Shown: positions 1-47,059 of the stretch, one piece after another
How the letters are laid out: every line of letters begins with the position of its first letter
Position numbering within the stretch: the first letter of the stretch is position 1
Assembly: GCA_016841265.1 (NCBI GenBank)
Contig: JAENZL010000008.1
Location: 59,085 to 106,143, forward strand
DNA length: 47,059 nt
From: Methanobacteriota archaeon
GTDB taxonomy: Archaea; Halobacteriota; Methanosarcinia; Methanosarcinales; Methanosarcinaceae
Reading direction: 5' to 3'
The notes under the pieces: model-generated
What the model saw: only the letters and a program-made list of their open reading frames with translations
Database searches by the model: none
Told to the model about the DNA's origin: nothing
Translations under genes and position numbers: made by a program

Positions 1-76
1 GTAAGTTTCATTTAAAACAGTAAGTTTCATTTAAAACAGTAAGTTTCATTTAAAACAGTAAGTTTCATTTAAAAAT
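1..76. repeat. 19-bp tandem repeat, 4 copies
   Basis: Four head-to-tail copies of the 19-bp unit gtaagtttcatttaaaaca at 1-19, 20-38, 39-57 and 58-76; the first three are identical and the last ends in aaaat. The array touches the window edge, so more copies may lie to the left. There are no spacers, so it is not a CRISPR array. Confidence 0.95.
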
Positions 77-137
77 AGTGTGTGGTCCGCAACAGTTGTT
101 TTTTATTTTAAAAGTCATAGTTGCGAAAAAAAATGAG

Positions 138-210
138 CGCCCGGACCGGGATTCGAACCCGAGTCGGAGCCTCGACAGGGCTCCATGATAGGCCTCTACA
201 CTATCCGGAC
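138..210 (-). tRNA. tRNA-Asp (anticodon GTC)
   Basis: On the minus strand the 73-nt sequence folds as a cloverleaf. The acceptor stem GTCCGGA/TCCGGGC has one G.T pair and a G discriminator. The anticodon arm is GGAGCC-CTGTCGA-GGCTCC, giving a seven-base loop with GTC at positions 34-36, and the T-loop is GGTTCGAATCC. CCA is not encoded. It lies 115 bp downstream of the tRNA-Tyr gene on the same strand, so the two may be co-transcribed. Confidence 0.95.
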
Positions 211-325
211 ACTCCGATTATTCTAGTCGTTTTTACCCGCGTTGCGAGCAATCCATAAATGTCATTCCGATATATAAAGATTCCTGTTGAAGGTCTCCTT
301 TTATACGGAATGTCATGGATTTTAG

Positions 326-437
326 TCCCGCCTCCCAGACTCGAACCGGGGACATCGCGGTGCCTGCGCGGAAATGTGCGATTTCACTCGCATTGGCCGA
401 ACTACAGCCGCGCACTCTACCACTGAGTTAAGGCGGG
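326..437 (-). tRNA. tRNA-Tyr (anticodon GTA) with intron
   Basis: The minus strand gives a 112-nt gene. The acceptor stem is CCCGCCT/AGGCGGG with discriminator A, giving the C1-G72 pair typical of archaeal tRNA-Tyr. The D-arm contains AGTGGTA. The anticodon stem CGCGG/CCGCG carries a loop CTGTAG...A with GTA at 34-36, interrupted after base 37 by a 40-nt insert. The T-arm is CCCGG-TTCGAGT-CTGGG. Removing the insert leaves a 72-nt tRNA. CCA is not encoded. The isotype follows directly from the anticodon. Confidence 0.93.
362..401 (-). other. tRNA-Tyr intron at canonical 37/38 site
   Basis: These 40 nt separate anticodon-loop base G37 from A38. The position is the canonical archaeal tRNA intron site, cut by the splicing endonuclease at a bulge-helix-bulge. 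The insert contains TGCGA...TCGCA, which can form an internal hairpin. The exact bulge geometry was not modelled. Confidence 0.85.
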
Positions 438-653
438 ACAATGGATGCGTATCCAGCGCTGCAAAGCGCTGCACTGCCTTAATGCACCATCTCCATATAT
501 GGCAATGGTATTTATGTTTTTCGCTAAAATGGATTTTCAGGGGCTTCTCTTTATAACATTTTTTATATATATCATGCATACTTTTCTATATTACAGAGAC
601 TATAAGATAATTAAAGTATAGAATTTTACCCAGTACAAGGGGGTACATGGAAA

Positions 654-995
654 ATGGTGGCCCAGATATTTACAGAATCTAACAATAATGATACAGTTAC
701 TGTCCGCTTAGGAGAAACCTTTTTGATCAAACTTCGGGATGAGCCCGCAGAACATCTCTACAGCAAGGAGACTGAACATTCTGCTCATACCGTCTGGGAA
801 ATAAAGGCAGGCAGGGGTCTCAAACTGCGCGGAGATCAGTTTATCCCGGATATCCCTGATACGACTGCGGTACCCGGAGTCCATGAGTGGGAATACGAAG
901 CCATAGAAACAGGGTCCTGGAAAATCGAGGGGAAATATACTATTTATCGCTTCGGGGGCGAAGAAAAGTACAGGTTAGATGTAAAAGTGGTTTGA
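654..995 (+). CDS. Chagasin-like (inhibitor I42-type) small protein
   Basis: This 113-aa protein has a beta-rich pattern: TVTVRLGETFLIKL near residues 14-27, VWEI near 47, a GLKL segment near 55, and a C-terminal GSWKIEGKYTIYRFGG...YRLDVKV. The order resembles the chagasin/I42 cysteine-protease inhibitor fold (VxxGexfxixL, GY-W, Y.R.W). The classic NPTTG loop is not evident, so inhibitory activity is uncertain. No signal peptide or membrane segment is visible, so a cytoplasmic location is inferred. The ATG at 654 follows an AAGGGGG Shine-Dalgarno sequence about ten bases upstream; an ATG at 647 is out of frame. An AT-rich TATA-like run lies near 561-571. It stands alone, convergent with the SAM synthetase gene. 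It could equally be an unrelated beta-sandwich protein. Confidence 0.6.
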   Translation: MVAQIFTESNNNDTVTVRLGETFLIKLRDEPAEHLYSKETEHSAHTVWEIKAGRGLKLRGDQFIPDIPDTTAVPGVHEWEYEAIETGSWKIEGKYTIYRFGGEEKYRLDVKVV

Positions 996-1148
996 ATACA
1001 CCTGAAAAGTCCCGTGACCTTCTGATTCCTGTTTAAATCAGACTGGTTGAAAAGGATTTTGTGTAAAGTCAGAGCTAAACTTTACCCAGGATAAAACCAG
1101 GTTGAAAAATCAGGTCAAAAGTAATGCAAAATAGTAAAAAATTAGTAA

Positions 1149-1164
1149 AGAACCCGAAGGTTCT
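1149..1164 (-). terminator. Hairpin terminator of the SAM synthetase gene
   Basis: A perfect 6-bp stem AGAACC/GGTTCT with a four-base loop lies 21 bp past the stop codon of the minus-strand gene. On that strand it is followed by a T-rich tail (TTTACTAATTTTTT). The form matches a hairpin-plus-U-tract terminator. Confidence 0.6.
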
Positions 1165-1184
1165 CTCCTGATTTTCTATTTTTC

Positions 1185-2381
1185 TCAGAAAGTGTCCAGT
1201 TCTCCTTTTACAACCATATCGGTGATTTTTGTCACGTTTGTAAGCCAGTCGTCCATGACAGCTTCAGCTTCGGCTTTAACATGGGAGAAGGAACTGCCGT
1301 CTTCGGGGATGATCTGGGCACTTGCTACCAGGGGCTGGTCAATGGGCTTTCCGATCTGGGAGAGCAGCCTGATGTAAATGTCATGCACCTCGGGGACCTC
1401 TTCTACAATGTCCTTTGCCATCTGGGTGGAAAGGAGGTTGTAGATCTTTCCTATGTGGTTGATCGGGTTCTTCCCGCTGGTGGCTTCCATGCTCATGGGC
1501 CTGTTCGGGGTGATAAGCCCGTTGCAGCGGTTTCCGCGGCCTACAGAACCGTCGTCTCCCATCTCAGCCGAGGTCCCGGTGACGGTAAGGAACACACTTC
1601 CCGTTTTCAGGTCGTCGGCGGTGTTGATCTGGACTTCTACGTTTCTTTCCGTATAGCGGCTTGAGACGTCTTCCAAATAGTTCTTCATTTCTTCCTTTAT
1701 GTTAATATAGTGGTCCAGGTCGTCCACGTGCCTTCCTACCATGCCGCAGCAGGTGGTAAGGGTGATGTCGTCTCCGTCCCTGAGCCCCATGACCTTTATA
1801 TCTTCCCCAATACCGGGAATTTTGGGTTTCAGGTCGGTAATAAGCTGCCTTTCGGCGTTGTAGACGATGTTCTCAAGTTCTGAAAACGGAGCGTGCCCTA
1901 CCCCAAAGGAAGTGTCATTTGCAACCGGGATCCGGTCCCTGCGGAAGACGTCCCTGAGGTCCGAAGACCCTGTCCCTAGTTTGCAGTCCAGAATAACGTC
2001 CCTATCCTGATCAAGGTTAACGACTGTGTTTCTCAGGTAATCCCGGGCAGCCTTGAGAGCTACGGATTCCGTGGCAAGTTCGACGCCTTCAAACTCTTTT
2101 GTGGCTCTGCCAACGAGGAGTATGTAGATGGGTTGCAGAATTTCTCCTCCGCCGAATTTGGGGTGGGATCTTCCTGCTACGATCTGGGTTTCATCAGTAT
2201 TGTGGTGGAGCACAACCCCGCACTTCTCGATGTACTCCTTGCATAAGGCGCGGCTTACGGCTTCCGCCAGCCCGTCTGAGATGCTGTCTGGGTGCCCTAT
2301 CCCTTTGCGTTCTACAAGCTCTATCTGTTGTTTTTCTACCGGGGTTTGTATGAGCTGTTCTACTCTGATATTTCGGGCCAT
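1185..2381 (-). CDS. mat: Archaeal-type S-adenosylmethionine synthetase
   Basis: A 398-aa cytoplasmic enzyme that makes S-adenosylmethionine from methionine and ATP. The sequence matches the archaeal MAT family, which diverges strongly from bacterial MetK. It has [17 protein letters not shown] near residues 24-40, [14 protein letters not shown] near 59-72, [11 protein letters not shown] near 136, [11 protein letters not shown] near 160, and a glycine-rich [11 protein letters not shown] segment near 275-285. Length is normal for the family. The ATG start is preceded by AAGAGGA at a good distance. The gene is single, divergent from hisG and convergent with the upstream small gene. SAM supply matters heavily in methanogens for methylation, radical SAM enzymes and cofactor synthesis. 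The call is firm. Confidence 0.97.
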
Positions 2382-2905
2382 TTGAATCCTCTTTTTTTGG
2401 AATAATTACTGTATCGTCAATGGTTGGATCGTTATCGGTTTCATCATGTTATCAGTGCCTGGTGGTTCCAGCGCTGATTATATGTCTCTGAATTCTATAA
2501 TATGACTTCGATAATATTATATTTATGACTCAAGTGTCTGTTTCTATTAAATTACTCCCGCTATATAATTGTTCCCGTATCTTCATTACTGGGGGTAATA
2601 TGCCTTTTTGAAAACAGTGGCAATAACCATCTTCTAAAAAATAAAATTTCTGTGAGGAATATAGTATAAAATAGTGTGAGCTATACCATCTTCCTGTCCC
2701 TTCTTTCTTCTCTCCTCTTCTTTCTTCTCTCTTCTTCTTTCCCCCATTCTTTGTGTCAAGCTTATTTTCTGGAAAATCCACCGTGAAATCTATATTATAA
2801 AAGAATGTTTTGGATAAACGTTTTATACGGATGAGCATAACCTGAGTAACAATTCCCAGTAGAGTACAGCCGAGTACAGCCGAGTACTACCAGAGGACAG
2901 AGCAG
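2382..2905. other. Divergent intergenic region, mat/hisG
   Basis: This 524-bp stretch separates two divergent genes. It holds AT-rich promoter-like DNA near both ends, a pyrimidine-rich tract (about 2690-2755, mostly C and T on the plus strand), and a short repeated GAGTACAGCC just before hisG (about 2868-2885). I see no convincing gene in it. Confidence 0.7.
2793..2801 (+). promoter_or_regulatory. TATA-like box upstream of hisG
   Basis: The sequence tattataaa lies about 105 bp upstream of the hisG start and is the best TATA-like match before the cluster. It would leave a leader of roughly 80 nt containing the repeated GAGTACAGCC. Position and composition only; no transcript data. Confidence 0.4.
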
Positions 2906-3772
2906 ATGATTCGCATTGCAATACCCAATAAGGGTCGCCTTCACGATCCCACCATCTCGATTTTCAGTGATGCGGGGCTTCCCATCAGTGGGGGAGCTAG
3001 CCGGAAACTTTTCGCAAAAACCATAGATCCCGAAATCAGCATTCTTTTCGCAAGGGCCGCAGATATCCCCGAGTACGTACAGGACGGGGCCGCAGACGTC
3101 GGTATCACAGGCATGGACCTGATCACGGAATGCGGGGCGGATGTCGAGGTCCTGCTTGACCTTAAATTCGGAAGGGCAACCCTGGTCCTGGCCGTGCCCG
3201 AAGATTCGAAGATCGAAAAACCCGAAGACCTGGAGGGCAAAAAAGTCGCAACCGAGTTCCCGGGAATTACGGCACAGTATTTTGAAAAGCTCGGGATAAA
3301 TGTCGAGATCATAAAGGTCAGCGGGGCCTGCGAAATGACTCCCCATGTCGGGATTGCCGATGCCATTGTGGATATCTCAAGTTCCGGGACCACCCTCATG
3401 ATCAACCGCTTGAAGGTAATTGACAAGGCCTTTTCTTCCTCTGTCTACCTGATTGCAAACAGGGAGAGTCTCAGGACAAAGGAAAAGATCCTGGACATCA
3501 AAACCGCGCTTGAAAGCGTTCTCAACGCAAAGGAAAAGCGCTACCTTATGATGAACGTCCCCGAAAATTCCCTTGAAGCCGTAAAACAGGTTCTTCCCGG
3601 GATGTCGGGCCCCACGGTCATGAAGGTTGAGTCCAGCAAGTCCCAGGAAGAACCAATCCTTGCCGTCCATGCCGTTGTGGACGCGGACCTGATCTTCACC
3701 ATCGTAAACAAGTTGAAAAAAGTCGGGGCAAGGGATGTCCTTGTGGTGCCCATTGAAAGGATTATGCCCTGA
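2906..3772 (+). CDS. hisG: ATP phosphoribosyltransferase, long form
   Basis: This enzyme catalyses the first step of histidine synthesis, condensing ATP with PRPP. The 288-aa length marks the long form. The catalytic part holds IRIAIPNKGRL at residues 2-12, DVGITGMDLI near 66-75 and the PRPP-loop region DISSSGTTL near 154-162. A C-terminal domain (about 210-288) ends in AVHAVVDADLIFTIVNKL, the regulatory ACT-like domain used for histidine feedback inhibition in long-form HisG. No HisZ partner is therefore expected. ATG follows a purine-rich GAGGACAGAG. It leads the cluster hisG-hisA-hisB on the plus strand with short gaps, so co-transcription is likely. Confidence 0.97.
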   Translation: MIRIAIPNKGRLHDPTISIFSDAGLPISGGASRKLFAKTIDPEISILFARAADIPEYVQDGAADVGITGMDLITECGADVEVLLDLKFGRATLVLAVPEDSKIEKPEDLEGKKVATEFPGITAQYFEKLGINVEIIKVSGACEMTPHVGIADAIVDISSSGTTLMINRLKVIDKAFSSSVYLIANRESLRTKEKILDIKTALESVLNAKEKRYLMMNVPENSLEAVKQVLPGMSGPTVMKVESSKSQEEPILAVHAVVDADLIFTIVNKLKKVGARDVLVVPIERIMP

Positions 3773-3840
3773 AAGGCCTGGTGTTTTCAGGCTTAAATTC
3801 CCAATTTATCTTGCAATTTATCTTGAAGAGGTGGAATGCC

Positions 3841-4575
3841 GTGACTTTTGAAGTAATCCCTGCAGTGGACATGAAAGGTGGAAAATGTGTGCAGCTGGTG
3901 CAGGGTGTCCCGGGAAGCGAGATCGTATCCCTGGACGACCCCCTTGCAGTTGCCCTTGAATGGGTCGGGCAGGGGGCAAAGACCCTGCACCTGGTTGATC
4001 TGGACGGGGCGATTGAAGGGGAGCGCAAGAATGCTCCTATTATCGAAAAGATAGTTGAGGCCTGCCGGGAAAACGGAGTCAGAATCCAGGTGGGAGGCGG
4101 GATCCGGAGTTTTGACGACGCGGCAGTCCTTCTCAAACTCGGGGTTTACAGGGTTATCCTGGGGACCGCAGCTATCCGGGACCCCGAACTTGTGAAACAG
4201 CTTTCCGACGCTTTCGGAGTTGAACACATAAACGTTGCCCTGGACGCAAAGAACGGAAAAATCTCGATCAAAGGCTGGACCGAGGAATCCGAACATACTC
4301 CCGTGGACATGGGCAAGAAGTTCGAAGACCTTGGGGCAGGCAGCCTGCTTTTCACGAACATCGATTCCGAAGGCCTGATGCAGGGCGTAAATCCCGTTCC
4401 CACAAAGGAACTTGTAGATTCCGTCAGCATCCCCGTGATTGCTTCCGGCGGGGTCAGTTCCCTTGCCGACCTGAAGACCCTGAAGCAGACCGGGGCCGCA
4501 GGGGTAGTTGTCGGAAGTGCCCTTTACACCGGCAGGTTTACCCTTGAAGAAGCAATCGAGGCGGCAAAGGACTGA
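3841..4575 (+). CDS. hisA: Phosphoribosylformimino-AICAR phosphate isomerase
   Basis: A TIM-barrel isomerase (Amadori rearrangement of ProFAR to PRFAR), fourth step of histidine synthesis. I place the start at the GTG at 3841, giving 244 aa that begins VTFEVIPAVDMKGGKCVQLV. This matches the family N-terminus with the catalytic Asp in AVDMKGG and follows GAGGTGGA at 3827-3834. An open frame extends upstream to 3781 but adds a non-homologous leader. Other signatures are VGGGIRS, GTAAIRDPEL, the second catalytic Asp in VALDAKNG, and the phosphate-binding IASGGVSS and GVVVGSALY near the C-terminus. The gap from hisG is 68 bp. Confidence 0.96.
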   Translation: MTFEVIPAVDMKGGKCVQLVQGVPGSEIVSLDDPLAVALEWVGQGAKTLHLVDLDGAIEGERKNAPIIEKIVEACRENGVRIQVGGGIRSFDDAAVLLKLGVYRVILGTAAIRDPELVKQLSDAFGVEHINVALDAKNGKISIKGWTEESEHTPVDMGKKFEDLGAGSLLFTNIDSEGLMQGVNPVPTKELVDSVSIPVIASGGVSSLADLKTLKQTGAAGVVVGSALYTGRFTLEEAIEAAKD

Positions 4576-4576
4576 T

Positions 4577-4640
4577 CAGTTGCTTGCTTGCTTGCTTGAT
4601 TTCCAATGAAATGCCGCAACTCTGATGCCGCAACTTCCCC
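4577..4640 (+). repeat. Short tandem repeats between hisA and hisB
   Basis: Four copies of ttgc occur in a row (about 4580-4597), followed by two near-copies of atgccgcaact (about 4611-4634). These are slippage-type repeats just before the hisB ribosome-binding region. I infer no function. Confidence 0.7.
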
Positions 4641-4690
4641 GGGTGACCTGGGCAAAGTATTTAAGAAATTTAAAAGAGAAAGGGTGCTAT

Positions 4691-5266
4691 ATGAGGACTG
4701 CCAGAATTTCCCGCAAAACAAAGGAAACCGATATCCAGCTCGAGCTTGACCTTGATGGGTCGGGGCTTGCTGAGGTAAGCACAGGCATCGGGTTTTTTGA
4801 CCACATGCTGACTTCCTTTGCAAGACACTCGGGCATCGACCTTAAACTGCACGCCGAAGGCGACCTTCATGTGGACGAGCACCACCTGGTAGAGGACACG
4901 GCTATAGTCCTCGGCAAGGCTCTTTCCGATGCCCTGGGGGACATGGCCGGGATTGCCCGCTTTGGGGAAGCCAGGATACCAATGGACGAAGCCCTGGCAG
5001 AAGTTGCCCTGGACGTAGGGGGACGCAGCTACCTTGTCCTGAAAGCTGAATTTGAAAGCCCTAAGGTTGGACGGTTAGGCACTCAGCTGGTAAAGCATTT
5101 CTTCGAGACCCTGGCTTCTAATGCAAAAATAACCGTACATGCCAGTGTCTACGGGGAAAACGACCACCACAAAATCGAAGCTCTCTTCAAAGCCTTTGCC
5201 TATGCCCTGAAAAGGGCTGTAAAAATCGAAGGTGAGAGCATAAAGAGCACGAAAGGTGTTCTCTAA
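4691..5266 (+). CDS. hisB: Imidazoleglycerol-phosphate dehydratase
   Basis: Converts imidazole glycerol phosphate to imidazole acetol phosphate, sixth step of histidine synthesis. The start is set at ATG 4691 ([13 protein letters not shown]), giving 191 aa, the usual size for a monofunctional enzyme. The open frame upstream to 4625 is non-homologous, and a purine-rich GAGAAAGGG lies just before 4691. Manganese-binding signatures are visible: [17 protein letters not shown], the paired histidines in [20 protein letters not shown] and [15 protein letters not shown]. No phosphatase domain is fused. It closes the visible his cluster; the remaining his genes are not in the window. Confidence 0.96.
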
Positions 5267-5951
5267 GCCTTAGCTGAACATTAATTTTTCATTTTTTTCA
5301 TTTCAATTTCACCTGTTTTTTGGTACTTTCTCATTGCCATATTGACATTTTTTCAAAGTCCCACAAAATTGCATGTCCGCTGTTTTCATAAGTTTGAGGA
5401 ATGTTCGCCTGGTAAGATAAGTACTTGATTTGACTGTTTAACCTGCCCCAATAAACAGTTTTTTCCAATGAAGATATCGAAAACCTCCGCCAGCTTGTCT
5501 GGCGGCCCTCACAAAAAGGAATAATAAAATGAAAATAAGTTTTAAAAAGTAAATTTACGGGTTGTAGTTCTTTCTTTTTTGTTTACACTTTTTGTTTGCT
5601 TTCATCTGGTTTTTGCGGCAGTTTTTACTTTTTATTCTGTCTAACTTTTATCTTGTAAAGGCCGGGCTCCTTCGTCGCCCGTGGACAAGAACGGCACGAT
5701 ATGGCTATTTTCGGTTGTATGGGGCAAAATTAAGGACTTCGAGCCAGCCACTATTTTTCTGTTTGCTCAAAAATATCAATTGAATAATGAAGAACGATCA
5801 TTTTTTCTGTTTTGTTAGATTGCAATCCAGCTTAAATCCTTACCCGCCATTCATTGGCAAAGACCATCATTGATTCCTTTGCAGAGTTGCGTCTCTGCAG
5901 TGCGCTGTCCTTTTCGTTCGCTCCGCTCCCTCAAGAGGACTATTCTTTTTT
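5267..5951. other. Gene-poor stretch with hairpin and gene-end duplication
   Basis: No convincing gene is present in this AT-rich 685-bp region. It contains a strong hairpin at 5487-5505 (CCGCCAG-cttgt-CTGGCGG), long T-rich runs, and at 5840-5880 a copy of the 3' end of the neighbouring fdhD-like gene. A second hairpin GCAGAG-ttgcgt-CTCTGC at 5881-5898 follows that copy directly. The stretch has the look of decayed DNA, perhaps the site of past insertion and loss. Confidence 0.6.
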
Positions 5952-6009
5952 TTAATTCTTGTAATCTTTTACCCGCCATTCATTGGCAAAGACCAGCATT
6001 GATTCTTTT
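5840..6009 (-). repeat. Direct repeat duplicating the fdhD-like 3' end
   Basis: Positions 5840-5880 and 5969-6009 match at 39 of 41 bases, spaced 129 bp apart. The second copy is the real gene end, coding ESMLVFANEWRV. The first copy, read on minus, would code ESMMVFANEWRV followed by RI and a stop. A second potential gene end therefore lies just downstream of the functional one. Confidence 0.93.
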
Positions 6010-6725
6010 CTTAGCTGCCCTACAAGTCCCATATTTGCCTTTTTTGCAGCCTCAACCCCCGAATCGAAGGGCATTGCTTTTGTAACTACAAGGGGGATGC
6101 CTGCCCTTACAGCTTTCATTAACATATATGCCGGCTGTCTGCCCGTGGAAAGAAGGTACATCTCCGTGAGTGGAAGCCTGTTCAGGAGGGCATAGCCTAT
6201 CGCTTTGTCAACGGCGTTGTGCCTGCCCACGTCAACGGCCTGAAAAATGAGTTTTCCGTTCCGGTCAACGAGGGCTGCAAGGTGCGTCCCCCTGGTGACT
6301 TTGTAGGTTTCGGATGTGAGATATTCCATCCCTGCAAAAATTGCTTTTATCCCGAAAACCGCTTCCGAACTCACAACCGTTTCTTTCCTACTTTTCGGCT
6401 GCCTTACTTCGGGGTTGACAGTCTTTATTTCCACCCTGTTCCCTTCAACCGTTATTTCGGCTATCTCTTCAAAACTAAGGGTCCCTTCGCAGATCATATG
6501 TCCTGCCGCAAGTTCCCTGAAATGGGCAGGGGAGGCGAGAAGAGTTGTAAAATGCTTCCCGTTTAAAAAAAGTTTCACAGGGCATTCCCTTGCGAGTAAT
6601 ACCTCTGTATCTTCTGCCCTGCTATCGGGATAGATTCTTTTTGCAGGGTAAGGAGTGGTGTATTTTTCAGGCATATGGATCTTTTTTCCTGTATCCTCTG
6701 TATATGGGCGTAAAAATGCGTCCAT
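5952..6725 (-). CDS. FdhD-like protein lacking the CxxC motif
   Basis: This 257-aa protein belongs to the FdhD family, which passes sulfur from a cysteine desulfurase to the molybdenum/tungsten bis-MGD cofactor of formate-dehydrogenase-type enzymes. Family landmarks are ELAAGHMICEGTL near residues 70-82, GTHLAALVD near 146, VDVGRHNAVDKAIG near 165-178, and STGRQPAYMLMKAVRAGIPLVV near 193. The usual Cys-x-x-Cys on the mobile loop is absent: the equivalent stretch reads VVSSEAVFGIKA. Classical persulfide relay is therefore unlikely, and a cofactor-binding or chaperone role is possible. Two starts are plausible (6725, or 6674 at MPEKYTTP); neither has a strong ribosome site. It follows the pilus genes at 18 bp on the same strand. 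The 3' end is duplicated downstream. Confidence 0.85.
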   Translation of the reverse strand: MDAFLRPYTEDTGKKIHMPEKYTTPYPAKRIYPDSRAEDTEVLLARECPVKLFLNGKHFTTLLASPAHFRELAAGHMICEGTLSFEEIAEITVEGNRVEIKTVNPEVRQPKSRKETVVSSEAVFGIKAIFAGMEYLTSETYKVTRGTHLAALVDRNGKLIFQAVDVGRHNAVDKAIGYALLNRLPLTEMYLLSTGRQPAYMLMKAVRAGIPLVVTKAMPFDSGVEAAKKANMGLVGQLRKESMLVFANEWRVKDYKN

Positions 6726-6743
6726 ATGCCTTTTTCTTTTCCG

Positions 6744-8195
6744 TTAGTTTAGGCGTATTGCAAGGTAATCAATTTTTATGGAGGCACTAGAAGTTACTCC
6801 GTTTACTTTCATGTATAGTTTGAGATCTGAAGGATCATCAATATATATGTTAGCAGTTTGGTTGTATAGGTACCATGTATTTTTGCTGTTTCCACCCAGT
6901 GGTGGAAGCAACTCGCCTGCGACACTCATGTCCTGATATTCTGGGTTGTTTACTGTTGGCAGGTAAATCATTACAACTGTGGCTGAATTTGGCGTGGAAT
7001 TGAATTCTGTGGAATCACTATAAGAAAATGTCAATTCCATAGGATTGTTTTTTAGATTATGCTCTAATAAGTTACTTGTTGGGATGTAACTATCTAGATT
7101 CACTCCTGTTCCTTCTATTGAAAGGTCAACAACTGATCCATAGTCCTCCAGATCGTCCAAATCATCCTCATAATTGGAGTCCGAAACAGTATTGAAGTAA
7201 TACCATCTGCCCAGTTCCATCACGGATTCGTCTCCTCCTTCATCACCTGAACTTCCGCCGCTGCTGGTATATGCCAAACCGCCCCCTGCCCCAAGTTCCG
7301 CACCGAGTACGGTTTCATTGACATAGATGTTGTATGCACTATTGTTTGTGGGAAGGAAGGAAAGACGCACGTAGTCATCTGTGGAGTTGATGGTGTAATT
7401 AATGCCGTATTCAATTTTTGCATCTTCTGCTTTATCTTTAAGATAAGTGGCCCAAGCATCCGTATAGTGGGTGCAAATTGTCAGGTTGAAAGACTCTATG
7501 TCTCCTTCCGCTTCTGTGTGCACCTCGCTGTTGAGAACAGGGTCTATTGAGCATCCGGTAAGGCGTAGAGCAGTGAAGGAGTTAGCGGATATGGATGCAG
7601 TTTCTCCAGTAAGGTTGATGGCATTAAAGGTAACTGTATAGTTGCCCATATCTTCACTTATATCGAATAAAGGCTCACGCTTCATCTGGGACTTATTTCC
7701 CTGGGCAAGGATCAATGCTCCATTCTCGTACCTGAAAACTTGATCGGGGTATTGCCTGTTTTCCGAATAATAGGTGATGCCCCTATAGGTTTTATTGAAC
7801 AAATGAGTGTGGAAGGTTATGCTCATTGTACACTCTTCGGTGTTTACTGTGAGCTTTCCGTTAGATTTGGAGGGCTCGAATACAGGGATTTCTCCCCCTC
7901 CCATGCTGAAAGGAACCGTTGCTGAAAGGCCATATGGATAATTGCTATCCGAATCCATTAACCGGGTGAATATATCTGCCCTGGTTTTCACGTCTTCCAT
8001 ATTGCTCCATGCATCATAACTATAATCTTTTTCCGCATCAATTTTCCATTCCGGGACATAGTTTAGTTTGACTACGGAGATTATAGTGAATGCAAGCCCC
8101 AAAAGCAGCACAGCTGCAACTGCGGTTACGGCTGCGGATTCGGATTTGAATAGGCTTTTCTGAGCCACTTCTTTTCTTTTTGCTTTCTGGTTCAT
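6744..8195 (-). CDS. N-anchored 'YxPxWK' pilus-locus surface protein
   Basis: This 483-aa protein has a basic N-terminus and then one hydrophobic segment (SESAAVTAVAAVLLLGLAFTI, residues 18-38) in class III signal style, followed by YVPEWKIDAE. Three proteins of this window share the architecture: YxPxWKxDAE, then a ..VW..M...K...D helix, GG(G/S)(E/D)(I/V)P near residue 100, and YE(N/G)GALI(L/V)SQ. The C-terminal half (about 290-483) is extra compared with the other two and looks like a beta-sandwich module with a glycine/serine linker (GGGLAYTSSGGSSGDEGGDE). It resembles haloarchaeal DUF7289-type pilus-associated proteins. It is probably a minor pilin or tip component, exposed outside the cell. 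It is last in a co-directional cluster, 9 bp after its neighbour. Confidence 0.7.
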   Translation of the reverse strand: MNQKAKRKEVAQKSLFKSESAAVTAVAAVLLLGLAFTIISVVKLNYVPEWKIDAEKDYSYDAWSNMEDVKTRADIFTRLMDSDSNYPYGLSATVPFSMGGGEIPVFEPSKSNGKLTVNTEECTMSITFHTHLFNKTYRGITYYSENRQYPDQVFRYENGALILAQGNKSQMKREPLFDISEDMGNYTVTFNAINLTGETASISANSFTALRLTGCSIDPVLNSEVHTEAEGDIESFNLTICTHYTDAWATYLKDKAEDAKIEYGINYTINSTDDYVRLSFLPTNNSAYNIYVNETVLGAELGAGGGLAYTSSGGSSGDEGGDESVMELGRWYYFNTVSDSNYEDDLDDLEDYGSVVDLSIEGTGVNLDSYIPTSNLLEHNLKNNPMELTFSYSDSTEFNSTPNSATVVMIYLPTVNNPEYQDMSVAGELLPPLGGNSKNTWYLYNQTANIYIDDPSDLKLYMKVNGVTSSASIKIDYLAIRLN

Positions 8196-8204
8196 AATTT
8201 CAGC

Positions 8205-9149
8205 TTAGATTCCTATTCCTGGTTCTACCTTTATTCTTGTCTTACTCACGTAGAGCCTGTCCAAGTCATTTCCACCTGATCCGGATGGGAAGGTTAAACT
8301 CACGTTGTTTTCGTTTTTGGTGATTGTAGTATCATCTGTTATCCTTGCATCTGCTATTGTTTCATTAAGATAAAGAGACCAGGCATCAGGATAGTCAGTA
8401 TTAACTGTTAAAGTGAAAGAGCTTATGTTGCCTGAACTGTCCTTATCGCTGTCATAAAGGGACCTAAACTCGTTGCCAGTGAGACGGAGTGAGCACCCTG
8501 TATTCGAGGATATGACGTCGGGGGGTGCATATACACTCTTAGCTATCTCCACAACGTGTATCGAAACATCGTATTCATTTGCCGGTGATCTGGAGAAGCG
8601 AATCGAAGGGTAAAGCATCATAGAAGACCGTTCCCCCTGGGAAAGGATCAAAGCCCCTCCTTCGTAAATAAAGTTCTGGTCCACATAATATCTGTTTTGT
8701 GAAGCGTAGCTTACAGTGCCATATTGGATTGTTTTGCTCCAGTTCTCTTCATTGGAGACTGCAGTCACCTTCATTTTACATTCTTCATTATTTGCGACCG
8801 AAAGAGTCCCGCTGGATTTTATGGTCCCGATAAGCGGGACATCTCCTCCCCCCATATGGAAAGGTACGTTCATAGTAACAGTATTCGAGGAATCCGGATC
8901 TGATGCCATGACTATGGTCATTAAGTCGATTTTTGATTTGAGTTCTGTCATGTCCCCCCAGACATCATTCATGTGGGAATATTCCGCATCGTTCTTCCAT
9001 TCCGGGATGTAGCCAAGCCTTACCACCGAAAATACCATAACAATGATCGCAAGCAGCAAAACCGCCCCCACAACGGTTGATGATGCAGATTCCGATCGGA
9101 GGAAAAAGGGCTTGCTTACCTGTGAACTTTTTGGATTCTTTTCTTTCAT
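8205..9149 (-). CDS. N-anchored 'YxPxWK' pilus-locus surface protein
   Basis: A 314-aa paralogue of the proteins at 6744-8195 and 14122-15033. After a basic leader (MKEKNPKSSQVSKPFFLR) come SESASSTVVGAVLLLAIIVM and YIPEWKNDAEYSHMNDVWGDM. Later motifs are MGGGDVPLI near residue 105 and YEGGALILSQGERSSM near 165. A single N-terminal hydrophobic helix with an outside body is inferred, consistent with a pilin-like subunit processed by an archaeal prepilin peptidase. A GGGAG motif lies about ten bases before the ATG. It sits between a long pilin and a second member of its own family, in one operon. Exact function is unknown. Confidence 0.7.
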   Translation of the reverse strand: MKEKNPKSSQVSKPFFLRSESASSTVVGAVLLLAIIVMVFSVVRLGYIPEWKNDAEYSHMNDVWGDMTELKSKIDLMTIVMASDPDSSNTVTMNVPFHMGGGDVPLIGTIKSSGTLSVANNEECKMKVTAVSNEENWSKTIQYGTVSYASQNRYYVDQNFIYEGGALILSQGERSSMMLYPSIRFSRSPANEYDVSIHVVEIAKSVYAPPDVISSNTGCSLRLTGNEFRSLYDSDKDSSGNISSFTLTVNTDYPDAWSLYLNETIADARITDDTTITKNENNVSLTFPSGSGGNDLDRLYVSKTRIKVEPGIGI

Positions 9150-9190
9150 ATGTCTTCAAACTCCCTGATTCGGATGCCCTTCTTCATGAA

Positions 9191-10165
9191 TCAATACTCC
9201 AGGTGGATTCCTATAAAGTCAATCCAGCCCTCTTTATCAGATTCATTCGCCGCATTCGGTGTAGTTGAGATATTTATTTCGATATCTTCCAGGTCTGTGG
9301 CATTTGTGATGTATGGAGTTATGTCAAATTCTTTTTCTACAAATTCACTGGTGATGGATTCGTTTTCCTTTTTGGGGAGCTCAAACACAATCCCCGGCAC
9401 ATTATTGATTCCCAATTCCAGTTTCGCACTCTGGTCATGTATTCTATAAACGATTTTCAGGATAACTTTGGAAAATGATATATCTTCTGAAATGCCCAGC
9501 TCTTCCAAACTACCAAAAGTAAAACTTTCGTATATATATTCATCTTGTGGAAAATCGTTCTCTGTAAAGTGTCCATCGCCTATTTGATTAACTATTTCCG
9601 GATCCCACCAATCGTCCTCGAAACTATCATACACACTTCCATAAGGATAAGGGGTTATCCAATCGGGCAAGTCTCCGAAATCTCTCCAGAGTGTTGTCTT
9701 CTGAATCACCTGGCTGGACGCCGTGTGCACGAAATAGAGGTCGATTGCATCTGCATCTTCAAGATTAACCTTACTGTTGGTGTCGATTACAATGCAATCC
9801 CCGAGCGTAAAGATGTCGTCAGAGGAGTTTGTACCATTGGAATCATAGACTTCGACACCAGGGTCAGACATATCGAATTCTACTTGTTGCCCGTCGACAT
9901 CGAGTATTATCTTGATGTATTTAAGGTCAATTTCGTCTCCCCCGCTGTGGAAGATCTGCACTTTATCTTTTGACGTGTCAATGTTTTCCTGCAGGTTGGT
10001 ATGCGGTGTATGCGGAGGGTCCATTGCCCCGCCCTCTGAAAATACGGCAAGCGATATTGCAGAAAAGGCGAGTACCACTATCGATATCATGAGTACTGCC
10101 CCTATTATCTCCGAAACTGCCCGGCAGTCCGGAGTAAGTTTCTTGCGCTTTTTGTTCCCCTCCAC
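9191..10165 (-). CDS. Long type IV pilin-like protein
   Basis: This 324-aa protein starts with the archaeal pilin signature: a basic leader MEGNKKRKKLTPDCR, then AVSEIIGAVLMISIVVLAFS (PF07790-type pilin N-terminus) and SEGGAMDPPHTPHTNLQENID. A conserved beta domain (IFHSGGDEIDLKYIKI..., TASSQVIQK) extends to about residue 165. A second domain from WRDFGDLPDW to the end carries aspartate-rich and N-glycosylation-like sequons. The start codon is GTG at 10165, seven bases after GAGGGTGA. The first half is closely related to the short pilin just upstream, including the upstream DNA. It is likely an exported pilus subunit; major or minor status is unknown. Confidence 0.8.
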   Translation of the reverse strand: MEGNKKRKKLTPDCRAVSEIIGAVLMISIVVLAFSAISLAVFSEGGAMDPPHTPHTNLQENIDTSKDKVQIFHSGGDEIDLKYIKIILDVDGQQVEFDMSDPGVEVYDSNGTNSSDDIFTLGDCIVIDTNSKVNLEDADAIDLYFVHTASSQVIQKTTLWRDFGDLPDWITPYPYGSVYDSFEDDWWDPEIVNQIGDGHFTENDFPQDEYIYESFTFGSLEELGISEDISFSKVILKIVYRIHDQSAKLELGINNVPGIVFELPKKENESITSEFVEKEFDITPYITNATDLEDIEINISTTPNAANESDKEGWIDFIGIHLEY

Positions 10166-10289
10166 TGAACAATCACCCTCTGAAAAATTATATCCCGACT
10201 TCTTACATTGTTATTTATTGAATATCAATTTGACTGTTTAATGATATCTTTAATGTAGTAAAGAATTTTTAATAATCCTCTAACTCTCT

Positions 10290-10772
10290 TCAGAGTATTG
10301 CCTTCTGAATCAACTGGCTGGATGCCGTGTACACGAAGTAGAGGCTGGCATTATTTGAGATGTTCACATTACTGCTGCTGGTGTTGATTATGATGTAATC
10401 TCCGAGCGTAAATACGTCATCAGAGGAAAGCTCGTTGCCCTGGGGGTCAAAAACTTTGACATTGGGGTCAGACATATTAAATTCTGCTTGCCGCCCGTCA
10501 GCGTCGTTGATTGTTATCTTGATGTACTTGATATCGATTGCTTCTCCCCCACTGTGGAATATCTCAATTATATCGCTCCCGTAATCTACGTTCTCCTGCA
10601 GGTCGGTACGCGGTGTATGCGGAGGGTTCATTGCTCCCCCGTCTGAGAATACGGCGAGTGATATTGAAGAAAAGGCAAGCACAACTATTGCGACCATTAA
10701 TACCTGCCCTATCAGTTCCGAAACTGCCCGACAGTCCTCAGTCAGTTTCCTGCGGTTTTTATTCCCCTCCAC
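10290..10772 (-). CDS. Type IV pilin, truncated paralogue
   Basis: This 160-aa pilin has the leader MEGNKNRRKLTEDCR, the core AVSELIGQVLMVAIVVLAFS and the beta domain IFHSGGEAIDIKYIKI. It is a close paralogue of the 324-aa pilin downstream. The frame stops at TASSQLIQKAIL, where the paralogue reads TASSQVIQKTTLWRDF: the Trp codon TGG is here TGA, and the next codons (AGA GAG TTA) still resemble the paralogue (AGA GAT TTC) before homology ends. It therefore appears to have lost its second domain after duplication. The protein could still work as a short pilin. The start is GTG after GAAGGTGA. It is divergent from the canonical pilin gene at 11196. Confidence 0.8.
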   Translation of the reverse strand: MEGNKNRRKLTEDCRAVSELIGQVLMVAIVVLAFSSISLAVFSDGGAMNPPHTPRTDLQENVDYGSDIIEIFHSGGEAIDIKYIKITINDADGRQAEFNMSDPNVKVFDPQGNELSSDDVFTLGDYIIINTSSSNVNISNNASLYFVYTASSQLIQKAIL

Positions 10773-11195
10773 TGAACAGTCACCTTCTATAAATTTGTCC
10801 TTCCACTTCTTATAATGTTGTTAATCAAATATTAATCTGACTGTAAAAAATTTCGGAAGATTTATTTATTTACTTCAATATATCTTCCAAAAAATATATC
10901 TACGTTGAATGCTAAATAACATTTGGGAGTTTGCAGCAAAAGTATATATGTAAATGACAAATAAAATAAAGTGCAGTTACTTAAAAATATAATTGTACAG
11001 TATTTAAATTCGTTCGTTAATGCGAATTCCGGCTTGGGGCCTGTTGCAAAATAGCCGATCTAATTTATCATTCGTTGTAACTTCGATTGAGGGTCAAGAT
11101 CATAAAAATCAACACTTTCAATCGAAGATTTACTTCGGTTATCTTGTGACGACTCCTTACTGCCTGAAATGCATTAACCGCAGGAGGGATATAAT
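10773..11195. other. Divergent promoter region between two pilin genes
   Basis: AT-rich 423-bp region. The part next to the short pilin (about 10795-10850) resembles the part upstream of the long pilin (about 10190-10242), both containing cttcttA.aatgtt...aatat.aat.tgactgt, so promoter and gene were duplicated together. On the plus side TATA-like runs lie at 10985-10993 and 11001-11008. The plus-strand leader holds an inverted repeat described separately. Confidence 0.6.
11081..11137 (+). promoter_or_regulatory. Leader hairpin with alternative fold before pilin
   Basis: In the 5' leader of the plus-strand pilin, 11081-11094 (CTTCGATTGAGGGT) can pair with 11114-11127 (ACTTTCAATCGAAG) as 14 consecutive pairs, two of them G.U, around a 19-nt loop. 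The end of the 3' arm, CGAAG at 11123-11127, can instead pair with CTTCG at 11133-11137. The two folds exclude each other. The ribosome site AGGAGG lies 45 nt further on. A regulatory role is inferred only. Confidence 0.45.
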
Positions 11196-11642
11196 ATGGA
11201 TTTAAAGAACATTTTCACGAAAGACGACGCAGTGTCCCCGGTTATCGGTGTCGTGCTGATGGTTGCAATCACCGTCATCCTCGCCGCTGCAATCGGTTCG
11301 TCCGTATTCGGCCAGGGACCATCAGAATCCGCACCGCAGGCGAACATTGACATAATTGTAGTGGATCAGGATACCATAAAGTTTGAGCACCTCGGTGGAG
11401 ACACCATCCTCTTAAATGACAGCCTTTCTACCAGGATTACTCTTGCAAACGAATCAGGAACCTTCGACCTTAATGCAAGCAATAGTACGGATTACTTTGA
11501 TGTTGGAGATACAGTGATTCTCGATCTGGTGGATGATGTCGCCAATGGTCCGTTGTCTCAGCCCAGTGGTGACTTTGTTACCGTCAAGATCGTTGATGTC
11601 AAGACAAAGCAGCTCGTAGCTGACAAGGAACTGAGATTCTAA
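11196..11642 (+). CDS. Type IV pilin, canonical short form
   Basis: This 148-aa exported pilin has a short leader MDLKNIFTKDD, then AVSPVIGVVLMVAITVILAA, the textbook archaeal pilin N-terminus (PF07790), with processing expected just before the hydrophobic stretch. The remaining ~115 residues form a beta-rich domain (IKFEHLGGDTILLND...) with acidic character and NXS/T sequons. A strong AGGAGG sits at 11181-11186, nine bases before the ATG, and a hairpin terminator follows the stop. This is the only pilus gene on the plus strand and has its own promoter and terminator. High expression as the major pilin is plausible but inferred. Confidence 0.88.
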   Translation: MDLKNIFTKDDAVSPVIGVVLMVAITVILAAAIGSSVFGQGPSESAPQANIDIIVVDQDTIKFEHLGGDTILLNDSLSTRITLANESGTFDLNASNSTDYFDVGDTVILDLVDDVANGPLSQPSGDFVTVKIVDVKTKQLVADKELRF

Positions 11643-11652
11643 GTACAATATC

Positions 11653-11672
11653 AAGCACCTTTACAGGTGCTT
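11653..11672 (+). terminator. Hairpin terminator after pilin gene
   Basis: A perfect 8-bp stem AAGCACCT/AGGTGCTT with loop ttac begins 11 bp after the pilin stop codon and is followed by a T-rich run (tttatctttcttttttg). It is the clearest hairpin-type terminator in the window. Confidence 0.8.
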
Positions 11673-12228
11673 TTTATCTTTCTTTTTTGTTGATTTTGTT
11701 TCTTTATTTGAGCATTTTATTATTTCCGGTCCATGTACCGGGAGTATGTATTACGTGGCTGGTATTTTTTTACCGGAGCTTTGGGGTCTGTTGGTGATTT
11801 TTTTCATTAAGGTGGTATCGGGGGCCGGGCGCGTCGTAGGCGCGTGAGAATTTCGGTGTGAAATTCCATCCGGGATTTCGGTATAACCGCGACCAATTGA
11901 GGAGGGGCAACCTGTACCCTATGTTTGGGTAATTTGCGGGGCTTTTCAAAACAGATTTGTCTTCCAAACTGCCTCATTCGGCAAAGAGGAAAGTGTCAAA
12001 ACCCTCGGTTATCTAGATAATAAATAAAAAAGTCAACTTAAAAAAATATTTTTACAATTTAATGCTTTTGAAATAAAATATTTTTATTCTCAAATCCTAA
12101 TTTTGAGTATATTTTCTTTAGATCGAAATTCCCTTCTCTCTATATTTTTTAATTCCTACATCTTTATATTTTAACTTGACTTTCAAAGATGTATGATTTT
12201 CCGTCATCAAGCGGCTTTGTTTGTGTAG
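11673..12228. other. Gene-free stretch with GC-rich hairpin cluster
   Basis: No gene is supported. Positions about 11815-11945 are GC-rich within AT-rich surroundings. They contain several stems: CGCG at 11830-11833 with 11841-11844, GAATTTC at 11848-11854 with GAAATTC at 11860-11866, and TACCC at 11915-11919 with GGGTA at 11927-11931. From 12000 to the insertion sequence the DNA is AT-rich and featureless. A small structured RNA or a decayed element could explain the island. Confidence 0.5.
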
Positions 12229-14013
12229 GCCTAAGAAATGAATAATCCTAATGATAGCGTTTTTATTGAGTTGGCAGGTATTTTCCCAGGTTCAAGAAAG
12301 AGAATAATGATGCTTGCTTTGTGCTCATCTCTTCCATAATGATTTTACTTTCATTTGATTTTTTTTCCTGGACAACTGCCAGCCTTATTTCAGACAAATT
12401 TTCAATGAGTTTCCTCATAGAAAATCCATATCTCTTGGTTTCCCAGGCTAAATATCTGTAGAAAAGTAAACCAATTATAGACAGAAACACATGAACTCTA
12501 ATATTTTCATCTTTGTGATGATAAACAGGTCCTACAGGGACAAGCAAGTGATCGTTCAACAGCTTAAAATCATCCTCTATAGCGCCTTTGTTGTTGTATG
12601 TCTGCACAATTTTTGTAGTATGCCACTGATGTTTATCTGTAAACAGTAGATTTTTTCCAAATGATTTTTCACACTTGTTTTCATTTTCCTCATCAATCCA
12701 GAACTTTAACTGGGGCTTTTTCTTACCTTCCGGAACATCAGTTATTTCATATTTCACCACAGTCCTGTACTTTTTGATAATGATGTCAGCAACCTCTTTT
12801 TCCACACTGCTCCTGTTTCTCGCTTTTCCTCTGTTGCTTTCCAATCTCTTCTGTAGATCCTCCAAATTCTCAATTATTTTTGATTTATTTGATTCATAAG
12901 TTCTTTTTTGAAGTTTGTAAGTTCCTTCGTTGTAGGTTATCACGGTTGTAAACTCGGTCCCGTAAAACTGGTGCGTTGTCCGATATCCATAAATTTTATT
13001 GTCTTTTGAAGTTTCATATAAATGTTTAAATTTGGAGAGGGGAATATCAAGAAGCTCTTCGGCCTGATTTGCTTTTACAGCCCCTACAAAATTCATATTT
13101 GAAGTTACCTTCTCAATGTTGTCTTTAGAGTTGTTTCCTTTATCAAAAACAAGAACAAGGTCTTCAGAACAGATATTCAACTCAGACAGACGAGTTATTA
13201 TTCTGTCTATTAGGCCTGAAAATTCCTCTGAATCATGAACATTTCCAGGATATGTTTCGTGAATAAAAGGTATGTTATAATCATTTGCAGCCAGTGCTAC
13301 AGATACCTGATTTTTGTCTTTACGATGCTTTTTGTTATACCCTTTATGAAGAAGTTCACTTTTTTCATCATGATTGGTAGCATAGGTAAACCAGTTTGAT
13401 TCATCCACAAATAGTACAGAAGGAGTTAATCCCTTTTTTACAAGAACTTGGCACAGATCGTCCTCGATCTTTTTCATTGTGTCAGAATCGATGTAGCTCA
13501 TTTGATTCAAGAAATTCTGACAACTTAATCTGTGTGGAAAGTTCCACATAAAAGCTAAGGTGGATTTATTGAACCATTCATCGATACCGTTTTCACTTAG
13601 AATTCCATGACTTTTTCCTATTATATCAAGTAAAAGATATTCCCCTACACTCAAACCATCTATTGACTTTTTTTCAGTGTAACTATTTACGATGTCAACA
13701 AATCCAAATTCTTCATTCACATGAAGAAGTGCGGCAACTTTGCCGTATTCAAAGGATCTAAGTTTAATATAGGGCAATGATTCACACAGGTTTTTCATCT
13801 CAAGTATCTTTTCTGCGTTGCCCAAATAGACCTGAAAAATAGTTTTCACTTTTCCATTAACTCTACCAGTTTTAACAATATACCAGTATGCTTTACCGTT
13901 GATAAGTTTCTGTTTTAAAAAAACCATATAGTTTATTTAGGCATTACATATATAAACAATTTTCTAAAAAAACAATATCAATTGACTTTTTAAAGTGAAT
14001 TAGATACTTAGGC
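12229..14013 (-). mobile_element. IS1634-like insertion sequence
   Basis: A single transposase gene fills this ~1.8-kb element. Candidate terminal inverted repeats are GCCTAAG at 12229-12235 and CTTAGGC at 14007-14013; similarity continues weakly outside (TTTGTGTAG against TTTGTAGA), so the true ends could lie a few bases further out. I found no clear target-site duplication. The element sits between the pilin gene at 11196 and the surface-protein gene at 14122, separating the two halves of the pilus locus. Confidence 0.6.
12263..13927 (-). CDS. IS1634-family (IS4-type) DDE transposase
   Basis: This 554-aa transposase appears intact. The N-terminus (MVFLKQKLINGKAYWYIVKT) and length fit the IS1634 family. 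Catalytic acidic residues are recognisable: Asp in SVLFVDESNWF near residue 173, Asp in LVLVFDKGNNSKDN near 260, and Glu in NNKGAIEDDFKLLND near 450, the last in the Y-(2)-R-(3)-E-like region before the C-terminal HVFLSIIGLLFYRYL helix. The frame has no stops or frameshifts, so recent activity is possible. Codon usage is more AT-rich than in the flanking genes, as expected for a mobile gene. The reading direction is the same as most of the pilus genes. Confidence 0.92.
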   Translation of the reverse strand: MVFLKQKLINGKAYWYIVKTGRVNGKVKTIFQVYLGNAEKILEMKNLCESLPYIKLRSFEYGKVAALLHVNEEFGFVDIVNSYTEKKSIDGLSVGEYLLLDIIGKSHGILSENGIDEWFNKSTLAFMWNFPHRLSCQNFLNQMSYIDSDTMKKIEDDLCQVLVKKGLTPSVLFVDESNWFTYATNHDEKSELLHKGYNKKHRKDKNQVSVALAANDYNIPFIHETYPGNVHDSEEFSGLIDRIITRLSELNICSEDLVLVFDKGNNSKDNIEKVTSNMNFVGAVKANQAEELLDIPLSKFKHLYETSKDNKIYGYRTTHQFYGTEFTTVITYNEGTYKLQKRTYESNKSKIIENLEDLQKRLESNRGKARNRSSVEKEVADIIIKKYRTVVKYEITDVPEGKKKPQLKFWIDEENENKCEKSFGKNLLFTDKHQWHTTKIVQTYNNKGAIEDDFKLLNDHLLVPVGPVYHHKDENIRVHVFLSIIGLLFYRYLAWETKRYGFSMRKLIENLSEIRLAVVQEKKSNESKIIMEEMSTKQASLFSFLNLGKYLPTQ

Positions 14014-14121
14014 TCTACAAATGCATTTTTTGAAGACGTTCTCCTGCTACTGATTTTTGGGGCAAATCAAGGCAAAAATCGCGTTTCTTTGAAAGCTGAG
14101 TTTAAATAAGGTTTTCCCCTT

Positions 14122-15033
14122 TTACTGAATCCCGGCTTCTATTTGTATCACGGCTTTGTCGATATCGACGTACAGGTCTTCATCCTGGGGGTGGAGGTAA
14201 AAAGTCACCGAGTAGGTGCTGTTGCTCAGGTTGTAGTCCTCGCTCTGAAGGTTGATGTCCTCGGCTGAATTTTCAAAGTACCCCTCCCAGGCTTCCGTGT
14301 TTTCCGTGTAGACCGTGAGGTTTGCCGAGCTGACGTTGGTAAATACCCCCTCCTCTATGGGGTAGACATCTAACAGTCCTTCGGAAGTCAGCCTGATGTC
14401 CTCCACGGTATTGCTGGACATGACTCCACGCTCCCCCTCCAGATATACAGCCCTCACTAAAAGGTTCACGGAATTATTGATGTCCTTTTCAAGTATTATC
14501 CCCGGCGCAAGCTTCATAATGGACCTGCCATCCTGGGACACTATCAGGGCTCCGTTTTCATAGCAGTAAGCTTCTCTTACGTAATGGAGGTTAGACGGGC
14601 GGTATGTAACCGTGCCGGTATAGTAAAGAAGCGTGCCTGTGCTAAATGTTGAGCCGTTATGCTCCATCACTGCCGAGATGCCGGACATGTCCTTATTGAT
14701 AGCAAGGGTTCCCCCGGTTGTCGTGCTTCTTATAAATGGGATCTCGCTTCCTCCCACTGCTATGGGGCTGTTCATCGCGATCCTGACGTCATCGTTGATC
14801 ACAAGCCCTGCGGTCAGGATGTCGACGTTGGACTTGAACCTTGACATGTCATGCCACACATCAGACATATGGGAATATTCTGCGTCTTCTTTCCAGACAG
14901 GCATGTAGTTTACCTGGACTGTAGTCATAAAGGCAACCAGGACGCCGATAAGCAGGGCTGCTGCAACGGCGGTGGATACCCCTGAATCGGATCTGCAAAA
15001 AGAGGAAATTGCTTTAAAGCCCCTATTTTTCAT
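14122..15033 (-). CDS. N-anchored 'YxPxWK' pilus-locus surface protein
   Basis: A 303-aa relative of the proteins at 6744 and 8205. The leader MKNRGFKAISSFCR precedes SDSGVSTAVAAALLIGVLVA, then YMPVWKEDAEYSHMSDVWHDM. Shared later motifs are VGGSEIPFI near residue 97 and YENGALIVSQDGRSIM near 157. It shares the position in its module too: directly downstream of two long pilins, as the other two lie downstream of a long pilin. GGAAAGGG precedes the ATG. The rest is predicted extracellular beta structure with N-glycosylation-like sequons. A minor pilin or pilus-tip role is inferred; no enzymatic motif is visible. Confidence 0.7.
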   Translation of the reverse strand: MKNRGFKAISSFCRSDSGVSTAVAAALLIGVLVAFMTTVQVNYMPVWKEDAEYSHMSDVWHDMSRFKSNVDILTAGLVINDDVRIAMNSPIAVGGSEIPFIRSTTTGGTLAINKDMSGISAVMEHNGSTFSTGTLLYYTGTVTYRPSNLHYVREAYCYENGALIVSQDGRSIMKLAPGIILEKDINNSVNLLVRAVYLEGERGVMSSNTVEDIRLTSEGLLDVYPIEEGVFTNVSSANLTVYTENTEAWEGYFENSAEDINLQSEDYNLSNSTYSVTFYLHPQDEDLYVDIDKAVIQIEAGIQ

Positions 15034-15064
15034 ATTTTTCCCTTTCCGGCTTCATTTTACTTTA

Positions 15065-16030
15065 TTAACTTACATATAATGCTATGTAGTCTACATTCAG
15101 GCTTTTTTCCGTTACGTTAGTATTTGCTGTGGCCAGCAGCCGGACCTTAAAATTCGCTACATCCTCACTGCAATTTATATAGGCAGATAGGTCCATTGAT
15201 TCAGACGTAAATGAATTGTGCTCCAGGAGGCTTTCATCATGCCATTTGCTGGAGGGGTCCTGGTCCCATACCCTAAGTATTAAGTCTTTGCATGAGTTGT
15301 CGTTTACCCTGTAAACGATGTTTAGGGTCACATTCGTAACATTGTCTTCCGGTCCGATTCCCCATAACGAGGGATGTACCCCAAAATTAAACTCTTCGTA
15401 TATACTGGTACTGTAAGGGTTAGGTGGGTGGTAGGTAGTGGAATACATATCATCGCTTTGATATACATCAAAGGGGGTCGCAGAGCCTCCGATTGACGTA
15501 TCTGTCACTGTTCCCTGAGGAGTTACCCAGTCGGAACTGGTTTCCCCCAGAGAAAGAGTCAGGTACTGGATCACCTGCCTTGAAGTTTTATCTATCAGGA
15601 AGACCTTGACTTCGTCTTCATCCGTAATGTCAATTCCCCATTCGCTGCTCGTATCAATTTCTATTGTGTCACCCAGTTGCCAGCTGCTACTGTTGCCGAG
15701 ATTCGTATAAATATCGTCTGAGGAATAAACATACCTTTCTCCGTTGATGCTTGCAGCGATTTCAAGGGCGTCGGTTTCGAGAAACTCCCCCCCGCTGTGT
15801 TCCAGATAGATCGTATCGGTATCTTCGTCCATCCACTCTTTTACCTGGGTGTGGGGGATGTCAGTAGCTCCGTCATATGTGGATATGAATATGGCAATAG
15901 AGCTGACCAGAAGGACTGCTATAGTCGTCAGGAGGACCTCCCCCATAACCTCCGAAACAGCGGAACGGTTTTTTATGAGTTTTTTATCACCAGACAAAAG
16001 GATCCCTCTTTTCAACACTCTTAGCATCAT
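15065..16030 (-). CDS. Long type IV pilin-like protein
   Basis: This 321-aa protein begins with a longer basic leader (MMLRVLKRGILLSGDKKLIKNR), then AVSEVMGEVLLTTIAVLLVS, an archaeal pilin core. Its first domain (IYLEHSGGEFLETDALEIAA..., TSRQVIQYLTL) and second domain (SDWVTPQGTVTDTS..., ending NVDYIALYVS) follow the same plan as the long pilins at 9191 and 16107. The second domain includes YEEFNFGVHPSLWGIGPEDNVTNVTL and an NIVYRVNDNS strand. GGAAGAAAAG precedes the start; a second ATG follows immediately. It is probably an exported pilus subunit or pseudopilin. It is the second pilin after the platform gene. Confidence 0.78.
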   Translation of the reverse strand: MMLRVLKRGILLSGDKKLIKNRSAVSEVMGEVLLTTIAVLLVSSIAIFISTYDGATDIPHTQVKEWMDEDTDTIYLEHSGGEFLETDALEIAASINGERYVYSSDDIYTNLGNSSSWQLGDTIEIDTSSEWGIDITDEDEVKVFLIDKTSRQVIQYLTLSLGETSSDWVTPQGTVTDTSIGGSATPFDVYQSDDMYSTTYHPPNPYSTSIYEEFNFGVHPSLWGIGPEDNVTNVTLNIVYRVNDNSCKDLILRVWDQDPSSKWHDESLLEHNSFTSESMDLSAYINCSEDVANFKVRLLATANTNVTEKSLNVDYIALYVS

Positions 16031-16106
16031 TTTTTACTTTTCTTCCAGAAATGGGGGTTAAAAGCTTCTTCCTTCTATTTTTGGTCTCATAATTCTCTTC
16101 GGAATT

Positions 16107-17099
16107 TTATTGTACCCACAAACCCAGATAATCGATGTTTACTTCTTTATTGGCATTTTCGTTTGCGTTCCCTACAGCTTGAAACTTAATCTTGAAATTT
16201 GCAAGGTCAGTGGTGGTATTGATGTAAGGTGTGAGGTTTATGCTTGTAACGTTAAAGTCATTATTTTCTGGAAGTTCCACTTCTACGGAATTCCATTCCA
16301 GGGGGTTGTCCACGTCATAAAATCTCAAATCTATTTTCAGGAGAGAGTTGTCATTTGTTTTGTAAGCTATTTTAAGAGTTACGTTTGAAAAACTATCTCC
16401 CGGCCTGAACCCGTAATAGCAGGGATTTATCCCAAAATCAAATTCCTGGTATACATTCGGGTCTGTTTCATTCCCAACTGCCGTAGGTGGAAAATAGGTT
16501 GTATATGCGCTATCGTTTTTTTCATTATTTTTAAACCCTATCCAGTCCTCAATAAGGACCTGGGAGAGTTTTGCAGACCCGTTCGAGGTGTCTATTACTT
16601 CTCCCTGTGGGGTGACCCAGCCGAAAAAACGTTGCCTAGTTCTAAAGTCAGTAGTCAGCTCGACTTTCTGGATCAACTCTTTCGTGGGGGTATCGACAAT
16701 ATAGAAGTCTATCTGGTGGGTGTCCTTCAGGTTAAGGCCCCATTCGCTGCTCGCATTGATAACCAGAACTTCTCCAAGTTCCCAGTGGCTTTTGTTTCCA
16801 AGGTCCTCGCATATTTTGGATGAAGGGTAAACATACCTTTTCCCGTTGATATTGGCCACTATTTCCAGTTCGTCGATCCTTATCGCTTCCCCGGAGCAGT
16901 GCTTGATGTAGATGGTCTCATCCTCGGTGTCCATCCACTCCTGCAGGCTGGCATGGGGTAGGTCGTCCGGGGCATCCCGGGAAAATACGAACGCTCCCTC
17001 GACACTGAGCATGATTACCACAATGCCTACGAGGAGCGCTACTCCCATTGTTTCCGATACAGCCCTGTCATTTTTCATGAAACTTTTTCGCTCGGACAC
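16107..17099 (-). CDS. Long type IV pilin-like protein
   Basis: I choose the GTG at 17099 (330 aa, VSERKSFMKNDR...), because AGGGGGAG lies at the right distance just before it; an in-frame GTG six codons upstream would have that site inside the gene. The pilin core is AVSETMGVALLVGIVVIMLS. The following domains match the neighbour at 15065: HASLQEWMDTEDETIYIKH, RIDELEIVANINGKRYVYPS, FGWVTPQGEVIDTSNG, VYQEFDFGINPCYYGFRPG and a final NIDYLGLWV. The gene starts 24 bp after the platform gene stops, so they share a transcript. The pair probably arose by tandem duplication. Exported pilus subunit, role inferred. Confidence 0.8.
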   Translation of the reverse strand: MSERKSFMKNDRAVSETMGVALLVGIVVIMLSVEGAFVFSRDAPDDLPHASLQEWMDTEDETIYIKHCSGEAIRIDELEIVANINGKRYVYPSSKICEDLGNKSHWELGEVLVINASSEWGLNLKDTHQIDFYIVDTPTKELIQKVELTTDFRTRQRFFGWVTPQGEVIDTSNGSAKLSQVLIEDWIGFKNNEKNDSAYTTYFPPTAVGNETDPNVYQEFDFGINPCYYGFRPGDSFSNVTLKIAYKTNDNSLLKIDLRFYDVDNPLEWNSVEVELPENNDFNVTSINLTPYINTTTDLANFKIKFQAVGNANENANKEVNIDYLGLWVQ

Positions 17100-17123
17100 C
17101 TGATCTCCCCCTTTCACGGCCTA

Positions 17124-19109
17124 TCATACAAAGAATGTGAACAGCAGATATGTGACTATCATCATGCTGACACTGTACTTCAGGCCCATGTATGCTGAGC
17201 CGTGCCCCATCTTCCCTGCAACCAGCCCTGAAGTGAAGCCCTGGACCAGGGCCGAGTGGAACATGAGCATCGTGTACTCTTCGATATTGAAGAAGCTGTT
17301 TCCAACTCCCCCGTACCCGCCTCCATTGGCTGAGTTTTTAAACGAGGCGCTTTCGGGGAAGAAGTACACGCTCAGGATGTAGACAATGAAAAGGAAGACA
17401 AAGAAAGCCACGTAGATGGTGAAAATGTAGACCACCATTTCCGAAGAGCGTTCTTTCTTCAGCCTTTCCTCGCTCTTGACCTGTTCCGAAGTGATGTAAA
17501 GTACGTTTTTCAGGTCGCTTGTGGACTCATTCGCCTTTATCAGGGTATGGAGAATCCGGGTTGACACGGCGGTCCTGATACTATTTTCAAGTTTCATCAG
17601 GGCTCTTGAAGTGGAAGTCCCCCAGGAAACGTCTTCCTTCAGTTTTTTAAGTTCTTTACTCAGGATCCCCATTTTGGAGTCTGCCATGATTTTCAGGGAA
17701 TTGGATAGCAGGATCCCCGAGTCGTTCATGCTGGAAAGGCTCCTCAGGAAATCGGGCATCCTCTCGTCAATCTTTCGTATCCTCCAGGCCCTAATTTCGT
17801 AAAAAATAATGAAAGGAATCAGGGCGACGGAAAGGAAAATGACGATGTAATCATCAAGCCCGGTGAACAGTTCAATGCTGTTACTGCTGATGTGGGCAAA
17901 GTTGGGGTTCCAGTGGAAGCCTAAATCCATATTCGGAATTGTACTCGGGAGGCGGGCAAGATAGAATAACCCCAGAGGGATTCCGAAAACGAAAGTGTAT
18001 CTGGGCTCGTCCCGGATAGACCTGTAAGGGTTGAATATGATTTCCCTTATATTGAAGAGCTGTCTGTATAGGCTGAATTTTTTCTTCCGCTCTACCTCTT
18101 CTTCTTCACTCAAGCCGGAGTCTATCTCTGGAATATCGGAAAGGTTCAGGGAAAACCCGGAAACTTTGGCTTTTTCAGGGTTCAGGCCAAGTTCTCCTAT
18201 GGTGTCCAGAAGCACAAGGAAAAGCATGCTCGACAGGGGTATTATCACGTAAATAAGCATGTAGAGGATCTGAGCCGAAGCCGGGCGGAAGAATTGGAGC
18301 ACGACAAGGGTTGTCATTATGAAAAGGGGGCCTGCTACCAGCACTGTCACGTAAACTTCAGCCAGGACGTCAAGCCTCTTTAACAGGTTCCGGTTTGCCA
18401 GTTCGGCCATGTCCTGGTACTGTTCTGCCTTGTTTTTGATATACTCCGTCACGCTCCCACTGCTTGAAACAAGGATCAGCCCTTCTACAAAATCCTTGAA
18501 GCGTTCCGATGGGGTCCGTTCCTTGGCATCTTTAAGGGCAGTTATGAAATCTTTGCCCAGGTAGTCCATATCCCTCACGATATAGGAGATTTCCTCGGCA
18601 CTTGCCCCGAAGATATGGGTATACGAGCTCAAAGACCTGAATACGTCAAAGAGAGACATGCCCCCTTTTGTCAGGGCATAAATGTAGGTTACTGCCGGAA
18701 GCATTGATTTTTCGATACAGGCATTGCGGATATCTGCCTGAAGATAGGGGTAGATATATGCAAGGCCGAAGATGAACAGGAATCCTAGCAAAAAGAAAAC
18801 AATGGCGCTTAAAAATGCGAGGAGATACAGGTGGTCTCCCGCAAAGCCTACCCGCACGGAGTCCGCAAAGAGACTGAGGCGTGCCCCGGGATCTGCAAAT
18901 GTCTTAAGGCCCAGCCATAGCCCGAAAACCCCTCCGATGAAGCCCGAGAGCAGTGAATAAAATAAGGTCGAAGCCAGGTACTGGTCCACGGGCGTGGAAA
19001 TATGTGATTGGCGTATCTTTACCCTTAGCACTTTGAAGCTTTCTTTATTTTTATAAAGATAATCCCCGAAAGCCTGATACGCTAGCTCGTCCACAGGTGT
19101 AAAAGTCAT
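17124..19109 (-). CDS. TadC/FlaJ-like type IV pilus platform protein
   Basis: This 661-aa integral membrane protein carries two type II secretion F-like (T2SSF) repeats, as in archaeal TadC/PilC/FlaJ. Hydrophobic segments are visible near residues 48-70 (LFYSLLSGFIGGVFGLWLGL), 95-125, 245-300 (VYVTVLVAGPLFIMTTLVVL and LIYVIIPLSSMLFLVLL), 365-385, 405-430, 555-580 and at the C-terminus. Cytoplasmic loops hold T2SSF-type motifs such as KGGMSLFDVFRSLS and SMNDSGILLSNSLKIMADS. It is the inner-membrane platform on which the motor ATPase drives pilin assembly. ATG 19109 follows GGGGGGAG and lies 13 bp after the ATPase stop, so the two are translationally linked. Confidence 0.9.
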   Translation of the reverse strand: MTFTPVDELAYQAFGDYLYKNKESFKVLRVKIRQSHISTPVDQYLASTLFYSLLSGFIGGVFGLWLGLKTFADPGARLSLFADSVRVGFAGDHLYLLAFLSAIVFFLLGFLFIFGLAYIYPYLQADIRNACIEKSMLPAVTYIYALTKGGMSLFDVFRSLSSYTHIFGASAEEISYIVRDMDYLGKDFITALKDAKERTPSERFKDFVEGLILVSSSGSVTEYIKNKAEQYQDMAELANRNLLKRLDVLAEVYVTVLVAGPLFIMTTLVVLQFFRPASAQILYMLIYVIIPLSSMLFLVLLDTIGELGLNPEKAKVSGFSLNLSDIPEIDSGLSEEEEVERKKKFSLYRQLFNIREIIFNPYRSIRDEPRYTFVFGIPLGLFYLARLPSTIPNMDLGFHWNPNFAHISSNSIELFTGLDDYIVIFLSVALIPFIIFYEIRAWRIRKIDERMPDFLRSLSSMNDSGILLSNSLKIMADSKMGILSKELKKLKEDVSWGTSTSRALMKLENSIRTAVSTRILHTLIKANESTSDLKNVLYITSEQVKSEERLKKERSSEMVVYIFTIYVAFFVFLFIVYILSVYFFPESASFKNSANGGGYGGVGNSFFNIEEYTMLMFHSALVQGFTSGLVAGKMGHGSAYMGLKYSVSMMIVTYLLFTFFV

Positions 19110-19121
19110 ATGCTCCCCCCT

Positions 19122-21212
19122 TCAATTCACCATAGTCTCGATCATATCCTTCAGGTTGTCATTTTCTATGTATTCCATGACCATCTTCGGATAACTCTGA
19201 TATGCCTGCACCACCAGGGACACCTGGATGTAATCCCTCATGTCCTTCTCGTACATGTAGGTCAGGATTTTCATCCTGTTTTCAATTTCCTGCCGCAGCC
19301 GGCTGGTATCCCAGCCCCGCACATGCATGATGTCCTGAAGGAGGTAAGAGTCCCCTACCTTGGCAAAGCAATCCCCTGAAGGTTCCCAGTTGAAAAGTTC
19401 GTTTATGCTCAGGTCTTCGGTTTCCGGGTCCACGTTAAGGACTTCCACGAGGCTCCGGCTCCTCCTCACTCTTTCCTCGTCTATGTATACCTGTTCCTGG
19501 ATACAGAGCACGTCCAGGGACTGCAGCATAAGGTGGGGCACGTTGATTGGTTCGTGGGTAAGCCTGTTTATAACGGTCTGGACGTCCCCTGCGTGCATGG
19601 TCGAACTGGTCGCATGTCCCGTAGACATCGCCTGGAATAAAGTAAGGGCTTCTTTGCCCCTCACTTCACCCACTATGATATAATCCGGGCGTTGCCTGAG
19701 GGAAGCTCTCAAAAGGTCGTACATGGAAACTTCGCCGGCACTGTCGGAGGTGAAGCTTTCTCTTGAGATTCCGGAAATCCAGTTGTTGTGGTAGAGTAAA
19801 AGTTCCCTGGTGTCTTCAATAGAAACGATCTTTGCGGTGGAAGGCATGAAAAGGGAGGTTGCATTAAGCATCGAAGTCTTCCCTGATGCGGTTCCACCTG
19901 CAAAAAGAATGTTATAGCCGTTTTCAATTACAAGCCAGAGATAGATTAGCATTTCCAGGTCACATGTCTTGAAATTGAGCAGGTCGATAGGAGTGATCGG
20001 GTCTTTCCTGAACTTACGGATGGTAAAGGTACTTCCGCGGGGGGTGATCTCCCTGCCGAGCATTGCCTGGAGCCTTGACCCGTCAAGGATTGTCGCGTCC
20101 ACGATAGGCTGGCTCACGGAGATGTGCTTGTTATTAAGCTGGCACATCTTGATTACCAGAGAATCAAGCTCGTCTTCTTCAAAGGAAATGTTGCTTTCGA
20201 TGTTGAAATACCTGGTATGGTAAATGTAAACGGGAACCCCCACCCCGTCACATGAGATGTCCTCAATATAAGGGTCATGAAGAAGAGGATTGATTTTTTC
20301 GTAACCAAGCAGGTTCCTTCGAAGGTAATACATAATCCTGTAAAGGGTTGATGTTGAAAGTTCGGCCCTGTAGCGTTCGAGCAGGTAAAGGGTCCTGTCA
20401 ATCAGGAGTGTTTCCTTTTCGAATCTGGAAGTGGTTGGGTTCAGGACCAGGATGTCCTGGAAGTCTTCATAGATCCGTTCTAGCATTTCTTTTTCGAATT
20501 TCGTCAGGGCAGGTTCAACCAGCTTGTAATACCTGGTTCTCCTATCTTCGAGAATTGATATAAACGCATAAGGCTCCTGAATCCAGTACCTCTCTACTTC
20601 CTTTAACCCCTCGGGTATTTCAAAAGAAGTAAGTGGGCCATCTATTTCAGGTTTGTAATCCGGAAGGGTGCGTAGAGGTTTTTCAAAAAGGCTTTTTGCC
20701 TTTTCCATTATTTCCGCAATAAATTCATTATTTTCAATCAATCCGGAAATAAAGCCATATTTTCCTGATATTTTTTTACCGCTTCCCTTATTTTCGGCTT
20801 CGGTTGTTTCCCCCAAATCTGGAATTTTCTCTTCCAGTTCCTGTGTAGTTTCCCCTAATTCCAGTGTCACTTCTTCTGACTCCTGAGCAGTCTCCCCTAA
20901 CCCCATTGTCATTTCCTCTAACTCCTGAGCAGTTTCCCCTAACTCCTGAGTAGTCTCCTCTAACTCCAGCGTTGTTTCCTCTAATCCCTGAGTAGTTCCC
21001 CCTAATTCCAGTGTCACTTCTTCTGACTCCTGAGCAGTCTCCCCTAACCCCATTGTCATTTCCTCTAACTCCTGAGCAGTTTCTCCTGGCTCCGGAGTTG
21101 TCTCCCCTAGCTCTGGAGTTGTTTCTTCCAGCTCCTGAGTTGTTTCCCCTAGCTCTGGAGTTGTTTCCTCCAAATCTTGAGCTATTTCTTGCGAATCTCG
21201 AGGCATCTCCAT
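19122..21212 (-). CDS. Type IV pilus/secretion ATPase with heptad-repeat N-terminus
   Basis: About 696 aa. Residues ~8-140 are an acidic repeat built from 7-residue units of the form E(T/M)TxELx/ETAQELE, rich in Glu, Thr and Leu and free of aromatic residues; a coiled coil or extended acidic rod is likely. From ~140 the sequence is a standard archaeal PilT/TadA/VirB11-class motor: N-domain with ERYWIQEPYAFISIL, Walker A GGTASGKTS near 436, SIEDTREL (Asp box), Walker B-region YIIVGEVRGKEA near 510, and a His box STGHATSSTMHAGD. It hydrolyses ATP at the cytoplasmic membrane to power pilin assembly. TTG at 21215 is in frame, but ATG at 21212 is better; a TATA box 22-30 bp upstream suggests a leaderless transcript. 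Confidence 0.92.
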   Translation of the reverse strand: MEMPRDSQEIAQDLEETTPELGETTQELEETTPELGETTPEPGETAQELEEMTMGLGETAQESEEVTLELGGTTQGLEETTLELEETTQELGETAQELEEMTMGLGETAQESEEVTLELGETTQELEEKIPDLGETTEAENKGSGKKISGKYGFISGLIENNEFIAEIMEKAKSLFEKPLRTLPDYKPEIDGPLTSFEIPEGLKEVERYWIQEPYAFISILEDRRTRYYKLVEPALTKFEKEMLERIYEDFQDILVLNPTTSRFEKETLLIDRTLYLLERYRAELSTSTLYRIMYYLRRNLLGYEKINPLLHDPYIEDISCDGVGVPVYIYHTRYFNIESNISFEEDELDSLVIKMCQLNNKHISVSQPIVDATILDGSRLQAMLGREITPRGSTFTIRKFRKDPITPIDLLNFKTCDLEMLIYLWLVIENGYNILFAGGTASGKTSMLNATSLFMPSTAKIVSIEDTRELLLYHNNWISGISRESFTSDSAGEVSMYDLLRASLRQRPDYIIVGEVRGKEALTLFQAMSTGHATSSTMHAGDVQTVINRLTHEPINVPHLMLQSLDVLCIQEQVYIDEERVRRSRSLVEVLNVDPETEDLSINELFNWEPSGDCFAKVGDSYLLQDIMHVRGWDTSRLRQEIENRMKILTYMYEKDMRDYIQVSLVVQAYQSYPKMVMEYIENDNLKDMIETMVN
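20852..21083 (-). repeat. Heptad-coding repeats with an 85-bp exact duplication
   Basis: The whole stretch ~20815-21195 is built on a 21-bp (7-codon) period. Within it 20852-20936 and 20999-21083 are identical over 85 bp, offset by 147 bp, that is 49 codons or seven heptads. The exactness suggests a recent in-frame unequal exchange, so copy number may vary between strains. Confidence 0.93.
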
Positions 21213-21233
21213 CAAATTATATAGAGATTAACA

Positions 21234-21241
21234 TCTTATAA
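21234..21241 (-). promoter_or_regulatory. TATA box of the pilus motor gene
   Basis: On the minus strand TTTATAAG lies 22-29 bases upstream of the ATG at 21212. That spacing would put transcription start at or next to the ATG, with no Shine-Dalgarno in between, consistent with a leaderless mRNA for the pilus operon. Confidence 0.5.
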
Positions 21242-21495
21242 AAACTTTCTATCTCTCTGTCCGATTTTATCTAATTTTTATCCTTTTTTTCTTCATTAAT
21301 ATCTATATATTTTTATCCTTCTCTCTTCCTATTCCGCATGTTATCGATTATGTATTTCTATTACCAATTTAATGTTTATTCTTTTTCTGAATTAATATTG
21401 AAATAGATAATATTTGGACATATATCTTCATAAATATTTAATTCTAAAACTGCTTCATAACCGGCTACGAAACCCAATATAATTCAAAAAAGTTT

Positions 21496-21511
21496 GAAAC
21501 CTTCGGGTTTC
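21496..21511 (-). terminator. Hairpin terminator after the KaiC-like gene
   Basis: On the minus strand the perfect stem GAAACC/GGTTTC with a CGAA loop begins 6 bp after the stop codon and is followed by AAACTTTTTTG. It separates the KaiC-like gene from the pilus operon. The rest of the gap up to 21212 is AT-rich promoter DNA with no gene. Confidence 0.65.
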
Positions 21512-21516
21512 AGGCT

Positions 21517-22221
21517 TTATTTTATCCTGATCCCGGACGAGGTTAGCTCAAACTGGACATTTTCAAGGGAAAGCTCTGTGGCGCGCATCTTTGCTACCGA
21601 AAGGTGGCGTGAAAATCTTCCACTTATGGCATCTTCCCTGAGGTTCAGTTCGATTTTCCCAAAGACCAGGTAGTCTGCAAAACCCTTAAGCTGCCGATGG
21701 GCACGGTCGTCCATGAGGAAAAGGGATGTGCAGCCGTGTTCTGCCAGGGTCCTGTAGATAGGGTCGAACTTTTTGAAAGGGTCTCCTCCAACACAGCCCT
21801 GCGTACTTGTGAAGGCTCCAAGGCTGTCCTGAACAACAACTTCAACATCTTTTGAGAGAATTTTTATTTGCGATATCCTGTCTTTTTCCCTTATTTCAAG
21901 CCCTTTTCCCAGACGTGAAGAAGAAATTGTTTCCCGGATACGGTTTTCAAAAACATTTTCTACCACAAGTGTTCCTGAATTTATAAACGGCTCAAGGTCC
22001 ATCCCCAGGTCTTTCGATTGCAGGATCAGGTCTTCTAGAAGTCCCCTTGTCAGGATCAAAAGCCCCTTCTTTCCGGCGCTGCAGTTACTGTATAAAAAAT
22101 GTATCCCGAAGATTGTTTTTCCGGAACCTGTGGGTCCTGTGATAAGGATTCCTTTTCCTTCAGGGTACCCGCCTCCCAGGTAGGGGTCAAGGTCCTCGAT
22201 CCCGCTTGTTATTCGCTCCAT
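21517..22221 (-). CDS. KaiC/RAD55-like RecA-superfamily ATPase
   Basis: This 234-aa single-domain ATPase has ITSGIEDLDPYLGGGYPEG at residues 4-22, Walker A ITGPTGSGKT near 27-36, and a Walker B-like strand VEVVVQDSLGAF near 125-136. This is the KaiC/GvpD/RAD55 group, which also includes the archaellum regulator-like ATPase FlaH. Archaeal members often regulate neighbouring systems, and placement upstream of the pilus operon on the same strand suggests a FlaH-like or signalling role, but a terminator lies between them. The Walker B strand keeps an Asp but lacks the usual following Glu. AGGAG precedes the ATG. Recombination or clock functions are not indicated. Confidence 0.82.
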   Translation of the reverse strand: MERITSGIEDLDPYLGGGYPEGKGILITGPTGSGKTIFGIHFLYSNCSAGKKGLLILTRGLLEDLILQSKDLGMDLEPFINSGTLVVENVFENRIRETISSSRLGKGLEIREKDRISQIKILSKDVEVVVQDSLGAFTSTQGCVGGDPFKKFDPIYRTLAEHGCTSLFLMDDRAHRQLKGFADYLVFGKIELNLREDAISGRFSRHLSVAKMRATELSLENVQFELTSSGIRIK

Positions 22222-22411
22222 GTTTCATGCTCCTAAGTTTGATTTTCAATAAAATCTTTTTATATAGTGTCATCAGGGAACCCCCTAACTTTTAGCCCCG
22301 GAGTAGTTGACTTTTTGCTCCAATGTGTGAGAAACTTCTATATAAATTTTATATATTGCCTATAGCCTGTATCCCGGAGTAGCAGGGATTCAGTCCCCTG
22401 GTGAAAGGGAA

Positions 22412-23593
22412 TCAGCCAACCAGGGCTTTGAGCTCGTTGACCGCGTTTACCAGGATGTCTACTTCTTCTTCGGTATTGTACAGTGCAAAGGATGCCCTTA
22501 CCGTACTATCCACTTCCAGAAAGCGGACGCTGGGGATTGCGCAGTGATGTCCGCTTCGGACGCAGATTTTCCTGCTCTGGTCCAGGATCAGGGCAACGTC
22601 ATGGGAGTGCAGCCCACGGACGTTGAAGGGCACGACTCCAGCTCTCTTTTCCGGGCCGTAAACCTCCACATGTTCAAGTTCTGAAAGCCTTCTTGCCGTC
22701 TCCCGCGCAAGCTGAATTTCCTGCTTTTCGATTTCGGAAACTCCGATTTCCTTTACATATTCAACTGCCCTTCCAAGCCCGATTACGCCGGGGATGTTCG
22801 GGGTCCCTGCTTCAAAGCAGGCTGGGGAGGGTTCCAGGACATAAGACAGCTCGCTTACTTCCGAGACAGTGCCGCCTCCAACGGAGGCACTTTCGAGCTC
22901 ATCCGGTTCTTTGATATACAGGACCCCCGTGCCCTGGGGTCCGAGGAGCCCCTTATGCCCTGCGGTCGCAAAAAAGTCGCAGCCAAGCGCTGAGAGGTCA
23001 ACTGGCATGTGTCCTGCGGACTGGGCGCCGTCAATCAGGACCTTTATACCATGCCGGTGGGCAATTTTCGTAATCCGTTCCACGTCCTGGACGGAGCCGA
23101 AGACGTTTGAGACCTGGGTTGCCGCAATAAGCTTCGTCCTGTCGGTGATGGCAGTTTCTATGACCCCCGGGTCGATCCTGCCTTCCCTGTCGGGGTGCAC
23201 GACCGTTACGTTTACCCCGAACTTTTGCAGGCGCAGCCAGGGCAGAAGGTTGGAATGGTGTTCTATAAGGGTCGTGATGATGTGGTCTCCTGCTTCCCAG
23301 GGGTAGCTGTTTGCCACGAGGTTGATCCCTTCAGTGGTGTTTTTTGTAAAAATGGTCTTTGAGGGTTCACTGTTCAGGAAGCGAGCTACCGTTTCCCTTG
23401 CGTCTTCATAATGGTTTGTTGTCTCGCGGGCAAGGCGGTGAGCCCCCCTCCCGTGGTTGCCTGCGTATCTATAGAAGAATTCGTTCATGGCTTCAACCGC
23501 AGGTACCGGGGTCTGCGTGGTCGCCGTGCTATCAAGGTACACGACTTCTTTTAAAACAGGGAAATCTTTGCGAACCGCATATACATCGTACAT
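22412..23593 (-). CDS. sufS: Cysteine desulfurase, SufS/CsdA type
   Basis: This 393-aa PLP enzyme removes sulfur from cysteine as an enzyme-bound persulfide. Family landmarks are VYLDSTATTQTP at residues 18-29, the FTKNTTEGINLVA motif near 82, TLIEHHSNLLPW near 108, DGAQSAGHMPVDL near 189 (Asp and His contact PLP), the PLP lysine in TAGHKGLLGPQGTG near 210-223, and the persulfide cysteine in RSGHHCAIP near 353. The short loop around that cysteine is the class II (SufS) pattern. It probably supplies sulfur for Fe-S or thio-cofactors; no sufBC or scaffold gene is adjacent. An overlooked 53-aa ORF ends 43 bp upstream and may share the transcript. The ATG lacks a strong ribosome site. Confidence 0.94.
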   Translation of the reverse strand: MYDVYAVRKDFPVLKEVVYLDSTATTQTPVPAVEAMNEFFYRYAGNHGRGAHRLARETTNHYEDARETVARFLNSEPSKTIFTKNTTEGINLVANSYPWEAGDHIITTLIEHHSNLLPWLRLQKFGVNVTVVHPDREGRIDPGVIETAITDRTKLIAATQVSNVFGSVQDVERITKIAHRHGIKVLIDGAQSAGHMPVDLSALGCDFFATAGHKGLLGPQGTGVLYIKEPDELESASVGGGTVSEVSELSYVLEPSPACFEAGTPNIPGVIGLGRAVEYVKEIGVSEIEKQEIQLARETARRLSELEHVEVYGPEKRAGVVPFNVRGLHSHDVALILDQSRKICVRSGHHCAIPSVRFLEVDSTVRASFALYNTEEEVDILVNAVNELKALVG

Positions 23594-23636
23594 GCTTTTT
23601 TCTAGGTAAGATTTAATAAAAAAAGTTTGTGCAGGT

Positions 23637-23798
23637 TTATTTTCCCTGCATCCCGCCTATCATAAAGCGGTAAAGGTCTAATTCATCTGTGTCCAGGCTG
23701 TCAGTACAGCCTTTTACAACAGTATGGTAACTGCTGTTCATACAATTTTCTTTTCTATATTCTTTGCGTTTTCTATATTCCGGATTTAATTCACTCAT
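23637..23798 (-). CDS. Small 53-aa ORF upstream of cysteine desulfurase
   Basis: ATG at 23798 is preceded by AGGAGGGATTTA, one of the best ribosome sites in the window, and the frame runs 53 codons to TAA at 23637. The product begins MSELNPEYRKRKEYRKE, is basic at the N-terminus and acidic in the middle (DSLDTDELDLYRFM), has two cysteines (19 and 31) and no membrane segment, and ends MIGGMQGK. I do not recognise it. The strong start and the 43-bp gap to the desulfurase suggest co-expression and perhaps a partner or regulatory role. It is shorter than usual annotation cut-offs. Confidence 0.6.
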   Translation of the reverse strand: MSELNPEYRKRKEYRKENCMNSSYHTVVKGCTDSLDTDELDLYRFMIGGMQGK

Positions 23799-24016
23799 TA
23801 AATCCCTCCTGTCTCTTCAATGTTACACGCCAGGCTCGAAGGGTCAAAATTTCATTTGTTTCTGAAAAGAATATTTCACTCATTCCTGAAACAAAACCCC
23901 TCACAAACGTGGCAAACTTCATTTGTGTTTTCCACAGTGCAATATTACTTGGTGATTATAATATATAATAATTCCGGAAAAATTTTGAATGAACAGCTCA
24001 GGAAGGTTTTTGGAAC

Positions 24017-24565
24017 TTATTTTTTTGTTTCCAGGTTTGCCATAAGCCCGGAGATGTTAGCCGGAATCGCTCCGATTGCCGTGCAGGTCTCAAGGGAAAG
24101 TCCCTTGCAGGTTATGTCCAGATGGTACTTTCCTCTCTCGAACAGTTCTTTGGGAAGCCCTTTTCTGCCGAGCCCCACAAGGAAAAAAAATGACCTGTTT
24201 CGGAGCGCTTCCTCGGCAATCTGCACGGGCATGATCTGTTTTTTCGGGTCGGGTTTCGAAGTGGTTATAACGATTTCCCCAAACTGGGCCTGGAAACCTT
24301 TCTTTGGCAGGTCGAAGACCGAGAGGCGGTTTGTCTCGTAAAGGGTCTTGAGATAACTTCCCGACTCCCCTATTGTGGTCTTGTCCATCACGAAAGCTAC
24401 CAGTTCTTCGGCTGTCATTTTGAAAGGAAAGTCAAAAAGGGCCAGGTGGAAACCAAAAGCATGGCAGATGGGTGCGGCTCTTGCGATTGCACGGTAGTGC
24501 GCGTCAAGGACCTTGATCTTGTCATAAGTATTCACGATTCCGAGGGTAAGCATAAGATGCCTCAT
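24017..24565 (-). CDS. DUF531 family archaeal protein
   Basis: This 182-aa cytoplasmic protein has no signal peptide or membrane segment. The start MRHLMLTLGIVNTYDKIKVLDAHYRAIARAAPICHAFGFHL and the later FFFLVGLGRKGLPKELFERGKYHLDITCKGLSLETCTAIGAI resemble the archaeal DUF531 family. The LVGLGRKGLP segment followed by a LSLETCTAIG turn is reminiscent of the SAM-binding knot of SPOUT RNA methyltransferases (VG.E..GL, LS.eta). That parallel is my inference from sequence shape, and no substrate can be named. It is on the same strand as the upstream GNAT gene with a 77-bp gap. Confidence 0.75.
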   Translation of the reverse strand: MRHLMLTLGIVNTYDKIKVLDAHYRAIARAAPICHAFGFHLALFDFPFKMTAEELVAFVMDKTTIGESGSYLKTLYETNRLSVFDLPKKGFQAQFGEIVITTSKPDPKKQIMPVQIAEEALRNRSFFFLVGLGRKGLPKELFERGKYHLDITCKGLSLETCTAIGAIPANISGLMANLETKK

Positions 24566-24642
24566 TGGGCTTTTTCGTAAAATAATGTTTCGTTGAAAGT
24601 CATCGCCATTAGTTGAAAGTCACCGTCATTACCCGTAAGCTT

Positions 24643-25089
24643 TTACTCTCTACCTTTCTGATATTTCAGCGCGTGCTGGGTGCACCTCTCGACATGTTCG
24701 CAACTCGCGCAGTCCTCCCATAAGCTGAGTTTTTCGGAATCCGGGATTCTCTCAAAACCCATATTTCCAAAAAAACCCGGGGCAGTAGTCCTTACGTACA
24801 GTTCAGTATCCTGCCCCAATGATGTTGAAATAAGCTGGTTTATAAGCCTGCCCCCTATCCCCTTTCCACGGAAGTTCGGATGGACTGCAATGGAATGGAT
24901 TTCTTGAAACTCTTTTTCTAAAGTGCCGCTTCGGATAAGGGCAGCACAGCCCAGAACTTTCCCTTCCCCTTCCGCAAGCATGAAATCTTCTGCTTTGAGT
25001 TCTTCAATATCCAGAAAATAGGTTGATAGAAGCCTCTGAATTGCCGGGAGGTCCGATTTCTCGGCTTTTCGTATACAAATTTCTTTCAT
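24643..25089 (-). CDS. GNAT family N-acetyltransferase
   Basis: A 148-aa GCN5-related acetyltransferase. Motif A for acetyl-CoA binding is EIHSIAVHPNFRGKGIGGRLIN near residues 63-84 (R-G-K-G-I-G pyrophosphate loop), with motif B around APGFFGNMGFERIPDSEKLSLWEDC near 104-128. The C-terminal tail carries an unusual cysteine/histidine cluster CASCEHVERCTQHAL that might bind a metal. The motif pattern resembles the ArgA-like/amino-acid acetyltransferase branch, but the acceptor cannot be set from sequence. It lies between larE and the DUF531 gene on the same strand. Confidence 0.85.
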   Translation of the reverse strand: MKEICIRKAEKSDLPAIQRLLSTYFLDIEELKAEDFMLAEGEGKVLGCAALIRSGTLEKEFQEIHSIAVHPNFRGKGIGGRLINQLISTSLGQDTELYVRTTAPGFFGNMGFERIPDSEKLSLWEDCASCEHVERCTQHALKYQKGRE

Positions 25090-25129
25090 TTTTTCTCAAT
25101 TTTTTTACTTTAACAGATTTGTGTTTTTC

Positions 25130-25250
25130 CTGCTTTCCTTATTCTTTTTTCTTCTTCCCTTTTCTCTTCTCTTTCCTATTTTTTCTTTTCTCTTCTCTTT
25201 CCTATTTTTTCCTTTTTCTTCTTACTCTTCCCTTTCTTCTTCCTCCTCCT
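25130..25250. repeat. Pyrimidine-rich tandem tract
   Basis: A C/T tract with an approximate tandem repeat of tcttctctttcctattttttc (two copies around 25165-25212). On the minus strand it is a purine tract spanning the end of larE (Glu-rich EEEEEREE tail) and the gap to the GNAT gene. Similar tracts recur near 2690-2755, 27578-27625 and 31550-31620. Confidence 0.75.
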
Positions 25251-26070
25251 GCTTAACTTTTTTTCGGAGAAGGGGTTCATCCATGCTCCCGCTTCGGAAG
25301 CCTTCAAGGTCGAGGGTTACGTAGTCAAACCCTGTTTCTTTGAAGTTTTCAAAAATCTGCACACTATGGCGCAGGATTTCCGGGAAATCTTTTGTCGGGA
25401 CTTCAATCCGGGCAAGGTTGGAGTGCATTCGAACCCGGACCTGAGTGAAGCCCAGGGAGAAAAGGTATTCTTCTGCTTTTTCAATTTTCCTAAGAGCTTC
25501 TGCCGTGATTGGCTGACCGTATGGAAAACGGGTTGCGAGGCAGGCCATGGAAGGCCTGTGGGCTGCTGAAAGGGAATGCATCGAGGCAATTTCCCTTATT
25601 TCATCTTTTGTGACATCCAATTCCACGAAAGGAGAGAATACCTTATCTCCGGCTTCCTGGATTGCCCTGTAGCCCGGGCGGTTTCCCTCTTTGATTTCCG
25701 AAGCATTTGTCCCTTCAAGCACGACGTTGTATTTTTTTTCTTCCGCAAGTTCGATCAGGGTTTCCAGCAGGGATTTTTTACAGAAATAGCACCGGTTGAT
25801 TGAATTTATGGTAAAGTAGGGGGCGCTCAGGTGGGAAAACGGGAGTATCCTGTGAGGAATCCCTATCTCACAGGCTGTCTCGACGGCAGTTTCAAGCTGC
25901 CTGCCTGGAAAGAGTGGAGAGTCAAGGGTCACGGCAAGAGCCCTGTCCCCCAGCACTTCATATGCCAGGGCTGCAAGAACCGTACTGTCCACCCCCCCGG
26001 AAAAGGCAATGATTGCGCTTTCTCTGGCTTTGATTGCCTTTTTTATCTTTTCGATCTTCTCAATGACCAT
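25222..26070 (-). CDS. larE: LarE-type ATP-dependent sacrificial sulfur transferase
   Basis: This 282-aa PP-loop enzyme is of the LarE family. Characterised LarE adenylates a carboxylated nicotinate derivative and inserts sulfur, donated from its own cysteine, to make the nickel-pincer cofactor. The PP-loop AFSGGVDSTVLA is at residues 22-33, INRCYFCKKSL near 91-101 holds a CxxC pair, VLEGTNASEIKEGNRPGYRA follows near 116, and the sulfur-donor cysteine is in PSMACLATRFPYG near residue 176. The C-terminus ends in a KQEEEEEREE tail encoded by a purine tract. No larA, larB or larC is adjacent, so the target cofactor here is open. It is divergent from glmM. Confidence 0.9.
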   Translation of the reverse strand: MVIEKIEKIKKAIKARESAIIAFSGGVDSTVLAALAYEVLGDRALAVTLDSPLFPGRQLETAVETACEIGIPHRILPFSHLSAPYFTINSINRCYFCKKSLLETLIELAEEKKYNVVLEGTNASEIKEGNRPGYRAIQEAGDKVFSPFVELDVTKDEIREIASMHSLSAAHRPSMACLATRFPYGQPITAEALRKIEKAEEYLFSLGFTQVRVRMHSNLARIEVPTKDFPEILRHSVQIFENFKETGFDYVTLDLEGFRSGSMDEPLLRKKVKQEEEEEREE

Positions 26071-26226
26071 TGGTTACACCATTAGTTCACGGATTTTGAC
26101 TAATAAGATATATGTATTTGCCACCCTTAAGAAAGGTATTCTCGATTATAGACAGAAATTCCAACAAAATAATTAGCCGACACAGACAGGGTTTGCCGGC
26201 AGATCACCTGGAGATGGAGACCTTAC

Positions 26227-27573
26227 ATGGCATTATTCGGAACAAACGGTGTACGTGGTACCGCCAATGAATACATAACCCCCGAAATGGCAGTCAATGT
26301 GGCGCGGAGCCTGGGGACTTATATGGGCTCGAAGGGTACGGTTGCGATAGGGAGTGATACCCGCATTTCGGGCCAGATGCTCAAGTCCGCCGCAATTGCT
26401 GGAGCTCTTTCCATGGGTCTTAGCGTCATTGACGTGGGAATGGCTCCCACTCCTTCCATCCAGTACTACGTCAGGGATTTTGCCGATGCCGGGATCGTGA
26501 TTACGGCTTCCCATAACCCGCGGGAGGATAATGGGATCAAACTTATTGCCGGAGACGGCTCGGAATTCCCCCGGGATGGAGAAAGGGATATTGAGAAAAT
26601 CTACTTTTCAGGAGAATATTCCCCTGTTTCCTGGGAAAAGACAGGGGACTTCAAAACCGATCCCGGGGTGAATGAATATTACCTCCGGAACGTCATCCGC
26701 TCTGTAGACGTCGAAGCTATCCGGAAGCGCAGGTTCAGGGTTGTGGTGGATACGGGCTGCGGGGCAGGGGGCCTGACTCTTCCCTTCCTGCTTCAGGAAC
26801 TTGGCTGTGAGGTGCTGACCCTGGGCGCCCAGGTTGATGGGACCTTCCCCTGGAGGAACCCCGAGCCCACCCCCGACGCCCTGACCGAACTTTCCGCACT
26901 TGTGAAGAAGACCGGGGCAGATTTCGGGGCAGCTCATGACGGAGACGCTGACCGCATAGTCTTTATGGATGAAAACGGGGTTTTTGTCAACGAGGAAGTC
27001 CTGCTTTCAATGATGGCGAAGTACGTGCTCGAACAGAAAAAAGGGCCTCTTGTTACCCCGGTTAGTTCTTCCCAGCGCATGGCGGATGTTGCGGCGGAAG
27101 CAGGGGTTGAACTGTACTGGACTGCAGTCGGATCCATAAACGTCGCCCGTAAGATGATGGAAGTAGATGCGGTTTTCGGGGGGGAGGGCAATGGTGGGCT
27201 AATTTTCCCTGAGCACCAGTACTGCCGGGACGGAGCCATGGCCTGTGCAAAACTCCTTGAAATTATGGTTGGGGGAAAGAAGCTGTCCGAACTTGCGAAG
27301 ACCGTGCCGGAATACTTCAACGCAAAGACGAAAATCCCAGTTGAGGACCTTCAGGCCACCCTGGAAAAGGTGAAAGCCGAAGTTGCAGGCAGCGGAATCA
27401 AAATGGATACTGTCGACGGTGTAAAGCTCTTTTATGAAGGTGGGTGGGTTCTAATCCGGCCTTCGGGCACAGAACCTATTTTCCGAATCTTTGCGGAAGC
27501 AAAGACCGAAGCAAGGGCTGAAGAACTGATGAACCGGGGTCTGGAGCTTGTCAGAAAGGCTGAGGAGGCTTAA
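26227..27573 (+). CDS. glmM: Phosphoglucosamine mutase / phosphomannomutase family
   Basis: A 448-aa alpha-D-phosphohexomutase. Motifs run in order: FGTNGVRGTAN at residues 4-14, catalytic phosphoserine loop TASHNPREDNG near residue 95, metal-binding DGDADR near 237-242, sugar-recognition GEGNGG near 318-323, and phosphate-binding RPSGTEPIFRI near 413-423. Archaeal members convert glucosamine-6-phosphate to glucosamine-1-phosphate for UDP-GlcNAc, used in glycans and N-glycosylation; mannose or glucose phosphate activity is also possible. The ATG follows GGAGATGGAG. The gene is divergent from larE, with a TATA-like agatatatg near 26107. A pyrimidine-rich run past the stop may serve as terminator. 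Confidence 0.93.
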   Translation: MALFGTNGVRGTANEYITPEMAVNVARSLGTYMGSKGTVAIGSDTRISGQMLKSAAIAGALSMGLSVIDVGMAPTPSIQYYVRDFADAGIVITASHNPREDNGIKLIAGDGSEFPRDGERDIEKIYFSGEYSPVSWEKTGDFKTDPGVNEYYLRNVIRSVDVEAIRKRRFRVVVDTGCGAGGLTLPFLLQELGCEVLTLGAQVDGTFPWRNPEPTPDALTELSALVKKTGADFGAAHDGDADRIVFMDENGVFVNEEVLLSMMAKYVLEQKKGPLVTPVSSSQRMADVAAEAGVELYWTAVGSINVARKMMEVDAVFGGEGNGGLIFPEHQYCRDGAMACAKLLEIMVGGKKLSELAKTVPEYFNAKTKIPVEDLQATLEKVKAEVAGSGIKMDTVDGVKLFYEGGWVLIRPSGTEPIFRIFAEAKTEARAEELMNRGLELVRKAEEA

Positions 27574-27624
27574 ATTTTTCTCCCCCCTCATTTCTCTTCT
27601 TTCTTCTCCCTTCTTTTCTTTCCT

Positions 27625-27801
27625 TCAACCCTTTATTTGGAGTGCAAGGCTTAACTTTTTTATCAAAGAATTAAATGTATAAAGTATGAACATTCCTGCT
27701 GCGGCAAGCCAGGCAAACTCAGCATAATTGACACCTGCAATCCAGAGCAGAAGGGCGATTGCCATAATGGCTAAAAGAACTGTTCTCAAGTCTAATTCCA
27801 T
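27625..27801 (-). CDS. Small 58-aa membrane peptide
   Basis: The frame runs from ATG 27801, preceded by GTAGGGGGATACGAA (GGGGG about nine bases upstream), to TGA at 27625, 58 aa. Two hydrophobic helices are evident: VLLAIMAIALLLWIAGV at residues 8-24 and FAWLAAAGMFILYTF at 29-43, followed by a basic tail SLIKKLSLALQIKG. The short acidic turn between the helices and the basic end suggest a hairpin with a cytoplasmic C-terminus. The hydrophobic pattern is coherent and unlikely by chance. I do not recognise the family. It is convergent with glmM. Confidence 0.65.
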   Translation of the reverse strand: MELDLRTVLLAIMAIALLLWIAGVNYAEFAWLAAAGMFILYTFNSLIKKLSLALQIKG

Positions 27802-28559
27802 TTCGTATCCCCCTACTTTTGTATGAGCTCAAAACCTTATGAGGTTTCCGATAACCTCTGCCTCGTTTTCATTTTTCCCGGTTATTTTTTACTTTCTGTT
27901 TCTTTCTGCAGGAAATCAGATGAACGTGGGTCACTTTTAACCTTAAAATATATTTTTCGTATCACCATGTATGTATTATGCCCATATAAATAACAATAAA
28001 TTATAAATACATTGACTACTTTATTACTAATTGGGACTAGCTGTCCATACAGATCAAGTCTGCCGGTATGAGCGCCTCCTAAATTAAAAAAGTCGAAAGC
28101 TCAAAAGGCCACATGGTCGAAAGGACATGCCTGAAAAAGGACATGCCTGAAAATACAAGATCAGAGGACAGACCTAATTAACGAATAGACATCATTAGCG
28201 AACAGATGCCTATTTAATTGCCATTAAAAACGAACTACAGGATCAAAGACGAAATTTGTTCATAAAGGGAATAGTGGTAAAAACGGTAAGTTAAAGTCGG
28301 AAAATAAACCTGGAACGAAATAAGACCTGCAAAAGAAGTATTAACTCAAACACATAGCCAAAAAAGAATAGGGATTAGACCGTAAAGCCGGCCTTCAAAT
28401 GAGCACCTGTCGGCACTCACTCTAATCTCTTCTCAATCTTATCGATTCCCTTCCTTTCCCCTCAGTTCCCTTTGCCTTCCTTGAAGAAGATGTGTCCTAC
28501 GGCCTATTTTTCACATATTTTTCTTCTTTTCCTAAATTCTGAAAATTACGGTTTTTCTC
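27802..28559. other. 758-bp gap, candidate small RNA or leader
   Basis: No long gene is present. A good TATA-like box ttataaata at 27995-28003 on the plus strand is followed by ~400 bp of purine-biased DNA (28030-28430), different in composition from the flanks, then a T-rich run (about 28500-28530). It contains a tandem aaggacatgcctgaaa (28120s-28150) and one 22-codon frame. A small RNA on the plus strand is the simplest reading, but nothing proves transcription. Confidence 0.4.
28113..28181 (+). CDS. Possible 22-aa micro-ORF
   Basis: ATG 28113 is preceded by AAAAGG four bases upstream and opens a 22-codon frame (MVERTCLKKDMPENTRSEDR, then PN and TAA). It lies inside the candidate RNA. The length is within chance expectation, so this is a weak call, recorded because methanogens are known to express proteins of this size. 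Confidence 0.2.
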   Translation: MVERTCLKKDMPENTRSEDRPN

Positions 28560-29675
28560 TCAATGTTTTTCCCAGTATCCGGTCAGTTTTCCTTTGAGAG
28601 CCAGTTTACCTAGTTCACGCCGGACTTTGTCACTGATTTCTGTGGGGGTGACGGATGCATATGGGGTTCCGGGCAGAGGGGTAAGGTAATGGGCCCGGAC
28701 AGTGCCTCCTTTTTTGGAGATCCAGCGGACAAGGTCCAGGCTTTTTTCCTGGTCTTCTTCGGTTTCGGTGGGAAAGCCGAAGATAAAGTCTACTGCAGGG
28801 ATTATTTCGTGTTCCAGGCAGCATTCTACGGCGTTGATGCTGTCTTCCGCCGTATGCCCTCTTCGGATTTCTTTTAAGATGCGTTCGCTTCCCGATTGGG
28901 CTCCCAGGCTCAGGCTCTGGTTTGCGCAGTATTCGCGGACAAGTTCCACGGACGTGTCGTTCACAAATTCGGGGCGCACCTCGGAAGGGAAAGTCCCGAA
29001 ATAAATCTTTTTTCCGGGTATTTCGTGCAGGGTTGAAAGCAGTTTCTCAACTTTGTCAAACCTGGGGTGAATCCCGTCACTCCCGTAAGCAAAGGCATTG
29101 GAAGCTATGAATCTGAGGTCATCGTAGTGCCTGGCATTCCGAACTATCGCGTCAATGCTTCGGTGTCTGACCTCCCTTCCGAAAAGTCTCGGAGTCTGGC
29201 AGTATTTGCAGCCCCAGGGGCAGCCCCGGCTGATCTCGATCGGGGCCCGGAGTTTCTCCGGGTTAAAGCAAGGGTAATTGTCCAGGTTTACGTGGGGCCT
29301 TTCCGGGGTTTTGACGATTTCCCCGGTTTCGAGGCTTCTGTAAGCTATTCCCCGGACCTTTTCAGGGTCTCCTTTTTCCCGTAGGACCTTTACCAGTTCA
29401 GGAAGGGTTTCTTCCCCTTCCCCGAGCACAACGTAATCAAAATATTCCAGGGTTTCTTCGGGAGCCCCTGAGGGGTGCGGGCCTCCTGCAATAAAGATGG
29501 ATTTCGTGCTTGCATTTTTTATTTCTTTGAATACATCTGCTGCCTGGCGTGTGGTAAAACTGTAGATCATGAGCCCGTTTTGGGGCATGTCCGTAAAACC
29601 TACTTCCGGCAGCAGGGGAGAGAGGACCGCAAAGCTGTATGAGTTCTTCTTGCTGTAGCGAAAATTCACTTCCAT
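28560..29675 (-). CDS. B12-binding/radical SAM protein, MJ1487-like
   Basis: Start set at ATG 29675 (371 aa, MEVNFRYSKKNSYSFAVL), since AAAGGTGA lies five bases before it; an in-frame GTG three codons upstream overlaps that site. The N-terminal ~120 residues form a Rossmann-like domain of the B12-binding type with FIAGGPHPSGAPEETL and YVVLGEGEETLPELV, lacking the classical DxHxxG cobalt ligand. The radical SAM core has ISRGCPWGCKYCQTP near 150-165 (CxxxCxxC, [4Fe-4S] cluster), followed by LGAQSGSERILKEIRRGHT and FIFGFPTETEEDQEKSL, the methylthiotransferase-like arrangement. It resembles an archaeal family typified by MJ1487. The substrate is unknown. It follows the site-2 protease gene. Confidence 0.85.
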   Translation of the reverse strand: MEVNFRYSKKNSYSFAVLSPLLPEVGFTDMPQNGLMIYSFTTRQAADVFKEIKNASTKSIFIAGGPHPSGAPEETLEYFDYVVLGEGEETLPELVKVLREKGDPEKVRGIAYRSLETGEIVKTPERPHVNLDNYPCFNPEKLRAPIEISRGCPWGCKYCQTPRLFGREVRHRSIDAIVRNARHYDDLRFIASNAFAYGSDGIHPRFDKVEKLLSTLHEIPGKKIYFGTFPSEVRPEFVNDTSVELVREYCANQSLSLGAQSGSERILKEIRRGHTAEDSINAVECCLEHEIIPAVDFIFGFPTETEEDQEKSLDLVRWISKKGGTVRAHYLTPLPGTPYASVTPTEISDKVRRELGKLALKGKLTGYWEKH

Positions 29676-29738
29676 TGATGTCACCTTTTTTACGGGCCTG
29701 TTTCAGAAAAGCCGGATTTTTTTAGCTTATGGCTTTTT

Positions 29739-30857
29739 TTAGCCTATAAATTTGAACGGAACCAGGGTAAAGCAGAGCAGTCCCATAATAAAGGTTATGA
29801 CCCCTATCAAGAGGCGCTTTTTATCAAGTTCCACTTTGTCGTGGAGGGGAGAAGGATGCCCTGCGGCTGCAAAGAGCGAAAGGAATAGCGCCCAGAAAAT
29901 CCAGATTAACCCGTCCTCCTTCAGCCAGTAACTTACATAAAGCCCTGTTATAAGAAGGACGAAGGGCATGGCTTTTGAGACGTGGGCTGCCTTTTTCCCG
30001 AGCATCGCCCTGAGCACGTGCCCCCCGTCAAGCTGTCCTGCGGGGAGCAGGTTCAGGAGGGTTACGAACATCCCCACCCAGCCGGCAAATGCCACAGGGT
30101 GCAGGCTATCTCCGGTTACGCCCAGAAGCTTCTGGATGATTATGAAAAGCGGAGGCAGGCCCAGGTCGATCATAAAGACGTTTGGCAGCGGGTCTACCCT
30201 GGGAACTTCCATGGAAAGCCCTATAAAAGTAACCGCGATTGAGACCAGAAGCCCCACTATGGGCCCGGCGATCCCCACATCAAAGAGGGCTTTCCGGCTG
30301 GGGATAGGGCCCCTGTACTTAATGACCGCACCCATTGTGCCGATGAAAGTGGGAAATGGGATAAAATAAGGAAGGGAAGTCTTCATCCCGTGGTACCTGG
30401 CTGCCGCATAGTGTGCCATCTCATGGGAGCCGAGTACGGCCATGATGGCGAGGGTGAAGGGAACCCCCCGGACAAATTCCATGGGTTCGTTTGCAAGGTC
30501 TACCCCGAACATTACGGCTCCTGAAATCATTGTGGTAAAAATTGTCGCAATAAGGAGGCCAAGGTTCACCCAGGGCTTTTCCCGGGCAGTCTTTTCAGGG
30601 GCGATAACCAGGACATGTTCCCCAAGTTCGTATTTCAGGGAAAACTCAAGCTCACGCTGCTGGAGTGGGCCCCAGAGCTCCTGTGTAATGTGTTCAGCAT
30701 CGGTTTTCGGGGTCCCGTAGAAAAAGAGGGCTTCTCCTGAATTCTGGATCTCGTATACTTCAAAGACCCTGATAATGGAGGGGTATATGCGTGAAACTAT
30801 TTCTTCGGCGTCGAAATTTTGCTTGTGCTTCCGGCGGTTTTTATTTGCCTGGTTCAT
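29739..30857 (-). CDS. Site-2-protease-like membrane zinc metalloprotease (M50)
   Basis: This 372-aa polytopic protein begins with a soluble N-terminal part (residues 1-95), followed by hydrophobic helices near 97-120 and 130-150. The zinc site HEMAHYAAARYHG sits near residue 143 within a helix, and the third ligand motif LLPAGQLDGGHVLRAM near 272-287 has the M50 LDGG Asp. Family members cut substrates inside the membrane and control transcription factors or remove remnant peptides. Helices continue to the end (GVITFIMGLLCFTLVPF). The bacterial PDZ domain is absent, as in archaeal S2P types. It sits upstream of the radical SAM gene on the same strand. The substrate is unknown. Confidence 0.9.
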   Translation of the reverse strand: MNQANKNRRKHKQNFDAEEIVSRIYPSIIRVFEVYEIQNSGEALFFYGTPKTDAEHITQELWGPLQQRELEFSLKYELGEHVLVIAPEKTAREKPWVNLGLLIATIFTTMISGAVMFGVDLANEPMEFVRGVPFTLAIMAVLGSHEMAHYAAARYHGMKTSLPYFIPFPTFIGTMGAVIKYRGPIPSRKALFDVGIAGPIVGLLVSIAVTFIGLSMEVPRVDPLPNVFMIDLGLPPLFIIIQKLLGVTGDSLHPVAFAGWVGMFVTLLNLLPAGQLDGGHVLRAMLGKKAAHVSKAMPFVLLITGLYVSYWLKEDGLIWIFWALFLSLFAAAGHPSPLHDKVELDKKRLLIGVITFIMGLLCFTLVPFKFIG

Positions 30858-30889
30858 TGTGAGTCTCTTAGATGTAAGTTTGAAGTTTT

Positions 30890-31000
30890 TTTCTGATTTG
30901 CGGGTTCAGACCTTTTCCGGTTTGCCGCTTCCGACCTTTTTCGATTTGCCGGTTTCAGACCTTTTCTACTTTATTGATTTCAGGTCTCTTTGTTTTATTA
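30890..31000. repeat. Degenerate ~25-bp tandem repeats
   Basis: Between the AcnX small subunit and the M50 gene, about four diverged units of the form gatttgccggtttcagaccttttc run in a row (30893-30990). Units differ by several bases, so the array is old. No gene is visible here. Confidence 0.75.
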
Positions 31001-31122
31001 ATTTTGGGTCCCGGACCAGTTATTTGGTTTTTTTAATTTGTATTCCCCATTTTCCCGTTTTCCATAAGCTTATTTTTAATATAATGCTTCATTTGACTTT
31101 AATTTTCAGCTTGAAGGGATTT

Positions 31123-31533
31123 TTATTCAAGGGTTTCCACATACCCGCTGCTCCCGTCCACGCGGACCAGGTCCCCATCTTTTAAAACTTCGTAGGGGTT
31201 CTTTTCCAGCATGTCAACGAGGGGAATTTCCGAAATTATTGCTCCCACAGCCACAATGGGTTCGGTTTCGAGATTGATGATCGCAACAGGGGCAGCCCCG
31301 TTTTTCTTCAACTGGTACATAACGTACGAACCCACGGTCGAACCTTTTCCGTGGGGAAAGACAAGGACTTTTCCCTTTATGGATTTTCCTGCAAGGGCGT
31401 GGCTTTCTTCAACAATAACCCCTGTCTGAGGGTCCACACTTCCCAGGAAAGATATCGGGTCCCTGGAAAGAAGCACTTCTCCTTCCGCAGAGCCCCGGGC
31501 AATCGTTCTACCTTTCAGTTTAATGGAAACCAC
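31123..31533 (-). CDS. Phosphomevalonate dehydratase (AcnX) small subunit
   Basis: I place the start at GTG 31533 (136 aa, VVSIKLKGRTIARGSAEGEV), matching the family; the longer frame adds a Lys/Arg/Glu leader that is only the antiphase of the neighbour's tail. This swivel-domain subunit (DUF126) has GEVLLSRDPISFLGSVDP, VLVFPHGKGSTVGSYVMYQL and NLETEPIVAVGAIISEIPLVD, the typical AcnX-S core. With the large subunit it dehydrates 5-phosphomevalonate to trans-anhydromevalonate 5-phosphate in the archaeal mevalonate pathway. The start overlaps the end of the large subunit gene by 14 bp, so translation is coupled. Confidence 0.92.
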   Translation of the reverse strand: MVSIKLKGRTIARGSAEGEVLLSRDPISFLGSVDPQTGVIVEESHALAGKSIKGKVLVFPHGKGSTVGSYVMYQLKKNGAAPVAIINLETEPIVAVGAIISEIPLVDMLEKNPYEVLKDGDLVRVDGSSGYVETLE

Positions 31534-32791
31534 CTTCCTTTTTCTCTTTTTCCTGTCCCTTCTTTTCCCCTTTCTCCTCTTTTCCCCTTTCTCTTCTTTT
31601 CTCTTTTCCCTCATTTCCTCCAAGGGCTTCTTCTATGCAGGCTTCCATGCTTCCGAAAACCGCTTCAGCCCCGCACATCCCCGGCACGTAGGCAAAGGCT
31701 TTCCCTGAGTTTACCATGACACAGGAATACCTGTTGGTTGCGGGGGAGACCACCATGCAGGTGTCGCAGACCACTTTTGCCCCGCTCTTTTCAATGGTTT
31801 CCATATATTCGGGGAAACGTGTTGCAAGTTCTCTGGAAGTAAAGACCCAGAGCTCTTTCGAAACGGTTTTTCCTTCCAAAAGTTCAGCCGCTTCTTCGAG
31901 TTCTGCCGCCGAACAGTGAGGGCAGCCGATTGTGATAAGTTCGGGTTCTTTCCCGGCACTGCAGCGGTTCTCGTAAACCTCGTCAAGCTGGCTTCTTTCG
32001 ATTACGATTTTTTCCTCAGGGGGTTCGAAGTCCTGCCTGCAGGCATCGGGGGTAACTCCTTCCACGTGGTAAAGGGCAACTGCCCCAGACGCTGCCATTG
32101 CTGCCCCGAGGGCTTTTAGTTCGTCCGTTTTCGGGGTATCTTGCAGGTGCAGGAGGGGAACCCTGCTTCCCACAAGTTTTCCGGCCACATAACCCAGTGC
32201 CCCGTAATCGGACCTATTCAGGGAGCATTCCACTGTAATCGAGACTGTCGGAACCCTGTTCTCGTCCAGGTGGAACCCGTAGTTTGCGGTCTTTCCGAGG
32301 AGGGCCGCCGAAAGGGCTGAGGGTCCCCCTTCCCGGTTAGTCCGCGCCCCGATTACGGAGTTTGCATATGAAACAGCCGAAGATTCGCTCCAGGCCAGGT
32401 GGTCACCGTAGCTTACCGAGAAGCCTTCGAGGGTATAGGGGGTACAGGTGCACTCACAGCTGACCCCGAGTTTTTCGTAAGCCTGAACGATTTCCTTTTG
32501 CTTTTCCGCAAAGTTGGGGGATATGTCTAGCCTGTCCCACCTCTCAAGGTCCATTCCGGCAGGGTTCAGGATCGAGGGGACTTTCACTTTTCCTTCCAGG
32601 TCCGAAATCCATTCCAGACCGGCGTCCCCGATTGTCTTATAGGAAACTCCGGCTATCTGGGCGCTCTTGATGGGAATCAGCCTGTCTGCGCCGTAGATAT
32701 CTCCCAGGGCAGTCAGGATTTCCAGGGCTTTTCGGAGGGTTTCCCCGGCTTCTCCATTAAGGATCCGTTCTTCTTCTTTCGTAAGGTGCAT
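31520..32791 (-). CDS. Phosphomevalonate dehydratase (AcnX) large subunit
   Basis: This 423-aa catalytic subunit is of the aconitase X family (DUF521). Motifs include MHLTKEEERILNGEAGE, the cluster-region cysteines CECTCTPYTLEGFSV near residues 111-125, SYGDHLAWSESSAVSYANSV near 127, ITIGCPHCSAAEL near 286-298, and KVVCDTCMVVSP near 340-351. Aconitase-X members are Fe-S dehydratases; in archaea of this type the substrate is 5-phosphomevalonate, supported here by the adjacent UbiD-family gene. The last ~30 residues are an odd Lys/Glu/Arg tail (GNEGKEKRRERGKEEKGEKK) coded by a purine repeat tract, not expected in the family. ATG 32791; same strand and 59 bp after the decarboxylase gene. Confidence 0.92.
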   Translation of the reverse strand: MHLTKEEERILNGEAGETLRKALEILTALGDIYGADRLIPIKSAQIAGVSYKTIGDAGLEWISDLEGKVKVPSILNPAGMDLERWDRLDISPNFAEKQKEIVQAYEKLGVSCECTCTPYTLEGFSVSYGDHLAWSESSAVSYANSVIGARTNREGGPSALSAALLGKTANYGFHLDENRVPTVSITVECSLNRSDYGALGYVAGKLVGSRVPLLHLQDTPKTDELKALGAAMAASGAVALYHVEGVTPDACRQDFEPPEEKIVIERSQLDEVYENRCSAGKEPELITIGCPHCSAAELEEAAELLEGKTVSKELWVFTSRELATRFPEYMETIEKSGAKVVCDTCMVVSPATNRYSCVMVNSGKAFAYVPGMCGAEAVFGSMEACIEEALGGNEGKEKRRERGKEEKGEKKGQEKEKKEGGFH

Positions 32792-32850
32792 GGGAATTCA
32801 CTTATCTGTAATCTGTGATCTGGGTCTTTTTTTAAATGTTGGATTGAAGG

Positions 32851-34119
32851 TTATTCTCCAGGGATCACTGCCCTTTCGAAATTCTCTTTTTCAACCAGGA
32901 CCTTTGTGGCATCAATCCCTACTTTGGTTGTCGTCCCGTCCGGGGCTCCCCGCGGGTCCAGGGAACTGCCGCGGACGTTGGGGATGGTCAGGATGTCAAT
33001 GTCCCCTTTGACTCGCGTGGCTATCGCAAATTCCACGTCATTCGGGTCAAAGATGTTGATGTCCTCGTCTACCACGACAACGTGCTTGAGGCTGGTGTGT
33101 GCGGCAAAGGCAGCCATGATGGCATTTTTCCCGTCGCCTTCGGTCTGCTTTTCGATTTGCACCACGGCATGGAGGTAGCAGCACCCTCCTTCGGTCAGCA
33201 CCACGTTTTTGACAGTGGTTACTTCCCCTACTGATCTGTAAATTCGGGGTTCGTAGGGCACGCCCATCATAAGGAGGTGTTCCGGGCCCGAGGGGAGGAT
33301 TCCGTGGTAGATCGGGTCTTTCCTGTGGATTACCCGGGTGATGTGGATTACCGGTTCCTTCCTTACATGGTCGTAAGTCCCGGTTATGTCCACGAAGGGG
33401 CCTTCATCTACCCTTTCCACAGGGTCGATGTAGCCTTCGAGCACGATTTCGGAGTGAGGGACCTTTACTCCGTTTTCGCATTCAAAGAGTTCTACCGGAG
33501 CCCCTTTAAGAGCCGATGCATACTCAAACTCCTTTCCAACGGGCACTCTTGTGGATGTCGCGTAGATTATTGTGGGGTCACAGCCGAGCACGATTGCAAT
33601 AGGCAGGGGTTCGCCCTTTTCCGCGGCTTTCTTATGCAGGAGATATGTATGCCTTGGTGGGACAAGGCGGGCTGCAAGTTTGTCTTTTCCTGCCAGCATG
33701 AGCCTGTGGATAGAAGCGTTCATGCTACCCTCATATTCGGAAACAACTATTCCTGCTGTGATGTAAGGGGCACCGTCTTTTTCAAAATGGGTAAGAATGG
33801 GAAGTTTTGTCAGATCCACTTCCTCTTCCACAACTTCAAGGGTAGGGGATTCGGATACGAGCTTTACCTCTCCTTTGGGGGAGACTTCCGAAAGTTTTCG
33901 GATGATCTCTTCTTTAGGAACCCCCAGCATGGAAGCCAGTTCTTCTCTTGATCCCAGGAGGTTCATAATGACTTTCGAGCCTGAAATGTCGTGGAAAAGA
34001 ATGGGGGCTTTTGTTTGCTTTGCAATTCTCGAAGCTTCAAATTCGGGAGAAACGGGATGTTGAATTTCTACCAGTTTTCCGTTCGTTTTCAACTGGTCGA
34101 TGAAATCTCTAAAAATCAT
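32851..34119 (-). CDS. UbiD-family decarboxylase (anhydromevalonate phosphate type)
   Basis: A 422-aa prenylated-FMN-dependent decarboxylase. UbiD landmarks are NLLGSREELASMLG near 53, SMNASIHRLMLAGKDKLAARLVPPRH near 132-157 (cofactor and metal region), IAIVLGCDPTIIYATSTRVP near 177, and the catalytic Glu-Arg-Glu network plausibly from EIVLEGYIDP and ERVDEGPFVDITGTYD near 225-250. Alongside AcnX the expected role is decarboxylating trans-anhydromevalonate 5-phosphate to isopentenyl phosphate, feeding archaeal lipid synthesis. An aromatic-acid (UbiD proper) role is the alternative, but the gene order argues for the mevalonate step. It is first in an apparent UbiD-AcnX(L)-AcnX(S) operon. UbiX and isopentenyl phosphate kinase are not in the window. 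Confidence 0.9.
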   Translation of the reverse strand: MIFRDFIDQLKTNGKLVEIQHPVSPEFEASRIAKQTKAPILFHDISGSKVIMNLLGSREELASMLGVPKEEIIRKLSEVSPKGEVKLVSESPTLEVVEEEVDLTKLPILTHFEKDGAPYITAGIVVSEYEGSMNASIHRLMLAGKDKLAARLVPPRHTYLLHKKAAEKGEPLPIAIVLGCDPTIIYATSTRVPVGKEFEYASALKGAPVELFECENGVKVPHSEIVLEGYIDPVERVDEGPFVDITGTYDHVRKEPVIHITRVIHRKDPIYHGILPSGPEHLLMMGVPYEPRIYRSVGEVTTVKNVVLTEGGCCYLHAVVQIEKQTEGDGKNAIMAAFAAHTSLKHVVVVDEDINIFDPNDVEFAIATRVKGDIDILTIPNVRGSSLDPRGAPDGTTTKVGIDATKVLVEKENFERAVIPGE

Positions 34120-34505
34120 GGGTATCTGGCTATCAAAAAGCTCTTAGATGATAAAAAGATTATCCGGCTTTTACATTTTTTGGGGCATATAGAATATGTG
34201 GGAGCCGGGTAGATAGATACCTTGCAGCTACGTATAGGACACGAGCTGGATCTGATGGTTGTGGAACTTGAAAAGGAACCGGGTAGATAGATATCTTGCA
34301 GCTACGTATGGAACCGGGGCCAGGTAGATCGGGAAAAATTAGGTTTACTGGAAAGCAGAAAAAGGCATTTTTAAATTAAGATCCGAAACAAGGGCACAGT
34401 CAGATCAGAAAAAAGGTGTAAATAAGCATGAGCAGGGATTTTTTTCCCTGCGGCACGGAATTTATCTGTGATTTTTTATCTGTGATTTTTTATCTGTGAT
34501 TTGCT
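34120..34505. other. Intergenic region with two repeat types
   Basis: No gene. Contains a ~40-bp direct repeat (34201-34240 and 34275-34313, period ~74 bp), a hairpin GCAGGG-attttttt-CCCTGC at 34432-34451, and three tandem copies of tttttatctgtga near 34464-34502. The hairpin and repeats follow the stop of the minus-strand citrate synthase and could act in termination. Confidence 0.75.
34201..34313. repeat. ~40-bp direct repeat, two copies plus a fragment
   Basis: 34201-34240 (ggagccgggtagatagatac...) and 34275-34313 (ggaaccgggtagatagatat...) differ at three positions. A fragment (gaaccggggccaggtagatcg) follows at about 34310-34331. It lies in the 5' region of the UbiD-family gene, so it may be a transcription-control site or simple duplication. 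Confidence 0.85.
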
Positions 34506-35573
34506 TCAAAGCTCGTCCAGCATAAAGGCGCGGGGCCTGATAATTCTTTTCTTGGAATACTGGTCAAAGCAGTGAGCGATCCAGCCTGAAACCCTGCCGA
34601 TGGCAAAAATCGAGGTTGCAAGGTGTGGGGGAATTTCCAGGTACTTGTATATGACACCGGAATAGAAGTCCACGTTCGGGTAGATGGGTTTCTTTCTCTT
34701 TTCTACGAGTTCGCGAAGGACCGTTTTTTCAAGCTCTTCTGCAGTCTCGTACCATCTCATGTCCCCATTTGTTTCTGCCAGTTGCTTTGCAAGTTCTTTG
34801 AAAAGTATGCCCCTGGGGTCATAGGTTTTGTAGACCCTATGCCCGAAGCCCATTATTTTTTCTTTATTTTCAATCTTCTTGAGGATGAATTCCTCTGCGT
34901 TTTCAGGGCTGGAAACTTCCTCAAGCATGTCCATGACCTTCAGCCTGGCCCCTCCGTGCAGTGGACCCTTGAGTGTGCAGAGCCCGGAAACAATTGCAGA
35001 GTACAGGTCCGAGCAGGTGGATGCCGTGATTCTTGAAGAAAATGTGGAAGCGTTTAGCTCGTGCTCTGCACTGAGGATAAAGTCCTTTTCCATAACTTCG
35101 GCTTCCAGCTCCGTAGGCTGACTTCCCCTGAGCATGTAAAGGAAATTTGCTCCGTGGGGAAGCGTAGGATCCGGAGAAACCGGTTCTTTCCCGTTTGATA
35201 TCCTGTGATATGCTGCAACTATGGTCGGGATCCCGGATATTAAACGTATGGCTTTTTTCGTATTCCCTTCCAGGGACTCGTCTTCCAGGTCAGGATCGAA
35301 TTGTGACATGTAAGAAACTATGGTCCGCAGTGCTTCCATTGAATCGATATTGAGGTTGCACATACGGATTATGTCAATTACCCCATCTTCGATTTCCCGC
35401 TCTCCCCTCAGGCGGGCTGAAAAATCGGCAAGCTCCTCCTCATTGGGGAGTTCACCCTGAATAAGCAGATAGGAAATGGCATCGTAGGGTAGATCAACTA
35501 ACTCGTTAATGTCTATTTCCCTGTATTTCAGAATGCCCTCCAACCCGTCTATGAAACATATGCTCTTACTCAT
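34506..35573 (-). CDS. Citrate synthase, paralogue 1
   Basis: Start at ATG 35573 (355 aa, MSKSICFIDGLEGILKYREIDI), with GAGG six bases upstream; an in-frame TTG at 35606 would add eleven unlikely residues. Si-type citrate synthase condenses acetyl-CoA and oxaloacetate. Catalytic residues are visible: His in SAEHELNAS near 172, His in KIMGFGHRVY near 243, and Asp in YPNVDFYSG near 299. Length suits the small archaeal/bacterial dimer form. It is highly similar to the second copy at 39007, with aconitase between them on the same strand. It could also act as a methylcitrate synthase, which sequence alone cannot exclude. Confidence 0.9.
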   Translation of the reverse strand: MSKSICFIDGLEGILKYREIDINELVDLPYDAISYLLIQGELPNEEELADFSARLRGEREIEDGVIDIIRMCNLNIDSMEALRTIVSYMSQFDPDLEDESLEGNTKKAIRLISGIPTIVAAYHRISNGKEPVSPDPTLPHGANFLYMLRGSQPTELEAEVMEKDFILSAEHELNASTFSSRITASTCSDLYSAIVSGLCTLKGPLHGGARLKVMDMLEEVSSPENAEEFILKKIENKEKIMGFGHRVYKTYDPRGILFKELAKQLAETNGDMRWYETAEELEKTVLRELVEKRKKPIYPNVDFYSGVIYKYLEIPPHLATSIFAIGRVSGWIAHCFDQYSKKRIIRPRAFMLDEL

Positions 35574-36104
35574 TTTATACCTCACAGTTTGCCTAGAGTA
35601 TTCCAAAAAATTTTACAACTGGGGAATCCTCTGCTTATACGCAAAAAGCGTATGGGGAAAGGACCTCTCTCATCAAGGCCCAAAAATTAGGATAATAATG
35701 CACTTCTATTATTGACGAATAAGTATATTAAATTTGTTGAATACTGCACTCAACTATAAAAATAAAATCAGTCTGTGTGTCCTCTTTCTTTCAGTTTTCT
35801 GGGCTTTTATTTCCTGTATGAAGGGGACCTACTCTGAGATTTTTCGTGAGTTTTTCGGTTTTCAGGTCTACGTTTTTAAAGAAAAATGTTAACTCAATAA
35901 AATTACTATACATTACTATAAATTACTCTAGATTACTATTAATTATAAATCACTATATATTTATATAAATGATGTTTATATTATCTCCACCAGGCCATAT
36001 ATTGGGGCTAATATGTATGGATTTTTACTGCCCACCTTTATATTCACATTGATTTATTTATATATTGGTAAAAGTGGATAATCCGAAGATTCCCACTTCT
36101 GCGT
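35574..36104. other. AT-rich promoter region upstream of citrate synthase 1
   Basis: No gene. Positions about 35895-35965 contain five or so irregular copies of attacta(t/a) in very AT-rich DNA (acattactataaattactctagattactattaattataaatcac). This region is also the 3' flank of aconitase. The separation of ~530 bp from aconitase argues that citrate synthase 1 has its own promoter. Confidence 0.65.
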
Positions 36105-38909
36105 TTACTTTTCGATCACCATATCCCTCAGGAACTTATGCAAAATTCCTCCGTTCCTGTAATATTCCAGCTCCACGATTGAGTCCAGCCTCACAATTAC
36201 CCTGAAGTCGTTTTCTCCTCCTCTCTCGTCCCTGGCTTTCACGGTAAGTTCTCCCCCTGGCTCCATGTTTCCGATGCCCAGGATATCGTATGTCTCCCTG
36301 CCCTTGAGTCCGAAAATGTCTGCATTATCGCCTTCTTTGAACTGGAGGGGAAGGACTCCCATGCCAACCAGGTTGCTCCGGTGGATGCGCTCGAAAGATT
36401 CTGCAAGCACGGCTTTTACTCCCAGGAGGAAAGTGCCTTTGGCAGCCCAGTCCCGCGAACTGCCTGTCCCGTATTCCCTGCCAGCGATCACAATAAGGGG
36501 GACCCGGTTCTCCGCGTACAGCATTGCAGCATCGTAGATTGTCATCTCCTCTGGCAGTTCCGGCGGGATAGTCCCTTCGTGCAGGTGGTAGACGGTCCAG
36601 CCTCCCTCCCGGTCCACTAGCCTGTTCCTGAGCCGGATGTTTCCGAAAGTCCCGCGCATCATCACCTCGTGGTTGCCCCTGCGGGAGCCGTAGGAATTGA
36701 AGTATGCAGGGTCGACTCCCCAGGAAAGCAGGTACTTGCCCGCAGGCCCCTCTTCCGGAATTGCCCCTGCCGGAGAAATGTGGTCCGTGGTGATGCTGTC
36801 CCCGAAAAGGCCCAGGACCCTTGCGCCCCTGATGTCCCCCGGTACCTGTGAGGTCAGCGGGAAGTCCATGAAATAAGGCGGCTCCTGGATGTAGGTGGAT
36901 TTCTCGTTCCAGGCGTAAAGGGTGCCTTCGGGAACGTCCAGTTCTTTCCAGAGTTTGGTGCCCTCCATGACTCCCGAATACTCTTTTTCGAACATTGACG
37001 GTTTAATCGTATGCTTTATGACCTCCCTTATCTCCTCTTCTCCGGGCCAGATGTCCTTGAGGTAGACAGGCTGTCCGTTTGGGTCATACGCCAGGGGTTC
37101 GGTTTCCAGGTCTATGTTCACAGTTCCAGCTATTGCATATGCAAGCACCAGGGGTGGGGAGGCCAGGTAGTTGGCGCGGACAAGGGGGTTGATCCTGCCC
37201 TCAAAGTTCCTGTTCCCGCTGAGGACTGCCGCTACGGTCAGGTCCTTTTCTTCAACTTCCTTTGCAATGTATTCGGGCAGAGGGCCGCTGTTTCCTATGC
37301 AGGTAGTGCAGCCGTAGCCCACCTGGTGGAAACCGAGGGCTTCCAGGTAAGGTAGGAGTCCGGCTGCCCCGAGGTATTCCGTGACTACCCTGGACCCGGG
37401 GGAGAGGCTTGTTTTGACATAGGGTTTTACGTTCAGGCCCCTCTCAACGGCTTTTTTTGCGAGCAGTCCGGCTCCTATGAGAACTGAGGGGTTTGAGGTG
37501 TTAGTGCAGGAAGTAATGGCTGCAATAACCACAGAGCCGTGAGTGACTTTGAGTTCTTTCTTTGCATACCTCTCATAATCTGCCCTGTCGTGCCTTACTT
37601 TCTCTCCCTCTAGCCGGTCCCCGCCTTCCTCCATCCAGCGCTGGTACGCAGAGTCCCGGTGAAGTTCAATTCCGGCTTCTTTCTTCCGGGCAAAAGCTTT
37701 CCGCATGGTCTCGTGGAAATTCTCGGGCATCTCGCCGAGGAAGATCCTGTCTTGCGGTCTTTTCGGGCCTGCAAGGCAGGGCTTGACCGTGCTCATGTCC
37801 AGCTCCAGGGTGCTGCTGAAGACCGGTTCGGGTTTGTGGATTGAGTAGAGAAGGTCCTGGGCTTCAAGGTATTTTTGTACAAGGTCTAGCTGTTCTTCGT
37901 TTCTGCCGGTCCTCCGGAGGTAGTCCAGGGTTTCGGCATCCGGGGGGAATATCCCCAGGGTTGCCCCGTATTCGGGGGCCATGTTGGAAAGCGTGGCCCT
38001 GTCCGGAAGACGGAGGGAGCTCAAGCCGGGCCCGTAAAATTCCACGAATTTGCCCACAACCCCGTGGTCCCTTAGCATTTTGGTTACGGTCAGGACAAGG
38101 TCAGTTGCCGTGATCCCTGGATCCAGTTTTCCATAGAGCTTGAAGCCCACCACTTCCGGGACCGGCATATAATAGGGCTGCCCGAGCATCACGGCTTCGG
38201 CTTCAATACCTCCCACTCCCCATCCTACTACACCTATCCCGTTGATCATGGTCGTGTGGGAATCGGTCCCTACCAGGGTGTCCGGAAATGCGAACAATTC
38301 CCCCTCCCTTTCTTTCAGGTGCACCAGGGGAGCGAGGTACTCGAGGTTCACCTGATGGATTATGCCTCTTCCCGGAGGGACCACCCTGAAGTTATCAAAG
38401 GCTTCCTGAGCCCAGCGCAGGACCGAATACCGTTCCCTGTTGCGTTCGAACTCCTTTTCCTCGTTTTCTTTCAGGGCGTATGCCGTCCCGTAGTAGTCCA
38501 CCTGCACGGAATGGTCAATGACAAGATCTGCAGGGATAACCGGATTTATTTCCCCCGGGTCGCCTCCCAGGCGCTGCGTGGCCGAGCGGAGTGCTGCAAG
38601 GTCCACCACGGCAGGGACGCCTGTGAAATCCTGCAAGACAACCCTGGAAGGGATGAAAGGGATATCTCTTCTCGGGACGTTTTTTGGGTCCCAGCGGGCC
38701 AGGGCTTCCACGTCCTCTAATGTTATGATGTGCCTGTCAGTGTCTGCATGCCGCAGCAGGGATTCCAGCAAAATCCTGATAGAATAGGGGAGCAGGGAAA
38801 TCTCTTCGAAACCCTGTTCTTCCAGTTTGTTCAGGCGGTAAATCGTCACTTCTCCGGCAGCAGTCTCAATACTGTCTCGTACACCAAAAGGATCCGGACC
38901 TTCTCTCAT
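36105..38909 (-). CDS. acnA: Aconitate hydratase, AcnA/IRP type
   Basis: This 934-aa [4Fe-4S] enzyme isomerises citrate to isocitrate through aconitate. Cluster cysteines are seen in [14 protein letters not shown] near residue 467 and [15 protein letters not shown] near 533-536, and substrate motifs in [26 protein letters not shown] near 215-240. The C-terminal swivel domain holds [33 protein letters not shown] and [13 protein letters not shown], in which the catalytic Ser occurs. Full length agrees with the AcnA/IRP1 subfamily; RNA-binding activity cannot be judged. Placement between the two citrate synthases points to one pathway from acetyl-CoA and oxaloacetate toward isocitrate and 2-oxoglutarate. 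An isocitrate dehydrogenase is not in the window. Confidence 0.96.
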
Positions 38910-39006
38910 TTCTTTTCCTCCAGCAAAGGTGTGAAATTGAAGTAAAATGAACTTAAAAAATGTTAATTTCTGTGTTTATTTTCTTATACTGTGCGGCCTG
39001 GTGAGT

Positions 39007-40128
39007 TCAGGCTTTGAGGATTTTTGCAGGTTCAACATATTTTGCCCGCGGCCGAATAACCCTGTTGTCGGCGTACTGTTCCATGCAGTGAGCAATCCAG
39101 CCCGATATCCTGCCCGCAGCAAAGACCGCGGTTGCAAGCCGGGGCGGGATTTCAAGGTATTTGTACACAACTCCTGAATAAAAATCCACGTTCGGGTAGA
39201 GTGGTTTTCCTTTCTTTTCCATAAACTCCATGAAGAGTGTGTTTTCTATGTTTTCTGCGGTCCTGTACCACTGAGTGTCGCCTTTTGATTCCGCAAGCTG
39301 CTTTGCCAGTACTTTAAATATTATGGTTCGCGGGTCCTGGGTCATGTAGACTCTGTGCCCGAAGCCCATTATTTTCTCTTTGTTTGCGATCTTCTCCAGC
39401 ACGTATGCTTCTGCAGCTTCAGGAGCCGGGATTTCGTCAAGCATGTTCATGACCTCAATCCTCGCTCCTCCGTGCAGGGGGCCTTTCAGGGTGCAGATCC
39501 CGGTGATTATGGCCGAGTACAGGTCTGAGCAGGTGGATGCCGTGATTCTTGAAGCAAAACTGGATGCGTTGAGTTCGTGCTCCGCACTGAGGATGAAATC
39601 CTTTTCCATGGCTTCAGCTTCGACCTCTGTTGGCTTGCTCCCGTGCAGCATGTAGAGGAAATTTGCCCCATGGGAAAGTGTCGGGTCCGGAGAAACCGGA
39701 TCTTCCTCTTTTAATATCCTGCTGAAAGCCGCAATAATAGTGGGAAATTTTGCTACCAGGTTTGTGGCTTTTCGCAGGTTTGCTTCCTCGGAATTGTCGC
39801 TGAGGTCCGGGTCGCCGTGGGACATGTAGGAAATAGTCGTGCGCAGGGCATCCATGGCTTCTATATTGAAGTTGCAGGCCCGGACGACGTTCAGGACGTA
39901 TTCTCCTAGCTCCCTCTTTTCATTCAGCATGGCAGAATAAGCAGCAAGTTCATTATCATCCGGCACTTTGCCCCGAATGAGCAGATAGGATACGGCATCA
40001 TAGGGCAGGTGAACCAGGTTGTTAATGTCGAATCCCCTGTACCTCAAAACACCTTCAGTCCCATCTATGGAACTGACACCCGTTTCAAGGACAACTACGT
40101 TTTCAAGTCCTCTCTTCACTTCCTCCAC
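39007..40128 (-). CDS. Citrate synthase, paralogue 2
   Basis: This 373-aa enzyme uses a GTG start at 40128 (GGGGG seven bases upstream). It begins MEEVKRGLENVVVLETGVSSIDGTEGVLRYRGFDI, the full family N-terminus, about eighteen residues longer than the other copy. The catalytic triad is retained: His in SAEHELNAS, His in KIMGFGHRVY and Asp in YPNVDFYSG. Much of the sequence is identical to paralogue 1 in the catalytic half (SGWIAHC, ITASTCSDLYSAI). It sits 97 bp upstream of aconitase on the same strand, so it is the copy most likely co-transcribed with it. Whether the two copies differ in substrate or regulation is open. Confidence 0.92.
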   Translation of the reverse strand: MEEVKRGLENVVVLETGVSSIDGTEGVLRYRGFDINNLVHLPYDAVSYLLIRGKVPDDNELAAYSAMLNEKRELGEYVLNVVRACNFNIEAMDALRTTISYMSHGDPDLSDNSEEANLRKATNLVAKFPTIIAAFSRILKEEDPVSPDPTLSHGANFLYMLHGSKPTEVEAEAMEKDFILSAEHELNASSFASRITASTCSDLYSAIITGICTLKGPLHGGARIEVMNMLDEIPAPEAAEAYVLEKIANKEKIMGFGHRVYMTQDPRTIIFKVLAKQLAESKGDTQWYRTAENIENTLFMEFMEKKGKPLYPNVDFYSGVVYKYLEIPPRLATAVFAAGRISGWIAHCMEQYADNRVIRPRAKYVEPAKILKA

Positions 40129-40349
40129 TCAGAAACCCCCATTAATGATGTTATGGAAAATGATAGTATAACAAATATATACTGCCGAGTATAATAATAT
40201 TGGTGATACTAATGAAAGAAGGGGGAAGTGAAATAGCTTCGAAGCTCTGTTTTTTCAGCTTTCCCTGATGGCAAATCGTCACTTAAAGAGGAAGTTCAAA
40301 AAAAGGATGAGAGGTAAAAATCGGGGAAAAGGAGATTAGTCTCTGAATT

Positions 40350-41105
40350 TCAGTTTCTCCTGCGCCCGAATACTCCAATCAGCCCGAGAACTGCGATTAC
40401 CGGGACTGCGATAGTCGAAAATTCAGGTATGTCTTGTGACTTGATTGTTGCTGCTTTTATTTTCATTGAAAGATCCTGCCCGGTTGGTGGCTTATCACCT
40501 GTCCAGCTCATTGTCAAATTTCCTTCCAACGTAAATCCGTTTCTCAGGCATGGATCTATATTTTTTATCCAGAGAATGTCCACTTCCGGATTATCCCCTT
40601 CGAAAGCGATGTTTCTTCCCACTTCCTGCCCGTTTAGATTGAGATTTTCGATATGGATTCTTGAGTTACATTTCGCGTTTCCTCTTATAAACAGGTCCGT
40701 GAAACTTTCATCGGATGGGAGTGTGTAACTCAGTGTTTTCTCACAAATTTCAAATGTTACGTTCCCGCTATTTTGATCATAGCTTAATATAAATGGTTCT
40801 GTTTTCCCACTGCCCCAGCAATAGTCCGCAGTGTCCCCGTCATTTTCATTATCTCCCCCACAAAGTTTGAGTTCGTGGTTTCCCCCACCATACCTACCTC
40901 CTCCTGTGCTTACATCATTGTTTGCAATCCACGCGTGAGCTGTGAAAGCTTCGTTTTCAATAAGATCATACATCTCACTGTCGGAATCCAAATGTTCTAC
41001 AGTAATGGTTGCCGATGCGGCCGGAACCATGAATGAAAGCACCACAAGCAAAAGCAGTAAGTCAATGAGTGCTCTTTTAAGCAGCCTGGTCTTTTCTCCA
41101 GCCAA
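40350..41105 (-). CDS. Exported protein with PEF-CTERM anchor
   Basis: This 251-aa protein starts with an N-terminal signal peptide (ALIDLLLLLVVLSFMVPAASA, residues 12-32) and ends with PEFSTIAVPVIAVLGLIGVF followed by GRRRN, a PEF-CTERM sorting tripartite signal (PEF motif, hydrophobic helix, basic tail). Family knowledge: such tails are recognised by archaeosortase-type enzymes, which release and re-anchor the protein, usually on glycolipid or S-layer. The mature domain (about 33-225) is unrecognised, with several cysteines (CGGDNEND, YCWGSG, EICEKTL, NAKCNSR, DPCLRNG) that may form disulfides. The gene is solitary. No archaeosortase is in the window. Confidence 0.85.
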   Translation of the reverse strand: MAGEKTRLLKRALIDLLLLLVVLSFMVPAASATITVEHLDSDSEMYDLIENEAFTAHAWIANNDVSTGGGRYGGGNHELKLCGGDNENDGDTADYCWGSGKTEPFILSYDQNSGNVTFEICEKTLSYTLPSDESFTDLFIRGNAKCNSRIHIENLNLNGQEVGRNIAFEGDNPEVDILWIKNIDPCLRNGFTLEGNLTMSWTGDKPPTGQDLSMKIKAATIKSQDIPEFSTIAVPVIAVLGLIGVFGRRRN

Positions 41106-41435
41106 CTGAAAGTGAAATATTGTGATATGTGTTCCCCCATGCGATTTTCATTTATGAACTATAAAAGTAGTATGTACCCTCTGGATAAATAATTTTTTAT
41201 AGTATATCTCTTTATAAATATATCTTAAATGATTGGGTATGTTTCTGAGTATTAATACGGGGAACATTGGGTTTCAATTTGGATTTTTAGAATCAATCTC
41301 ATGTTTCAACGTAAGAAATTTCTGAATACGTATGGAAAACAATTTTAGATCTTATGCCATAACTATGAATTGATATTGGAATCATATTAGTTTTGAAATC
41401 CTTTTCGATAGAAAAATCACTTAATTCTTGACAAT
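41106..41435. other. AT-rich intergenic region
   Basis: Divergent gap between the PEF-CTERM protein and the plus-strand gene at 41436. Very AT-rich with several TATA-like runs on both strands (for example near 41190-41225). No repeat, RNA or frame stands out. Confidence 0.7.
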
Positions 41436-42230
41436 ATGAAGAGTGTGAACCACTTGCTCAAAAACAAAGGGGATATATTCGACAGGCTTTCAAATGCCGA
41501 ATACAGAATCAAAAGAAAATATAAAAAAAGAAATACCTCCTCAAGCGATGCTCTTAGAGGAAATATTCAGGTTATTGATGCCGATTTTGTTGAGGTGAAA
41601 AAAGAGCTTCCTGATGAGCTGCTCCTGGGAACCGGAAGAGGTAATCGCGAATCTGTAGATGACGAATATGTAGCCGGCGAGTCTGCTGATGGTGGGTCAG
41701 ATGATGGCGAGTCTGTAGAAAACCTGATTGAATACCTGAAAGGCTGTTCAAGTGAAGAACTCTCCGATATCTTAGAAGAACTTCTCCGAGTAATGGAGCG
41801 CAAAGGTGCAGGAAGCGAGTGCCCGAAAGACGCGGGGTCAGGGATGCGTGGGGGCAAAAAGGAAAGGGTCAGGGAAATCTCAAAAAACGTTTTTGAAAAT
41901 CTGTCCCGGGTAGCTTCGAGGGAAGGGTCAAGGATAAAAGAAGCTTCGAAGAGTGCAGGTTCAAAAGCTTCCAGGCTGGCATATGAAAATAAGGATTCCG
42001 TAAAGGAGGTTTCCGGAAAGATTTACTGCAGGTTGAGATATTCCAGCCCCGAAGAACGCAAAACGATCCTGATGTTCCTGCTTCAGGTCATAATCCTCAG
42101 AAAGCCGGCTCTTGGTAAAAATCCTGCTTTCCTGCTCCTGCTGCAGAGCCTGAGTAACTCTATCCTGAGCAGGGAAGAAGTCGAGAAACTTGTAAAAGGC
42201 ATAAGCAAGTTATTAAAGCGCAGGGCTTGA
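41436..42230 (+). CDS. Uncharacterised charged protein
   Basis: I do not recognise this 264-aa protein. Order of features: a basic N-terminus (residues 1-40, KRKYKKRNTSSSD), an acidic serine/glycine-rich stretch (about 55-95, ESVDDEYVAGESADGGSDDG), an amphipathic ENLIEYLKGCSSEELSDILEELLRVM helix pair near 95-120, a Lys/Ser/Glu-rich middle (130-205) and a hydrophobic-leaning C-terminal part TILMFLLQVIILRKPAL then AFLLLLQSLSNSIL, ending KGISKLLKRRA. It may be a membrane-peripheral or helical bundle protein. ATG 41436 has no good Shine-Dalgarno, so the message may be leaderless. It is convergent with the VWA gene, so any link to it is weak. Confidence 0.75.
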   Translation: MKSVNHLLKNKGDIFDRLSNAEYRIKRKYKKRNTSSSDALRGNIQVIDADFVEVKKELPDELLLGTGRGNRESVDDEYVAGESADGGSDDGESVENLIEYLKGCSSEELSDILEELLRVMERKGAGSECPKDAGSGMRGGKKERVREISKNVFENLSRVASREGSRIKEASKSAGSKASRLAYENKDSVKEVSGKIYCRLRYSSPEERKTILMFLLQVIILRKPALGKNPAFLLLLQSLSNSILSREEVEKLVKGISKLLKRRA

Positions 42231-42307
42231 TGCCGATTCAATTGACAGTAACTCCCGATTCATCTATCATGATTTCATTTTTGGAAGTGGTACTGAGACT
42301 AGTGTTT

Positions 42308-43957
42308 TCACCTGTATACAGGTGCCCCGATTGCTTTTACAAACCTTGCCGGGCTTTCCCACACCCCCCAGTTTTCCGTATTCCGGATGATGTAAGTGTT
42401 GTCCGATACCTGTTCGAGCCCGCCAGCGTTGTCGTTTCCGATGATGAGGGAAAAGATGCGGGCATTTCGTTCTTTTTTTATTTCGTTCCACTCCCTGATC
42501 AAAGGCTGCTCCGAAAGCTCGGAGTAGCCGTCGGTTATGAAGAGGATGTCAGCCCCCCTGAATGTGTTTTCCTCTGTCATAACTTTCAGGCCGGACCTGA
42601 GTGCGGTGTTGAAGTCCGTGCCGCCTCCGAAGGTCTGGTGAAGGAAGTCCAGAAACTCTTCCCCCATCCTTTTTTTGTTTGTCATTTCGATTTCGAAGCT
42701 CTGCCATTTCGAAGCAAAGAGGATTACTTTTACGTCCCTGCCTTCTTTGAGCATTCTCCTGGTCACTGCAAGGACGACGGATTTGGCGAGGATCTCGGGA
42801 CTTCCGCGCATGGAGGCTGAAGTGTCTACAAGGGCAATGACGGGTCCCCTCCTCTTTTTTCCTGCAGCGTCGGAGTTCCAGTTTTTTCCTCTGAGCTGGT
42901 AGGTCAGGAGTTTTCCCTCAAACATATCTGCATAGAATTTGCGCTTCAGGAGAGGGTTTTTGAGCTTTACGGCTTCCACCGGGAGCATGGTCTGGATTTC
43001 GCTTGAAAAGGTAACCTCGTGGACCTCATTTTTGCTGTGGGGGGAGAGGAAAAGTTTTTTTGATCCGTATTCGAGCTCGATCCTTCCCATTTGCTCCAGG
43101 ATTTTCCTTAGGTCGGAACTTTTTCTAAGGAGAGATGCATATTTTTCGAGGTTTCCGAAATATTCCCTGTGGAGGGCCTGCAGGGAGTCACTCCACATCC
43201 TGCCGGGAAAAAGCATGGAAAGCATCTCCAGAATTTCCAGGTGGTCTTCAAGGATTGAAAGGAACTCCTCAAGAGGGGAAGCAATCCTTTCTTCAACAAC
43301 GGCATCCAGTGCCTGCCCTGTTTTTTCATTTTCCATGAACTTTCGGGTCATGGATTCCAGCTTTTCACACCTGGGAGTCCCTGGGCTCCCCGGGCTTTCC
43401 CGGTTTTCAGGGTTTTGCCGACTGTTCCGTTCATCCCAGGCGGAGCAGGTTTCTTCGATCAGTTCTTTGAGGGCTTTCAGGGTTTTTTCCAGGTTTTTTT
43501 GAAGATTTTTTGTAATTTCTTCCTCGATTTTCTCATAGTCCCCTATAAGGGTGAAAATCCCGTCAAGGAGGGTTTTCAGGACCAGAAGCCCGGCCATGCG
43601 GTTGCTGGCTGCAAGGGCTTTGAGCTCTTCCCATACCCGGAAGTTTCTCATGCTCAGAAGAAGAGGGTAAAAAACCCCAAATTTTTCCATAAAGCGTTTT
43701 TCGTCCTTTATTTCGTAATTTTTCCCGGAAAAAATCTCGTAAACAAGGACCTCTGCAATATCCTCTCTGAGGGGGCGAGGGACCTGTCTCGGTGTTGAAA
43801 GGAATCCTCTCAGTTCGGTGTTCAGGACTTTTGCGGTGTTGAAGTCCCGGTCAAATTTGAAGGAGGATTCCGATTTGAAAAAAGGTTCCGATTTGAAAAA
43901 GGGTTCAGGACCGGAAAGTTTTGAGTAAATTCTTCCTCTATTTCCTGGTTTCTGCAT
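42308..43957 (-). CDS. VWA-domain protein, ViaA/CoxE-like partner of MoxR ATPase
   Basis: A 549-aa protein. The N-terminal ~360 residues are helical (several Leu/Glu/Lys-rich helices), with an early repeat FFKSEPFFKSESSFKF. The C-terminus is a von Willebrand factor A domain with a metal-ion adhesion site ALVDTSASMRGSPE near residue 375 (DxSxS), VILFASKW near 405, GGGTDFNTALRSG near 443 (Thr/Asp ligand), and DILFITDGYSEL near 470. This is the ViaA-like order seen next to MoxR/RavA ATPases, where the pair acts as a chaperone or cofactor-insertion machine. The gene starts 40 bp after the MoxR stop, so co-expression is expected. The target is unknown. Confidence 0.9.
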   Translation of the reverse strand: MQKPGNRGRIYSKLSGPEPFFKSEPFFKSESSFKFDRDFNTAKVLNTELRGFLSTPRQVPRPLREDIAEVLVYEIFSGKNYEIKDEKRFMEKFGVFYPLLLSMRNFRVWEELKALAASNRMAGLLVLKTLLDGIFTLIGDYEKIEEEITKNLQKNLEKTLKALKELIEETCSAWDERNSRQNPENRESPGSPGTPRCEKLESMTRKFMENEKTGQALDAVVEERIASPLEEFLSILEDHLEILEMLSMLFPGRMWSDSLQALHREYFGNLEKYASLLRKSSDLRKILEQMGRIELEYGSKKLFLSPHSKNEVHEVTFSSEIQTMLPVEAVKLKNPLLKRKFYADMFEGKLLTYQLRGKNWNSDAAGKKRRGPVIALVDTSASMRGSPEILAKSVVLAVTRRMLKEGRDVKVILFASKWQSFEIEMTNKKRMGEEFLDFLHQTFGGGTDFNTALRSGLKVMTEENTFRGADILFITDGYSELSEQPLIREWNEIKKERNARIFSLIIGNDNAGGLEQVSDNTYIIRNTENWGVWESPARFVKAIGAPVYR

Positions 43958-43997
43958 TTCTTTTCACTTCATCCCGGACTTCTCTTGCAGGTCAGGT

Positions 43998-45512
43998 TCA
44001 GGCTGCTTCTCCCATAGTTTCCAGTTCGATGTCAAAGACCTTCGGCTTTTCCAGGACTGCCCTGATTTCTTTCAGGTGGTTTGCGATTTCATAGATGTCC
44101 GTGTTCTTAGAGCGGTATTTTATCAGGATTTCCCTGCTGTCCTGGGCTGAGACCCAGATGTTCTCTTCCAGGGTTTCTTCCAGGGCCCGTTCCTCGGCCT
44201 GTACCTGCCGTCTGAAATAATCAAGCCTTTCTTCCAGGTTCTCGTACTCTTTCTCATACAGTTTCTTTTCTCCGTAGTCCAGGCTGAGTTTGAACTCAAA
44301 AGCATATTTCCTGCGCAGGAGCTCCACTACCGAGTCGAAGTTCAGGGAACTGTTAAGGTTGTTATAATCAAGCCCCACCCCGTATGTATGTTTCGGGAAT
44401 TCGAGATAATGATTCAGGAAGTCAAGGGTGCTGGAAAATGTGAGGTTCTTCTGGCTTTTCATCCCGGTAAACCTGGAATGCCTTGCGGTGCTGGCTGTTT
44501 TTTTCTCCTCTTCGTAACACTTGGTGCAGGACACAAGGTCCGGAAGTTCCTGTTTCAGGCAGCCGTAAATGGCGCTTTTCAGGTCGAGCACGTCCTGCTT
44601 CAGTTTCCCGGTGTCCGTGCCTCCCGATACCACCCTGTCCAGGATCAGTTTCCTTATCGTTTCTTTTTGCTCAGGCAGGTCCCAGAGCATGTGCTGGAGC
44701 AGGACTACCGTCATCCTGCTAACACTCTGGTGCCCGTTTGCGGCAGAGGCAACCCTGAGCACGTTTACAATTTTCTTCCAGCGCCTGTCCGAGATGAAGA
44801 TGCTGGAGTTTTTCAGCTCTCGCCTGAGCCCTTTGATAATGGTCCTGATCTCGGGGTCAACGGGCAGGTACCGGGATTTTTTCCGGATTTCCCTTATATC
44901 CCCGACTGCCAGTTTTGTCAAGGGGGAGAAGTCTTCCAGGTTTTCGAAAATCAGGTCTTCCAGGTTTTCATCATGCTGGATGTAGTCAACACTGTATCTG
45001 AAGAGGAAACGGTCATAAAGAGCCTCCAGGCTTTCGTCTTCCTCGGGCAGTTCATTGGACGCCCCGAATACTGAAAAGAGTGGCACGTCAAGGACAACTT
45101 TTCCGTTGTGGTACTTGCGTTCATTAAGGATGGTGAGCAGGCTGTTCAAAATGGAGCTGTTTGCCTTGAAGATTTCATCCAGGAGGGCAATATGGGCTGT
45201 GGGGAGGTAGCCATCGATTTTCCGGCTGAACTCGTCCCTTTCGAGCGCCTTCAGGGAAAGTGGTCCGAAAATTTCTTCCGGAGTAGAAAAGCGGGTCAGG
45301 AGGTAGTGGAAGAAATTTCCTCCTACAATCGTCTCGCAGATTTTGTTGGCGAGCAGGGTCTTTGCAGTTCCCGGCGGCCCCAGGAGTAAGACGTGCTCCC
45401 CCGAAAGCAGGGCCAGCAGGGAGCCATTTATTTCAGCATCCCGTTCCTTGAAGTATGCAGAGAATTCCTGTTTTATGTCAAGGATAGTGTTTTTCAAATT
45501 GGAAACCTTCAT
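43998..45512 (-). CDS. MoxR-family AAA+ ATPase, RavA-like
   Basis: Start at ATG 45512 (504 aa, MKVSNLKNTILDIKQEF); the frame continues to a TTG at 45590 but without a ribosome site. The AAA+ module has Walker A LLLGPPGTAKT near residues 42-52, YLLTRFSTPEEIFGPLSLKAL near 74 (MoxR loop), Walker B AHIALLDEIFKANSSILNSLL near 103-123, sensor 1 SVFGASNELPEEDESLEALYDRF near 145 with the arginine finger region, and a C-terminal lid from ~210. A helical C-terminal part (~300-504) may bind the VWA partner. MoxR ATPases remodel proteins and insert metals. It leads the MoxR-VWA pair. Confidence 0.92.
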   Translation of the reverse strand: MKVSNLKNTILDIKQEFSAYFKERDAEINGSLLALLSGEHVLLLGPPGTAKTLLANKICETIVGGNFFHYLLTRFSTPEEIFGPLSLKALERDEFSRKIDGYLPTAHIALLDEIFKANSSILNSLLTILNERKYHNGKVVLDVPLFSVFGASNELPEEDESLEALYDRFLFRYSVDYIQHDENLEDLIFENLEDFSPLTKLAVGDIREIRKKSRYLPVDPEIRTIIKGLRRELKNSSIFISDRRWKKIVNVLRVASAANGHQSVSRMTVVLLQHMLWDLPEQKETIRKLILDRVVSGGTDTGKLKQDVLDLKSAIYGCLKQELPDLVSCTKCYEEEKKTASTARHSRFTGMKSQKNLTFSSTLDFLNHYLEFPKHTYGVGLDYNNLNSSLNFDSVVELLRRKYAFEFKLSLDYGEKKLYEKEYENLEERLDYFRRQVQAEERALEETLEENIWVSAQDSREILIKYRSKNTDIYEIANHLKEIRAVLEKPKVFDIELETMGEAA

Positions 45513-46168
45513 GATACTTTGTTTTAAATATCCCGTTTTTGGATTTATTGAAAAGTGTTGAACTTGGGGGTTTTTGAAGTCCCCGGTCAAAATGGATTTT
45601 GATATTAAGCTTGGATTTAATATCTGACTTAAAGTTGATCTTAAAACTAAGCCGACGTTGAAACATCCACAGATTTCATAAGCACGAAAGGAACCAACCT
45701 GGATATCTGATATTGAAACTGAGCTGATATTGAAACTGGTTTGAAAATGGAGTCTGAAACCGGTTTGATGCTTGGGTATGAACCTGGAAAGGGCTTGAAG
45801 TTGGATTCTACCTTTTTTATGAGCCTTACCTTAATTAATTTTTCCAAAAAAACGTTTAGATTTTTCATGTCTTCTACAGTTTCGGTTCTTTTGCAGTCCC
45901 GATGTAATATTTTTTAACTTCTTCTCTATTTTTATTGACCTCCCAACACCTCACTTTCAATATTCCTTCTTAACTTTCCAATTGTTTCTTCTCAACGCTC
46001 CAACTGTTTCCCCTCAGCGTTCCAATCTCAATGCCCCCCTTCATACTTCCTTTTCTGCCGAAGAATCTATGAGGAAAGTTATCAATGTATATGAAAAAGG
46101 TCCTGAACCGGGATGAATTTCATATCTCGTAAAAGGCAGGTAAAAATCAATCTTAAAGGTGGCTTTAT
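45513..46168. other. Divergent gap with short direct repeats
   Basis: No gene is supported. Around 45700-45760 the sequence gatattgaaact repeats (45709-45720 and 45728-45739) and gaaac(t/c)ggtttga occurs twice (45735-45760). The rest is AT-rich promoter-like DNA; near 45965-46025 there is a run of caactgtttc/gctccaac-type short repeats. The ThiF-like gene starts after GGTGG. Confidence 0.65.
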
Positions 46169-46921
46169 ATGGATGACTTCGAACGTGATAAATACAGCCG
46201 GCAAATTCTTCTTTTCGGAGAAGAGGGGCAGGAAAAGCTGAAAAATTCAAAGGTATTCGTTGCCGGGGCGGGTGGGCTTGGATCTCCGGTTTCCACATAT
46301 CTGGCAATTGCAGGGATAGGTAAAATAATAATTGCGGATTTTGACTGCGTGGAAGCAAGTAACCTGAACAGACAGTTCCTTCACCATGAAAAGGATATTG
46401 GCAGGGAGAAAGTAGTATCCGCAAAGGAAAAGCTTCTGGCTATGAACTCCGGAGTCGAAATTGAGGTCATAAGAGAAAAGCTAACTGAAGAAAACGCAGA
46501 TTCTGTGGTTCCCGGTTGCGACCTTATTATAGATGCCCTTGATAACTTTGAGGCAAGACATATCCTGAACAGGCTTGCGGTAAATAGAAAGATCCCTCTC
46601 ATCCATGGGGCTATTTCCGGGTATACGGGACAGACGACGACAATAATCCCTGGAAAAACCCCCTGCCTTTACTGCATTTTCCCCGGGGTTTCCGGAAAGG
46701 AGACGTTCCCTGCGGTCGGGCCAACTCCCGGAATAATAGGTTCGATTCAGGCGAATGAAGCTATTAAGTATCTAACAGGACAGGGAAAACTCCTTGAAGG
46801 GCGTCTTTTGATGTGGGACGGCCTCTTCTGTTCTTTAACCGAGATAAAGCTTGCAAAAAGGAATAATTGTCCGGTCTGCGGCGGCCAGATGGGCGGAATT
46901 CCGGAAAGTGATATTGGGTGA
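46169..46921 (+). CDS. ThiF/MoeB/HesA-family E1-like adenylyltransferase
   Basis: This 250-aa protein of the E1-like superfamily adenylates the C-terminus of ubiquitin-like sulfur carriers (for thiamin, molybdopterin or tRNA thiolation). The N-terminus has the ERDKYSRQILLFGEEGQEKL motif, then the nucleotide-binding VAGAGGLGSPVSTYLAIAGIG near residues 31-51 and ADFDCVEASNLNRQFLH near 55-71 (Asp and Arg-finger motif). IIDALDNFEAR follows near 118. Two CxxC pairs (CLYC near 167 and CPVC near 235) can bind zinc. The conserved cysteine that normally precedes the ..GVLGP..G.IGS motif is missing: the site reads FPAVGPTPGIIGS. It can therefore activate a carrier by adenylation but may not form a thioester. 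Solitary in the window. Confidence 0.9.
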   Translation: MDDFERDKYSRQILLFGEEGQEKLKNSKVFVAGAGGLGSPVSTYLAIAGIGKIIIADFDCVEASNLNRQFLHHEKDIGREKVVSAKEKLLAMNSGVEIEVIREKLTEENADSVVPGCDLIIDALDNFEARHILNRLAVNRKIPLIHGAISGYTGQTTTIIPGKTPCLYCIFPGVSGKETFPAVGPTPGIIGSIQANEAIKYLTGQGKLLEGRLLMWDGLFCSLTEIKLAKRNNCPVCGGQMGGIPESDIG

Positions 46922-47059
46922 AGATGCATATCTTGAGGTAAAGAACCGATATTGGATTATTAATATTGGATTCTAAACTAATTGGGTGAAGGACTATATT
47001 GGATTTTGCATTTCGACCCCCCCTTAAAAATTAAACATAATTTATTTTTTTATAATATT
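46922..47059. other. Short 3' flank at window end
   Basis: AT-rich downstream flank with a near-repeat of atattggatt (three occurrences at 46950-47002). No gene. Confidence 0.7.

Follow-up and report, generated by a model that had tools for sequence, protein, structure and literature searches.

Why does the motor ATPase of an archaeal pilus begin with well over one hundred residues of acidic, seven-residue repeat, and is this arm a genuine and translated part of the protein? The question is raised by a gene in a stretch of 47,059 nucleotides from a Methanosarcinaceae archaeon, called the window below.

The pilus ATPase gene and its heptad array

The open reading frame lies on the minus strand (19122..21212) and encodes 696 amino acids from a conserved ATG at position 21212, with a TTG one codon further upstream. 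Its product matches the T2SSE family (PF00437, Pfam E=1.2e-32) as well as PilB3_N (30.3 bits) and PilB3_C (30.0 bits), the latter two above the gathering cut-off of 27. The Walker A motif reads GGTASGKT, and GxTASGKT is invariant across the alignment. The nearest solved structures are those of archaeal GspE (2oap, E=2.8e-135) and also FlaI, and a search with the predicted fold returned the same top matches. A T2SSF/TadC platform protein of 661 amino acids is encoded directly downstream (17124..19109, minus strand), followed by two pilins with the archaeal type IV pilin N-terminus (Pilin_N; 16107..17117 and 15065..16030, both minus strand). The frame is an archaeal PilB3-like pilus assembly ATPase, and the naming of a pilus motor ATPase in the preliminary description was thus correct, as were its coordinates, with the minus strand as the coding strand. 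The protein shares its ATPase core, its N- and C-terminal domains and an operon with TadC and pilins with PilB3-like ATPases and archaeal GspE (PDB 2oap/2oaq); the solved GspE chain has 511 amino acids and its match to the window ATPase starts after the arm. The papers found on archaeal PilB3-like/GspE ATPases describe no heptad repeat.

The arm consists of 18 tandem acidic heptads in strict register (residues 14-139; 20796..21173, minus strand) with the consensus L-[G/E]-E-T-T-Q-E and a net charge of -40 over 126 residues. This agrees with the approximately 130 residues of near-perfect heptads that had been described ahead of the ATPase; the stretch cited for them was correctly located but took in the first 13 residues of the protein and omitted the last heptad. 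The two identical 85-bp blocks that had been noted are present on the minus strand, one at 20999-21083 and one further along the gene at 20852-20936, and their offset of 147 bp corresponds to exactly seven heptads. Codon-shuffled arms contained longest exact repeats of 11 bp on average and 18 bp at most, and shuffling the order of the units gave exact repeats of 66 bp or less in 2,000 trials. Tandem Repeats Finder reported periods of 21 and 147 for the arm.

Copy number and coding constraint within the host genus

The host was compared with three sister genomes (G001, G002 and G003) of its genus, which is probably GTDB MTP4. All four genomes carry the heptad arm. The window genome has 18 units, G001 (assembled as a single contig) 21, G002 13 and G003 at least 20, of which 5 precede and 15 follow a run of Ns. 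The first heptad unit and the segment KGSGKKI[S/A]GKYGFIS after the arm are common to the genus, which shows that the arms are homologous. Every genome carries exact duplications of its own within the arm (85 bp at 7 units, 61 bp at 1 unit, 41 bp at 2 units and 77 bp at 8 units), so the number of units kept changing while the ATPase core stayed 94-98% identical. An assembly error was also considered as the origin of the repeat and is ruled out by the presence of the arm in four genomes, including the single-contig one, despite the gap inside the G003 repeat; the genome-specific duplications point the same way. The differences between species amount to whole heptads, as was expected in the preliminary description, in which the arm was proposed to grow or shrink in frame. 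The sequences thus show a 21-bp minisatellite within the ATPase gene, at its 5' end, that has gained and lost whole units with the reading frame intact.

Within the arm, comparison of the units in each of the four genomes gave a pN/pS of 0.33, 0.28, 0.51 and 0.30. Between species it was 0.28-0.58 for the arm, where the alignment of units is uncertain wherever duplications differ, versus 0.07-0.12 for the core. Substitutions favour synonymous sites, and the arm is therefore very likely translated and mildly constrained; the ratios support weak purifying selection, which holds the acidic heptad pattern only loosely. Translation could instead begin after the repeat, leaving an untranslated leader, and SD-like GGAG motifs within the repeat and a TTG at its end would suit such a start. 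This reading is most improbable, given that the in-frame synonymous bias is found in all genomes, that the next ATG is reached only past the conserved FISGL motif and that a conserved ATG and a TATA-like box stand just before the arm. This box, TTTTTATAAG, lies approximately 28 nt upstream of the ATPase ATG (21235..21244, minus strand) and would be expected to yield a near-leaderless mRNA containing the arm. In G002 it is altered by a one-base deletion and one substitution; the start ATG is conserved among the genomes of the genus. Neither of the two refutations named in the preliminary description holds, given the coding constraint in frame, which argues for translation, and the repeat in every one of the four genomes.

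Predicted disorder of the arm and the tails of relatives

Coiled-coil and disorder prediction had been suggested as a check of the arm, which had been proposed to act as an interaction rod. AlphaFold2, run with 25 sequences, returned pLDDT values of 22-39 for residues 1-160 and mixed values for the central ATPase region, whereas most values exceeded 80 in the N-terminal domain (residues 181-250) and the C-terminal region (residues 511-696). A segment with pLDDT below 50 covers residues 1-161 (20730..21212, minus strand) and is predicted to be disordered; the low values are consistent with disorder but no proof of it, given the shallow alignment for the arm. The arm also falls on the disordered side in a charge-hydropathy analysis. 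A coiled-coil rod or oligomerisation arm projecting from the hexamer would fit the strict seven-residue period, a weak sequence match to the designed antiparallel coiled coils 8qae and 8a3k and one low-confidence helix predicted by AlphaFold2 at residues 81-102. Such a rod requires hydrophobic residues at both a and d and few Gly or Pro residues, whereas the heptads offer one hydrophobic position (Leu in 54 of 67 units), place Thr at the would-be second core position and carry Gly at position 2 in about half of the units and Pro at position 6 in 13 of 67. With pLDDT below 40 throughout the arm as well, a rod is very unlikely, and the predictions favour disorder over the interaction rod of the preliminary description.

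Most Methanosarcina orthologues have approximately 560 amino acids, lack the arm and begin shortly before the conserved FISGL motif. At the site of the arm, low-complexity inserts unrelated to the heptads are present in the KYL-1 orthologue, as DGSIVEGIDENT repeats, and in a second genus, as a Ser/Glu-rich arm of the SESEPE type. N-terminal extensions of approximately 130-366 amino acids occur in the second PilB3-like paralogue and in a third group. They are mostly predicted to be disordered, a charge-hydropathy plot likewise places them with disordered sequences, and they show no period of seven except for a weaker one in the paralogue L008. The period-7 autocorrelation reached z = 8-14 for the arm in the four genomes of the genus, and most other extensions gave values of approximately 0. 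No convincing case of the arm heptad turned up in other genes across 112 genomes of the family; the weak matches that were inspected lay in low-complexity frames of unclear nature, in a surface-repeat protein and in a protein resembling chemoreceptors. A comparison of the arm DNA with plasmids gave no match. In this family, long disordered N-termini are thus commonplace, and among the genomes searched a clean heptad array is confined to the host genus. The earlier statement that such arms are not part of standard archaeal secretion ATPases was accordingly too strong.

Possible role of the tail and neighbouring repeats

The favoured reading, to which we assign a probability of roughly 55%, is that the disordered N-terminal tail carried by many archaeal PilB3-like ATPases has taken the form of a tandem repeat in this lineage, and that it tunes but does not drive the motor. 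Duplication and loss of whole units in the 21-bp minisatellite change the length of the tail in steps of seven residues. If the motor is hexameric, as is taken from its family, six tails with a charge of approximately -40 each would give it a flexible acidic fringe on its N-terminal side, the one facing the platform or the membrane. These tails may tune the level, docking or speed of the motor, with assembly not being powered by them. Their length would be free to drift, since a tail of this kind would serve as a tether or entropic spacer rather than a folded element. Matching of charges between arm and TadC was tried as a basis for docking. The net charge of the platform protein is -1 in the window genome, +1 and -4 in sister species and 0 to +10 elsewhere, and as it shows no shift that follows the arm, electrostatic docking to TadC gains no support.

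The proposed function is drawn by analogy from CpaF and FlaI, which are distant homologues that do not share the arm sequence. Removal of the disordered N-terminus of Caulobacter CpaF is reported to spare ATPase activity and to lower pilus extension and retraction (PMC12019362), and a related study describes reduced retraction upon loss of this region, NTD0 (PMC11300603). Like the arm, NTD0 of CpaF (TadA) is a disordered tail that precedes the N-terminal domains in a pilus motor and occurs in some orthologues only, with most of them reported to lack it (PMC12019362, PMC11300603); residues 1-161 of the window ATPase form such a segment by prediction from a shallow alignment. Unlike the arm, NTD0 has 79 residues, belongs to a bacterial Tad system and is not described as a tandem repeat in the parts of these sources that are drawn on here. 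In Sulfolobus ArlI/FlaI, the first 29 residues are needed for rotation and not for assembly (PMC8978795), i.e. a short N-terminal segment modulates function and is dispensable for assembly, as is proposed for the arm; it differs in its length and in adjoining a three-helix bundle. Periscope proteins (PMC8201768) also have a length set by the copy number of in-frame tandem repeats, but they are bacterial surface proteins with folded repeat domains, whereas the arm stands at the start of a cytoplasmic ATPase and is predicted to be disordered. By analogy, a flexible acidic tail that modulates the motor, with a role comparable to that of the disordered region of CpaF, is most likely.

Counting against a role of the tail is that most Methanosarcina manage without the arm. 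The main rival explanation is that the N-terminus tolerates insertions and that the minisatellite expanded by slippage or recombination with no specific benefit, as near-neutral filler. This explanation is favoured by relatives that have unrelated sequences in this place, or none in most Methanosarcina, by the freely changing number of units and by a constraint several-fold weaker than that of the core. We regard it as less likely than a tuning tail, though by no firm margin: pN/pS stays below 1, the L, E and T positions are kept and all four genomes retained the arm while its sequence diverged. A still less probable proposal is that the number of heptads varies among strains as an evolvable tuning knob and sets pilus output through the assembly rate or the ATPase level, which would make the arm the length-variable regulator suggested in the preliminary description. 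In its favour, the length of the arm differs by whole heptads from species to species and the exact duplications are genome-specific; the changes stay in frame, and the arm is therefore not an on/off switch. What is unusual is a disordered motor tail that is a coding minisatellite in one genus, long disordered tails being common in this motor family. The disordered tails of archaeal pilus motors are rapidly replaced, and in one lineage the tail became a repeat that can grow or shorten without loss of frame. As cultured Methanosarcina have arm-free orthologues, simple swaps could test whether the tail tunes pilus dynamics.

Several further repeats were observed in related proteins. L008, the second PilB3-like paralogue of G003, contains N-terminal EGEKEGG repeats with a period of seven (z 5.7), stronger than in this paralogue of the sister genomes, and its reading frame is shorter (675 versus 836-881 amino acids). 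In a more distant secretion ATPase paralogue (L016, L017 and L018), the C-terminal tail bears FETDFETDFEAD-type repeats and varies in length between genomes, with an N gap in L017; it is another case in the host genus of a pilus-type ATPase with a terminal in-frame repeat. In Methanosarcina, the protein L108 (genome G077) combines a signal-like start with a long array of EVTEPTE heptads, a similar coding heptad repeat that is unrelated to the ATPase arm.

A KaiC-like ATPase, a possible regulator, is encoded at 21517-22221, immediately upstream of the pilus ATPase and on the same (minus) strand; a 2016 census of archaeal type IV pili found KaiC-family ATPases to be often associated with such loci (PMC4858521). 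The translations further suggest a second pilin-like gene cluster at 8205-11642 and a transposase-like reading frame (12263-13927) between this cluster and the pilins of the ATPase operon. At the window edge, positions 1-74 consist of a perfect tandem repeat of 19 bp in 3.9 copies.
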